Of a stretch of 64,000 nucleotides of DNA, positions 1 through 64,000 are shown piece by piece. The position numbers were made by a program, and so were the translations under genes. The notes beneath the pieces were generated by a model. The model worked only from the letters and a program-made list of their open reading frames with translations, ran no database searches and had not been told where the DNA came from. Numbering within the stretch: position 1 is the stretch's first letter; each line of letters begins with the position of its first letter. This DNA is from Marasmius tenuissimus (lineage: Eukaryota; Basidiomycota; Agaricomycetes; Agaricales; Marasmiaceae). The stretch covers positions 62,001 through 126,000 of the forward strand of contig JAQOTA010000036.1 of assembly GCA_029532415.1 (NCBI GenBank). The letters are read 5' to 3'.

Positions 1-809
1 GTTGAGAGTCGAGACTGAGCTGTTAATGAGACAAGCTGGGTGGATAGAGGAGTGGCATGGCTACAGAAGACTTCGTTTGCAAAGTACTGGAGTCCAGGTA
101 GCTAAAAGAGGACTGTTGTCGGACGTTTGGCACAAAGGAACGATTTTATGAGAAGCGATGTTCATTGCAAGGCTTTGCAGTTCGAAAGTTGCGCGAGAGG
201 AAGAAAGTAGGAGAAGGAGGCGGCAAAGGGCGCGAGGAAGGCACTCGACGGTGGTCGCGAGACTGGAATTTCTCTAAGTCCTTTGTCACAAATGCGTGAC
301 ACGGTAAAATGTGAACAGAGCGTACCAGCCTACAGAGACCCCTCCCACCCGCAAAATCGCCGAAAATTTTCGGCATGTCCCAGGTCTCAAGGGAAATTGC
401 CGAATCCAAAATTTCGGTCAAACTGGTCACGCGTCCCACCCCATGCCGAATTACTCGAAATGGTACAGTACTTCCTATCAGTCCCTATCGTTGCTCGTAA
501 GGTATCTATTGCCACTTTACATGTGGAAACAACAGGGAGAGAATTAATGTTGCTTTTAGCGGGATAAGTCACCGAAGAAGTAGCATGAGTTTGGCACGAG
601 TTCCAATTTATAAACGTTCTTCAGACCTCCATACCGCAGCGTGGGAATGCTGCTAAATATAGTATAAGGACCCGCAACAGCTTGACCTATGAAATGGTAC
701 CGCCACCGAGCGCCACGGTCAGATGTCTTGAGGGAAGCATCGTTCTTTACTGCCACTGGCAACGCAGTCGTTTCGGGGTTTGCAAGGCTTCAGCGCTCAG
801 CCATTACCA
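1..809. other. Region upstream of the kinase-Galpha gene, no gene seen
   Basis: No open frame here has recognisable family motifs or a plausible splice chain. An AT-rich TATA-like stretch lies near 650-665, about 150-230 bases ahead of the candidate start codons at 810 and 891, so the right part is probably the promoter and 5' leader of the next gene. The left part is unassigned. Confidence 0.4.
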
Positions 810-817
810 ATGAAGAG

Positions 818-962
818 ATGGTGTCGCTCGCTGACCAACAATCGGCTCAATATCCTCAAGAGGCTTTTGGAGACAAGGACCAATGCAGAGATGGTGTCAC
901 CCACTGACCAGCAGTTAGCTCAACATCTTGAAGAAATTTTTGGAGACAAGGAGAAATTGCGA
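818..962 (+). repeat. 73-bp diverged tandem duplication at the 5' end of the kinase gene
   Basis: The stretch starting ATGGTGTC at 818 is repeated starting at 891, with a shared core (GACCA.CA..GCTCAA...CTT/CCT.AAGA, then TTTTGGAGACAAGGA). The period is 73 nt, not a multiple of three. Copy 1 reads MVSLADQQSAQ and copy 2 reads [11 protein letters not shown], in different frames. Only copy 2 is in frame with the kinase exons, so copy 1 is probably leader sequence or an out-of-frame relic. Confidence 0.7.
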
Positions 963-3808
963 GTATTTCTGGAAAAGACGGGCGAGGATGCGCAGAAATG
1001 GTTGGATAAACTACAGCAGGTGAGCTTCGACTAACTTTTTGTGTGGCCCGTTCATTGCTCACTTATCTGCGTTATAGCTCATCGACAACTCCAATTTGAA
1101 TGTCACTAGTCAGTTGCGCTCTTCAATATTCACGGTGATGATCCGTCTTTCGAAACTGTCCGGGCTGCACCCGAAAGGTTTGTTATTGCAAGATGTTCGC
1201 AAGCTGGGCAGGCATCCTATCGCCGCTGGCGGGTTCGGAGATGTATGGAAGGGCATAATTGGACAGTCAGATTCAGAGGGACAGCTAGTGTGTTTAAAGG
1301 TGTCGAAGGTGTATGTGAAGAGCGACCTAGACGTCTTATTTAAGGTATGTCACTCCTTTGGCTTATTGTCGTTTCTCTCCATGAATCCGAAGAGCAGGAA
1401 TATCTGCGTGAAGCGATCATGTGGCGCCAGCTGAACCATCGGAATGTCCTACCATTCCTGGGGATTTTCTACTTGAAAGATGATAGCCAGTTCTGTCTTA
1501 TCTCCCCGTGGATGGAGAATGGTAATCTCTTGCAATACCTCAAGGCCACCCGAAGAGCAGATGTTGATCATATCGTACTGGTACGTCAATTGACCGATTT
1601 AATATTCGATACTTAGTTGCTCAACCAAACAGGCCTGTGATGTTGCAGCGGGTCTTGCGTATCTACACGGGGAGAAGGTGGTCCATGGGGATCTGAAAGG
1701 GGTGAGCAAGCATTCTTATTGATCATTGTAAAAACCGCCCATACCGTCTGTGCAGCTGAACGTCCTCATAACCCCGGAGGGCCGTGCTTGCATTGGCGAC
1801 TTTGGGCTATCTCGTATTGCGGACACTCTTGCCCTCAAATTGACCACGTCGACCACTCGTGCTGCCGGCACAGCCCGATGGCTTGCACGGGAGGTTTTGA
1901 ACGGTAGTTCAGGCCCTACCAAAGAAAGCGATGTGTACGCTTTCGCCTGCGTTTGTTACGAGGTATTCGAGCTCTTCTTCATCGTACACTCGTCACTTCC
2001 TGATGACTATACGGCAGATTTTTACCACCCTCCCGCCTTTCCACGAGTTCGGTAACGACGCGGCTGTGATCCTCCATGTCATGAGCGAGAAATGTCCTAC
2101 GAGACCTACGGGAACCCCTGAGCTCGACGACGGGATGTGGAACATCATGGAAGCGTGTTGGAACGCGAATTCAGCTTCTCGGCCCAGGGCGACCGAAGTC
2201 CTTGATCGTATCAACTCAGAAACTCTGGTAGCGCGAAAAACAACTTGGACCGTTGATCACATCGAGTTGAAGCCTTTGCTGCCGCCACCACGGGCCAGTA
2301 GTCCTCCGGCGCATGGTTCTCACGAACCCACCCAAGTCTCGGATGGCAGTTTGTCAGAACGCTTTGGAACTGAGGGGAAGCACACTAACAGGGATATGGG
2401 TCTCAAGCTGGCGAAGGAGACAAGGAAACATAACGACAAAATAGACGGAGAGCTCGAGGAGGAGGACCGCAAGCTGAAGGAAGAGTTCAAGATCCTCCTA
2501 CTAGGTGAGTAATCTATATGTAGGACCTACCAGACGATCCCCTGAACTACGTCTGTCAGGCTCAGGAGAATCTGGGAAATCAACTATCGTCAAGCAAATG
2601 CGTATCATCCATAATATCGGTTTCTCAGAGCAGGAAAGTGCCCACTATCGTTCTATCGTATGCCGAAACGTCCTCGATTCAGCACGCGCAATCATCCTCA
2701 CCATGAACAAGCTGGAGATTCAATGTATAAGAACTCGGAATCACGCGTTGGTGGACAAAATCATGAATTACAACCACGACGATAAGAGCGGGTTGAGCTC
2801 TGAGATTGCAGACGCGATATACCAGTTCTGGCAGGATCCCGCCACTCCCAAGGTACTGGAGGAACATGGAAGTTCTTTCTACTTGATGGATAGCGCGCCG
2901 TAGTGAGCGGTTGGTTTTGGCAGTTCACATCTACGTATTCACTGATGCTTCTTAGCTTTTTCTCCGAGATTTTGAGGATTGGCTCCCCTGGCTACCTCCC
3001 CTCAGAAACAGACATATTACGGGCGCGTCAGAAGACTACAAATATCTCGGAGACTAGGTTCACTAGTGGGGCTATGTCGTGAGTGCCGACCGTCTCTCCC
3101 GAGTATCAAGATGAGTGACTGACAGACGTATCGCATCGTCGCGGAAAGCATACACATATTCGACGTGGGTGGGCAAAGGTCGGAGCGTCGAAAATGGATA
3201 CATTGCTTCGAGAGCGTTACAAGTATCATATTATGTCATGCGTTGAGCGAGTACGACCAGGTGTTGGAGGAGGAGAAGAGTCAAGTACGTCTCCCCCGGG
3301 CTTGCGATCTTCTGCTGTATATTGATGCCAGACTTATTCAGAATCGAATGCAAGAATCGCTTCATCTTTTCGAGGCCATCATCAATTCTCGATGGTTCAT
3401 GAGGACTTCGATAATCTTATTTTTGAACAAGACAGACGTGTTCAAGAAGAAGATATCAAGGGTATGTAAGGTTTCTCAAGCCTGAAAACCCAAGTTAGGC
3501 CCCAACCTTTATTGACGTCAATCCTGGGCTGTAGGTCCCTCTGAAGCGCTACTTCCCCGAATATACTGGAGGTAACGACATCACTAAGGCCGCAAAGTTC
3601 ATTCTTTGGAAGTTTAATCAGTGCAATCGTGCAAGGCTGAGCATATACCCGCAGTGAGTACTTATTCTTCCCTGGTTTAACGATGAGATCTGACGTACTC
3701 TTCCGGCCCAGTCTCACTCAAGCGACAGACACGACTAACATTCGACTTGTGTTCGCTGCTGTCAAAGAAACCGTTCTACAGAATGCAATGAGGGTGATTA
3801 TGTTGTGA
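891..3808 (+). CDS. Protein kinase fused in frame to a G-protein alpha subunit
   Basis: Model of 12 exons: 891-1019, 1078-1344, 1398-1580, 1633-1701, 1756-1962, 2018-2504, 2560-2902, 2956-3078, 3149-3284, 3342-3461, 3535-3653, 3712-3808 (2280 nt, 759 aa; an upstream in-frame ATG at 810 would add 27 aa). The N-terminal half is a TKL-like kinase: glycine loop [11 protein letters not shown], lysine in VCLKVSK, catalytic HGDLKG, DFGLSR, and an altered APE motif reading ARE. A proline-rich linker of about 60 residues follows, then a Galpha of normal size: P-loop GSGESGKST, switch [10 protein letters not shown] (Gly to Asn against the family), DVGGQ, NKTD and TQATDT. The linker contains a Galpha-like start, MGLKLAKE, at 2396; starting there gives 348 aa, normal for Galpha. 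No stop separates the halves. Family knowledge: Galpha switches on GTP and the kinase phosphorylates Ser/Thr or Tyr. Whether they form one chain is inferred. The alternative is two adjacent genes. Confidence 0.72.
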
Positions 3809-5511
3809 TGTTGAAAACCTACCCTCTTGCGGCACATGATTCTCCTATGTTGCCCCCGATTCCGTCGGCACCAGAAAATGTGTATTTACACGATTCATGT
3901 GCATGCAGTGCCATGGACGCTCGCGATGCTCGTATAGATACATGAGAATCTGACTCCTCTTGAAAGAGGACTCATGAAGTGCGTGAGGTCAATGAGATGT
4001 TCATGAATGTCCCTGATTCCTGAACCGTCACTGTAAGCTCCGTGAGATCCATAGAGGTTCATAAGGCTATCCGGAACTCACTAGATGATCATGAAGAATG
4101 ATAAACTTAGACTCAACAACGAAAGAAAGAGAAAGTATCGGAGTCCTATCCTATACAAAGACTACTCCCGTCGACCGATCATCGACATCGATCAACCCGC
4201 GACCGAGCTTCTGTCAAAGACTCTATAGCTCGACCTGGGCCTGAACCTTGAAGGCTTATGCTGGCATATTACACTCTCGTCCCCCGTAAAGCACCTGGCC
4301 GCACTTGGACAACCTGCCCGAGAAGAGGGATGCGGTGCCTTTTCTTTCCCTCCTTACGTCGATAACAAAGAGCTTGTAGGCTCTTGTAGGTGAGCTTTCC
4401 GACGTCCTTCCTGAGGGGTAGAAAATTCACGCGCCGCCGCGTTGATGCGCCATCATCCACCAGGCCATTTCTAGAAACGTCCATCTAACCCGTCCTCTCA
4501 TGTACCGTCCGAGTCAAACGCTGAGTGGAATATAAGAATAGCCTCCTCGGCAAAACTGGATAGTAAATGTCGTAGACGGATCGTTCGCCTTGCCTGAGTT
4601 GATTCTCGCTATCCAATTCGTAGGGCTGTAACTCAGTCAGAACTAGGTGAGGCCGTACAAAATGGTACAATAGGGTGTATCGGGTACTCTGACGCCACCA
4701 CGGCAAGAATGAACTTGAAGGAGCCCGCTCACCGTCGTCCATACCCGTTGTCTCCAAAACTTTTTCTGTTCCAAGCGGCGTATCCAGGTACGGCGCTCGA
4801 TCTGTTGACCATAAAACGCAAAGTTAGCAGCAGTGACTGTGAATGCATGGGTGATGGTCAATATTGTTCAAGAATGAGCATAGGAGAAGTCCGAAACTGG
4901 CAACCGTTCTCGTTGAGTCACACCGCGGCTTCCTTGCAATTGTATTCTTTCCACGGCCAACTCGTGGATATCGCAGATCCCCACGCGGTGGCGCATTTGA
5001 GGACTGAAAGCCACTGCTGGATCTCGCAGCCTTGAGGTGTGGATAAATTTGCCGTGCTGTAACCGACGTCAACAGTGTGTCGGAAACTGAGAGAAGACTT
5101 TGGGTAGAAACACACACATTGCTACAATAATTTGATGAGGTGCGTAAATTTCGCGGCCGTCGCTCCATGCGGGATCAAATCCAACTTCACTAGAGCTTCG
5201 GAGGAAAAAAAGACTACCTTTAGTGGGGGACAAGGTTGGGCTCAATCAGCCATTCCCACCCCGGGACCGCTCTTGTACAGGCTTGATCTCATCGCTGCGA
5301 ATCAGAAAATAGTACTTTCGTTGTTGACAAAGTTCTAGACTGTAGGTCCTGATGGGTGTGGGGTCGTCACGTTCTAATGTCATTTGAAAGGCCGATCCGC
5401 TCCAAGTAGATGCACCTTTCCTCGTGAAACCAGTTCGAGCTAACCGAGAGAGCACAATGTTACGTTTTGATCGTGGCTACCTGCACACAAGTACCGAACT
5501 GACTGGACACC
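3809..5511. other. Intergenic region, no gene recognised
   Basis: This 1.7 kb lies between the Galpha stop and the SRP68 stop, so it holds two 3' flanks. Open frames on both strands are short and lack motifs or consistent splice sites. Around 3960-4100 there are many short TCATGA/TTCATGAA words in diverged repetition, of unknown meaning. Confidence 0.4.
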
Positions 5512-7648
5512 TCAGCTTCTTCCCCACCATCCACCGAGGAGGTTGCTGAGGCCACTCTTCCCCGGCGTCGACTTCGGTTCTGGCGTCGCAGGCCGAGAGT
5601 CTGGCTCGATTTGAGTGGCCTTCTTCTGCGCCAAAGTTTCTACCTTCGCGGCAGGGGTAGGAGCGACTGCGGCAGGTCGTGCGATTTGCGGAGGCGGCTG
5701 TTTGCCAGCGCGTTCTTGCAACCTGTCCATGTCAAGGTCCACATAATTCAACGCAATATTGAAGAAGAGGGGTTTCTTGTATGCTTTTGGATTACCATCC
5801 ACGGAACCCCCGTTGTATGTGAACCACTCGCGCTTGAACCGCAAGCTTTCGGATGACGCGTCGGCTTCTAGCTTGGAAATATCTTCGGAGGAAAGGTAGT
5901 AGAAAGAAGGCGTTGCAGCCGATACTGCGTCCGTTGGGGAGAGGGACATCAGGCTGTTTGCTTCCCGAACATGGATGTTCAAATGTTGGAGGAGGGCCAA
6001 CGCCTCCGCATACTTTTTCAACGGTGCGTAGCAACAGGAGACCTCGAGGCATCTGGCAAGGGGTAAGTAGAGTTTCTCATAGACATAGCGGATGCATCGA
6101 TTTACCGTCTCGCTTTCGTGTAGGATACACGAGCCTCAACCGCTGACGCAAGGTCCGGGGTATCATCAACGATGCTCAAAGTTCGCATTTGCTCCAAGCT
6201 TTGAAGGATCGTGTCCAACAACTTGACCGTCGCCGGGAACACACGACTGTCAATTTGCGGAGCTTTGCCCTTGGATGTCTGCAGCCCTTTGGATGTGGTT
6301 GTCGCCTGCGAGGTCAGAGCGGACACAAGCAGCAAGTCTCGTTGAATACGATACGAGAGGAGTTGATAAGTGATGTAGTTGTGGACAAAATGAAGGTCTC
6401 GCGATCCACTCGGAGAGGTGGAGGACTGGGTGCTTGACTAGAGGTGACATTGAGATCGCTGATATGACGTGAGTGGGGGACAAACTCACTTGTTGTGCTT
6501 CCGATAGCTTGCGAGCAACCTCTTCTGCATCACTCAATGCCAAGAGAATCGCATCGTAGGCCGCAACGCCCTTCTTCGAGCCAGGTGCATTGCTCTTCCC
6601 GTCGCTGGTTCCAGAGTGAGTTCTCAGCTTTTTCTCCGCCTGCTGGACTTTGAGCAGCACATCCACCAACTCTGGGTTCCGCACCGGAATAGGTTCCCCT
6701 TCCCATGTAAGCGGGTCAAGCTTCTGAGAGTTCTCCCCCTTGCTGGAGGTAATCTCGCTCTTGAACTTTGCAAGGATAGCATCACACCCCTCCACGAACT
6801 CATTCCTGTGCTTCCCTGATATCTCGTTCACGATCCCATCCACATCATATGCCTTCGAACGTCCGAGTTCATGGGCACTGTACCTGATTTCCGGGCCAAT
6901 TTCGTCCGAGAAAAAGGTGGCAAGAGCCTGATCGCGACTGGTGGGTGCAGCATTGGCCAGCTCGTCCAAAAGGTTACGAGCGACGCATAGTTGAGTAAGC
7001 GCATCCTCGAATTCATCGCGGTAACGGAGGAATCGACCGTTGAGCATCAAGGTGTAGACTGTGACCTCTAGAAGGTTCCCTGCGGACATACGATTCGCCT
7101 GGTAGAGACTTTGGCAATGGGATAAGAGTTGAGTGGCCCAGTGTACGCTTCGGCGGAATCTTCCAGTTGCAAGGTGTCTGATTGAACTGGCATTGTCGGC
7201 GTTTCCTGGCAGAAGAGATTGGGCATTCAGGTCTTGAGCATAGGCCCAAGCACGTTCAGTTTCAAACAAGAGAAGTTCCAAACTGCGAGGAACGTTAATA
7301 TGTGTGAAGGAAAAGAGCATAGAACCACGCACTGGCCGCTCTTGATGTTTTCTAGGGTTGGTGGAGGCATTTTCTTAAAATCGCGTCCTTTGCCATGGGT
7401 AACTTTCAATGTAGATCTCAGACGATGCGTCCTATTGGCACAATGTTTTCTAGATTGAAGTTCAGAACGACAGCTCGCTTAGATAAATGGCCTTGAGGTC
7501 GAACCTGTAGCGAACGAAATCGTGGTATCGAAGCCCATAAGCACTCCTCTGTTCGTTCGTCAACAGTAAAGCTACGCCAGCACATCAGTATACACGCCGT
7601 ACATGGAAAAATCGGGACCGTACCTCGGAAGTTGACTATATCAGTCAT
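5512..7648 (-). CDS. SRP68: Signal recognition particle subunit SRP68
   Basis: Six exons on the minus strand: 7648-7624, 7571-7505, 7449-7333, 7282-6490, 6437-6106, 6052-5512 (1875 nt, 624 aa). Introns are 50-55 nt with GT-AG ends. The N-terminal block ERSAYGLRY-like (NEQRSAYGLRYHDFVRYR) followed by KHCANRTHRLRSTLKV is the RNA-binding region of SRP68. ETERAWAYA, RDLHFVHNYITYQLLSYRIQ and a C-terminal KKPLFFNIALNYVDLD segment (SRP72-contact region) complete the family pattern. It is a cytosolic ribonucleoprotein subunit that binds 7S RNA with SRP72 and helps target nascent secretory chains to the ER. The C-terminal 70 residues are Pro/Ala/Lys-rich. It is divergent from SDO1, with 109 bp between start codons. 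Confidence 0.93.
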
Positions 7649-7757
7649 CTCAAGTAATCGTGAGCAAAGGAGAAAGGCAAGGAATGCTGAGCCGGAGTCG
7701 GTACCGCATTGGTGATATAATCTTTCTCCCGTACCACCACCACCTCAGTCATCCACG
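7649..7757. promoter_or_regulatory. Shared bidirectional promoter, SRP68/SDO1
   Basis: Only 109 bp separate the start codons of the divergent SRP68 (minus) and SDO1 (plus) genes, so the two core promoters must overlap. The right half is rich in CCACC-type pyrimidine stretches. No TATA box is evident. Confidence 0.55.
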
Positions 7758-8849
7758 ATGCCCCAAATCCAGCAACCTTCCAATCAAATCAAGTGAATAT
7801 TTCCCTCATGGCTCGCTCTTTCTGGTCCAGAGCTAATCTTACAAGCTCTCAAGGTTAACAAACGTCTCGATCGTACGGCTTAAGAAGGCTGGTAAACGGT
7901 TCGAGGTGGGTTACAAATCGAACTTTGTCGACCTCAACAACGAACGGGCTCTCTTTTAGGTAGCATGCTACAAGAATAAAGTACAAGAATGGAGGAATGG
8001 AGTGTGAGTGGTGCCAGAACGTTCCTACGTCCATCCGACAGAACCTGAACCGCGATCTAGTGAAACGGACCTCGACGACGTTTTACAAATCAGCAGCGTC
8101 TTTGTAAATGTCTCGAAAGGAGAAATGGCCAAGCACAACGATCTGCAGAAAGCATTTGGGACGACAGAACGTGATGATATCGTTAAAGAAGTGCGTCTCG
8201 GCCGTGTCTTCGTCCAATGCGAACTTGACACCTATGCCCACCCTCAGATCCTGAAGAAAGGAGAAGTTCAAGTAGGAGAGAAAGAGAGAGAACACGATCT
8301 ATCATCTCTACGAAAAGAGATTGCTACACTTGTCGCGGAGAAATGCGTTGACCCGTCCACGCAACGACCGTATCCGGTGGGAATGATAGAGAAGGCAATG
8401 GCGGAAGCGGGCTTTAGCATCAAGCAAGGAAAGAATGCTAAGAGCCAGGTTAGTGCTACGATGCGTATCGTGTGGTTCAGCCGTTCACGCAATGAGTTTA
8501 GGTTTCGGAGTGCATCAAGCTGCTTCAATCGGACTCGAATCTCCCCATACAGCGTGCGAGGATGCGCGTTAGAGTCACGATGCCCGTTGCGGATGGTAAG
8601 CGGCTGCGAGAGAAAGTCCTCGAAGGAGCAGAGAAGGTCGAGGACGACGAAATGGGCAATGATGGATGGGAAGTGGTGAGTGTTTCGATGTCCTTCCGTA
8701 TCTTGATCGCACGTATTCAACCCTCCCTTAAGGTAATGCTAATCGACCCAGGCCAATTCCGAGTCATCAACGAGCTTCTACAGAAGGAGTGTAAAGGGAA
8801 AGGACGGATTGAGACTATGACGTTCGCAGTTGCATCTGCTTCTTCGTAA
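7758..8849 (+). CDS. SDO1: Ribosome maturation protein SDO1 (SBDS family)
   Basis: Seven exons: 7758-7792, 7854-7905, 7960-8003, 8061-8190, 8248-8448, 8502-8675, 8733-8849, giving 250 aa, the usual SBDS length. The translation starts MPQIQQPSNQIKLTNVSIVR, then KAGKRFEVACYKNKV (FYSH domain), VFVNVSKGEMAK, ILKKGEVQVGEKERE, then the central helical domain (KCVDPSTQRPYPVGMIEKAM) and the ferredoxin-like C-terminal domain (ARMRVRVTMPVADGKRL, VMLIDPGQF, KGKGRIE). Family role: with the GTPase EFL1 it releases TIF6/eIF6 from late 60S subunits. Every splice junction restores a conserved family block, so the model is firm. The stop is 67 bp from the stop of the convergent ALG1 gene. Confidence 0.95.
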
Positions 8850-8916
8850 AGAGGCTAGAGTCGCTTTGAATCTATAGACCCTTCTTGTATTATTATTACA
8901 TGATGCTCGACATGAA

Positions 8917-10984
8917 CTATGTTCTTCCTCCGCGCGTGAGAAGAGGTTTCAGTGTTAGGTCCCAATTGACATCCCATGAGCACCACGTCCAATTGTCAGT
9001 CGTGGAGGAACGAGGGGAGGGTGATCTGACGGTTGCTCGTTCCAGCGATGCGCTGAGGGCCGAAAGGCGTGGAGCATTCGGGAAAGATAGTAGCAGGGAC
9101 TGGTGAGCTGATTTTAGTTGATCATGCACCGCGGGACACGGAGGAGCAATTACCTCCATCTGTTCAGCCAGCTGAGCAGCGTCATCGAATACAAGGCCAT
9201 TTTGACCATGCCTTACCAACTCGGGGAGGCTACATGAAGAGTGTCACGATGGATTTCTGAGGCGGGAAGGAGGTCTGCATACCACTTGAAATTCAGAGCA
9301 CAAACGGGTATACCACAGCCAAACATGTCGACAACCTTCATCGGTAGGTCTAGCTGCGACGAACTGGTGTGTAGGCAAACCCCCAGATCTGCAGATCCTG
9401 GTAAGAAGAGTCAGTCGCTTTGAAATCGCTGTGGCACTCTCAAATGCCTTACCTAGGAATTTAGGATAGTCCTCAGCCTCCAGCCAGAGACTAATACATC
9501 GAACCCATTTCCATTCCTTTTCCAACTCTTGAACTTCCCTCATATACCGATCCCGCTCCGGTCCTTTCCCAGTCACGACAACGAGTAGTTTTGGTAGTTT
9601 CTCGCCCTGTTTGGTATTAATTTCATTGGCACGAGCTTCGTACTTTCTCAAAGCTTTGAGGAGAATTCCGAAATCTTCGTCCGGTGTCCATGAGGTGCTC
9701 GACACAACGAGGGCTGGTCTATCTGGTCGAAGACCGGGGGGGTTAACAATCTCATACCTTGACTGGTTGATTGGTATCGGATGACTATGACCGCGGGCGT
9801 AGGGGTCATTGCTCGAGGATGATATCGCGGTTTCGGGTGAGGTGGGGGAGGGGAACATGAGTTGGTTGGTGTCCTGGGCCGAGGTATCCGTGAAGGGCGT
9901 GGAATACGGCAAGTCGAATGTGGGAAGGTATTCGACGAGGCTCTTGTACCGCACGAGGTCAGGTCTGAGCTTCATGAATAGCTGAGCGGGTGAAAGCGGT
10001 AGGTCAATACCGTGTCGGTGACCGGAGCCTAGGAAAAACCCCGATGGACCTACATCATGTTTCTCTTGGGCGGAGGCGCGGTGAAAATGTCGTGGAGGTC
10101 GGTCGTGAAGAACGATCTTGGTACCTCTGTAGCCGGAGAGTTCAGTAACGGTCAGAGTGAGTGTTATAGGGCGGAACTGACTGCAAATCCCATTGCTGGA
10201 CCAGGGCTTCCTTCATAGCATCGGTGACGAATAGGTGAGCAAAGGCTCGTCTGCCAAAGGTAGCCTCAAACCTTGAACAAGGTCAGGGATTCTGCCGGAC
10301 AACTATTCTCGATCTGGACACATACCATTTGGCAACACGGACGTATGGGTGTGTTTTGGGCAATTTGAGGGCCAGTATACTGTATCCAGTGTTGTGCCAA
10401 TCGATGATGACCTTAGAGCCTCTAATCCTTCCAACCAAGGCAACTAGAGCGAGAGTGGGGATACTGGGTGGATTCTTTTCAGTGTTTGTCGTCAACGATG
10501 GTTTGAGCAGCTCTGATCCTTTGACGAACCTGGACTAAAATGTATTCTGGGGGCTCTGGTATGTTCACTAGTAATTCTTTCAGAATAGTAGTGATTTGAT
10601 GGAGAATTTTGAACGGCGCAGCAAGGATAAACGGGATGGCCCGGAGGACTGCGGGCGGTTCGGGAAGATGGCGAAGCTGAACTTTGGGTAACCTCTCGAG
10701 TGACGGGATGGGCTTAGACCCTACGAGAATAGTTCAGAAGAGGAACGATCACAAGAGACAGTGAGCGCACCTCCATACCCGATGAGAAACGTTGTGAAAT
10801 TGTGCTCTGCGAAGCTTTCTGCATGGTACATCATACGGGGACTTCTTCCAATATCACCCAGTACGAGGATTGCGACAGACCGGAAAGAATGTTGCCTTCT
10901 TCTTCGGAAAGCATTGAATACTTTCCATATTAACCAAAGAGAGAGAGCCGCAGTAGCGAGAAGAACTTGCGACTCGCTGCCCAT
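8917..10984 (-). CDS. ALG1: Chitobiosyldiphosphodolichol beta-mannosyltransferase ALG1
   Basis: Eight exons: 10984-10771, 10720-10530, 10474-10326, 10271-10182, 10126-10054, 9981-9453, 9397-9283, 9229-8917 (1674 nt, 557 aa). ALG1 adds the first mannose to GlcNAc2-PP-dolichol on the cytosolic ER face. A signal anchor near residues 8-25 ([16 protein letters not shown]) precedes [20 protein letters not shown]. Further ALG1 blocks are [49 protein letters not shown] and the nucleotide-sugar site [20 protein letters not shown] followed by [14 protein letters not shown] (GT33). It is longer than typical because of a low-complexity Ser/Pro insert of about 60 residues in exon 6 and a long C-terminal tail after [12 protein letters not shown]. 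Confidence 0.93.
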
Positions 10985-11301
10985 CGTGGACCGTGGTTGG
11001 AGTGAAGATGCTAAGATAAGTACTGCGACTCTCAGACGTCGTGGGAGGAAACGTTTGCAATTGGCAGGCGGCCCGCTACCCGAGCTACGAATTTCAGTGT
11101 ACAAATTTGAAAGCGCGACACGCTGTCAGTGTCGCACTGATTGACTCCTCGAGTTATGAGCTATCAGTTATGAGCTGTTCATGTTATGTACGACTGTATA
11201 ATGTAAAGCAAGGCCACAAAGACCAGATGCAGGGAACCTAGGCCAGGCAGGGCCAGGCGAGCATGTACATGTGTCAAGTGCACCAAAGATCACGGCTGAA
11301 T
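10985..11301. other. Intergenic region upstream of ALG1
   Basis: No coding signal. It carries a 7-bp stem (GCGACAC at 11115 and GTGTCGC at 11129) and a duplicated word AGTTATGAGCT near 11152-11175 beside a TGACTC site. These could be promoter elements of ALG1, but nothing here proves it. Confidence 0.35.
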
Positions 11302-12559
11302 CTACGCTAACACATCATTCTCACCTCCGCTATCGAAGTCCTGGAGTATCCTTGGAAGGTTTGCATCTGGGAAGATACGGGCCAGAATATTACGTGCTAC
11401 CGTCTTGACCGACAGCGGGAACATGGCCTCTTGCTCTCGATGAACGACTCGTTCGACCACCCAATCCTCCGGCCATTTATGCTCAAGTTCCAGAAAGACA
11501 AGTTGGTAGCGGACGGGCGGATGGTAGACCAAGCTCATAACCCGCATGTGTACAGCGAAATCGAGTGGAGGGTTTATCTGATAGCTGAGTTCCGTCATGA
11601 GCTTCAGAGTGGGTTTTGTTAAACAGTGCTGGTTGCAGGACCCATGCAACAGTCCTCTCGCGAATGTTAGCCACCCCTCTGGGTCCTTGTCGAAGTGAGA
11701 TTTGTAGTGAACAGGGATTCATAACCAGGAAGCGATTCGATAAGAAATGGCAAGTTTTCCGGAAAAAGACAAGGTTGAAAGGGTTCCTTCCAAGGCGTAC
11801 TGGGAGTGGTGCAGCTGTCGAAGAAGTAAAAGACAAGCCCAGACAAACCCGTGGTGAGCATGTAGTCGGCGATCTTGTCTCGGTCGTTGCCTCTACCAGA
11901 AAATTGTCGATGATAGGGTCCATTCCAGCTTCGACCTCGGCCACTGTAGATGTGGGGATTTTAATGATCTCAACCATGACTGGATGGTTACGACGGAAAG
12001 AAACGGACCTCGTGCGGTAGCTTCTGTAACTGTTGCCTTGGCCAATCCTTGTTCCTCTTTCTTCTTGATTCTCAGTTCCTTGACCATGTTGAGCGCCTCC
12101 TGGAACTCCTCCTCATCGATCCCACACTCTTCAAGGAGCTATTCAGAAAGACTGTCAGGAGTTGCAAGACGTGGATGCGATATACAGCTTACTTTCTTGC
12201 TTGCCGGAGAGATCATCGTTGTCAAAGTTGAAATGACAGTACTTCAAGTTCAGGGGCACACCCTTTGGTTCGGGGTTCGCCGAGAAGCTGAGGCGTCCCT
12301 TTTCGCGAAGCTGTCTTCCGATTACTATGTGGCAGAGATGCGACCTGCAGACATTGATGGTATGAACTCAGGAAGTACTCCAGAGTTGAGCAGCCTTGAT
12401 TGAACATGTTCTCGTCACATTGACAAACGTAACGGGCCTGCCGCAGCAATAGGGCAGTAGCGTGGGAAAGACAAACCACAAGCGGGACGACATCATGATC
12501 ATCATCGCGGTGTTCACCTGGCTGGGCTTGAATAACTCACTTTCTCTCTTCCTCTCCAC
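11302..12559 (-). pseudogene. Uncharacterised gene, reading frame apparently broken
   Basis: Protein-like stretches occur on the minus strand in order: RPVTFVNVTRTCSIKAAQLW, a 54-nt GT-AG intron, IIGRQLREKGRLSF to NFDNDDLSGKQE, then LLEECGIDEEEFQEALN to KKKEEQGLAKA, then SYRIASWL, and finally HGSCNQHCLTKPTLK to LPRILQDFDSGGENDVLA with the stop at 11302. I could not join them into one open frame. The step from SGKQE to LLEECG needs an impossible phase, and an in-frame TGA at 11721-11719 interrupts an otherwise continuous last exon (SYRIASWL, stop, IPVHYKSHFDKDPEGW). I do not recognise the family. Either the gene has decayed, there are sequence errors, or I missed splice sites. It is head-to-head with RVS167. 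Confidence 0.4.
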
Positions 12560-12601
12560 TCAACTTCGAGCTTCTACATTCCAAACCTCCGATAGGCAGC
12601 T

Positions 12602-14401
12602 ATGAAGGGGTTTACCAAGTCTATCAAGCGGTACATGCGACGTTCTTTACGCACTCGTCGCTCACTAAATACCATGTCTCTCCCAGGACACCGTTTATGG
12701 TGACCTCAAAAGTCGGGATGTCGAAAAGTACGTGGAACAAATTCTCAGAATGCGTATCAAGGGTCGCTCAGGAGGAAATATTGACTCACAGAATCCAATG
12801 ATGCCGAATTCGATTCGTATGAGCGTCACTTCGCCGCGATGGAAACCGCAGTAGAGAAACTGTTGAAGGATACAAAGTCATTTACGGACGGGGTTAATGG
12901 TGTGTTCACTGTACATATCTGGACACATGAGCTACTAACGATTCATTAATGAAGGTCTCTTCACGTCCGGTGCTAGCTTTGCAACCCATTTCTCTACTGT
13001 ATTCCATCCAATCGCCGGAGAATATGATCTAATCGGCAAGCATCCTGAGGCAGAGCGGACGGTCAAGAGTGTTGATACATATCTCAATGCGATGGAGGAA
13101 TTGCGTAGCTCTGTTGGGCCTGAGTTGGAGTTGATCGAGAGTCGGATAGTTGGGCCCACCAAGGAGTTCCAGTCTATCCTGAAGATCATTAGGAAGACTA
13201 TCACAAAGCGTGCTCACAAGGTGCGTGATCTGGTAAGATATGGTCGTATACTCATTGCTCATACATGGATCCAGTTGACGGATTACGACCGGTTCAACAA
13301 TTCCTTGACCAAGCTCCGAGACAAGAAAGAGAAATCTCTGAGCGACGAAAAGAACTTGTTCAAGGTATGCCGCGCTGTGAATAGGATTATGCATGCAAAC
13401 CGATCTGCCCCATAGCTTGAACAAGACTTTGAGATGGCCACCAATGAATACGAATATATCAACACTGCGTTGAAGAATGACCTCCCGAGGTTCATGCAGA
13501 TGTCCACTGAATTCGTCGACCCTCTCTTCCACTCTCTGTTCTACATGCAGTAAGTGTTCAAACCCATTGGCATCTCAAGCAGTGGCTGATTGCCCTAGGC
13601 TGAATATCTTCTATCTGATCCTAGAGAAGATGAACGGCTTCGCTGAAGACACAAAGTACGATATCTCCAACATCCCGGGCAGTCAAATACAATCAAACTA
13701 CGAAGAGCAACGCACGGATGCTTGGAGCCAGATTGAGGAAATGAACATTACGAAGAGGATCATTTCGACTTGTAGGCACTCAACCTGTTCACTCGGAAAA
13801 TGGCTGAATTTCCTGCCTTGCAGCCAAGATGGTGCAAACGAATCGTCAAGGGAGCGTCATGGGTCGTGCGCCATCCACAGCAAGTAGTTTAGGTCGTGCA
13901 CCCTCCACTGCTTCCTCTCTGTCCGCTTCCAGTAGCTTCAAGAAAGCCCCACCACCACCCCCCGGCTCCCAAGCTGCAGCGCCACCTCCATATTCCCCCT
14001 CTCCTGCGGGCTCAGCAGCAGCCGCGGCGGCTGCGACCAAGAGGGCACCACCTCCGCCACCCCCTCTGAAGCCGAAGCCGCAGCTTGCGCCCAAACCACA
14101 GATCGTCGTAGCCCTATACGATTTTGACGCTCAAGTGAGTCTTCTTTTCCCTTTCTGGATAGTGAACCTTGTGCCCTAACATATACTTTCCCAAGGCTGA
14201 TGGCGATCTATCCTTCAAAGTCGGAGACCGGATAGAGATTGTAGAGAAGACGACAAGCTCGGAAGATTGGTGGACAGGACGGCTGAATGGGCAACAGGGG
14301 GTATTTCCTGGTAAGGAGCCGCTTTTTTTATCAGCTCGGTATAACTCATAGCTGTTGACCTTCCATCGACTTGCACAGGAAACTATGTTCAAGAGACATA
14401 A
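12602..14401 (+). CDS. RVS167: BAR-SH3 endocytosis protein RVS167/HOB1 (amphiphysin family)
   Basis: Ten exons: 12602-12630, 12687-12727, 12792-12899, 12955-13220, 13275-13364, 13416-13549, 13599-13771, 13824-14134, 14196-14310, 14379-14401 (1290 nt, 429 aa). MKGFTKSIKR starts the N-BAR domain, which continues through AEFDSYERHFAAMETAVEKL, SFATHFSTVFHPIAGEYD and LPRFMQMSTEFVDPLFHSLF. A duplicated motif (GRAPSTASSL twice), polyproline runs and an alanine run link it to a C-terminal SH3 domain (VALYDFDAQADGDLSFK, DWWTGRLNGQQGVFPGNYV). Family role: membrane curvature and scission at actin patches, partnering RVS161. The canonical SH3 residues ALYDF, the WW pair and PxxY-type GNYV are present. 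A strong branch site GCTAAC-type lies in intron 3. Confidence 0.95.
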
Positions 14402-15540
14402 CTAGACCTGGACAATACACGATATTTATTCTCAACGTCAAAGTCGAGACCCCCCTTGTATTGTATCCTTCTATATCGAGGAACGTGGGACGTGATGTTC
14501 TCCGAGATACGTGCTTGTCGACGTGGGTAACATACGCAATGCTGTTGGTATTGCTGTTGGGTGGGAGTGCGGACGCATCCGCCGTTCTGATGGATCTACT
14601 TTGTGCGGTGCACCCATTCGGCACGAGCTGAATTCTTCCAACCCCTGGGTGCTCATTGCATCGCCCCGGTTCGAGAAGGTCACGAACTCCACCTTTTACC
14701 GCCCAGGGGTCGCCGGGAACAAGGTGAGCGCTTTGGCCTGGGAGTTCCTTGTGATAAGAGAGGTGTCTTCTACAGGTCTTCAATTCTTTCGGGTCGCGTC
14801 TCTTTGCATTCGTAAGACGTTGCTGCGGCAAATCACTCAATCTGGATTGTGGGTGCGAAGATGAGAAACCGTTCAGAAGTCAAGTTGTTGGGAACAAGTT
14901 CTATGTTCTCGGTTCTCTTACTTGGGCTGCGCAATGCGCGCTAGCCGTTCTTAGAGCAATGAGCATTCCCACACATTCAAGCGAACGGACTCGTCAGGAG
15001 CGCCCAATTTTTACATTCTTGGGTACTGCGATCCCGGGACGAAAATAGTACAGGCCATCGTTCCCCTTAGCGCTAACTGTCGCTCCTGATAGACGTCCTG
15101 GTGGTATCCCGGTGAGTGCTGCGCATCGTCTTGTCTTCGCTATCACCAACCTAGCGATTCTGGTCAAGGTCAGATAGCACCCGCGGATATAGAAAGCGGT
15201 TGTGGGCGCTCAGGTGGACAGCGTGGTCCTTGGTGAAGTGCGATGCTGGCTCATATATTTAGTATCCAGGACGATCAGGTGTGACAGTGCAGGCGCCTAA
15301 AGCTGTCGAGACTCGACCCCTCACCGCCCCGCCGTGGCATCAGGCGGCTCCCCGGTCCCTCAGACTTGCCATTTCGGAGATATTCATTTGACGCCTCCAA
15401 CATCAGAGTTACAAGCGATGATATGCGATGACTCACGTCAACTGTTCGGGGGCGGTTCCTGCTGAATTGGTTGCCTTGTATGACGCCTGCGGTTCTTTAG
15501 CTTCTCGAGGGTTTGGTATATATATCGTCGATCGGTTCGT
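14402..15540. other. Intergenic region with one weak open frame
   Basis: This 1.1 kb lies between RVS167 and the DUF6699 gene. The only stretch with some coding look is the spliced plus-strand frame at 14496-15048, listed separately. The remainder shows no motifs. A TATATATA element at about 15518-15527 lies just upstream of the next gene. Confidence 0.4.
14496..15048 (+). CDS. Possible uncharacterised coding remnant
   Basis: After an in-frame TGA at 14493, a plus-strand frame is open through VDVGNIRNAVGIAVGWECG and FEKVTNSTFYRPGVAGNK. A 51-nt candidate intron at about 14724-14774 (GTGAGC to CTACAG) would then join it to VFNSFGSRLFAFVRRCC, ending at TAG 15046-15048. No convincing start codon is present and I do not recognise the product. 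It could be a gene fragment, an exon of an unresolved gene, or chance. Confidence 0.2.
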
Positions 15541-16236
15541 ATGGATGTTCAATCTCACCCCCGCATTCGCATTCGCAACAACACACCACCCACAACTGCA
15601 GATCAACCCAGCTTGAAGAAAGCAACCCCTTGCGACACAATGCCTGGAATTCTCAAGCACGTTCGCTTCGCGGATACTACTCCCTCACCATCATCATCTG
15701 TGTCTTCGACGCCCGGTCCGTTCACGCCAGATGAACCGTCAGGAATTTACACTTACCGACCACTCCCAGTTACTGGCGAGACGGTTGACCTTCATCAGCT
15801 GTTAGGCTACACACCACTAAAGTGGGACCTAACACTGCGACCCCAGGTTGACGCGATGACCATCCCTGCAACCCATCCACCTATGCCATTCCTCATCGTC
15901 ACGTACACACCGTTAGGATGGAACATCCCAATCCACCCCTCTGGAAAGACCGACTGTGTCACGGTGAACGACTTGGTCGAGGGGATATATAGGTTCTTAC
16001 GTGAACCCATTACACGAGACCAATACAATCGGATTCCTTCCCAACACCGATCGAAAGTCGAAGAGTCCTTCCATCGACGGGTTTCTCGATTCAGGGACCC
16101 CGATTTTGAAAAGTTGGAGAGGTCGAAAGGGTTGAAGAAGGTCGATTCGTTGATGGGCAAGACGACCTTTAGGGGACTTTCTCCGAGGGAGAACGGGGGT
16201 GGGGATTACTGGGAGTTAAATGTCTCCTTCTCGTGA
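15541..16236 (+). CDS. DUF6699 domain protein
   Basis: Single exon. The first ATG (15541) gives 231 aa. A second in-frame ATG at 15640 (MPGILKHVRFADTTPSP) may be the real start, because residues 1-33 are unlike the family. The domain follows the Agaricomycete DUF6699 pattern: LHQLLGYTPLKWDLTL, then ATHPPMPFLIVTYTPLGWNI, IHPSGKTDCVTVNDLVEGIYR, LKKVDSLMGKTTFRGLSP and a final tryptophan-containing strand (DYWELNV). Function is unknown; the family is expanded in mushrooms. A TATATATA sequence is about 15-20 bases upstream of 15541, which slightly favours the later ATG as the translation start. Confidence 0.75.
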   Translation: MDVQSHPRIRIRNNTPPTTADQPSLKKATPCDTMPGILKHVRFADTTPSPSSSVSSTPGPFTPDEPSGIYTYRPLPVTGETVDLHQLLGYTPLKWDLTLRPQVDAMTIPATHPPMPFLIVTYTPLGWNIPIHPSGKTDCVTVNDLVEGIYRFLREPITRDQYNRIPSQHRSKVEESFHRRVSRFRDPDFEKLERSKGLKKVDSLMGKTTFRGLSPRENGGGDYWELNVSFS

Positions 16237-16788
16237 ATCACTCCCTGTCCCAACTCAAAACCCCCATATACCCCTTTCGACTCTTCAGATACCCTGGAAT
16301 ACATACCCTCCCCCCAACCCAACTATGTTTATGCCTCCGTTATGAATCCGAACGAACCACGAAACCAAGACACACATCTCGTCTGCAAATGTATCAATAA
16401 TCACAAATCCGTTATCCACAACTCAAGTACCATTAGTCTGTAGTCAATAGTTTTCCGACGAACATTTCGTCTCAGTAGTATATGTAGAATCAATATGATG
16501 ACTGTATAATCAACCAGTGCGGGAATTGAGTGCTCAAGAACGCGAAGCAGATGCAGACGTTGCAGGTGAAATAGAGTGTGATTGCGGCGGTCGCGAACTA
16601 TAGACGCCGCTTGCTCTACAGGAACAATCGAACATCATCCGAGGTTCTGAGCTTGGGCGGTAGCTATAGGTGCGCCAACCTTGGCTTGTCTCGTCAAGTT
16701 GCGAGTGTATAACATGAGTGGGTGCGTATTTGCGTGATATTACATGCGCTGGGCGATGATAGAGTATTTCATGGTCAAAGATACCGGG
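16237..16788. other. Intergenic region, convergent 3' flanks
   Basis: This 550-bp stretch lies between the stops of the DUF6699 gene (plus) and YAH1 (minus). No coding signal or RNA gene was seen. It likely holds both polyadenylation regions. Confidence 0.45.
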
Positions 16789-17621
16789 TTAATGGTGTGC
16801 AGCCTTCTTTCCTACAAGACGAGACGCGGGTTGATAAGGATAACTTTCACGGAAGCTCAGCAGCAAGATACACGCACCATCAACGAACATGTTCCTCGTA
16901 GCACTCGGTAATGTAGCAACCAACCCGTCAAGCTCCTTGGTCAATTTGACTTGACACCCCAGCCTACTTGTATCCGTCAGACCGAAAGCCATGTCGAGCA
17001 TATCGTTTTCGTCGTCTTCGGGTTCGGGGAGTTTGTCGTAGACGTCCGGTTCCAAGATGACATGGCAAGTCGAGCAAGCCACAGAGCCTTCACATGCACC
17101 TACGACGACGATTTTAGCATGAGGAAACTTGTGGAAAAAGACCAGTACCGCACCTTCTAGGTCGATATCGTATTCATGGGCGATTGCAAGAATGTCGTCC
17201 CCCTCGTTGACCTCCACGGTCTTGATAAGGTTTCCTTTTGAATCTTTGAAGTGCATCGTTATGCTGCTCTGATGAATCGACTGTCCAGATGTACATGTCG
17301 AGAAAGAGCTCACCCAGTTCCTGGCTCTGGTCTGTCTATACCGGCATGTCGTGAAACTGGAGATTGATAGGTCAGCTGGACATTCCCAAATCGCGTTCTG
17401 TACCACACACCAGCGGAGGAGTGGAAACCATGATTCCATAGACCAAGCTTTACTCTGCTATGGCACAATACTGGTGATTGCTTCGAGGTCCACCCGTTCC
17501 GAGTTTGTGTGGAGAGCGAGCGCGTCCATGAAGAGAGAGAATTTATAGACGAGCAGCTTGGCCTCGAATTCCTGGCCAGATGGGCTAGTGATTTTGCCAA
17601 TTTATTGTGATAATGGCGCAT
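16789..17621 (-). CDS. YAH1: Mitochondrial [2Fe-2S] ferredoxin (adrenodoxin, Yah1)
   Basis: Five exons: 17621-17411, 17356-17314, 17263-17154, 17099-16878, 16811-16789 (609 nt, 202 aa). The first 70 residues are basic and Ser-rich ([14 protein letters not shown], ending FHSSA), typical of a mitochondrial presequence. The ferredoxin domain runs from [19 protein letters not shown] through [18 protein letters not shown] to [13 protein letters not shown] and MFVDGKK. The four cluster cysteines are visible as C-x5-C-x2-C plus the Cys of LGCQV. Family role: electron donor for Fe-S cluster synthesis in the matrix, reduced by ARH1. One intron (17153-17100) is a multiple of three with no stop and could be misread as coding. 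It is divergent from ISA1. Confidence 0.95.
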
Positions 17622-18218
17622 GATTCGAGGAGGACGTTCTCTGACGTTCTGGCCAGAAAAGTTTCTAAGCGGAGGACGCGTCGGGCTTTACCGGCGAGCT
17701 ACCCGGAGCTTTCCAAATCTGGTCAGGCTCTCCCGATCCGCGAACTTGCAGGGACTTCGCGTCAGCCACAGCTCTTTCCAAGCCTTGTTCCATCGATACT
17801 GGGCAGGAGCTTAGGTGTAAGCACTTAAGAAGCTTCGGTAGATGTGTAGTCCCGATGGCCATGGGACTGTTAATTCACTCGCTAGAGATGTACAGATGCA
17901 CAGGAAATGAAGCTTTGGGTCCAGCATCAGTCTAGATGCAGCTTCTAAAAATGAAATGCAGGATAAATGAACATGATTGAGAGTGAGCATGATTGTGGCG
18001 GTCGCGGTCGCGCATCTCGACACGGCCTCGTCTGTCAGCAAGACGAACGAAATCCGCGCGTCCTAATTGGTCAACGCCCTGCATGGGCCAGGTCAAACAC
18101 GGCACAACACTTGACTAACATAGTGTTACTTAAAAAGTAATTCTTGGTCAACCCCAGCTCAACTTTTTTCCTCCCCGTCATCATCGCGGTCGACGACGAC
18201 GACAAACATTATTTGGCA
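17622..18218. promoter_or_regulatory. Shared intergenic region of divergent YAH1 and ISA1
   Basis: About 600 bp separate the starts of two mitochondrial Fe-S assembly genes that point away from each other. No other gene fits here. Co-regulation is an inference from the arrangement; I did not identify a specific binding site. Confidence 0.4.
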
Positions 18219-18964
18219 ATGCCTAGCGCACATATTTTCCGGCTTCAACATGCTGCACGAGCATCTTCTCTCCCTTTCCTCTATCCGTTCTCTCCAATAT
18301 CATCACCCCCAGTCAGGCGAGCCATGATGTCAGCTCTACGACCGGATGAGAAGCACAGACAACAACAACAACCCACAATCGCTGAAGCACCTGTCGTTAT
18401 TCCCTCAACTTCATCGCTATCTTCGGAACCCGATTCACCACAGACGGCAGCTCGACCACCACCCGCACCCAAGGCTGAGAGGCCCCGACCGAAGATAAAA
18501 GCGAAGAAAGCGGCGTTAGCGATTGTACGTGGAGATACCGGGCACTTTTTTTCTGTGTCGGAATTTCACTGACGATGCCCTTTCTGCTCCTTTCAACAGA
18601 CTCCGGAAGCTGTTTTACGGCTACGTGCGCTACAACGAGGTCCAACACAGCAGCTTTTGAGGATCGGTGTTCGGAACAAGGGTTGCGCCGGATTATCGTA
18701 CCACCTGGAGTATGTCGATAAACCTGGCAAGTTTGATGAGGTCGTGGAGCAGGACGGTGTGCAGGTCATAATAGACAGCAAAGCCTTGTTCTCGATTATT
18801 GGAAGTGAGATGGACTGGAAAGAGGAGGCGCTAAGGTGCGTGTTGACTCGGGACGTTTTTTCGGCTCCTCATTGACCATGTTCCACTTCACTAGCTCGCG
18901 GTTCGCTTTCAAGAATCCTAATATCAAGGACGCTTGCGGTTGCGGAGAGTCATTCACTGTATAA
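18219..18964 (+). CDS. ISA1: A-type iron-sulfur assembly protein ISA1
   Basis: Three exons: 18219-18524, 18600-18835, 18895-18964 (612 nt, 203 aa). The start at 18219 gives an amphipathic, Arg-rich presequence (MPSAHIFRLQHAARASS). A low-complexity Gln/Pro/Ser segment precedes the domain. The A-type domain runs TPEAVLRLRALQ, RIGVRNKGCAGLSYHLEYV, VIIDSKALFSIIGSEMD, FAFKNPNIKDACGCGESF. The three conserved cysteines are present (GCAG and CGCG). Family role: with ISA2 and IBA57 it makes [4Fe-4S] clusters in the mitochondrial matrix. A later in-frame ATG pair at 18324 could give a shorter form with little presequence. Confidence 0.93.
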
Positions 18965-19285
18965 CAGCGCTCATCTGGGAATCTTCATGGTTTACGAGGA
19001 CATCATATTCATTCCTAGATCATACACACCTATCACCGTTAACATTACCAGCAATTTTTTATTCGTGTATCCATATCGTACAATATAACCCGTGCTCTCA
19101 ACTCATTCACTCGCGGGATCGTGAGCAGTGTTCAGCATGATTACAACAGTAAATCTATCTGGTACATCTCAGCGAATACAGAATACATACGCATTAAATC
19201 CTATCGACCTCCTTACCCGGCGATGTCCTGGAAGGCCGCCGAGTCACCCTCGCCCTCTCGGGAGAAGCGCAAATACGCTTGTGTA
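18965..19285. other. Intergenic region, convergent 3' flanks of ISA1 and RanBPM
   Basis: No coding signal in these 320 bases between the ISA1 stop and the minus-strand RanBPM stop. Confidence 0.45.
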
Positions 19286-22023
19286 TTACGAATCCAACAA
19301 CTCCCTTTGTAGGTCAGCAAATGCTGCTGCACCAACCCCCGATAGACCCAGTTGTAAAAGGTATACGGCCGTATGTCTGTACACCATCTCCAGTGGTGGG
19401 TGCGTAGGCTTACCCTGCGACTCTGTATATCACAGAGGGCCATTAGATCCAGCCACAACGAAACCACGAACGGACTCACTAAGTATCGCCTGGTTAACCT
19501 CATTCGCAAGCTGCACCCTCGCCTCGTTCCCAGCTACCTCTGCCACAGACCCTCCAGCTGTGAGCGGATCCGGATAAGCCACGATACTGAACGTGCGCGT
19601 TAAAATCTCCTGCACTTCTGGTCGCTGATCCTTCTTGTAATCGTTTTGGAGGGATTGTCCGTACGCGAGGGTCTCGCTCATTGCAGCTCTATACCGTGCT
19701 TGCGCAGAGCTTTCCCGGCGGACACGCCCACCCCCGTTGGCGGGTCCAAATCCATTCGTCGATGGTGCGTCGTCATCGTCGACCTCCATCTCCATGGGCT
19801 CTTCAACGACGTCGTAGTCGTCCTCCTCCGCTGGGGTATGACTCCCTTCGTGGTCCTCTACACCCGAAGCCACACTAGCATCATAACTCTGCTTGGGCTC
19901 CCGAGTGTTCAGATAGAGCTCGATGAACTTGCGACATCGCAACTTCACCGACATCAGTCCCTCCTCCGCGTCGAGGACACCAGGGTAGTGTCTCTTCGTT
20001 TCGCTCAGAGCAGAGTCAATGTCCTTCTCCAAGACGGAGTTGATGATCTTCGTCCGCAGCTCGATCTCGTGTTCGATGCCTGAAATCGATGACGATGACG
20101 ATGAGGTTGGAGGGGCGTCGGCCATTTCGACGTCGTCGGCTCCTCGGGTTAGGAGGTTTGAGGAGGTGGTCATGCTTTCAGACTGTTTTTGGAAGGCTCG
20201 GGCGGTCTTGACGTATCCATGGTGAGCTAGATACGATAGTACTAAACGGTTGAGTGTTTGTTTCGTTTGTTCCTCCGGGATAGGAGGGACAGGAGCAGAG
20301 GGTAAAGGCGAGGTTGACCCCTCGAAGAACGAAGGGTCAATAGGTTGCTGTATAATCTCAGTCCAAGTTTGGTTCCGTTGTTGTTGAACGTGGGCTTCAA
20401 TGTTGAACCTGAAAGGTTCGTGTCCAAAGTTAACTTTGACGGTTTCGCCTACGTGTTGTAGTCCGACGGAGGGGTAAAGATCTATTCCCTTGCCGACCTT
20501 ATCGAATACTGGGCCTATAGAGTCCATAAGATGTTTTTTGATGGAAGAATCAGAAATGGGACGAGAGATGAGTAAGACCGAGTCATTTACCGATCATATC
20601 ACCATTTTTGGTGTAGAAGGCTTTATGAGTGGTGAAATCTATACCACAGCCTATAATGTCGCCGACTATGCGATATATAGCAATAGAAGACCAGTTAGTC
20701 GGCCGTGTGGTACAAAGAATGGAAATCATGTGTTGACGAAAGAAGACTCACGTCCAAAAGTGGGGCCATACTTGGTCCCGTTCTTTTCAGCAGCAAAAGA
20801 ACATCCGTCGTCACCGTGGTAGCCCCAAGAGTTGGGTTCCCAGCCGGGTAGACGTGATGTGCGAACGTCGCTTCCCGCGAACCTATGGGCGAACAAATGG
20901 AAGAATTATGAAAACGCAGGCCACCCAAATCTCGGGAAAACATACCCGACACTTATATGTCTAATAGGTGTGCAACAAAAAAGGCTGAGTTGATTGATTT
21001 GTGAATAACGAAGGAGGAGAAACTGACGCTTTCTCGTCCTTGCTTCGGATCTCGACTTCAAAGTAGTAGATACCACAGGCCGGAGGAATCGACTGGACCG
21101 TGCGAGCGGCTGCTGCTGCCTCACGTTCTCGGTCGCTGTTTCCTGAGCCTAGACCACCGTGACCAGAATCGAGTCAGCTCTCTAGCTACGGTGAAAGTAA
21201 GGAATTTTTCTGTCCTCAACTTACCTGTATACGTGAGTTCACGACCATCTTGAGAGAGATTGAGGATGTGATGTTTGAATTGGTCACTCCACCGAGTCGG
21301 GAGTTTGAGGGCTTGGTCGGGAGAGATGGTTGGTGTAGAGGTCCCGGAACGGGCAGGAATGTCTCGGGGTGGCGGGCTTGCAGTACTTTCTTCGTCGCTG
21401 TCAATCGACGGTGAGCTTGAATATCCACGGGTATTTGAAGGACGGTTGTCGGCCTTCCGGGGTGGAGGAAGGGAAGAGGGTGTTTCAGTCTGAAGCAGGT
21501 GCCGTAGGGCGGAATGATCTAAGTAGGATGGTCGTTCAAAGGTGGTAGATGACGTGGAAGTCGTATTGAGAGCTCCTTGAGCTGTTCGTTGGGCACTCGG
21601 AGTTCGAAGACCAGGGATACTTGGCTTTCTGACATTGCTCGGGGAGGTCGACGGCGGGTATGAAGAATCGTGCCGTGACGATTCTGCGCGGACTATTCGA
21701 GGTTGAGAGAGGATGTGAGTCGATCCGAGGGCTACTCTGGCATGTATGGGTGCTGGTTGGGTAAACGACGACCTTCCAATAGACCGTACGGGTGAAGTGC
21801 CGGGATTCGATGAGCTGACTATTGGAAAGGGATGAGAAGAGCCTGCCCTCGTTTCAGCCGCGGAATGAGGTGTTCCACGAATCGACGATCCACTCGGAAC
21901 TCGAGTTCTGGTTGGACTGGCAAACGGAATAGAGATTACAGTCTCAATATTCCTGGTAGGGGAGGTTGAGGAGTTACTCCTGGGTATCGGGATGCTGGAA
22001 GACCTCGAAGGTCGATGGGCCAT
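19286..22023 (-). CDS. RanBPM/GID1-type protein (SPRY, LisH, CTLH, CRA)
   Basis: Seven exons: 22023-21225, 21148-21028, 20960-20946 (15-nt microexon), 20882-20752, 20665-20591, 20514-19480, 19422-19286 (2313 nt, 770 aa). A Ser/Pro/Arg-rich disordered N-terminus of about 220 residues precedes the SPRY domain (SIPPACGIYYFEVEI, SRLPGWEPNSWGYHGDDG, KYGPTFG, GCGIDFTTHKAFYTKNG, LYPSVGLQHVGETVKVNFG). LisH follows (LNRLVLSYLAHHGYVKTARAF), then CTLH (IINSVLEKDIDSALSETKRH) and a C-terminal CRA region with an acidic insert. This is the scaffold architecture of the GID/CTLH E3 ubiquitin ligase that removes gluconeogenic enzymes (yeast Vid30/Gid1, human RANBP9/10). The C-terminal exon (VYRHTAVYLLQLGLSGVGAA) restores CRA helices. 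Divergent from CWC26. Confidence 0.92.
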
Positions 22024-22279
22024 ATTCGAGATAAGTCCAGCGAAATAAACCAGAAAAAGAGCAGAGATGGGCGACTCAAGGTCCCAGATGGTGGTCGTTG
22101 AAAGTCAAGATTGTGTGTCACGCGCACGAGGAACGTCAGCGAGAGTCTCGGCAAATTCCATCAATTATACGCGCATCTTGACTTGGAACCACAACCTCAC
22201 CTTCGCCCACGACCTCATCTAAACTCTCTTTGGATTATTCTACTCTCAATTCAAACTCTGCTGCGTTCAAATAACCACA
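22024..22279. promoter_or_regulatory. Shared promoter of divergent RanBPM and CWC26 genes
   Basis: 256 bp between the two start codons. It is pyrimidine-rich on the plus strand close to the CWC26 start (CTCAATTCAAACTCTG region). No TATA box is evident. Confidence 0.45.
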
Positions 22280-23209
22280 ATGTCGTCAATGAAAGCGTAT
22301 CTCGCGGAGAAATACATGTCAGGTCCAAAGGCCGATGCAATCCTTATGCATTCCAGCAGTACTACCAAGAAGAAGAAACGAAAGGCCCCCAAAACCGATA
22401 ATACTGCTACTACGTCGATGATTCAAGACGACGACGGGGGTTGGGGAGACAACGGTCAGAGAGACGAAGACGAGGAAATGAAGGAAGCTGTGGTCGAAAA
22501 GGATCGAGGGTTTAAGAAGCGGAAGGTTATGAAGGGTGCAGATGGAGATGGTTGGACAACATTACAGGAAGGGGAGAATCCCGTGAAAGAAGAGGAATTA
22601 GAACGAGAAGATGAGAAGCCGCTTGTTGTGGAAGAAGAGTCACAACCATTGGGAGGGTTATTTAAAGGGAAGGTCTCTCAGAGAAAGGCTGTAGTGGAAG
22701 AACCAGAGGAGACGGCGGAGGATATTGCACGACAACAACAAACGATATACCGTGATGCAACTGGTCGGAAGATTGATACAAAAGCTGCGCGTGCTGAAGC
22801 AGCCCGGAAGAAGCGGGAAAAGGAAGAGGCAGAAGCGAAGAAAATGGAATGGGGCAAAGGCGTAGTTCAGCGAAGTGATGCAGAGAAGAGAAGGGAGGAT
22901 TTGGAGAAAGCAAAGAACCAACCGTTTGCGAGACGCGCAGATGACAAGGAAATGAACGAAGAGCTGAAGGAACGGGAACGATGGAATGACCCGGCAGCTG
23001 CATTCCTAACCAAGAAGACAAAGAAGGGTCCTCGGAAACCGGAGTATACAGGACCTCCACCTCCACCGAATAGGTTTGGGATCAAGCCAGGTTACAGGTG
23101 GGATGGTGTGGATAGAGGAAACGGATTTGAGAAGAAGCTGTTCCAGAGCAAGAACGCTAGCAAACGGCTTACAGCAGAAAGTTACCAGTGGAGTGTGGAT
23201 GACATGTAG
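22280..23209 (+). CDS. CWC26: Pre-mRNA splicing factor CWC26 (BUD13 homolog)
   Basis: Single exon, 309 aa, rich in Lys/Glu. It begins MSSMKAYLAEKYMSGPKAD, the BUD13 N-terminal motif, and has the conserved C-terminal block: TIYRDATGRKID, a charged coiled coil (ARAEAARKKREKEEAEAKKM), WGKGVVQ, FARRADDKEMNEELKERERW, NDPAAAFL, and PPPPPNRFGIKPGYRWDGVDR to ASKRLTAESYQWSVDDM. Family role: with IST3/SNU17 and PML1 it forms the RES complex, which helps nuclear retention and splicing of pre-mRNA. It is notable as the only intron-free long conserved gene in the window. Confidence 0.94.
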   Translation: MSSMKAYLAEKYMSGPKADAILMHSSSTTKKKKRKAPKTDNTATTSMIQDDDGGWGDNGQRDEDEEMKEAVVEKDRGFKKRKVMKGADGDGWTTLQEGENPVKEEELEREDEKPLVVEEESQPLGGLFKGKVSQRKAVVEEPEETAEDIARQQQTIYRDATGRKIDTKAARAEAARKKREKEEAEAKKMEWGKGVVQRSDAEKRREDLEKAKNQPFARRADDKEMNEELKERERWNDPAAAFLTKKTKKGPRKPEYTGPPPPPNRFGIKPGYRWDGVDRGNGFEKKLFQSKNASKRLTAESYQWSVDDM

Positions 23210-23348
23210 TATATTCTTGTCAACTTGTAGTTACATCAGGCTGCTCTGGGGTTGTACCGCTACATTCGTGTTAATAAGCAAGACTGCGCTGCGCGGACAC
23301 CACGTACATATCTGGTGGGGATTTCATGGCGAATGATAACGTCAAAAT

Positions 23349-24175
23349 CTACGAAGCGATCGAGGAGAATGAATTTCCAGAGTTCTGCAGGGAAGTCTGG
23401 GGCGTCGATCTTGACAAAGAGTCTTCGTAGGGCTCCCCGACGCCGTAAGAGTGCATCTTGACCAACCGTTGTTGGACTTTGAGGTGCCGGAACAAGGGTA
23501 CTCGTTCGAGCGAGACGTCGTTGAGCCACCGTAACTGGGCCAGATCCACTTTAGTTTTTTTGAAAGGCCGTTTGTCCTTGTCGAAAGAGGAGAAAAGATC
23601 TTCATCCTCTTCGTCTGTTTGCCTTTTAGTTCGTTTGTTCACGAGTCCGTCGGCCAGAGGAGGTGGTGATTGGTTGCTGATTCGGTCGAGCGAAGAGAGT
23701 CGGGGAGGGCCGGGTCGCTGGGGATGATTGTCGGTTCGTCGAGAGGTGCTGGCGCCACCTGTCCACGGGTAATGCCAAAGCGTTGGCCATAGTCCGCTGA
23801 ATGATCCCCAAGGCGCTTGACGTCGTCGAGCTGCATCAAGTACGGCTGAATGTACGAGGTTATGTGTGCATGATTGCTCTGTGCGCAAAGGGTCGCTGCG
23901 AGACCGATGAGGCGTCCTTCGGTATCTTCTCTGTTCCGTTTTCCCCGTGAAAATTCGTCGACAAAAGATTGGAGTCCATTAACAATGGTGTCGAGGAAAG
24001 CTGGAGGTCCCTGTGAGAGAGCTTGTACTTGAGCTGCTGTCCGATCAGCTGGAGCGAGTTGTTGTACCAGAGGCCGCTCAAAGACATGGTTCTGTTGCTG
24101 AGGGTTGGTGGAGAACGGGAACTGGCAGGAGTTATCGTAGGTTGGCTCATGAAGATTGGATTGTTCATTGTCCAT
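23349..24175 (-). CDS. Hypothetical protein, glutamine-rich N-terminus
   Basis: Start MDNEQSNLHEPTYDNS at 24175. Best model: exon 24175-23759, a very short candidate intron of 41 nt (23758-23718, GTGGCG to CCCCAG), then exon 23717-23349 (786 nt, 261 aa). Without splicing the first frame ends after about 178 codons. The N-terminus is Gln/Asn-rich, then a helical region (FLDTIVNGLQSFVDEFSRG, LIGLAATLCAQSNHAH), an acidic stretch (QTDEEDEDLFSSFDKDKR) and a C-terminal basic region (KKTKVDLAQLRWLNDV). I do not recognise the family. The 41-nt intron is shorter than all others here, so a frameshift is a real alternative. Confidence 0.55.
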
Positions 24176-24722
24176 AGTGAAGAACAGAGGTAGATCCAAC
24201 AGAGTTGATTGAAGAGTGAGAAAGGTATGCACAGGTGTGATAATAAACGATGGAAATGAAGAGAAAATACCTAGGGCTCATGTCCAGCTAACGATGCCAA
24301 AGGGGTTGTACACGCTGCCACCAATATCTAGAAAAGGCTAGGACAATGCTAAACTTCGGTAGCAGTGACTGCGTGTGGCCATTACGACTCACCGTAGGAC
24401 CTGAGAGGTCTCCTCCAAGTGGTCTCCCGTTTCCCACCTATGAGGTAGGGAGGACCCCTTTGACTTCGTTTTCAACCTCAGTCTATGAGGTGGAAGTGGG
24501 CGTGCGTGTTGCAAGTCGTTTGTAGAGTCCCAAAGTGCGTCAGAACCGCCCAGCCAAGTTCAATGGGAGCCTATATTACTAGTCCTTCCATGCGTGCGAT
24601 CGTCGATAGAGGGAGCTCATGGGCGCGAGGAACAAGGCAGGCATATGTGGCTGTGAAGCCCCTGGGAACTGACGCGTCCTCGTCCTTGAAAGCTCGTCTG
24701 TTCTTTCTTCTCGACTCTCATC
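24176..24722. other. Intergenic region upstream of UMP1
   Basis: No coding signal. The gene on the left reads away and UMP1 reads right, so this is a divergent promoter region of 550 bp. Confidence 0.4.
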
Positions 24723-25376
24723 ATGGTAACCGATCTGTGCATTGTTTTAGCTCGCAGTAAATTCTCACTCAAACTATTAGGATCCATCTCTTCGTCTAGT
24801 CCCCGCGAATGCACTAAAATCCGCATCCATAGCACAAACCGCAAACTCGTTTGGTCTTCATGATACTCTTCAACACGGTCCTCGTACCATCGCTACTGAG
24901 GTCAAGTCGGAGGGTGGAATTCGGGATAGATTGGAAAATGTAAGCTTAGTCGATTACCGCTGTGCTCGACCGGTCGATTTACTGATCCATCTACATACAT
25001 ACAGTGGGAGGAAACTCAGGACAACCTGAAGCTCACGATGATGCGTAACGTGCATGGATTGCATGCGCCGATGAGGCTGTTAATGGAGAGGAAGATGGTT
25101 ACGATGGTGAGTGGAATGGTCCTCAGTGCGGACTATGCATGGTGCTCATTTGGATTTGGTTGTAAGAACCCGCATATGCCTGCGTTACCCCAATCGAACA
25201 TTCACCTCGACATTCTTATGGGTCGCGATGAAGCTGTAGAGCCTGGTGATGTGTTCGGAGGTGCGTGCTGTGGCTTTCGTTTTCAGAGCCTGATTGCTAA
25301 CTTCATGATCGTAGAGCCGATACGGGCACCTCCACTCGACATCCATGCCGACATGGAGAGAAAGCGCAGGATTTGA
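24723..25376 (+). CDS. UMP1: Proteasome maturation factor UMP1 (POMP)
   Basis: Five exons: 24723-24725 (the ATG alone), 24781-24939, 25005-25106, 25167-25260, 25315-25376 (420 nt, 139 aa). The first intron starts directly after the ATG, giving MDPSLRLVPANALKSAS. The family core follows: SFGLHDTLQHGPRTIATEV, WEETQDNLKLTMMRNVHGLH, APMRLLMERKMV, NPHMPALPQSNIHLDILMGR and EPGDVFGEPIRAPPLDIH. UMP1 is a chaperone of the half-proteasome that coordinates beta-ring assembly and is degraded as the first substrate. Length matches yeast UMP1. The start assignment depends on the single-codon exon; both its splice sites are canonical and the intron is 55 nt. Confidence 0.92.
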
Positions 25377-25606
25377 TGAATTACTACCATGTAACTGTTG
25401 TAGAAGTACTCGCGCAAACTGTCTGGAGTTATACATTCAAGTTTCCTTCATGACAACCTGGATCTACGCAGACATCTGGCACTGACGCGTCGCGTCGACG
25501 TAACCAATTATCCACGCTCAGAACGAGCTTCAAAGTCCAATTTCCACCTCCAATGTCTACCTCTCATAAACGATATCAAACGTAATAGACCTAAAGTCTC
25601 CCTACT

Positions 25607-27050
25607 CTACGCGGAAGGCGGCGTGTAAGGCTCTACGAGCATCTTGCTGAACTCTTGCAGCTTCTCCGGCCCTCTAACCTCTTCGGTGAGCAACGGCAGC
25701 TTGATGATGTGGAAGAATTCGTCGTAAAGTTCATGAGCTTCATTGAGGTATTTCTGTTGCATCTTTTGCCGGACTTGACAATGTTCACAGTTCGAGTCTG
25801 CCATGCGGTGAGTCAGTACTGAGGGACTTGGGCTGAGATGCTCGGTACACGCACCTTTCTTCGGGAATAAGAGCTGGTTGACGACGATATTATGGGTATC
25901 GATTTCGTAGGAAGTTAGCTCTTGGACCAGACGTTCCGTTTCATACAGGGAAAGGAATTCAGAAATGCAGACACAGACAAAAGTTGTCTTTTCCTGTGTA
26001 TCCATGTAGTCAGTGAACCTCTTTCGTAGTACGCAGACTTTGGGCAGCGACTTACTGGGTCTTTGAACTGCGTGTTGACTTCGGTGATGACGGCGCGCAT
26101 GGATTCCAATTTGGCGAACATGTCTTCTTGGGAGCCGGCTTCGCCACCCATCATCGCGGACATCTGTTAAGACGATGAGAAGAATGAAACGCTGTGTGCT
26201 GGTATATCCTGACCTGACTGATCATGGGGCCGAATCGTGAACCGAGGGTACTGAGTTTGCCCAGGGCCTTCTCGAGAACGGTGGGGAAAGACAAGAATCG
26301 GAGGGTATGACCAGTAGGAGCGGTGTCGAACACGATGACGGAGTATTCCATAGATTTGACATGCCTACGAGCATAATCCGTCAATATCCCATACAAAAAG
26401 CGAGAAAAAAATGCAACACGTACTTCATGATTTCAGCGAAACTCATGGCCTCGTCGACACCGGGGATGGCGAACGCCAAGTCCTGCATCATGCTTCCCAT
26501 CATTCCGTTCGAATCAGCTGTATGAAGACGTTGTTCAATCAGGGAGAGCGACGCGAGGATGTCGATTGGATGTGCATACACTGCTCGATCATCTCTTGGA
26601 TTGAACTTGTTGGGTCAATTTCCATGGCAAAGAGGTTGTCGAACCCGTTGACTTTGGTTGCATCTTTTGAGAACTTTTGTCCGAATGCATCAGAGAGATT
26701 GTGAGCAGGATCAGTGGACTAGACAGAATGTGAGGGGTTAGGCTGGGATTTGGGTTGAAGATGGGGTGACGCGTACGATGAGGAGAACCGACTTCCGACA
26801 CTTTGCCAACTGGATAGCGAGAGAGCAGGAGGTTGTTGTCTTTCCTGTGAGAAAGGAAGCTCGTAAAGAACATTCTTCGAAGAGAGCTGCGTGTGTTCTC
26901 ACCGACACCACCCTTTCCACCTAAATTGGCACTGTGAGTATATAGTCTGGTACAAAACTTGCGAGAGTACGTACCGCAAAAGATCCATTTGAGAGAATCC
27001 TGGTCAAGGATATTCTGGAGGGTGGGCTCGAGAGTTTCGGCGTCGGACAT
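25607..27050 (-). CDS. GET3: ATPase GET3 (guided entry of tail-anchored proteins)
   Basis: Nine exons: 27050-26975, 26918-26901 (18 nt), 26844-26777, 26718-26580, 26517-26424, 26364-26214, 26163-26056, 25993-25855, 25797-25607 (984 nt, 327 aa). The deviant P-loop GGKGGVGKTT is split by two introns around the 18-nt exon. Further ArsA/GET3 motifs: [16 protein letters not shown] (switch I), [44 protein letters not shown] (switch II), [13 protein letters not shown] (client-binding region) and NCEHC (zinc CxxC). It captures tail-anchored membrane proteins in the cytosol and delivers them to GET1/GET2 at the ER. Length is slightly under the yeast protein. Divergent from NFU1, 122 bp apart. Confidence 0.95.
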
Positions 27051-27172
27051 GGTGGGTGAGCGTACGTGTTATTAGTGAGGTAAAAAAAGGCCGGCGACGA
27101 GCGCCGCCGCTGCGTTACACCTGACGTCGCGTCCGAGTTACTCAGCAACCTCAATTTTTCTCTCCGACCACC
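27051..27172. promoter_or_regulatory. Shared bidirectional promoter, GET3/NFU1
   Basis: 122 bp separate the two start codons. It contains TGACGTCG at about 27122-27129 (a CRE/ATF-like word). Confidence 0.5.
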
Positions 27173-28195
27173 ATGTCCAACGCACTAGCGAACTCTGCAC
27201 GCCGTTTATCACGCTCTGCTCGCTCCCTACCAAGGGCATTGCCGTTTGCAATTCATCCGAATGTCTATTGTCGACATACGTTTGCAACGGCCTCGTCGCC
27301 GACGCCGCGATTGACGGCTCAGCGGAATAGTCGCCCAAATCCTCCCCTGTGTGAGTAGTGCTTTTCTTATTTCTCTTCTTTTCTTCTAAAATTGCACATG
27401 CATGTAGCCCGATCCATGTTCATACAAACTGAAACAACTCCAAATGATGATTCTCTCAAATTCATTCCCGGCGTCCCGGTCATGGAGGAAGGGACCGCAG
27501 AATTTCTCGATACTCGGTCGTCTCTCTCCTCACCACTCGCAATTCGGCTAATGGGTATAGAAGGCGTCAAGTCCGTGTTCTATGGTCCCGACTTCGTGAC
27601 CGTGTCGAAAGACTCGGAGAATCCGTGGTCGGTAATCAAGCCAGAGATATATTCCATCCTCATGGAGTTTTTCTCGTCTGGCCAGACTTTGTTTAGAAGC
27701 CAGGAGGATCGAGAGAATGCTGGGCCGCAGGATACGAAGATTTTGGATACGGATTCGGAGACTGTTGCGATGATTAAGGAATTGTTGGAAACGCGGGTGA
27801 GACCGGCGATCCAGGAGGACGGAGGGGATATTGAGTATCGCGGGTTTGATGAGGATGGCCAAGGACTCGTCAAGATCAAACTTAAGGGGAGTTGTAGAGG
27901 ATGTGATTCTAGCACAGTAACCCTCAAGAGCGGGATCGAGAGGATGTTGATGCATTACATTCCGGAGGTCAAGGGAGTGGAGCAGGTACCTGGTTGACTA
28001 TTTATATTTTCTCGTCGCTGACCTTCTCCACAGGTCCTGGATCAAGAAGAGGAGATTGCATTGGACGAGTTTAACAAATTGGAGAAGAAGCTCAAGCAAC
28101 AGAACGCGGATTCGCCGTAAGTACCATCCCGGAAAGATTGAGTCAATCATGTAATTTTGGTTGATTGTAGGATGGCAAGTTACATGTCTGTATGA
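27173..28195 (+). CDS. NFU1: Mitochondrial Fe-S scaffold/carrier NFU1
   Basis: Four exons: 27173-27350, 27408-27985, 28034-28116, 28171-28195 (864 nt, 287 aa). The N-terminus (MSNALANSARRLSRSARSLP, HTFATASS) is a mitochondrial presequence. The Nfu N-domain starts SMFIQTETTPNDDSLKF and includes SPLAIRLMGIEGVKSVFYG and FVTVSKD. The C-terminal NifU-like domain (LETRVRPAIQEDGGDIEYR, GLVKIKLKGSCRGCDSST) has the CxxC that binds a [4Fe-4S] cluster. Family role: late delivery of [4Fe-4S] clusters to lipoate synthase and respiratory complexes. If the last 54-nt intron (28117-28170) is retained, the protein ends at TAA 28118-28120 instead, a few residues shorter. Confidence 0.94.
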
Positions 28196-28301
28196 AGCCT
28201 TGCACTGTAGATTTCACAAGATTAGCTCATTAATTTCAAATCCTTGGGGTGACAACAATTTGAGGCCCCGTCTGGCTCCTCGGATAAGATACAATAAAAG
28301 T

Positions 28302-28493
28302 AAAAAGTATGTTTTTTCATGGGGAAGTACCTATGGATAAGCAGGTGATCTTGTCTATATATGAGTGGACACTTACATATACCACTTCTGATTCACACCT
28401 TCATGAGTGGAATCTCCACTTGGATATAGACAGGCTTGCCACCTATCCATAGGTACTTGCCCATGACAAGTACCCATGGAAAACATACTTTTT
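28302..28493. mobile_element. MITE-like fold-back element
   Basis: The left arm starts AAAAAGTATGTTTT at 28302 and contains AAGTACCTATGGATA and CTTGTCTATAT. The right arm contains the reverse complements in the expected order: ATATAGACAGG, TATCCATAGGTACTTG and AAAACATACTTTTT ending at 28493. The arms cover most of the element with a centre of about 70 bp, so transcripts could form a long hairpin. No target-site duplication was identified. Confidence 0.65.
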
Positions 28494-29260
28494 GTGGGTG
28501 TGAGTGTGAGGATGACAGTGGGCTGCAAGCCTGCAGCCTCACAATGACAGTCTGGAAAAGAGCAAAATTCAAATTAGCTATGTTCAAAGTTCCATGATCA
28601 GTGAATCAGCCCACGTATAAAATGTATGTACCATACATGATTATATATTGTTATACATACATAGAAAAACGGCACCTGCATAATTGAATCTTTCGGAGCT
28701 TTGTGATATCCCATACATTTATACATCTTATACATCATACACTACTCTTGGTACATGCAATACTCATGTATAACAATCCAATTGGCATGTAAAAATGGGT
28801 ACAAAATGATTTATGGACCTCTAAAAACCATGCAAAAGGATCCTAATCATACCTAATGAACATTGGGTTGAGCACAAGCAGTCATGGAAGGTGTACAAGA
28901 GGAGAACTTATGTGCCGCTGCTGCTTCATCCACTATGCTTCTGAGGGGAGGATTTTGCCCGCATCATCCTTGTCAGATCCAGCTCAGGCAACCCTGCTAT
29001 CTGACCCATCCCGCTATTCAGGTAAATAGGCCCTTACTGCATTGTCAAACAACTGCCACTTTGCCCAGTCTGCCCTTCTCAGTATTTTATGATATGATTT
29101 GACTGGGACACACTAAAGGTCTTCAGTGAATGTGTCCTTGTCCTGCCTTCAAAGCTTGGCCGTATTTCCTTCTTTCTGGCATTTCTTTTTCTTGTCCTTT
29201 TGTTCTTGATCCACACAGTTGTACCCAGACTCATATATCTTGAGGGCCCTCTCGTACTAG

Positions 29261-29573
29261 TAAGATAGGGCTCTTTCAAAAGTACCCATATCATGTGCAT
29301 GTGACAAAGTGTTACTCTCACCCAAATTTTAGTCACCTGCACCCACAAAACTCGCATGGGTTTGACCATAGCAAGCTCAAAATCTCAATGAGTAAGAAAA
29401 AACTCGAAAAAGCGGGCCCAAGTGTCTCTTGGCAAAGCATTTTCCGAATTTTGCTCCGGCTCTCTTTTTCAAGAAATGAGGTGTACAGATTGATTTTGAA
29501 TTTCTTCTGTTAGCATTGGCAAATGTCATAGTTTGGCACGTGATGTAGGTACTTTCAAAAGAGCCCTATCTTA
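29261..29573. mobile_element. MITE with 24-bp terminal inverted repeats, TA target site
   Basis: Left end AGATAGGGCTCTTTCAAAAG and right end the reverse complement with about two mismatches (CTTTCAAAAGAGCCCTATCT). Both ends are flanked by TA, as in Tc1/mariner-type elements. Length is about 310 bp with no coding capacity. Confidence 0.65.
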
Positions 29574-30381
29574 GCAACTTGAGTGAAAAAAGACATAGGG
29601 AATGTAACAATTACAATGTACCATAGTGGCGCTCAAAGCCAACGCACCTGCAGGAAATACAAACTCAGACGTGTGCTGTCTGGTGATACCAACAGTGGTG
29701 GTGAGGTGGTAAGCAAAAGTTTCAATGATACCGGGCCCACACATTGTGCCAGAGCTGGTATATTGCTAATAGTTCAAAATAGACTTCTGTTAGGTTGAAT
29801 ATATTTGAAAGGGAAAAGATGCCGCACCGCCTCTCCTGGGGTCGCAAAAACAAATCTATTGTTGTGGAGTTCCCTCTTGACTCAGTCTGCTCTCTGAGCT
29901 CTCCTCAATTGTATCACCCACTTCCTCAGTCTTCCTTGCAACAACTTTTAAAGCCTCTTTGCCAACACCACTCTGGTACTGCTGTGGCTCTGCCCTGACC
30001 TATGGTAGATAGGGTTAGTAACAGTCAAAATGAGTTGGGTAGACATCAAATTGCATCATTTCCTTGTTCTTGCTTTTTTCCTTGAGTTCAGGGAATACCT
30101 CTTTCCATTTTCCTTTAATGAATGTAACTAACTGGGGGTTGTTTCCGACAGTGGACTGCAGGGCTTCTGATTCAATGTGATGAAGAACTTGAGGCATGAT
30201 GGATTTGTTCCATTACTTTTTGTAGAATGTGAAATTGTTGGCAGGAAAGGGGAGGGATTTGATGGAAATGACTTGTTGAGTTGTGGAGGTCTTTGTGAGA
30301 GGGGTCAACTGGTGCTCAGTGCTGTCAATAGCATTTACATCAGCAGCCACGAGGCTTGTCAACACTGGATTGATGGGTTGT

Positions 30382-30835
30382 TGTTGAATCTGTGGACTAT
30401 TATTAGATCCCAGTATATCTGAAGTCCTGGTTCACTCTTCCCGCCATTGTATTATGCAGGACAATGCATTTGCTATTGTTCCATTCTTCATTTGTTCACT
30501 ATGCTCATATGTACAATTTCTATTGCTATACTTATATGGTAGTTCCTATAGTTCCTACATGTATATAAGCTCGTAGTTCTCTACTTGAATCTAGAGTGTG
30601 CTTGAGCTTCTATGTTTTGCCTCTATCTCTCTAAACTCCTCTCTGGTAAGTAGTAGTGTAGCCATGTTGTAGTCCTCTGTGCTAGGCATCATGCCGGATC
30701 ATCAGGTTATGGGCCCTGGTTAGCATGACTACAATGACAAGCACCCCTAGGCTGCTGTCATTGGCTAGCAAGGCTAGACCTGCATGTTGCCATCAATCTC
30801 TTAATTAAGTGCTTGATCTATGGCATTGATGTACA
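30382..30835 (+). mobile_element. Copia family-2 LTR and leader relic
   Basis: An LTR of the B/C family (starts TGTTGAATC at 30382, ends CATCA at 30704, 323 bp) is followed by the primer-binding site GGTTATGGGCCC at 30705-30716 and about 120 bp of leader. Homology to element B stops near 30833, ahead of the gag start. Many bases differ from the B LTR, so this is an old 5' fragment. Confidence 0.75.
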
Positions 30836-30961
30836 GTCACCCAAAAAACTGGCCAAATGTTGGGGTACCCCATAAAGAATGGCCCATATCTCCACCATGG
30901 AGCATGATTACCTAATACTCCAGATACACAAAATGGACCCTGAAAGCACCACTTTCAGGTG

Positions 30962-31219
30962 TGTTGAGGCAGAGGTCCTGCCCACGCAGTGGCAGCATGG
31001 GACAGACTAGCTCACCTGGAGATAGGCTTAGAGGCAGCAACGAGAGTAGTAAAAGTACTGGTATTGCATGTAGATACAGAGCTACTTATATACTATACAG
31101 AGGTGGCTGTATATTCTATAACAGGAGTGACTAGGAATAGCATAGATCATAGTAAAATGATTGAAGCATATATGCGGCCCGATACAACGGTCCATATATC
31201 CGGTAGTCCGGATTCAACA
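30962..31219 (-). repeat. 3' LTR of element A (258 bp)
   Basis: It reads TGTTGAATCCGG to CTCAACA on the minus strand and matches both LTRs of element D closely, with a few transitions. Same length as the D LTRs. Confidence 0.88.
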
Positions 31220-31260
31220 CTCCCCCTTGCTAAGTGTGGCACAAGTAGAGCACGAAGTGT

Positions 31261-34200
31261 CTATTCGGACGAATAAAATTCAAGTCCAAGATGTTCTCTA
31301 AAAGCGGAGAACTTGACATGACCCAAATTCTTGGTAAACATGTCCGCAGGATTGTAGGCACCGTCAATAAAGAAAAGATCGACCTTGCAGTCTGAAACAC
31401 ATTTGCGAATATAGTGATAGCGAATATCAATGTGTTTGGTGCGACATTCTTGAACTGGGTTAGAGGCGATAAAAATCAAGCCTTGATTATCTCCACATAT
31501 GGGGACGGGAGTCATATCAATCCCAAGTTCAGAGAGTAACTGTCAAATCCACACAGCCTGACGACTACAGTCGGATAGCGCCATATATTCAGCTTCAGTG
31601 GATGAAAGTGCAACAGTCTTCTGGGCACATGATTGCCAACAGAAGATGCCACCTGCCAATTTGAAGAAATAACCCGTGATTGACCGACACTTGATAGGAT
31701 CAGCAGCCCAATCAGAATCAGTGAATGCTAGTAAACCTCCGTCAGAGGCTCCATCATAGACCAATGCATAGTCTGGAGTTCCTGCAAGATAGCGGCAAAT
31801 ATAAAGCACCTTCTTCAGGTGATCCTCCGATGGATTAGCAGAGAATTGAGAAAGCTTTGTAACAGCGTAGGCAATATCTGGATGAGTGCCAAGCATGATA
31901 TACAGAAGCAATCCAATCACTGATTGATATCGAGTGTGACGTTCAGGATCAACAGGACCTTCGTTGGGTTGTGGAATATAGCCGGCGGGAAGAGGAGTAT
32001 CTGCTGCTTTTGCATTCTGCATGCCAAATCACTTCAAGACCTTCTTCAAATAGTCGGTCTGGTCAAGAAGGATTTTACGGCCTTTGCGACAAATACGCAT
32101 GCACAGGAACTCTTTAACTTCTCCAGGATCACGGTATTCCCAACGAGCCATAAACTCGGCTTTCTTCTTTTCGACAAAGGCTTTGTTGGGTCCAAGGAAT
32201 AATGCATCGTCGACATAGATCAAAGCAATACATTCTTCACCAGTCTCACAATCTTTGCAGATGAAGAGACCTGCATTGGAAGTTAAGCGTTTGAAGCCCA
32301 TTACTTCCATGGACGAGCTGAGAGCACGCCACCACTCAAGAGCGGCCTGCTTCAGTCCATATAATGCATGGTGAAGGTGATAGACTTTGCCTTCCTGACC
32401 CTTAACCTTGAAACCTTCAGGTTGATCCATATAGATCTCTTCTTTAAGTTCACCATAAAGAAAGGCGTTCTTCACATCCAATGCCTGAATGTGCCAGTTT
32501 TTGAGAGCTGCAAGTGCGAGCATCATCCGTACAGTTTCAAACCGTACAACTGGTGAGAAGATCTCATTAAAATCGACTCCTTTGACCTGAGAGAAACCCT
32601 TGGCAACAAGTCGAGCTTTCTTTTGACCGTCTGACTTAACGTCAAACACCCATCTATTCTTGACAGCCTTGCGACCTTTAGGTAGGTCAACCAATTCAAA
32701 GACCTTGCACTTGCGAAGAGCCTCTAGTTCATCACAGCAAGCAGCCTTCCATTCTCTCTGCTGTTCGGCTGGCAGCTTCAGTATGTCACGGAGAGTCCAC
32801 TCTCGAATGTTAGACATATCGGTGAGGTCGTCGTGAACGGGAACTGCCCGATTTAACAGATAGATCACGAAACTCACTCCCCCTTCCTGGGATAATTGTT
32901 GCACTAAGCTATCAGGTTGACTCCCCCTGGAGTTACACATGGTAGACAGACTGACACGATTAGTCCCAGGAACCTTTCTGGGTCTGCCTCTCCTACGAGT
33001 AGTAGGTGGATCCATGGGCTCTCTATCACCCGTGGCATCTCTCCATGTAGAATTTTTCTCCATATCACGCACAATGCGTGAGGGATTATTTGGGTCTCAT
33101 TGTTTACCAAATACGTTATCAGGTTGCTTAGTACCCATCTGTTTCCTGCCTGAACACCTTGGCGGTGGAGTCTGCTCTTGTCCACCCACTAGTGTAGGTG
33201 GCCTAGGAGGCTGGAACGGAGGATCAGGATCAGGATGTTGACGTTCACCCTGAGGTACAAGACCATCTCCATCATCGTCATGAGGAGATTCCGATCGCTT
33301 TGGAAGGTTGTCAGGAGGATAAAGATTGTCATCAGATAAATCCTTATCACTATCCGAAGAGAAGTTGGGATTTTCACCCAATACTGGCGGTATTTCAGGG
33401 ATTTCACCCACTGGGGTAAAGCCATGCGGTTTCTTATCAGAACACTTCGGGAACAAGTTTTCATCGAATAGAGCAGTAGCGCTTTTGAAGATATTATTGT
33501 TCGACATCTTCATGAAGACATATCCTTTCATGCCTTCCTGAAAACCAATAAAGGTCATCAGTTCGGAATGCGGAGATAACTTGTTAACTTGACGCTTTTC
33601 CGGAATAAATGCATACGCTGCACATCCGAAGACTTGGAGATCAGAAACATCCAGTGCACTGCCATGCAACTTCTCATGCAGGGTCAACCAACATAAACGC
33701 TGGGACGGCGTCCGATTGTGAAGTGCAACAGCGTGCAACACACAGAATTCCCACCAAGAAGGTGGAAGACAAGCATCAAAGCGAAGAGCTTGAGCTTTCT
33801 CGACAATGGTCTGATTGAACTGTTCTGCACAACCATTCTGTTCCGGCGTATATGGAATGCTGGTCAGAATTTTGATACTGTGCTCCTTTAGTACATCATC
33901 GAAGGCATCCAATTTGTACTCTCCCCCTCCATCGGACATCCATTCCTTAATATCAACACCGAATTGTACCTTCACCATAGCTATAAAGTCACGGAGCATC
34001 TTGACAGAGTCAGATTTGTGTCGCATGAGCATTGTCCAGCCATGTGAAGTACAGTCGTCGACAAACGACATATACCATTTATATTTGTGGTACGACTCAG
34101 TGGGGAATTGTTTGAGGTCGGAGTGGATTTTCTCGAAGGGTTTCAAGGCACGGGTAGTAGAGTCAGGGAACGATCTGGAGTGCATCTTTCCTTCTGCACA

Positions 34201-35828
34201 TCCTCGGCATAACCGGGTTTTCTTCAGTTTTCAGTCGAATTCTGGGAAGTTCTTAGTATGCTTCCGAGCTTTATCCAGAGCCTTGTCTGAACAATGTCCA
34301 AAACGTCTGTGTGGAACCTTGTAGTCAACTTTGTCCATTGTTGACTTGGCCATTAAGCTCCGAGCAGAGGCTTTCTGCGAGCTAACCCAATAAATGGTTT
34401 GACCAGGCATGAGCGGGTAAGATACCAATGATTGGTGTCGACCCTTGTGATAAAAAGCCAATTTGCTAGACGATCCATGTACTTGCAGACCACCTTGTAA
34501 GAACTCTCCAAGCGAGAGAAGTCGAATTGACAGAAGCAGAACATAATAGACAGGATAGAGTCGCGTAATGTGTTCCTCCATACGACCTTCAGATCCTTCA
34601 ACAGAATGAGAGATGAATACAGTCCCTTTTCCCTTAATTTGGATAGGGTTGTCCTTCTGTGCAGTGTTTAGCTGCGGTCCATTGTTCATGGGTTTGTACT
34701 CGGCGAAATCTTCGAGATCATAAGTAAAGTGTGATGAAGCACCTGAATCGACGATCCACTCTTGCGAGTTTCCAGTCGCCTTCTTTCCCTTACAATTGGC
34801 ACATGTGGCAAAGTGATCACCAATATATTGCGCAAATTTCATATGGGACACGATATCCGAACTACTACGTTTAGAAGCGGCTAATAAAGTGGCGCACTGT
34901 AGGTTCGTATCAGTGTTAGAAGAAAGACTGAGATAAGGCACTTGCCTGTCATCGTCAGATTCCTCAGATCCGATGGAGACCGAATCGTACTCAACATCGT
35001 CGGAAAAACCAGCGGCATCTGCAATCTCGCTGTTAATGTCCATGGCACTTCCACTCGCAATCTCCGTATACAAAGAATTGTTAACAGCGTTCAACGCGAT
35101 ATGATCCTCACGCTCAGAGTCGGAGTCTTCATAGAAAGAATCATAGAGGTCGTAAACCTTCTCAACGCTCTTAGCACGCTTTGCAGGTGGAGCAGTGGAG
35201 AAGGGACCATCAATACAATGCTTAAGGGAGGAAGAGGAAGCAGCCGCATATCCCTGTTCCATAGGTTCAAGGACATGGGCATACTTGGGAACACCAAGAC
35301 GATCGGCAAGACTGCGAGCAGCCTGAGCATTCTCAAAAACAGTACCACCAGAGGTAGCACCAGAGAAACGCTGCATGTGGAGTGGATCCCGGGATCGGTC
35401 CGCGGGATGTACAACAGATGGAATATCAGGAACAATGGGTGGTGATGAGATGGACAAATGAGAGAGGGAAGCAATATGAGAATGACCCTTGTGAGAGGAG
35501 TCACCCTTATTGTCCTGAGAATCACCCTTCTTCTTCCTGCCACATTGGTTGTTCTTCTTCTTCTGGTCATTGTTGTTCTTAGACTGGTTGTTATTGTTAG
35601 ACATTGACGAAGGAGGATTAGACTGTTGGTTAAACTTCGGGTCCTTGTCCTTCTTCTTGACAGAAGAAATACGTGACGCGAGAGGAGTGGGTTTCCAGGA
35701 TTCGTAGTGGTTAATGACAGCATCACGAGCCACTTCGAAAGTAAGTTCAGCTGGCAAGTTACCATTGGTAGCAAATTCACGAGCATTGGCCCATGACTGT
35801 GGAATAATAGAGAGGAGGAGCATGGCTC
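31261..35828 (-). pseudogene. Element A gag-pol remnant
   Basis: The order on the minus strand is partial gag, protease (WIVDSGASSHF), GAG-pre-integrase zinc site (RRFGHCS, CRGCAEGKMH), integrase core, RT with YVDD, RNase H and the C-terminal tail. In-frame TGA codons interrupt it at 34233-34231, about 33098-33096, 32028-32026 and 31545-31543. The first and last are shared with D. The one near 33097 replaces Gly GGA and the one at 32027 replaces Arg CGA. Many Arg codons of D are Cys, His or Gln here. Confidence 0.88.
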
Positions 35829-36149
35829 TGTTGAATCCGTGGACTATAATTAGATCCCGGTATATCCAAAGTCCCGGTTCATACTTCCCGCCATTGTATT
35901 ATGCGGGACAATGCATTCGCTATTGTTCTATTCCTTATTGTTTACTATGCTCATATGTACAATTTCTATTGTCGTTCTTATATGGTAACTCTATTATATC
36001 TACATGTATATAAGCTCGTAGTTCTCTACTTGAATCTACAGTGTGCTTGAGCTTCTATGTCTCGCCTCTACCTCTCTAAACTCCTCTCTGGTAAGTAGTA
36101 GTGTAGCCATGTTGTAGTCCTCTGTGCTAGGCATCATGCCAGCTCATCA
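35829..36149 (+). repeat. 5' LTR of element B (321 bp)
   Basis: Begins TGTTGAATCCGTGG and ends CTCATCA, followed directly by GGTTATGGGCCC. It contains a TATATAAG box near 36007 and a splice-donor-like GGTAAGTAG downstream. Confidence 0.85.
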
Positions 36150-36161
36150 GGTTATGGGCCC
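36150..36161 (+). promoter_or_regulatory. Primer-binding site, initiator tRNA-Met anticodon arm
   Basis: GGTTATGGGCCC directly follows the LTR. It can pair with the initiator tRNA-Met anticodon loop and stem (GGGCTCATAACC type, one mismatch) and not with a tRNA 3' end, as in Drosophila copia and yeast Ty5 half-tRNA priming. Confidence 0.6.
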
Positions 36162-37723
36162 TGGTTAGCCCGACTACAATGATGAGCGCCTTGATGGCTG
36201 CTGTCAGCGACGAGCGCCCCTAGGCTGCTGTCATCGGCTAGCTAGGCTAGACCTGTATGTTGCCATCGACCTCTTAATTGAGTGCTCGATCTATGGCATT
36301 GATGTACATCCTTCGACGACATCGGATCTCAGGGATCCAATGCTCCTCGTTGAGCATAGCGCCTTGATGGCTGCTCCCTGTGTTGATTAGGCATGCTGAT
36401 GCTGTCTTTTCTAGATCCAACACCAAACAACCTAACCTCTTACTACCATGTTCAACGTTAAGAAATTCTTCTCCGGTCGCTTCAATGGCACTGGATTCCG
36501 CCAGACCTATAACGGCGAAATGGAAGCTGTAACCAAGGCTCAAGGCCTTTATCGTCACCTTACTGGTGCGGCTAAGAAGCCAACGTACCCCCTGGAGGAC
36601 ATCATTCCGACCATTACGGTCACTCCTTCCCCCAGTGCGGCAGCTACGCCTGCAGCTGCACCTGCTGATTCCGATCAGGAACCTGATCGGGCGGACCCTA
36701 CTGAAGCCCAGATCACGGCGTACAACACCGTGCTGGAAGCATGGGAGGAGAAAGACCTCCAGCTGATGGGTATCATTCAATTGACCTCTACGAAGGAAGT
36801 CTTTGAACCTCTCAAGGACATGGATGCTGCAAAAGCCTGGTCCACCATCGTCACCACCTACGGTGAACCAACTTTGTCTGCCATCTATGGCGACTTTGTC
36901 AAGTTGGTGTCCTTCCGGCTTACCACCAGTCATCCCCAGGCTGGCATCGCCAAGTTCAAACACTACATTGAACGTCTTGCCGAGGTCGGGGTTGAACTCC
37001 CCGAGTTGATCAAAGCCCTTCTTCTCATTGCAGCTATTCCTCCCGAATGGGACGCCGCTTCCTCCAAGTCCCTTTATGACTTTGATAGGGATCCTGAGAG
37101 CTCCAGCGCCCTCACTGTCGCCGACGTTCATGAAGCCATCATGATTGAATACAAGCGCCAGAACCCTCAGCTTGCCAACCGTCTCTCTGCAGTCAAGCGT
37201 GCTGGTGACCGCGAGCCATCTTTTGGTCAGCAGCAGCGTCCACCACAGCAACGTCAGCAGCGTGGACAGCAGCAGCGTGGTCAACAGCGTCAACCACAGC
37301 AGCAGCAGCAACGCCCTTCTTCGAACCAGAACAACAGTAAGAAGAAGAAGCAGCAGCAGCGTGGTACCCGCGGTGGTATCAATCAGCATCAGGGTCCCGG
37401 CAACGCCGGCGGTAACAACGGTGGTAACAATCGGTCGCATGGGCACTCTCATCTGGCATCCTATGCATCCGTCGTAGCTTCCCCCGCTCCTACCCGTCCT
37501 TATTCCTTGATCACCGACCGCAGGGAACGTATCACGTTGAACGCAGTCAATAACTCCTTGCGCGCCAAGATTGCCAGCGCCCCTCCTGTTCACGCTATGG
37601 GATCACCGCCCCCAGCTCACTTCACCGGTCACTGGGACAAATCCTGCGACAGCACTGTCCCTCAGCCAGTTGTGAAGAAGAATCTGGCTGCCATGCAGTC
37701 CTTCACTGGCTTCAAGCCATCTC

Positions 37724-38103
37724 TGTCAGCAATCACCAGATCTGACCTGGTGACGCGTCGCACTAAGCTTTCAGACAAGAGGGAACGAGGCAAAGATAAG
37801 AGAACTCTATACTGGTGAGGAATAAACCAGCTCAAGACTGGGGAATACATGCAGAGTATCTACTTCTTATATACTACTGAGAGGACTATGGCGTGTGTCT
37901 ACGGTGAGATATGACATCAAGGTATGACATTGTGAAACAGTATCTGAAACAGGACCAACATGTGTCTACAGCATGTGGGTCCCTTCATGTATCTACCATG
38001 TGTCTATATGATAAGATATGAGTCATGTGAGGGATAAGATATAGATAAGATGGAAAATGATAAGATAAGGAGAAAAGATAAGATAGGAGGGAAATTCATG
38101 ACA
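37724..38103 (+). mobile_element. Solo LTR inserted in element B
   Basis: A 380-bp insert with TGTCA at the left end and TGACA at the right end (37724 and 38103), flanked by the 5-bp duplication ATCTC (37719-37723 and 38104-38108). Element C keeps the unoccupied site (CCATCTGAGTCAG on its sense strand). The right part is rich in GATAAGAT repeats. The parent element was not found in the window; its family is unknown, probably gypsy-like by size and 5-bp duplication. Confidence 0.82.
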
Positions 38104-38573
38104 ATCTCAGTCAGTATTTGATGATGTCTGTGGAGCACGTTCCCTTGCTGACAGACTTGGTGCCCCCAAGACGGCGCGGTATCTCAAACCCTGCAAACAG
38201 ATCGTCACGTCCGCCACCAATCATTTGCTCCAGGACTGCATTGAACAACCACGTGCGTCCTCGTCCAAGCGTCTTTTGGAGGATGATGAGGGATATGAGG
38301 GAGCCGGATCTCCTTCTTCTACTTCTTCTAAACGCTCTCGTAGCACTGATCCTGATGAAGATGTAGAGATGGATTGGGGATCTGACGACGCTATGGAAGA
38401 CATGACTTCTCTATTCGGTAATGATGTTGACAATGACATTGCCGAAGCTGCAGGAGTAGAGGACGTCCCGGATGATGTCTCTCTTGGATTGTTCCACAAT
38501 GACAGGCAAGTACCATACCTTGACCTGCTTTCCCAAGCTGATGCAAACCCACAGCGCTGCTCTCAACTAGTTG

Positions 38574-40409
38574 GTATCAGTAGTTCGCGTCGTAGTCGTA
38601 GTGATCTGGCATCACTTGTAAATTTTTGCAATGCTATTTCGACCCACTTTGTGGGATGTACTCAATGTAAGGGAAAGAAAAGTGTGAACAATGCACAGGG
38701 TTGGCTCCTTGATTCTGGTGCCTCCTCTCATTTCACGAACGATATGAATGACTTCACTGAATATGAATCGCTTGATGGCCCTATCGTAAATACTGCGAAT
38801 AAAGGCAACCCTATACAGATCAAGGGTAAAGGCACTGTATTCATTAAGCATAACGTTGAAGGACATGACGGGAAACTTACTGAGCGCGTTTCGCGTCTCT
38901 ATCCTGTCTATTACATACCTCAATTGGACATACGTCTACTATCAATGGGAGAGTTCCTTCAAGATGGTCTATCAATTCGTGGAAACGCGAAGAAGTTAGC
39001 CTTCTACTCATCACAGCGACGACAGTTGCTTGTTTCCTACCCTCATATGCCTGGTCAAACCATTTATTGGGTACACTCACAGAAAGCATCTGCTGAGGTT
39101 TTAATGGCCAAGTCAGTCGTTTATAACGCCGACTACAATATTGAGCACAGACGCTTTGGGCATCCGTCGGATAAAGCCCTGAATAAAGCTCGGAAACATA
39201 CAAAAGGTTTCCCACTTGACCTTAAGATGCTTACTAAGAAGACACCTCTGTGTCGTGGTTGTGCTGAAGGCAAGATGCATGAGAAATCGTTCCCCAACTC
39301 TACTACTAGAGCTTCTAAACTGTTTGAACGCATACATTCGGATTTGAAGTCGTACCCGGCTGAATCATATCACCGGTACAAGTACTACATCTCTTTTCTT
39401 GATGACTGCACGTCCTACGTTTGGACCTCCAAGCTCAAAACGAAAGACGAGGCAGTACCCACTTTGAGGGACTTCCTTACTATGGTCAAGACGCAATTCA
39501 ATGCTGTTGTCAAGACCTGGATGTCTGATGAAGGGGGAGAGTACAAAGGAGATAAGTTCAATGCAGTACTGAAAGAGTATGGGATCCAGAGGGATCAAAG
39601 CATACCGTATACACCACAACAAAACAGTCGTGCTGAACAATTCAACAGGACAATTCATGAGAAGGCTGAAGCTCTTTGCTTTGAAGCTTGCATGCCTCAG
39701 TCCTGGTGGGAATTCTGCCATGTGCACGCCGTCCACCTCTACAATCGCACTCCTGTGCAACGTTTGAGCTGGCGAACTCCGTTCGAAATGCTTTACGGCG
39801 AAGCACCTGATGTTTCACATCTCCGAGTTATGGGTTGTGCAGCCTATGTCTTCATTGCTGAAGATCGTAGGAAGAATAAGCTCGCTCCTCACAGTGAGTT
39901 GATGACCTTCATTGGCTATCAAGATGGGATGAAAGGCTTCCTGTTCATGCAAAGTAATAATTCCGTATTCAAAGGTAGCACTGCACTGTTCGATGAGACG
40001 CTGTATAATAAGTGTCCTGATGCCAAAACTCGCGGCTTCACATCTGTCGGTAGTGAACCATTTACTTTGGGTGAAAATCCCAACATTCCTTTGGAAGATG
40101 AAGACTCTGATGACGGATGGGACGATACTCTGTTCCCAGATCTCAGACGTCGCTCCGAACCTTCTAAGAGATCAGAACCTCAGGTTGACAAACCTGCAGG
40201 TGGCCCTGCGCCAGGGGATGTGCCACTCCCTCAATCTGGTCCTCCGACGCCTCCAGGCAAACCTGCCGTTCCTCCGCCTGCACCAGCAGCGGATGGTCCA
40301 CGCCGGTTTTCGAGGCAGCAGAAGGGTACAATGCAACCTGGTAATATATTTGGGGAAAAGCGGAACCCAAATAAACCCTCAGATATTATTCGCGACTTAG
40401 AGAATAAGA
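38574..40409. repeat. Left arm of 1836-bp inverted repeat (element B pol)
   Basis: Pairs with 42540-44375 in opposite orientation; position sums are constant at 82949. Overlapping open frames on both strands have identical translations in the two arms (for example 38612-38923 with 44026-44337, 39365-39760 with 43189-43584, 39993-40400 with 42549-42956), so the nucleotide sequences must be almost or fully identical. Confidence 0.9.
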
Positions 40410-42243
40410 ATACTTGGAGAAACGTCACTGGAGACAAAGAACCTTCACATCCAGTTGATCGTCCCAGCTCTTCGCAATCTAGGAAAGGCAAAGGTGGTAA
40501 AAAGGGGATTCCTGGTCCACTTCCGCCTCCGCCTGCTCCAGAACCCAGTGGAAGCACTGAGTCGCATGAGGAAGAAAGCGTAGTCGAAAGACTGACCCAA
40601 GAAGGGGGAGTAGGATTCGTGATTTACCTGTTGAACAATGCCGTTCCAGTTCACGATTCGCTTCCAACATCTGATACTCCTGATTTCTCTAACATCAGAG
40701 AGTGGACACTCCGTGATATTCTAAAGTTGCCTGTCGAGCAACAGAAGGAATGGAAGAACGCTTGCCACGAAGAACTTGAGGCACTTTGTGAGCACAAGGT
40801 CTTCGAACTCTGTGACTTGCCTAACAGTCGCAAAGCCATCAGAAATAGATGGGTCTTCGACGTTAAGTCAAATGGTCGCAAGAAAGCGAGACTTGTTGCC
40901 AAAGGTTTCTCTCAGGTTGAAGGTGTCGACTTTGATGAGATCTTCTCACCAGTTGTTCGTTATGAGACTGTTTGTATGATGCTTGCTCTCACAGCTCTCA
41001 AGAACTGGTACATCACCTCTGTTGATGTTAAGAACACCTTCCTTTATGGCAATCTTGTTGAGGAGATGTACATGGAACAACCTGAAGGCTTCAAAGTCAA
41101 GGGCCAAGAACGTAAGGTACTACACCTGTGTTGTGCATTATATGGACTGAAGCAAGCTGCCCTTGAGTGGTGGCGAACCCTCAGCTTGTCCATGGAAGTA
41201 TTGGGATTCAAACGTAAAGATTCGAAGAGTGGTGAAGTTGTGTATGCAATCATATACAATGCACTCTTCATAGGTCCTAACAAAGCTTTTGTTGACAAGA
41301 AGAAAGCCGAGTTCATGGCTTGATGGGAATGCCACAATATGGGTGATGCTAGCGAGTGTCTCTGCATGAGCATTTGTTGCGAAGGCAACAAGATCATGAT
41401 TGACCAGAAGGATTATCTGAAGACAGTCCTTGAACATTCTGGGATGCAGAATGCAAAAGGTGCTGCTATGCCCTTACCTGCTGGCTATGTGCCAACTCCC
41501 AATGATGGTCCAGTCAATCCTGCCATTTGCTCCAACTTCCAGTCTGTGATTGGGTCACTTCTGTACATAATGCTGGGCACACATCCAGATATTGCCTATG
41601 CAGTTACAAAGGTTTCCCAGTTCTCTTCTAATTCAACAAAGGAACACCTCAATAAAGCTCTGTATATCTGCTGCTATCTTGCTGGCACATCAGATTATTC
41701 ACTTGTCTACGATGGTAACTCTGATGGAGGTCTTCTCATGTTCACAGACTCGGATTGGGCTGCTGATCCCATCAAATGCCGTTCGATCACTGGTTACTTC
41801 TTCAAGTTAGCAGGCAGCATCTTCTTGTGGCAATCACATGCCCAAAAGTAGCACTCTCTTCCACTGAGGCTGAGTATATGGCACTGTTGGATTGCAGTCG
41901 TCAAGCTTCCTGGATAAGATTGCTACTCTCTGAGCTTGGAATCGACTTAGGTCCTATTCCAATCTGCGGAGACAATCAGGGCTCTATCTTCATTGCATCT
42001 AATCTGGTTCAAGAACGCCAAACCAAGCACATCGATATTCGATATCATTACATCCGATTGTGTGTTGAAGATGGCAAAGTCGAGTTGTTCTTTATTGAAG
42101 GAGTCTATAATCCCGCAGACATGTTTACAAAGAATCTCAGACATGAGAAGTTCTTACGGTTCAGAGATCACCTTGGACTTGAATTCTATTCATCCACTTG
42201 ATTCGCTCAGATGTGCTTTTCAGCTGCACTTAGCGAGGGGGTG

Positions 42244-42539
42244 TGTTGAATCCGGGGACTATAATTAGATCCCGGTATATCCAAAGTCCCGGTTCATACT
42301 TCCTGCCATCATATTATGTGGGACTATTGTTCCATTTTATCATTTCTACTTATGATCATATGTACAATTTTCATTGTCGTCCTTATATGGTATTTACTAT
42401 AGTCTCTACATGTATATAAGCTCGTAGTTCTCTACTTGAATTGACAGTGTGCTTGAGCTTCTACGTCTCGCCTCTATCTCTCTAAACTCCTCTCTGGTAA
42501 GTAGTAGTGTAGCCATGTTGTAGTCCTCCGCGCTAGGCG
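42244..42539 (+). repeat. Truncated 3' LTR of element B
   Basis: Begins TGTTGAATCCGG right after the polypurine tract and runs to GCGCTAGGCG at 42539, where homology to other family LTRs ends about 20 bp before the expected end and element C pol begins in reverse orientation. It differs at many sites from the 5' LTR of B, so B is not a simple young insertion. Confidence 0.8.
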
Positions 42540-44375
42540 TCTTATTCTCTAAGTCGCGAATAATATCTGAGGGTTTATTTGGGTTCCGCTTTTCCCCAAA
42601 TATATTACCAGGTTGCATTGTACCCTTCTGCTGCCTCGAAAACCGGCGTGGACCATCCGCTGCTGGTGCAGGCGGAGGAACGGCAGGTTTGCCTGGAGGC
42701 GTCGGAGGACCAGATTGAGGGAGTGGCACATCCCCTGGCGCAGGGCCACCTGCAGGTTTGTCAACCTGAGGTTCTGATCTCTTAGAAGGTTCGGAGCGAC
42801 GTCTGAGATCTGGGAACAGAGTATCGTCCCATCCGTCATCAGAGTCTTCATCTTCCAAAGGAATGTTGGGATTTTCACCCAAAGTAAATGGTTCACTACC
42901 GACAGATGTGAAGCCGCGAGTTTTGGCATCAGGACACTTATTATACAGCGTCTCATCGAACAGTGCAGTGCTACCTTTGAATACGGAATTATTACTTTGC
43001 ATGAACAGGAAGCCTTTCATCCCATCTTGATAGCCAATGAAGGTCATCAACTCACTGTGAGGAGCGAGCTTATTCTTCCTACGATCTTCAGCAATGAAGA
43101 CATAGGCTGCACAACCCATAACTCGGAGATGTGAAACATCAGGTGCTTCGCCGTAAAGCATTTCGAACGGAGTTCGCCAGCTCAAACGTTGCACAGGAGT
43201 GCGATTGTAGAGGTGGACGGCGTGCACATGGCAGAATTCCCACCAGGACTGAGGCATGCAAGCTTCAAAGCAAAGAGCTTCAGCCTTCTCATGAATTGTC
43301 CTGTTGAATTGTTCAGCACGACTGTTTTGTTGTGGTGTATACGGTATGCTTTGATCCCTCTGGATCCCATACTCTTTCAGTACTGCATTGAACTTATCTC
43401 CTTTGTACTCTCCCCCTTCATCAGACATCCAGGTCTTGACAACAGCATTGAATTGCGTCTTGACCATAGTAAGGAAGTCCCTCAAAGTGGGTACTGCCTC
43501 GTCTTTCGTTTTGAGCTTGGAGGTCCAAACGTAGGACGTGCAGTCATCAAGAAAAGAGATGTAGTACTTGTACCGGTGATATGATTCAGCCGGGTACGAC
43601 TTCAAATCCGAATGTATGCGTTCAAACAGTTTAGAAGCTCTAGTAGTAGAGTTGGGGAACGATTTCTCATGCATCTTGCCTTCAGCACAACCACGACACA
43701 GAGGTGTCTTCTTAGTAAGCATCTTAAGGTCAAGTGGGAAACCTTTTGTATGTTTCCGAGCTTTATTCAGGGCTTTATCCGACGGATGCCCAAAGCGTCT
43801 GTGCTCAATATTGTAGTCGGCGTTATAAACGACTGACTTGGCCATTAAAACCTCAGCAGATGCTTTCTGTGAGTGTACCCAATAAATGGTTTGACCAGGC
43901 ATATGAGGGTAGGAAACAAGCAACTGTCGTCGCTGTGATGAGTAGAAGGCTAACTTCTTCGCGTTTCCACGAATTGATAGACCATCTTGAAGGAACTCTC
44001 CCATTGATAGTAGACGTATGTCCAATTGAGGTATGTAATAGACAGGATAGAGACGCGAAACGCGCTCAGTAAGTTTCCCGTCATGTCCTTCAACGTTATG
44101 CTTAATGAATACAGTGCCTTTACCCTTGATCTGTATAGGGTTGCCTTTATTCGCAGTATTTACGATAGGGCCATCAAGCGATTCATATTCAGTGAAGTCA
44201 TTCATATCGTTCGTGAAATGAGAGGAGGCACCAGAATCAAGGAGCCAACCCTGTGCATTGTTCACACTTTTCTTTCCCTTACATTGAGTACATCCCACAA
44301 AGTGGGTCGAAATAGCATTGCAAAAATTTACAAGTGATGCCAGATCACTACGACTACGACGCGAACTACTGATAC
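42540..44375. repeat. Right arm of 1836-bp inverted repeat (element C pol)
   Basis: Reverse-complement partner of 38574-40409. The inner edge is the abrupt B/C junction at 42539/42540. At the outer edge identity fades into ordinary family divergence just past 44375 (first mismatch pairs with 38573). Confidence 0.9.
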
Positions 44376-46019
44376 CAACTAGTTGTGAGCATCGCTGTAA
44401 GGTTGCATCAGATTGGGAAAGCAGGTCAAGATAAGGAACTTGCCTGTCATTGTGGAACGATCCAAGAGAGACGTCATCCGGGACGTCCTCTACTCCTGCA
44501 GCTTTGGCAATGTCGTTGTCAACATCATTACCGAATAGAGAAGTCATATTGTTCATACCGTCATCAGATCCCCAGTCCATTTCTACATCTTCATCAGGAT
44601 CAGTGCTGTGAGCACGTTTAGAAGAAGTAGAAGAAGGACATCTGGCTCCTTCATCTTCCGAATCGTCCTCCAGAACTCGCTTGGACGAGGAACCAGGCTT
44701 TGAGATATGATCCTGGAGCGAACAATTGGCGGCGGACGTGACGATCTGTTCAAATGGTTTGAGATGCCACGCCGTCTTAGGGACACCAAGTCTGTCAGCA
44801 AGTGAACGTGCTTCACGTACATCATCAAATACTGACTCAGATGGCTTGAAGCCGGTGAAGGACTGCATGGCAGCCGGATTCTTTTTAACAGCAGGAGCGA
44901 CAGTGCTGTTACAAGACTTGTCCCAGTGACCAGTGAGGTGTGCTGGGGGCGGAGATCCTCTAGCACAGCTAGGAGGGGCACTGGCAATCTCGGCGCGCAA
45001 GGAGTTGCTGACTGCGTTCAACGCAATACGTTCCCTGCGGTCAGTGATCAAGGAGTAAGGACAGACAGGAGGAGGGGAAGCAACGACAGATGCGTAGGAC
45101 GCAAGATGGGAGTGACCATGAGACCAATTGTTACTGCTGTTACTGCTGGCGTTGCCGGGACCCTGGTGCTGGTTGATACCACTGCAGGTACCACGCTGCT
45201 GCTCTGGTTCGAAGAGGGGCGTTGCTGCTGCTGCTGTGGTGGGTGAGTGTTGGTCTGCTGCTGATACCCACACTACTGATGTTGCTGCTGCTGACTAAAC
45301 AATGGTTCACAATTACCAGCACGCTTCACTGCAGAGAGGCGGTTAGTGAGCTGAGGGTTCTGGCGTTCGTACTCGACCATGATAGTGTCATGGACTTTCG
45401 AAACGGTGATGTATTCTTCATCCTTGGGATCCCTGACATAGTCATGAAGGGATTTGGATGAGGCGGCATCCCATTCGGGAGCAATAGCGGCAATGAGCAA
45501 GAGTGACTTGATCAACTCGGGGAGAACCACTCCTACCTCGGAGAGTCGTTCGATGTAGGACTTGAACTTGGCGATGCCGGCTTGGGGATGAGAGGTGGTA
45601 AGCCTGAAAGAGACGAGTTTAACAAAGTCGCCATAGATGGCAGACAAAGTGGGCTCGCCGTAGGTGAGGTTCAGCTGTTCCCAAGCCTTCTGGGTGTTCA
45701 TGTCCTTGACCGGATCGAAGACTTCCTTGGTGGTCGTGATCTGGATAATCCCCATGAGCTGGAGATCTTCCTTATCCCATGCAAGACTCTTCTTTTGCCA
45801 TGCAGCATGCTCTTCAGGAGGGACAGTGTCACGAACAACGGGAGTAACCCCTGCGGGGCTAGTGACAGTGCCGAGGGGCATGGAGGGACGTGGTTCGTCA
45901 CCAGTGAGATGACCATAAAGACCCTGGGTCTTGCACACAGCTTCCATCTCGCTGGCGTAGGTCTGTTTGAAGTTGGTGCCGTCGAAGCGACCAGAGAAGT
46001 ATTTCTTAACGTCGAACAT
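42540..46019 (-). pseudogene. Element C gag-pol remnant
   Basis: Gag starts MFDVKKYFSGRFDGTNF, clearly a different subfamily from the gag of B (about half the linker residues differ). A TAG at 45275-45273 interrupts the Gln-rich part (CAG to TAG), then protease WLLDSGASSHF, zinc site, integrase and the Pro-rich linker follow. The frame runs past the break at 42540 into antisense LTR sequence and stops at 42406. Confidence 0.87.
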
Positions 46020-46304
46020 AGTAGTAAGAGGTTTAGATTTGGTGTTGGATCTAGAAAAGACAGCATCAGCATGCATCTAATCAACACAGGGAGCAGCCAT
46101 CAAGGCGCTATGCTCAATGAGGAGCATTGGATCTCTGAGATCCGATGTCGTCAAAGGACATACATCAATGCCATAGATCGAGCACTCAATTAAGAGGTTG
46201 ATGGCAACATGCAGGTCTAGCCTAGCCAGCCGATGACAGCAGCCTAGGGGCGCTTGTTGCTAACAGCAGCCTAAGGGCGCTCGTTATTGTAGTCGGGCTA
46301 ACCA

Positions 46305-46316
46305 GGGCCCATAACC
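46305..46316 (-). promoter_or_regulatory. Primer-binding site of element C
   Basis: GGTTATGGGCCC on the minus strand, immediately after the LTR. Same half-tRNA type site as in B and D. Confidence 0.6.
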
Positions 46317-46637
46317 TGATGAGCCGGCATGATGCCTAGCACAGAGGACTACAACATGGCTACACTACTACTTACCAGAGAGGAGTTTAGAGAGGTAGAG
46401 GCGAGACATAGAAGCTCAAGCACACTATAGATTCAGGTAGAGAACTATGAGCTTATATACATGTAAAGACAATAGAACTACCATATAAGGACGACAATAG
46501 AAATTGTACATATGAGCATAATGAACAATGAAGAATGGAACAATAGCGAATGCATTGTCCCGCATAATACAATGGCGGGAAGTATGAACTGGGACTTCAG
46601 ATATACCGGGATCTAATTATAGTCCACGGATTCAACA
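46317..46637 (-). repeat. 5' LTR of element C (321 bp)
   Basis: Reads TGTTGAATCCGTGG to CTCATCA on the minus strand. Same length as the 5' LTR of B. It forms the right outer end of the B/C composite, so both outer ends of the composite are 5' LTR ends. Confidence 0.85.
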
Positions 46638-46951
46638 GTTTCAATCTGGGTTAACCCCAATCATGTCTTTTCCTCTCCCTTGCAACTTGTCCTCTTAGTC
46701 TAGTAGAAGGACAGCTCAGTTCATGGTGCTGTTGGCAAAACCTTCAGCTACTGTCTGCTCTAGATCTGTTGCTCCCACACTCCTTCATCATATCTCTTTC
46801 CTATCCATCTATCCGACAGCATATAAAATCCCATATCTTATCTTATCCCTATCCAATCCGCATGATTCTAACAGAGTTGCTAGCCATTTCTCTAGGAGTT
46901 AAGAAGATCTTCCAACGCAAAGTTCGAAACTGAGCTATTCAACGTACATCG
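46638..46951. other. Flank between element C and the gypsy remnant
   Basis: No coding signal. AT-rich words such as ATCTTATCTTATCCC near 46833 recall the solo LTR at 37724-38103 in reverse, but similarity is too short to call. It may be leader or gag sequence of the gypsy element, decayed. Confidence 0.35.
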
Positions 46952-49900
46952 GTGGAATCTTTTATTCAGGAAATTGCCTCCGAGGAAGTTGAGAAAGTTG
47001 AGAAAGTGATTGGCCAGGAAGCGTTGTATGTGGTTCAAGTGTCTGACATGGACCTGGATGAACAGTTCAAAGTTCTGAAGGTCGCAGTTGGAGATTTGCC
47101 CGCCAGGGCGGTGGTTCAGAAGGACATTACCGAAGTGTTTTGACAAGATATAGAGTCGAGCGACCGCAGCAAGATCATTATTGTTGCAAGCACCTCGGAT
47201 GCACTGAGGTCGGTATATCCTAAAATCAACCAATCGGATGAGGTAAAAAGCATCTTGGATAGCGGGTTGCAGATCATTGCCATGGATATGATGGTCACTG
47301 TTGGGCTCGGTGTACATTGGGACCCAGACATGGTCATTCATATGCAGGGTGCAAATGGACAGTTGAAGAAGACAAGGGGACTGGCTCGTAATGTGCCTTT
47401 CCGCTTCGGCGACTTGACATTCTACTTGCAACTGCACATCTTAGATAGCGCACCGTACAAAGTGCTACTAGGACGGCCATTTGATGTATTAACAGAATCA
47501 CAAATTCACAACTATGCCGACAGGTATCAGGAATTGACCATCTGATGCCCTAACTCAGGACAGAGGTCAATGATTGGAACTTATCCGAGGGGACAGGGTA
47601 AGAAAATTGTGCCTCGGAAGACCGAGCACACCCTGAAAGACATGGGATGACCCTCGGAGGAACAGCAGTCTGCTGAAGAAACGGAAAGTGATAAGGAACA
47701 GCTTCAAGATAATAACTACTCTTTGGAGGAGGCTGGAAATTTTCACGATACCTTGATGAACTGATCCCAGATCAGGGAGAGGTGGCCATAGTACTCAAAG
47801 CGGATGAAGCTGGGCAAGTCCATATAACAAAAGTCAAGATTCCAGGCCAGAGAAAATTCGATGATAGAGAGCTTGCAGAAGCATTTATGCTGGCCTCTGA
47901 GCCAGAGGAAGCTGAAGCAGCAGAAATGCTTGATGTGTATGTCAACCAAACCATCGAGGATGGAAAGTGTGTATATAGTACTTGGCGTGAGAGTCTGGAT
48001 CAGGAACCTCCGAAGCGGACTGTCTCCTCGTACATGCAGAGGCCACTACCTGAGAGGAAAGGACCACCACCTTGGAAGATGGTGTCTCAGCCTAGTACTG
48101 TCCCTAGATCAAAGTACAAAGCTGTATTTTCAAAGAAATTCCCAAAGGAACTTGATAGACTACAAAGGTTCGAGATTAGAAAGCTCAGAGCCTGGAGAAA
48201 ACTTATGGACGTCTTAGATTTCATATCGGACTATGGACAAACAGAACTGATAGATGCTTTTGAACAAAACCTTGGGACTGACCCCTCCAAGACTGGATTC
48301 GAGGGCGAGCTAGTGAAGATCATTATTCAAGAGCTTGCGGCTCGGAAACAACGGGAATCCAAACCCGGCCAGCTACCTAACCTGTTTTTGATGTTACTTT
48401 TGGAACTCAGTGACTTAGGAAGGGTCTTTGAACAAATAAAAGAAATTAGAAAAGAGCATATGCAGTTTGAAGGGTGTCAGTTGGACAGTGAGGAATTGAC
48501 TGAGTTCGTGAGTAACGATACTCTACATCAGATTCTTGTCTATGTATGGTTGCGACATCCAGATAACAGTGCTGGAGTCGGAAAAGTGCTTCGGATGTTT
48601 GAAACCATGGATCAGATTTGCAAAGAAGGTGGCTCAGAGGCTGATGTTGCCGAGGTATTCTCGCAGTTTGAACCAGGCTCCAAAGATCTACAAATGGTGA
48701 AGTTGGTGTTTGGGAAATACAAACCAGTTGCCCTAAAGGTAAAACCTGTCAAGGCTCTGCTGCTGGGAGAGTTCAGAGTGGAAAGGAATATTGAGGGGGA
48801 TCCACTTGTGGACCTACCTGAGCTGCCTATTCACCCTCCTGAATTTCAACCAACAGGTCGATACACTGAAGAAAGAAAAGCCATCATAGACCAGAACCAT
48901 GCAGAAGAGTTTCTATGGAAAGAAGAGCATAAATTGATGCATTATCTTATGATGGTGCATGAGTCTGCATTTGCCTGGAGTCCAGAGGAAGGAGGATCGT
49001 TCAGAACCGACTTCTTCCCACCAGTCAAGTTTCCTGTTCTACCGCACACACCTTGGGTAGAGAGAAACATACCAATCCCACCCGGGATTTTCAAACAAGT
49101 ATGTGGCATTATTAAGGATAAGATTAATGCGGGGGTCTATGAACCTTCAAGTTCCTTGTATCGATCTAAATGGTTCTGTGTTCTTAAGAAGGACGGCAAG
49201 AGCCTCCGACTTGTGCATAGCTTGGAACCCTTGAACACTGTGACTATTCAGTATTCAGGCATTCCTCCAGCGATAGCAGAAGTGGCAGCAGGTTTCTCTG
49301 GACGGTTGTGCATTGGTCTCCTGGATATTTATGTGGGGTATGATGAACGCCTCATTGATGAAGATTCGAGAGACTTAACGACTTTCCAAATGCCCTTTGG
49401 ACCTCACAGACTAGTGAAATTACCTATGGGCTGGACAAACTTGGTACCCATATTTCACGATGATGTTACATACATTCTTAGGGATGAGATTCCTTATATT
49501 ACTAGACCTTATGTGGATGATGTGCCTATTAAAGGGCCTCCTACTCGTTACGAGATACCTGGGAAACCAGGGGAATATGAGACAATACCAGGAAATCCAG
49601 GAATTTGGAGGTTCATATGGGAACATTTCCAAAATGTGAATCGGATCTGTCAAAGAATGAAGCACTGCGGAGTCACTTTCTCAGGTACCAAAGTGTTCCT
49701 CTGTGTCTCCGAAGGAGATGTACTCAGACACAGATGTTCATATGAAGGAGAAAAGCCAATGGAAAAGTTTGCAAACACTATCCTTTCGTGGGACCCTCAT
49801 AAGTTCTGTGATAAGACAGATATTAAGTCCTTCTTGGGGACAGCAGTTCAGCTGAGGCAGTTTATTAAGGACTATGCTAAGATTGCTAGACCTCTGAATC

Positions 49901-52335
49901 GGTTGACTTCTCAGTCAGTTGTTTTTGAGATGGGTGAAGAAGAGTTTGAGGCTCTAGAAGTCTTGAAAGAAGCAATTCAGAAGGCCCCAGCGCTTTGACC
50001 CATTGATGTTGACAATCCAAACAGATTAGTATTGTCAGTCGACACTTCGTGGCAGGCTGTGGGTTTCATTCTATATCAAGTGGACCCAGACAACCTGAAG
50101 AAGAAGCATTACAACTGGTTTGGATCTATACCTCTCAATGAACGAGAGGCCAGGTTTTCACAGCCTAAAAGAGAACTATTCAGTTTGAAAATCGCCTTAC
50201 AGGCCACCTTCTACCAGACATATGGATGTCGATCATTAACAGTTGAAACGGATGCCAGCTATATTAAAGGAATGCTGGATAATCCGAGCTGTGGACCTAA
50301 TGCTACTATCAATAGATGGATTGAAGAGATTTGGAAGTACAAATTCAAGTTGGTACATGTCAAAGGAGCTACACATGGACTGGATGGATTATCTTGACCA
50401 CTGCCAGGAGGCATAGAAATGCCTCGGGGAAAGGAAGAAGAAGATGCGGCTTGGGATGAAGATGACGGAGAACCTGTTCCATTTGCTTTGGGGGAGGGAG
50501 AATCTTTGTTTTCCTATGACTTCAACAAGTATAAACATACTATCAATGCTCGAGAAGGGTATTTGTTCAAGCTGGCTACTTCAGAAGAGGATTTCTGAGA
50601 CGAGTTGCAAGCTGCAGAAGAAGATGCGCGTGTTTGGACTTGTCAGGTCCAGGATCATATGCGACAGTTTGGTTCGGAGGTGATGGAATGCTTTGGTAAT
50701 TACTGGGTAGTCCCTCCACAGCCAACACAAGAATGGATCGGTGAAAATCCGTACTCGGAGGATCATAGATCTGAATACGCAAAGAACCAAGATTATGAGC
50801 TTCTGAAGATTAGGAAGTACTTAGAAAACCCGCTTTTGAATTCGCTGCATATGCCTAAGTCGGCAAAGCAAAAGTTCATTGCAAAGTGTAGTTGTTGTGC
50901 TTTGTACGATGATAGGATGTATAAGTTGAATCTGGGCGGCACTGGTCAGCATAAGCTGATAGTGAGCAAAGAGAAAAGGGTGTGGATGATGTTGGCAGCT
51001 CATGATAAATGTGGGCATAAGGGTTTATATGCAACAATGGACCTCATAGACAAGAGGTTCTGGTGGCCTGATATCGAGGGAGATGTAGATTGGTTTATCA
51101 AGTCGTGCAAAACCTGCCAGGAACACACCATGACACTTCAGAAACTTCCTCCGACCTTGACTTATACACCGTGATTATTTCAAAAGATTCATATTGATGT
51201 TATGAAGATGACGCCTGCTAGCAATGGGTGTCAAAATATTATACATGGAAGATGTGCACTTAGTAGTTGGCCCGAAGCACGAGCGGTGAAAAGAGAATCA
51301 GCTCAGAGCATTGGGGAATGGCTATTTGAAGATATCATTTGTCGCTGGGGATGTCCTGAAGAAATAGTGTTGGACAATGCTCCTCAGATGACGAATGTGC
51401 TGAAGTGGGTAGAAGAGAAGTATGGTATATGAGGAATCAAAATCTTGCCATACAACTCACCTGCGAATGGAAAGATTGAGAGAGCACATCTAATTATAAG
51501 AGAAGCGTTAGTACAGGCTACTAATGATGATCTGAAGAAGTGGTGGTGGTTTTTGAAGCCAGTCCTGTGGGCTGACAGAGTAACGGCTCATCGAGGCCTT
51601 GGATGCTCACCCTACTTCTTAGTAACTGGTGTGGAACCAATACTACCATTGGATATAGTTGAGTCTACTTGGTTGGTAAGGACACCTGAACGCATTCTCA
51701 CTTATGGGGAGCTACTAGGCTTTCGAGCCGTGGCTTTGGCTAAACACTGAACCCATGTGGAGGAGATGATTACTAGGGTGGACATGAACAAGAGACAGGC
51801 ACTTCAGCAGTTTGAAAAGCAGCACCAGAACAGATTAAGGAATTATAATTTCGCTCCTGGAACGTTGGTACAGGTGCGAAACTCACCTATAGAAATGAGC
51901 TTGGATAGAAAGATGTATCCAAGATACCTAGGGCCCCTGATTGTGATAAGAAGGACCCGTGGAGGCTCGTACATCCTGGCACAAATAGATGGCACAGTCC
52001 TCCGAGGCAAGGTTGCTGTGTTCAGGGTATTGCCCCATGTCTCGCGATATAAACCTATAGACTTGCCAGAGAATATCCAAGAGTTGATAGACATTTCTAA
52101 AGAGAGATTGGACGAATTAATCGAGGAAGAAGAAGATGGTAGTAGGGATGGTATGGACTATGCCTTCCCTAACCTTCCATCTCTTCAAGGAGATTTTGAG
52201 ACCTATGAAGATGATGAAGTGCCTGATGTTGCTTCGGAGGCTGAAGAAGAAGAAGAACCTGCCTCAGAGGAGCCTAGAAAATCAAAACGAACAATGAGAC
52301 CGACAGAAAAGGTTGTGGCACAGGCTAATTTATGA
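46952..52335 (+). pseudogene. Ty3/gypsy pol remnant with in-frame TGA codons
   Basis: Aspartic protease (ILDSGLQIIAMD, APYKVLLGRPFD) lies in frame 2 up to a TGA at 47543. After a frame change before 47782 a single frame runs to 52335: RT (SKWFCVLKKDGKSLRLVHSL, FQMPFGPHRLVKLPMGW, RPYVDDV), RNase H (VDTSWQAVGFIL, VETDASYIKGML), integrase zinc domain (HDKCGH, CKTCQ), catalytic IHIDVM, LDNAP and NGKIER, then a chromodomain-like or GPY-like end and an acidic tail. Six internal stops (49996, 50395, 50596, 51172, 51430, 51748) are all TGA with no frameshift between them; the sites fit Arg by context. Gag and LTRs were not found. Confidence 0.87.
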
Positions 52336-52680
52336 ATGACCAACATGGCTAAGAGGATATTTGTACCCATCTAGGTTCTATTGTTGCAGATGCCCAAGTG
52401 GGGCTGAGCATGAGAGTTGATATGGTGATTGTGTGATCATGGAAAAATCGAAAAATTAAAAAGTGGATTTTTGGATGATTGCGAGAAAATTCTCAGGTGT
52501 CAAAATTGTGAGAATGATCTCACAATTGTGAGCCTTCTGGAGGGCCTAGGAATAAGTTAGCATTGGATTTGGACTCCGGCAGATGAGGGCTTTCTGTGGC
52601 TAGTACTTGTGTACCGTGGGAATTTCTGTGGTCTTAGATTGCTTCTGTAGGCCTAACTGTTGATCCTACCAAGGATCTAT
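52336..52680. other. Sequence between gypsy pol and element D
   Basis: No coding signal. It probably continues the gypsy 3' region. A short inverted pair (TTGTGAGAATGATCTCACAA near 52506) is present. Sequence at 52681-52685 is the left target-site duplication of element D. Confidence 0.35.
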
Positions 52681-52685
52681 AGTGG

Positions 52686-52943
52686 TGTTGAATCCGGACT
52701 ACCGGATATATGGACTGTTGTATCGGGCCGCATATATGCTTCAATCGTTTCACTATGATCTATGCTATTCCTAGTCACTCCTGTTATAGAAGATACAGCC
52801 ACCTCTGTATAGTATATAAGTAGCTCTGTATCTACATGCAATACCAGTACTTTTACTACTCTCGTTGCTGCCTCTAAGCCTATCTCCAGGTGAGCTAGTC
52901 TGTCCCATGCTGCCACTGCGTGGGCAGGACCTCTGCCTCAACA
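52686..52943 (+). repeat. 5' LTR of element D (258 bp)
   Basis: TGTTGAATCCGG to CTCAACA, with a TATATAAG box near 52813. Appears identical to the 3' LTR. Confidence 0.92.
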
Positions 52944-52955
52944 GGTTATGGGCCC
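52944..52955 (+). promoter_or_regulatory. Primer-binding site of element D
   Basis: GGTTATGGGCCC directly after the LTR, same as in the unrelated-LTR family 2; fits the anticodon arm of initiator tRNA-Met. Confidence 0.6.
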
Positions 52956-53139
52956 CGGTGCCCTATCGATGTGCCCTGCGATGGCAGCTCTCTAGGATGT
53001 GCACCTTTATTGTGTGCTGCCTATGATGATGCGCTATTGTGGTCGTTGCACTCGATAACCATCATGACTGCTTGATCGTTGTCGTGATGGGCAGACCGTT
53101 AACACCGGTTCTGGACCTGTGAAGTCAACATCTTGATTG

Positions 53140-56100
53140 ATGCTTGGCACTGATGGATCATGTCCTCAACAACGATCGATGGCTATTGCCGTTGACCGTG
53201 CAGTGATTTCTTTTATCATTGCCTATGATGATGAATCTATGCTGATCGTTGTTTTATTACTCCAGATCGCTATGGCTCCTGTTATGTCTACCCTTATCCC
53301 CACCGTTGAGGTCTTCAGCGGTGTCAACTGGCGAAAGTGGTCCAAGGGTCTTGGTACCTATGCCATGATCAACGAGTTCTACGACCATTATACCAACGAC
53401 GATCCTGAACCTGCTGAACCCGAAAAACCTAAAGAACCAGCAGAACCCAAGCCAACTACTCGCACCGTTACCATTCCTGCTCGTGAAGGTGGAGAAGCTA
53501 CTCGACGTACAGAGACAGTCTCCCCTACCGATGAGCAGATGCAGCAGTATGGCAGGGATCTTGAGCAGTATGCTAAGGATTTGGAAAGGTACGAAAAGGA
53601 TTATCTCAGGTACGAGAAGGACCATCGACGTTGGAAGAAGTATGAATTCAAGGCCATGGGTGCACTACGTGCCACCACAACCATTGCCGTGCAGAGTATT
53701 ATTGAGGATGATGATACGGCTTGGGGCGCTTGGGACAAGATCAAGGCTCGTTATGGTCAACAGACTTCTGTTTCTGTTTGGGCTGACTTCAAGTCGGTCA
53801 TGGAGTTTCGTTTGTCCGGTGGTAACCCCGTTCCTGAGATTGCCAGACTTGAACTTCTATTCGGCCAACTCTCTGAAGCTCAGATCGAACTCCCTACCCT
53901 CGTTAGAGCCATGCTCCTCCTCTCTATCATTCCACAATCATGGGCCAACGCTCGTGAATTTGCTACCAATGGTAACTCGCCAGCTGAACTTACTTTCGAA
54001 GTGGCTCGTGATGCTGTCATTAACCACTACGAATCCCGCAAACCCGCTCCTCTTGTGTCGTGCATTTCTTCTGTCAAGAAGAAGGACAAGGACCCGAAGT
54101 TTAACCAACAGTCTAATCCTCCTTCGTCGACGTCTAACAATAACAACCAGTCTAAGAACGACAACGACCAGAAGAAGAAGAACAATCGACGTGGCAGGAA
54201 GAAGAAGGGTGATTCTCAGGACAACAAGGGTGACTCCTCTCACAAGGGTCATTCTCATATCGCTTCCCTTTCTCATTTGTCCATCTCATCACCACCCATC
54301 GTTCCTGATACTCCATCTGTCGTACATCCCGCGGACCGATCCCGGGATCCACTCCACATGCAGCGTTTCTCCGGTGCTACCTCTGGTGGTACTGTTTTTG
54401 AGAATGCTCAGGCTGCTCGCAGTCTTGCCGATCGTCTTGGTGTTCCCAAGTATGCCCACGTCCTTGAACCTATGGAACAGGAATATGCGGCTGCTTCCTC
54501 TTCCTCCCTCAAGCATCGTATTGATGGTCCCTTCTCCACCGCTCCACCTGCAAAGCGTGCTAAGAGCGTTGAGAAGGTTTACGACCTCTATGATTCTTTC
54601 TACGAAGACTCCGACTCTGAGCGTGAGGATCGTATCGCGTTGAACGCTGTAAACGATTCTTTGCGTACAGAGATTGCGAGTGGAAGTGCCATGGACGTTG
54701 ACAGCGAGATCGCAGATGCCGCTGGTTTTTCCGACGATGTTGAGTACGATTCAGTCTCCATTGGATCTGAGGAATCTGACGATGACAGGCAAGTGCCTTA
54801 TCTCAGTCTTTCTTCTAACACTGATACGAACCTACAGTGCGCTGCTTTATTAGCCGCCTCTAAACGTAGTAGTTCGGATATCGTGTCCCGTATGAAATTT
54901 GCGCAATTTATTGGTGATCACTTTGCCACATGTGCCAATTGTAAGGGAAAGAAGGCGACTGGAAACTCGCAAGAGTGGATCGTCGATTCAGGTGCTTCAT
55001 CGCACTTTACTTATGATCTCGAAGATTTTGCCGAGTACAAACCCATGAACAATGGACCGCAGCTAAACACTGCACAGAAGGACAACCCTATCCAAATCAA
55101 AGGAAAAGGGACTGTGTTCATCTCTCATTCTGTTGAAGGATCTGACGGTCGTATGGAGGAACGCATTACGCGACTCTATCCTGTCTATTATGTTCCACTT
55201 CTGTCAATTCGACTTCTCTCGCTTGGAGAATTCTTGCAAGGTGGTCTGCAAGTACGCGGATCGTCTAGCAAATTGGCTTTTTATCAAAAGGGTCGACGCC
55301 AGTCATTGGTATCTTACCCGCTTATGCCTGGTCAAACCATTTATTGGGTTAGCTCGCAGAAAGCCTCTGCTCGTAGCTTAATGGCCAAGTCAACGATGGA
55401 TAAAGTTGACTACAAGGTTCTACACAGACGTTTTGGACATTGTTCAGACAAGGCTCTGGATAAAGCTCGGAAGCATACTAAGAACTTCCCAGAATTCGAC
55501 TGAAAACTGAAGAAAACCCGGTTATGCCGAGGATGTGCAGAAGGAAAGATGCACTCCAGATCGTTCCCTGACTCTACTACCCGTGCCTTGAAACCCTTCG
55601 AGAAAATCCACTCTGACCTCAAACAATTCCCCACTGAGTCGTACCACAAATACAAATGGTATATGTCATTTGTCGACGACTGTACTTCACATGGCTGGAC
55701 AATGCTCATGCGACGCAAATCTGACTCTGTCAAGATGCTCCGTGACTTTATTGCTATGGTAAAGGTACAATTTGGTGTTGATATTAAGGAATGGATGTCC
55801 GATGGAGGGGGAGAGTACAAATTGGATGCCTTCGATGATGTACTGAAGGAGCACGGTATCAAAATTCTGACCAGCATTCCATATACGCCGGAACAGAATG
55901 GTCGTGCAGAACGGTTCAATCGGACCATTGTCGAAAAAGCTCAAGCTCTTCGCTTTGATGCTTGTCTTCCACCTTCTTGGTGGGAATTCTGTGTGTTGCA
56001 CGCCGTTGCACTTCACAATCGGACGCCGTCCCAGCGTTTACGTTGGTTGACCCCGCATGAGAAGTTGCATGGCAGTGCACCGGATGTTTCGGATCTTCGA

Positions 56101-58473
56101 GTCTTCGGATGTGCAGCGTATGCGTTTATTCCGGAAAAGCGTCGAGTTAACAAGTTATCTCCGCGTTCGGAACTGATGACCTTTATCGGTTTTCAGGAAG
56201 GCATGAAAGGATATGTCTTCATGAAGATGTCCAATAATGCTATCTTCAAAAGCGCTACTGCTCTGTTCGATGAAAACTTGTTCCCGAAGTGTTCTGATAA
56301 GAAACCGCGTGGCTTTACCCCGGTGGGTGAAATCCCTGAAATACCGCCGGTATTGGGTGAAAATCCCAACTTCTCTTCGGATAGTGATAAGGATTTGTCT
56401 GATGACGATCTTTATCCTCCCAAGAACCTTCCAAAGCGATCGGAATCTCCTCATGACGATGATGGAGATGGTACTGTACCTCAGGGTGAACGTCAACACT
56501 CTGATCCTGATCCTCTGTTCCAGCCTCCCAGGCCACCTACACCTGTGGGTGGTAAAGAGCAGTCTCCGCCGCCAAGGCGTTCAGGCAGGAAACGGACGGG
56601 TACTAAGCAACCTGATAACGTATTTGGTGAACAAGGAGACCCAAATAATCCCTCGCGCATTGTGCGTGATATGGAGAAAAATTCTACATGGAGAGATGCC
56701 ACGGGTGATAGAGAACCCATGGATCCGCCTACTACTCGTAGGAGAGGCAGACCTAGAAAAGTTCCTGGGACTAATCGTGCCAGTCTGTCTACCATGTGTA
56801 ACTCCAGGGGGAGTCAGCCCGATAGCTTAGTGCAACAATTATCCCAGGAAGGGGGAGTAGGTTTCGTGATTTATCTGTTAAATCGGGCAGTTCCCGTTCA
56901 CGATGACCTCACCGATATGTCTAACGTTCGAGAGTGGACTCTCCGTGACATACTGAAGCTGCCAGCTGAGCAGCAGAGAGAATGGAAGGCCGCTTGCCGC
57001 GACGAACTAGAGGCTCTTCGCAAGCGCAAGGTCTTCGAATTGGTTGACCTACCTAAAGGTCGCAAGGCTGTCAAAAACAGATGGGTGTTTGACGTTAAGT
57101 CAGACGGTCGAAAGAAAGCTCGACTTGTTGCCAAGGGTTTCTCTCAGGTCGAAGGTGTCGACTTTGATGAGATCTTCTCACCAGTTGTACGGTTTGAAAC
57201 TGTACGGATGATGCTTGCACTTGCAGCTCTCAAAAACTGGCACATTCAGGCATTGGATGTGAAGAACGCCTTTCTTTATGGTGAACTTAAAGAAGAGATC
57301 TATATGGATCAACCTGAAGGTTTCAAAGTCAAGGGTCAGGAAGGCAAAGTCTATCGCCTTCGCCGTGCATTATATGGACTGAAGCAAGCCGCTCTTGAGT
57401 GGTGGCGTGCTCTCAGCTCGTCCATGGAAGTAATGGGCTTCAAACGCTTAACTTCCAATGCAGGTCTCTTCATCTGTAAAGATCGTGAGACTGGTGAAGA
57501 ATGTATCGCTTTGATCTATGTCGACGATGCATTATTCCTTGGACCCAACAAAGCCTTTGTCGAAAAGAAGAAAGCCGAGTTTATGGCTCGTTGGGAATGC
57601 CGTGATCCTGGAGAAGTCAAAGAGTTCTTGCGCATGCGTATTCGTCGCAGAGGCCGTAAAATCCTTCTTGACCAGACCGAATACTTGAAGAAGGTCTTGA
57701 AGCGATTTGGCATGCAGAATGCAAAAGCAGCAGATACTCCTCTTCCCGCCGGCTATATTCCACAACCCAACGAAGGTCCTGTTGATCCCGAACGTCGCGC
57801 TCGATATCAATCAGTGATTGGATCGCTTCTGTATATCATGCTTGGCACTCGTCCAGATATTGCCTATGCTGTTACAAAGCTTTCTCAATTCTCTGCTAAT
57901 CCATCGGAGGATCACCTGAAGAAGGCGCTTTATATTTGTCGCTATCTTGCAGGAACTCCAGACTATGCACTGGTCTATGATGGAGCCTCTGATGGAGGTT
58001 TACTAGCATTCACTGATTCTGATTGGGCTGCTGATCCTATCAAGCGTCGGTCGATCACGGGCTATTTCTTCAAATTGGCAGGTGGCATCTTCTGTTGGCA
58101 ATCACGCGCCCAGAAGACTGTTGCGCTTTCATCCACTGAAGCTGAATACATGGCGCTATCCGACTGTAGTCGTCAGGCTGTGTGGATTTGACAGTTACTC
58201 TCTGAACTTGGGATTGACATGACTCCCGTACCCATATGTGGAGATAATCAAGGCTCGATTTTTATCGCCTCTAACCCAGTTCAAGAACGTCGCACCAAAC
58301 ACATTGATATTCGCTATCATTACATTCGCGAATGTGTTTCAGACCGCAAGGTCGATCTTTTCTTTATTGACGGTGCCTATAATCCTGCAGACATGTTTAC
58401 CAAGAATTTGGGTCATGTCAAGTTCTCTGCTTATAGAGAACATCTTGGACTTGAATTTTATTTGTCCGAATAG
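53140..58473 (+). pseudogene. Element D gag-pol with two in-frame TGA codons
   Basis: One frame from ATG 53140 (or the better ATG at 53272, MAPVMSTLIPTVEVFSG) to TAG at 58471-58473. Gag has a UBN2-like core (LLSIIPQSWANAREF) and a Lys/Asn/Gln-rich basic tail but no clear CCHC knuckle. Then protease IVDSGASSHF, zinc site HRRFGH and CRGCAEGK, integrase (SDLKQFP, DDCTSHGW, MSDGGGEY), Pro-rich linker, RT (RWVFDVKSDGRKKARLVAKG, ALIYVDDALFLG), RNase H (SDWAADPIKRRSITGY, SSTEAEYMALSDC) and a C-terminal tail. TGA codons at 55501-55503 (EFD-stop-KLKK) and 58189-58191 (VWI-stop-QLL, where element B has Arg) are the only breaks. Otherwise catalytic residues are intact. Confidence 0.9.
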
Positions 58474-58502
58474 ACGCTTCGTGCTCCACTTGTGCCGCAC
58501 TT

Positions 58503-58514
58503 AGCGAGGGGGAG
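58503..58514 (+). promoter_or_regulatory. Polypurine tract of element D
   Basis: GCGAGGGGGAG immediately precedes the 3' LTR, the expected plus-strand primer site. Confidence 0.75.
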
Positions 58515-58772
58515 TGTTGAATCCGGACTACCGGATATATGGACTGTTGTATCGGGCCGCATATATGCTTCAATCGTTTCACTATGATCTATGCTATTCC
58601 TAGTCACTCCTGTTATAGAAGATACAGCCACCTCTGTATAGTATATAAGTAGCTCTGTATCTACATGCAATACCAGTACTTTTACTACTCTCGTTGCTGC
58701 CTCTAAGCCTATCTCCAGGTGAGCTAGTCTGTCCCATGCTGCCACTGCGTGGGCAGGACCTCTGCCTCAACA
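58515..58772 (+). repeat. 3' LTR of element D (258 bp)
   Basis: Same start, end and length as the 5' LTR; no differences seen by eye. Confidence 0.92.
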
Positions 58773-58814
58773 AGTGGTAGAAGCATGCGGAAGAGCCAGG
58801 AGCCTCTCTTGATC

Positions 58815-58840
58815 CCAGATGTGAACGTGTTCACATCTGG
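58815..58840. repeat. Perfect 12-bp-arm palindrome
   Basis: CCAGATGTGAAC, two bases, GTTCACATCTGG, followed by a further partial copy ACATCTGG. It could form a hairpin or bind a dimeric factor. It lies in sequence that continues the gypsy flank interrupted by element D. Confidence 0.7.
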
Positions 58841-59306
58841 ACATCTGGGGACAAAATCGGTGCGACCAAAACTGAGCGCGCTAGAGCGTATATACTGTTT
58901 TTAGCCATGGGAACCATAGAAATGATGGGCGCTCTCATTGGGAGTGAATTCAGAATCAAAATCGGTGTATGCTACATGTTTCGCATTTTGGCAAGGATGC
59001 AACCTCACATGAGCAAGTGTAATTTCGATATTAAGCACCGAAAACTGCGATTTTGATGGGGCTGAAGGTCTCATCGGAAAGAGGAGAAACCTCTCTACAG
59101 AATAGTGCTCAATTTGGACTTGTATGGATAAGAACTCATGGAGATATGAGCCGTGCAAGGTTCCGCGAGTCAAAACCACTCGAGAAAATAGGCATTTGAG
59201 AAATTTGGAATTTTGGGGATTATATGGATAGAGGGACTCCTTTTGAGTCCAGATATGCATTCACGGTTGTGTATCTAGGTCTATACAATGGTCTAGAGTC
59301 TATATA
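58841..59306. other. Stretch without recognised genes
   Basis: Between the palindrome and the 3' end of the minus-strand gene at 59307. No coding signal seen. Confidence 0.35.
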
Positions 59307-60698
59307 CTACACAGCGGAAGCGTTGGAGGAGCTAGCAGTTGCTTCAGAGGCAGAGTTGGCAACCGCTTCGGAGGCGTTGCTGTTCAGCCCCATCTTAGAA
59401 AGATGAATGCGGTTGACCTCTTCCAACTGCTTCTGAACAAACGAGTACTGGCCACTATATAGTACTTAGTAGCGTGAGCAAGAGTGTTGAGCTCGGACTT
59501 GAGGAAGTTGGCGATCGACAGATAGGTCGGCACCTCTAGAGCCTCTAAGTTCAAGAAGGGCACCAGGGAGGCGAAACAGTCAACTTGTTGTCCTTCGGTA
59601 ATACGCTCAAGTGCCTCAGCTGAATATTAGATATTGAGAATGTGTCTCGAGGAAGGAGGAAAGACGAACACACCGGGAGATTCGGCTTGAAGATTGCTGA
59701 AAGCAGGTTCAATGCGTGTCTTCTTGAATGCGGGAAGCTTGCCGCGGGCCTTAGAGATGTAATAGATCGCCTTTGAGTATGCGTGTGACTTGGTGCAAAT
59801 GCCAGCCAGGGATAGCATTGTAAGAAAGGCTTACTGTAGCACCGTGGATGTTGGAACTTTTCTTCTGAGGGTCAAAGAGGGTCAGAAATGAGCTTCGGAA
59901 GTGGTTGAAAGGCAAGCACGTACAGGACCGGCAACAATTTCAATGTCAGGGACAGCATGAATGCTGGCCTGAAGACCTTCAACATTGCCACCATCAACCA
60001 TCTGAGGAATGGACGGAACATGAGAAAAAAAAAAAAAGAAAAAAAGATAGGAAACAAACAGGTGATCGCGCACCTTAGTGTTGCCCTGAAGGTTGATAAG
60101 ATCTCCATCAGAGACATCATCATTTTCAACTGTGGCAGGAGACTTGGGGTTGGACCTCTGAAGTAAAGGATGAGAAGCGAGCAAGCCTCAGAGGTGTAAA
60201 AGACACTAATAGTGCAACACTTGTGAGAGGTAGTAAGAGCCTTCTCTTTCTCCTTCTCGGCTTTTTCCTTCTCTTTCTCCAACTTGTTGGCCAACTTCTG
60301 AACATGGGTGGCAAAGGACTGAACCTCGTCGAAGTTGGCAGGAAGAGAGAAAGCAGGCAGTTCCGCAGAAACCAAGAGAACATAATCCATGGCGCTGCAG
60401 AACATGATCAGAGCCTTGTCATTAGCAGCAAGTTCGGCGGCTATGATAGGGTGAGTCTGTAAAAGCAAAGGAATGAATAATAAAGCAGAAAAGAATAGGA
60501 TAAACGTACCAAGAAAGTAGCCAAGTTGGTAGCAATCATGGGTCCGAACTTGGATTTGGTGGAAATGGCATCCTTAACATCGTTCATCTTCTCTCGCAGA
60601 GTAGCAGCATAAGTGTCAGGATTGAATGGCATAAAAGCACCTTCAGTGGCAGCAGTGCTGCCACCAATGGTACAACGTCTGGGAGGTTTGGCAGACAT
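59307..60698 (-). CDS. Uncharacterised coiled-coil protein, possibly damaged
   Basis: Start MSAKPPRRCTIGGSTAATEG at 60698. Exon 60698-60510, intron with GTACGT, exon from 60456 (THPIIAAELAANDKALIMF, SLPANFDEVQSFATHVQKL) ending in a Lys/Glu coiled coil (EKEKEKAEKEKEKA). Further short exons give SNPKSPATVENDDVSDGDL, MVDGGNVEGLQASIHAVPD, KKSSNIHGAT and ARGKLPAFKKTRIEPAFSN. The frame meets TAA at 59629-59627 after SSRHILNI. Beyond it the same frame reads YSAEALERITEGQQVD and protein-like text continues to SEATASSSNASAV with a stop at 59307, so the end is either broken or differently spliced. I do not recognise the family. It lies beside retroelements and could belong to a mobile element. Confidence 0.45.
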
Positions 60699-61528
60699 GT
60701 GGCAAAGGGATGGGAGATGAGAGTGGGGAGGACAAACTTTGCAAGGAATGATGGGCAAGAGAACGACTGTGTGTCGATGGGGAGACAAGGTGAATATAGC
60801 CAGTCTTTTATACCTCAGAAGCACATGGAGGTCAGGAATTTAGGGATCTGAGGTCCCTCCGAAGTGAAGAAAATTTTGCGAGTCCAGAACAATGGGTAAA
60901 CTGCCTATCAACGGGGACGTTGATTTTCTTTTGCTTTGGGGGAGGGGGACTAAGATTTTGCGATTTAGACGAGTAAGCGACTTCGGAGTCAAAATAATTT
61001 GACTTTGAGAATTTGAGCGAATTTGACGGTTCGGAGGTGCCTGAACAGAGTGGCTCTGAACCACAAGGATAATAAAACCGAGCTTCAGAAGGTCTAGCCA
61101 TCAGCTGAGCAAAGTTCTGAAGACAGAAGTGATGGTAGGAAGCTGAAAAGAAAACAGCTCGTATGCCTCTGCTTGAGATATTTTCAAGGTGCAGAACCGT
61201 CACAATGGACTTAAAGTCTGAAGGGTATTCAAGGCTCAAGACTTGGTATCACACCAGAAGTGAAAGACAAGATAAAACAATTTTATAAGTCCCATGGGGA
61301 CGAAGGACTAGTGATTATACAGAGATTTAAAGTCCAAGGGACTAGGGATTACACAAGATATAGAGTACTTGCTAAAAGTACTGAAAGGAGTTGATAATAC
61401 AGAATTTAAAAGTCTGGGGGACTACAGGCTACACAAGAAATAAGGTACAAGAGTACCCGGATAGATCTGAAGACAAAAGCTGTATTGATCAAGAGATAAC
61501 AAAAGGCCACCCTTCTGAGAAAATAAAA
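60699..61528. other. Region between two uncharacterised minus-strand genes
   Basis: A long minus-strand frame at 60832-61239 exists, but it has no start context, domains or splice links and reads like 3' flank or promoter. No gene is called. Confidence 0.35.
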
Positions 61529-64000
61529 TCAGTTGAAGTGGCAAAGGGAATGGAAGAGGGACTTACACGAGAAGGACCAGCAGCGGGAGCGGGGGTTCCA
61601 GTGGGAAGAAGTAGATGGAATCATCAGAATGTCCCCCCAAGCCTGGTTCCGAAGATAAGGAGTACCATCTGTATAGCGACCAAACTGAAGAGGTTCAGGG
61701 AGCTCCAAGAAGTCCCATCCAAAGACTGAGCATAGCTGGATGATGGTCGGCATGCTAAGTTGGAAGTTGGGGTCGTTGTGGGAAAGATGGCAGAGGATGT
61801 CTCGAGGGTCACAACAGCACTCCCAAAGCTTTGCAACCAGAGCCGCGTCACAATCAGCGAGCCGTTGGATTTCAGTGTCCAAGTCATTCCAAGTGTTGAT
61901 GAGCCTCTCAACGGTGCAATGACTGTTAGTGATCTCTTCAAATTGGTGGCTTAGTCCTAAAAAAAAAAATCAGAACGGTAGAAAATAAAGATAGGAAGAG
62001 GAAGGCACGTACCAGCCTCACTACTTTCACCCCAGCCTGCACAGAGCTCCTTCATCTTGTCGAACTCCTCTGACAGACAGCTCATCATGCACGAGAGCTT
62101 CTTCTGCACGCAGAAGAGACACTTCCGCAAGTTGGATAAATGTTGCTTGTTGTCGGCAGGAAATGGGACGCGGGTCTCTGGGTGAAGCACGCAGCTGAAA
62201 CATACCAGCTTTGAACAACCCAGAGCAGGCTAAAGAAGGAAAGTTAGGATCATGCAATATAAGCAATGAGGCAGGAGCACTCACTGCACGCATCGGAGCT
62301 GTGGCATTGACAAAGTGGTTGACATGGAGGTCGAGCTGACCTGGGACCGAGAGGTAGCCACAGAGGTCTAAGAACCAAAGTAAGAAACAATAAACAGGAA
62401 AAGACAGCGGGAGACTTACCTCGGATAACACCGTCAGGGACCCCAGTTTGACCTTTAACAAGAAATACCCATTGGCCGGGTCCCAGAACTCAGACTTCTC
62501 CTTGTTGGCATTGTTAGTACCGGGGAGTGAAGTCCAAAGTGGGGCAGGCTAGGAAGCGTGTCAGAAGTAGGAAAAGGAATCAGATTGAAGAGAATAGAAA
62601 CTTACCGACTTGTTTGGGGTACCCAGGACGGAGCTCACGTCGCGGATTTCCATGTCTTCATAAGAGTTCAAGTCGGGAGGAGGTGCTCCGTACTGGGGGC
62701 GCTCATAGAAACGCGCACGAGAATGAGAGCCGGAGTGCTTGTGAGCTGGCCCCTTCGCTTTTGTCTTGCTGGAGGTCTTTGCCTTCTTAGCAGGAGGAGA
62801 GTCGGATCCACTAGACTCTTCCTCTTCAGAAGCAGGAGCAGCTGCAGCAGACATTGAGCAAGCTTGAGTAGGATGCTGAGGCTCCAGGGTGGAATCTCGC
62901 TTCTGCTTTGAGGTTAATGGACCGGATGAAGGACACATCTCATGAATAGAAAAATGAGAGAAAAGATTTACTGAGCCAAGAAAAGAAAACTTATGGTAGG
63001 TATGACTGCCGTTGAACTACCTGGACGCCTCAGAGTGTTCACCGTTTGGCCAATTCGAGTCTGAAGGAGACTAGGTCAGACAAAAGAAACTGGAAGGAAA
63101 GAAAAGATAAGAACGGACTTTGATTACCGCCGCGGAAGGGGGAATCAGAGCTAGGGTTTCAGAGCAGGGATGAGGTACTCGGGGGTTCCCCAAGTTCTTC
63201 AGGGTAGATAAGGCCTCTCGACGCTCCTCAACCTCACGACTGGACATGGAGTGTTCCTCAATGTCTTTGTCGCCCTCACCCCCATCATCCTCGTTGTTGG
63301 TGACCATGCTATCCTGAAAAAGGGGAATGAGTCAGACTGGGAAAAGCAAAAATATTGAGGAAGGAACTCCAACCTGAACAGCAGCTTCGGGGTCAGCTGC
63401 AAGACAAGCTGTTTGGTGACTACCAGCAGCCCGAGTGCTGATCACGTTGCAGAAGGTCTAAAGAAATAGAAGATAAGGATTGTGAACAAGTAAAGAGAGG
63501 AAGGGTGGACTTACCAATGCGAAACCAGAATTAGGAAGAGGTTCGGAATCATCGTTGATGTTGATCTCATTGTCTTGATGATATTCTGAGCGAGAGATAA
63601 GGGGGCGACTTGGGATCACAGGTGCCACCTCTCCCTCCTCGTCAGAATTGCCATCCGAAGAAGATGATGCGGATCGGCACTGTAGTTTAGAGTTAGTAAC
63701 AAAACGCAAAAATCAAAGGGACAAGAATATTGGAACTCACCCTGGATTGAGGACCCCAGTGTTGATGATTCGGAGACACAGGGTGACGGATACGAGGTCG
63801 ACAGTGAGTAGGAGGGAAGATCAGAGTGGGCATGATGTCTCCGAGTCGTTGAGAAAGAACAAACCTGTTGATTTCCTCCACAGGAGCTGGAGGAGGCTCA
63901 AAGTAGTCGACATCCAAGGAGGAAGCACTGGCCTGAGGGTCTTTGGGTGGATCTGGGACAACGTAGGACGATTCTTGAGACTGGAGAACCTGGGCGGAGA
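61529..64000 (-). CDS. Uncharacterised multi-exon gene, 5' end outside window
   Basis: On the minus strand from 64000: exon to 63741 (DVDYFEPPPAPVEEINRFVL, GPQSR), exon 63679-63515 (acidic DGNSDEEGEVAPVIPSRPLI), exons with TFCNVISTRAAGSHQTACLA and MVTNNEDDGGEGDKDIEEHS, a basic low-complexity part (SPPAKKAKTSSKTKAKGPAH), then YGAPPPDLNSYEDMEIRDV, FWDPANGYFLLKVKLGSLTV, GYLSVPGQLDLHVNHFVNAT, NLRKCLFCVQKKLSCMMSCL and WECCCDPRDILCHLSHNDPN. Introns are 50-60 nt with GT-AG ends. The cysteine pairs (CLFC, WECCC) could bind metal, but the family is not known to me. The exon chain and 3' end near 61529 are approximate. Its adjacency to retroelements suggests a possible link to transposons. Confidence 0.4.

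Follow-up and report, generated by a model that had tools for sequence, protein, structure and literature searches.

The window, a stretch of 64,000 nucleotides from Marasmius tenuissimus (contig JAQOTA010000036.1, positions 62,001 to 126,000), contains a gene for a protein kinase followed in the same reading frame by a heterotrimeric G protein α subunit (Gα; Table 1). The gene model rebuilt from the raw sequence comprised 12 exons at 891..3808 of the forward strand with 2280 nt, coding for 759 residues and a stop codon; the original prediction was correct in its coordinates, its 12 exons and its 760 codons. All 11 introns have GT-AG borders and a length of 52-73 bp. The acceptor at 3148 in front of exon 9 is required for the frame, and the identical site is present in a stand-alone Gα copy of the same genome (L030). 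No stop codon or frameshift was found over the 759 codons of the window copy. The predicted uninterrupted course of exon 6, from the kinase C-lobe via the linker into the P-loop, was borne out. Taken alone, the open 59-codon linker is weak evidence: 760 of 4118 stretches of the same length, sampled on both strands of the window, were open as well. What exceeds chance is that another M. tenuissimus contig encodes the same protein (P0001, 785 aa) and that the same junction occurs in P0121, a protein of Marasmius sp. AFHP31.

Table 1 Features of the kinase-Gα gene, in window coordinates
Feature	Position	Strand	Basis
Possible N-terminal extension of 27 residues, in frame	810..890	+	deposited model P0001; continues in P0121
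Exons 1-6	891-1019, 1078-1344, 1398-1580, 1633-1701, 1756-1962, 2018-2504	+	gene model
Exons 7-12	2560-2902, 2956-3078, 3149-3284, 3342-3461, 3535-3653, 3712-3808	+	gene model
Exons 1-5: N-terminal region and the bulk of the kinase domain (VCLK, HGDLKGLN, DFG)	891..1962	+	translation, Pfam
Junction exon 6: kinase C-lobe, linker, Gα αN helix, start of P-loop	2018..2504	+	open frame throughout
Kinase-derived tail, aa 353 to about 397	2219..2354	+	DNA similarity to L031
Former leader of the stand-alone Gα gene, now linker residues about 398-411	2355..2395 (41 bp)	+	DNA similarity
Gα half, ancestral start Met (aa 412) to stop	2396..3808	+	Pfam, G-box motifs, fold
Altered Gα C-terminus MRVIML (LKDSGIL in L030)	3788..3805	+	comparison with L030

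The deposited model P0001 starts 81 nt earlier, at an in-frame ATG at 810, and lacks one tyrosine at the exon 7/8 boundary relative to our model. The start of exon 1 is tandemly duplicated within 806-952 (806-879 and 879-952, 81 % identity, out of phase), and the possible N-terminal extension overlaps this duplication. P0001 reads the first copy in frame, and the same stretch is found in the AFHP31 protein. Further upstream, about 560 bp 5' of the gene, positions 1-333 hold a repeat, probably a recently moved element, that recurs with 92-98 % identity on contigs C23, C10 and C7 and once with 88 % on C28; it is followed at 333-470 by a short dispersed repeat of ~135 bp with about 33 listed matches on many contigs.

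The first half of the protein matched the Pfam profile PK_Tyr_Ser-Thr at residues 90-349 (E 8.3e-44, profile positions 6-257 of 258). The kinase domain is complete: the translation contains the lysine of VCLK, the aspartate of HGD and the DFG motif, which we take, from the common roles of these motifs, to serve ATP binding and catalysis. The HRD arginine and the APE motif are absent, with HGD and ARE in their place. HGD is a family trait since seven of the eight proteins compared possess it, the exception being P0121, which lacks that exon; ARE was present in some, not all, of the eight. Neither an RGS-homology domain, the hallmark of GRK, nor a seven-transmembrane domain, the hallmark of GPCR-kinases, was matched by Pfam in the fusion protein up to E 1.

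The second half is a G-alpha domain at residues 422-749 (profile positions 2-333 of 333, E 1.1e-123). The window copy keeps all five G boxes, among them G2 as RQKTTNI, G4 as NKTD and G5 as TQAT, and with them the switch arginine and the switch glutamine. The predicted full-length Gα with five G boxes held with respect to the complete domain and the boxes; the C-terminus has been replaced. Gα subunits are anchored to the membrane by N-terminal lipid features and contact receptors with their C-terminal end. We compared both ends with 108 stand-alone relatives of 340-360 residues, taken from the first 118 proteins of a longer list. The chain ends with DSGIL in 91 of these relatives and in L030, and with VIML in the fusion. 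Met-Gly together with a cysteine in the first six residues was present in 101 of the 108; in the fusion the Met-Gly is internal (aa 412) and no cysteine is near, and L030 likewise has no N-terminal cysteine. At 173 near-invariant positions (conserved in at least 95 % of the 108 relatives) the fusion was changed 15 times, including Cys442Phe, and L030 five times. In the region covered by P0121, 3 of 40 near-invariant positions differed in that protein, the serine of the P-loop among them. From these sequence features, nucleotide binding by the fused Gα looks possible, and the subunit looks poorly suited for receptor coupling. The 'receptor-proximal' role suggested in the original prediction is weakened by the loss of the N-terminal Met-Gly/Cys and of the DSGIL end.

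Both halves have a diverged counterpart on contig C10 of the same genome. The kinase half (window 882-2282) had a DNA identity of 78 % to C10:5156586-5157988 (L031), which codes for the kinase P0122 with its VHS domain at the C-terminus; four further places on C10 followed with 73-76 % and one with 67 %. The Gα half (window 2355-3867) had 83 % identity to C10:5098229-5099741 (L030), an intact reading frame that starts with MGLKPSKE and ends with DSGIL. The intron positions of the two halves match those of L031 and L030, respectively. A DNA search of the genome (71 Mb, 70 contigs) found no second full copy of the fusion. L030 is missing among the best 120 of 7971 listed protein matches though 81 % identical to the query, and public gene sets may have left it unannotated or joined it to an adjacent gene. 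Related genes for TKL-like kinases form a large cluster on C10 at about 5.05-5.64 Mb, on either strand, and related Marasmius proteins carry VHS, SH3, RhoGEF or WD40 accessions. The whole genome contains 55 matches to the Gα profile, grouped into about 23 places, several of them divergent.

The breakpoint lies within the tail-coding exon of the kinase gene. DNA similarity to L031 is firm up to 2282 and weak until about 2341-2355; similarity to the Gα gene begins at 2355, 41 bp upstream of the Gα ATG at 2396. The last exon of the kinase paralogues L031-L034 is open for about 60 codons or more beyond the join in all four cases read, thus no stop codon had to be lost for the fusion. The sequence 5' of exon 1 had no match to the upstream regions of L031 and L032, which are also unlike each other. 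On C10 the kinase gene L031 is located 5' of the Gα gene L030 in the direction of transcription, in the same orientation and at a distance of about 57 kb, and genes arranged in this way could have been brought together by a single deletion or an unequal exchange. This arrangement of both parents on one contig also fits an artefact, a gene model that merged neighbouring genes or a chimeric contig; this explanation is hardly credible, as the halves differ from their parents by 17-22 % of the DNA, which a misassembly cannot produce, the join is located inside a single open exon, and the same join occurs on another M. tenuissimus contig and in another species. Read-through from adjacent genes was ruled out, both halves being diverged duplicates joined within one exon, and a misassembly was ruled out by the other M. 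tenuissimus contig, which is not necessarily from an independent isolate, together with the second species.

An independent Gα transcript is unlikely because almost no DNA from upstream of the Gα gene was carried along and the kinase gene lost its own 3' end. Two overlapping products would arise if an internal promoter allowed the Gα to be made also, or solely, from its ancestral start codon at 2396. The ancestral Met-Gly has been kept in frame in both species, which would suit such a start, but the retained upstream DNA amounts to 41 bp, 26 ATGs in all frames precede the ancestral ATG in the spliced sequence, and the linker of the AFHP31 protein is in frame and similar; an internal promoter is thus improbable. 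The claim of a kinase and a complete Gα in one chain stands on the two Pfam domains, the low likelihood of separate transcripts and the junction shared with a second Marasmius species. The reading as one gene is well supported.

The deposited M. tenuissimus protein P0001 represents the same chain, is encoded on a contig of 85,643 bases, not necessarily of an independent isolate, and forms a cluster of two members on one contig. P0121 from Marasmius sp. AFHP31 is a partial protein deposited as Rho exchange factor that comprises the kinase and the same linker, followed by the beginning of the Gα; 498 of 605 columns aligned with the window protein were identical, with 43 gaps. In this model exon 4 with the catalytic loop is skipped, intron 2 is retained, the end coincides with the exon 7 boundary, and the P-loop reads GEFGKST. 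These oddities may be due to poor gene prediction or to real damage. The window fusion and P0121 were sisters in the Gα tree (26 rows) as well as in the kinase tree (20 rows), with a support of 100/99 in both. In the Gα tree the pair was followed by L030 (100/98), by P0167 of M. crinis-equi (95/90), then by P0172 of M. oreades and P0192 of M. fiardii. According to this tree order the fusion appears to have arisen after M. crinis-equi had branched off and before AFHP31 did so. Among the matches listed, M. crinis-equi, M. oreades and M. fiardii had stand-alone Gα proteins and kinases with other tails. A kinase and a Gα in one chain occurred once among the best 120 of 1500 matches and twice among the best 120 of 987; a third protein search (best 120 of 7971) took lengths of about 191-609 only, a range too short for a full fusion to appear. 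More distant kinase-Gα fusions may exist beyond the matches listed. The original prediction had proposed looking for the same domain order in other proteomes and had suggested that it could be a new architecture in mushrooms: the order was recovered in Marasmius sp. AFHP31 and in no other species among the matches listed, so that the architecture is confined, within these matches, to M. tenuissimus and Marasmius sp. AFHP31. Among the non-subscription papers listed, titles and abstract openings contained no description of a kinase-Gα chain.

Fusion to a kinase as a general trait of Gα genes was rejected. Nineteen other Gα stretches of the genome, each extending about 3-5 kb to both sides of a Gα place and excluding C36:15465 and C3:2281856, were free of tblastn matches to the kinase half at E <= 1e-3. 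When 18 related kinases served as queries, the same stretches yielded one weak match (L022, one query, E 1.4e-5).

Between the window protein and the AFHP31 protein 75 of 83 positions were identical in residues 1-83, 228 of 246 in the kinase domain, 35 of 41 in the tail (aa 353-393), 14 of 18 in the linker (aa 394-411), 21 of 29 in the αN helix of the Gα and 103 of 120 in the remaining shared Gα part. Yardsticks for the same pair of species were the stand-alone Gα on C68 (342/354) and the parental kinase pair P0122/P0123 (317/350); three further kinase pairings (72-81 %) were left out, their orthology not being apparent from the tree. Pairwise comparison, which does not tell apart the lineage under constraint, gave a dS of 0.798, a dN of 0.110 and a ratio of 0.137 for the kinase half against L031 (373 codons), and a dS of 0.518, a dN of 0.102 and a ratio of 0.197 for the Gα half against L030 (348 codons). 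In neutral simulations none of 500 copies remained free of stops, neither for the kinase half (d 0.40) nor for the Gα half (d 0.26), while the linker by itself was open in 32 % (d 0.26) or 56 % (d 0.1). Judged from these comparisons, the kinase half is under the usual constraint. The Gα half evolves fast, faster than the stand-alone yardstick, and the stem branch of the fusion Gα in the Gα tree was 0.17 compared to 0.064 for L030.

Such rates, the lost Gα C-terminus, the odd AFHP31 model with its changed P-loop and missing catalytic exon, and the occurrence in just two close species among the matches listed would all be expected of a real chimera of minor or absent function, one that arose by recent duplication in a large kinase family in turnover and is drifting into decay with a relaxed Gα. 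Against decay speak the 759 codons of the window copy free of stops and frameshifts, the pairwise dN/dS well below 1 in both halves, and a kinase domain as conserved between the species as the pair P0122/P0123. We regard a decaying chimera as unlikely.

A structure model was calculated with AlphaFold for P0001 with 82 sequences (mean pLDDT 79.5, pTM 0.58); it carries no information on a kinase-Gα contact or on the placement of the domains. In P0001, the pLDDT was <50 for most of the disordered linker stretch 393-441, equivalent to 366-414 in the window protein. The 50 listed matches of the model to solved structures were Gα chains or complexes, with TM-scores of 0.82-0.92 by target length; Gi alpha-1 was matched at 0.92 on the same measure. 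A Gα fold kept while receptor-contact and lipid features are lost would also suit a passive module, which would act solely as a sink for Gβγ or as a tag for docking and localising the kinase, with no control through GTP. There is a precedent for localisation in Phytophthora sojae, where the Gα PsGPA1 acts on the kinase PsYPK1 and holds it outside the nucleus (PMC7010300). Yet the five G boxes, including the switch arginine and glutamine, are retained, needlessly for a pure tag, and a passive Gα appears somewhat unlikely.

The locus harbours a young chimera that is real; it probably encodes a kinase with its own GTP switch or docking module, the VHS partner having been swapped for a Gα uncoupled from receptors. 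Homology identifies the parents and the join; the event itself would have been a recombination in an ancestor shared by M. tenuissimus and Marasmius sp. AFHP31, by which the tail-coding exon of a kinase-VHS gene was joined in frame to the leader of a GPA3-like Gα gene and the VHS tail was lost. As nearly all Gα upstream DNA and the 3' end of the kinase gene are missing, a single transcript and a single chain of about 85 kDa would be expected. The Gα domain is predicted to bind GTP and could engage Gβγ, RGS or effector proteins; this might position or gate the tethered kinase. A receptor would not be involved, given the loss of both lipid anchor and receptor-contact end. More tentatively, a natural single-chain kinase-Gα switch that works without a receptor, originated in a recent VHS-to-Gα swap in Marasmius and is maintained by selection may be considered possible. 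Gα subunits are regarded as stand-alone transducers from receptor to effector. A Gα tied covalently to a kinase would be an effector-tethered switch, with a GTP control testable in one purified chain. The domain pairing is surprising, its origin clear, and the families are known.

With parents, breakpoint and an orthologue identified, the fusion offers a datable case of mushroom kinases that change their C-terminal partners (VHS, RhoGEF, AIG1, Gα). In 46 kinase-bearing rows among the best 120 of 987 matches, VHS accessions occurred 15 times, RhoGEF three times and Gα twice; a few rows had other tails (SH3, WD40 and single cases), and some partners may be wrong gene models. A Pfam rescan of nine proteins placed VHS above the cut-off in P0122, P0123, P0128 and, barely, P0125, RhoGEF in P0132 and P0133, AIG1 in P0165 and Gα in P0121, and detected the kinase only in P0126. 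On these domain assignments the fusion is best read as the gain of a further C-terminal partner within a partner-changing kinase family.

Compared with the closest known proteins, the fusion shares the full PF00503 domain and the five G boxes with stand-alone GPA3-like Gα proteins (L030; P0167 of M. crinis-equi), and with L030 also the intron positions and 81 % protein identity. It differs from them by its position behind a kinase, the absence of an N-terminal lipid site, the VIML end and a faster evolution. With the Marasmius kinase-VHS protein P0122 encoded at L031 it has in common the N-terminal part, the kinase domain, the intron positions and about 80 % protein identity, whereas VHS and the long linker of P0122 are replaced by the Gα. 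Related kinases with a signalling or GTPase domain at the C-terminus likewise occur in M. crinis-equi and M. fiardii (P0132, P0133) and in Rhodocollybia (P0165), but there the partners are RhoGEF and AIG1, respectively, not Gα. GRK2 contacts Gα via its RGS-homology domain, and Pfam finds none in the fusion. The complex of GRK2, Gαq and Gβγ (PDB 2bcj) also places a kinase beside a Gα, in that case as separate chains. PsGPA1 of P. sojae directly binds and controls the serine/threonine kinase PsYPK1 (PMC7010300); there two separate proteins interact, here one chain unites both functions' domains. In the choanoflagellate GPCR-TKL/K proteins a component of the G-protein pathway is fused to a kinase (PMC12716839): the fused component is the 7TM receptor there and the Gα in Marasmius.
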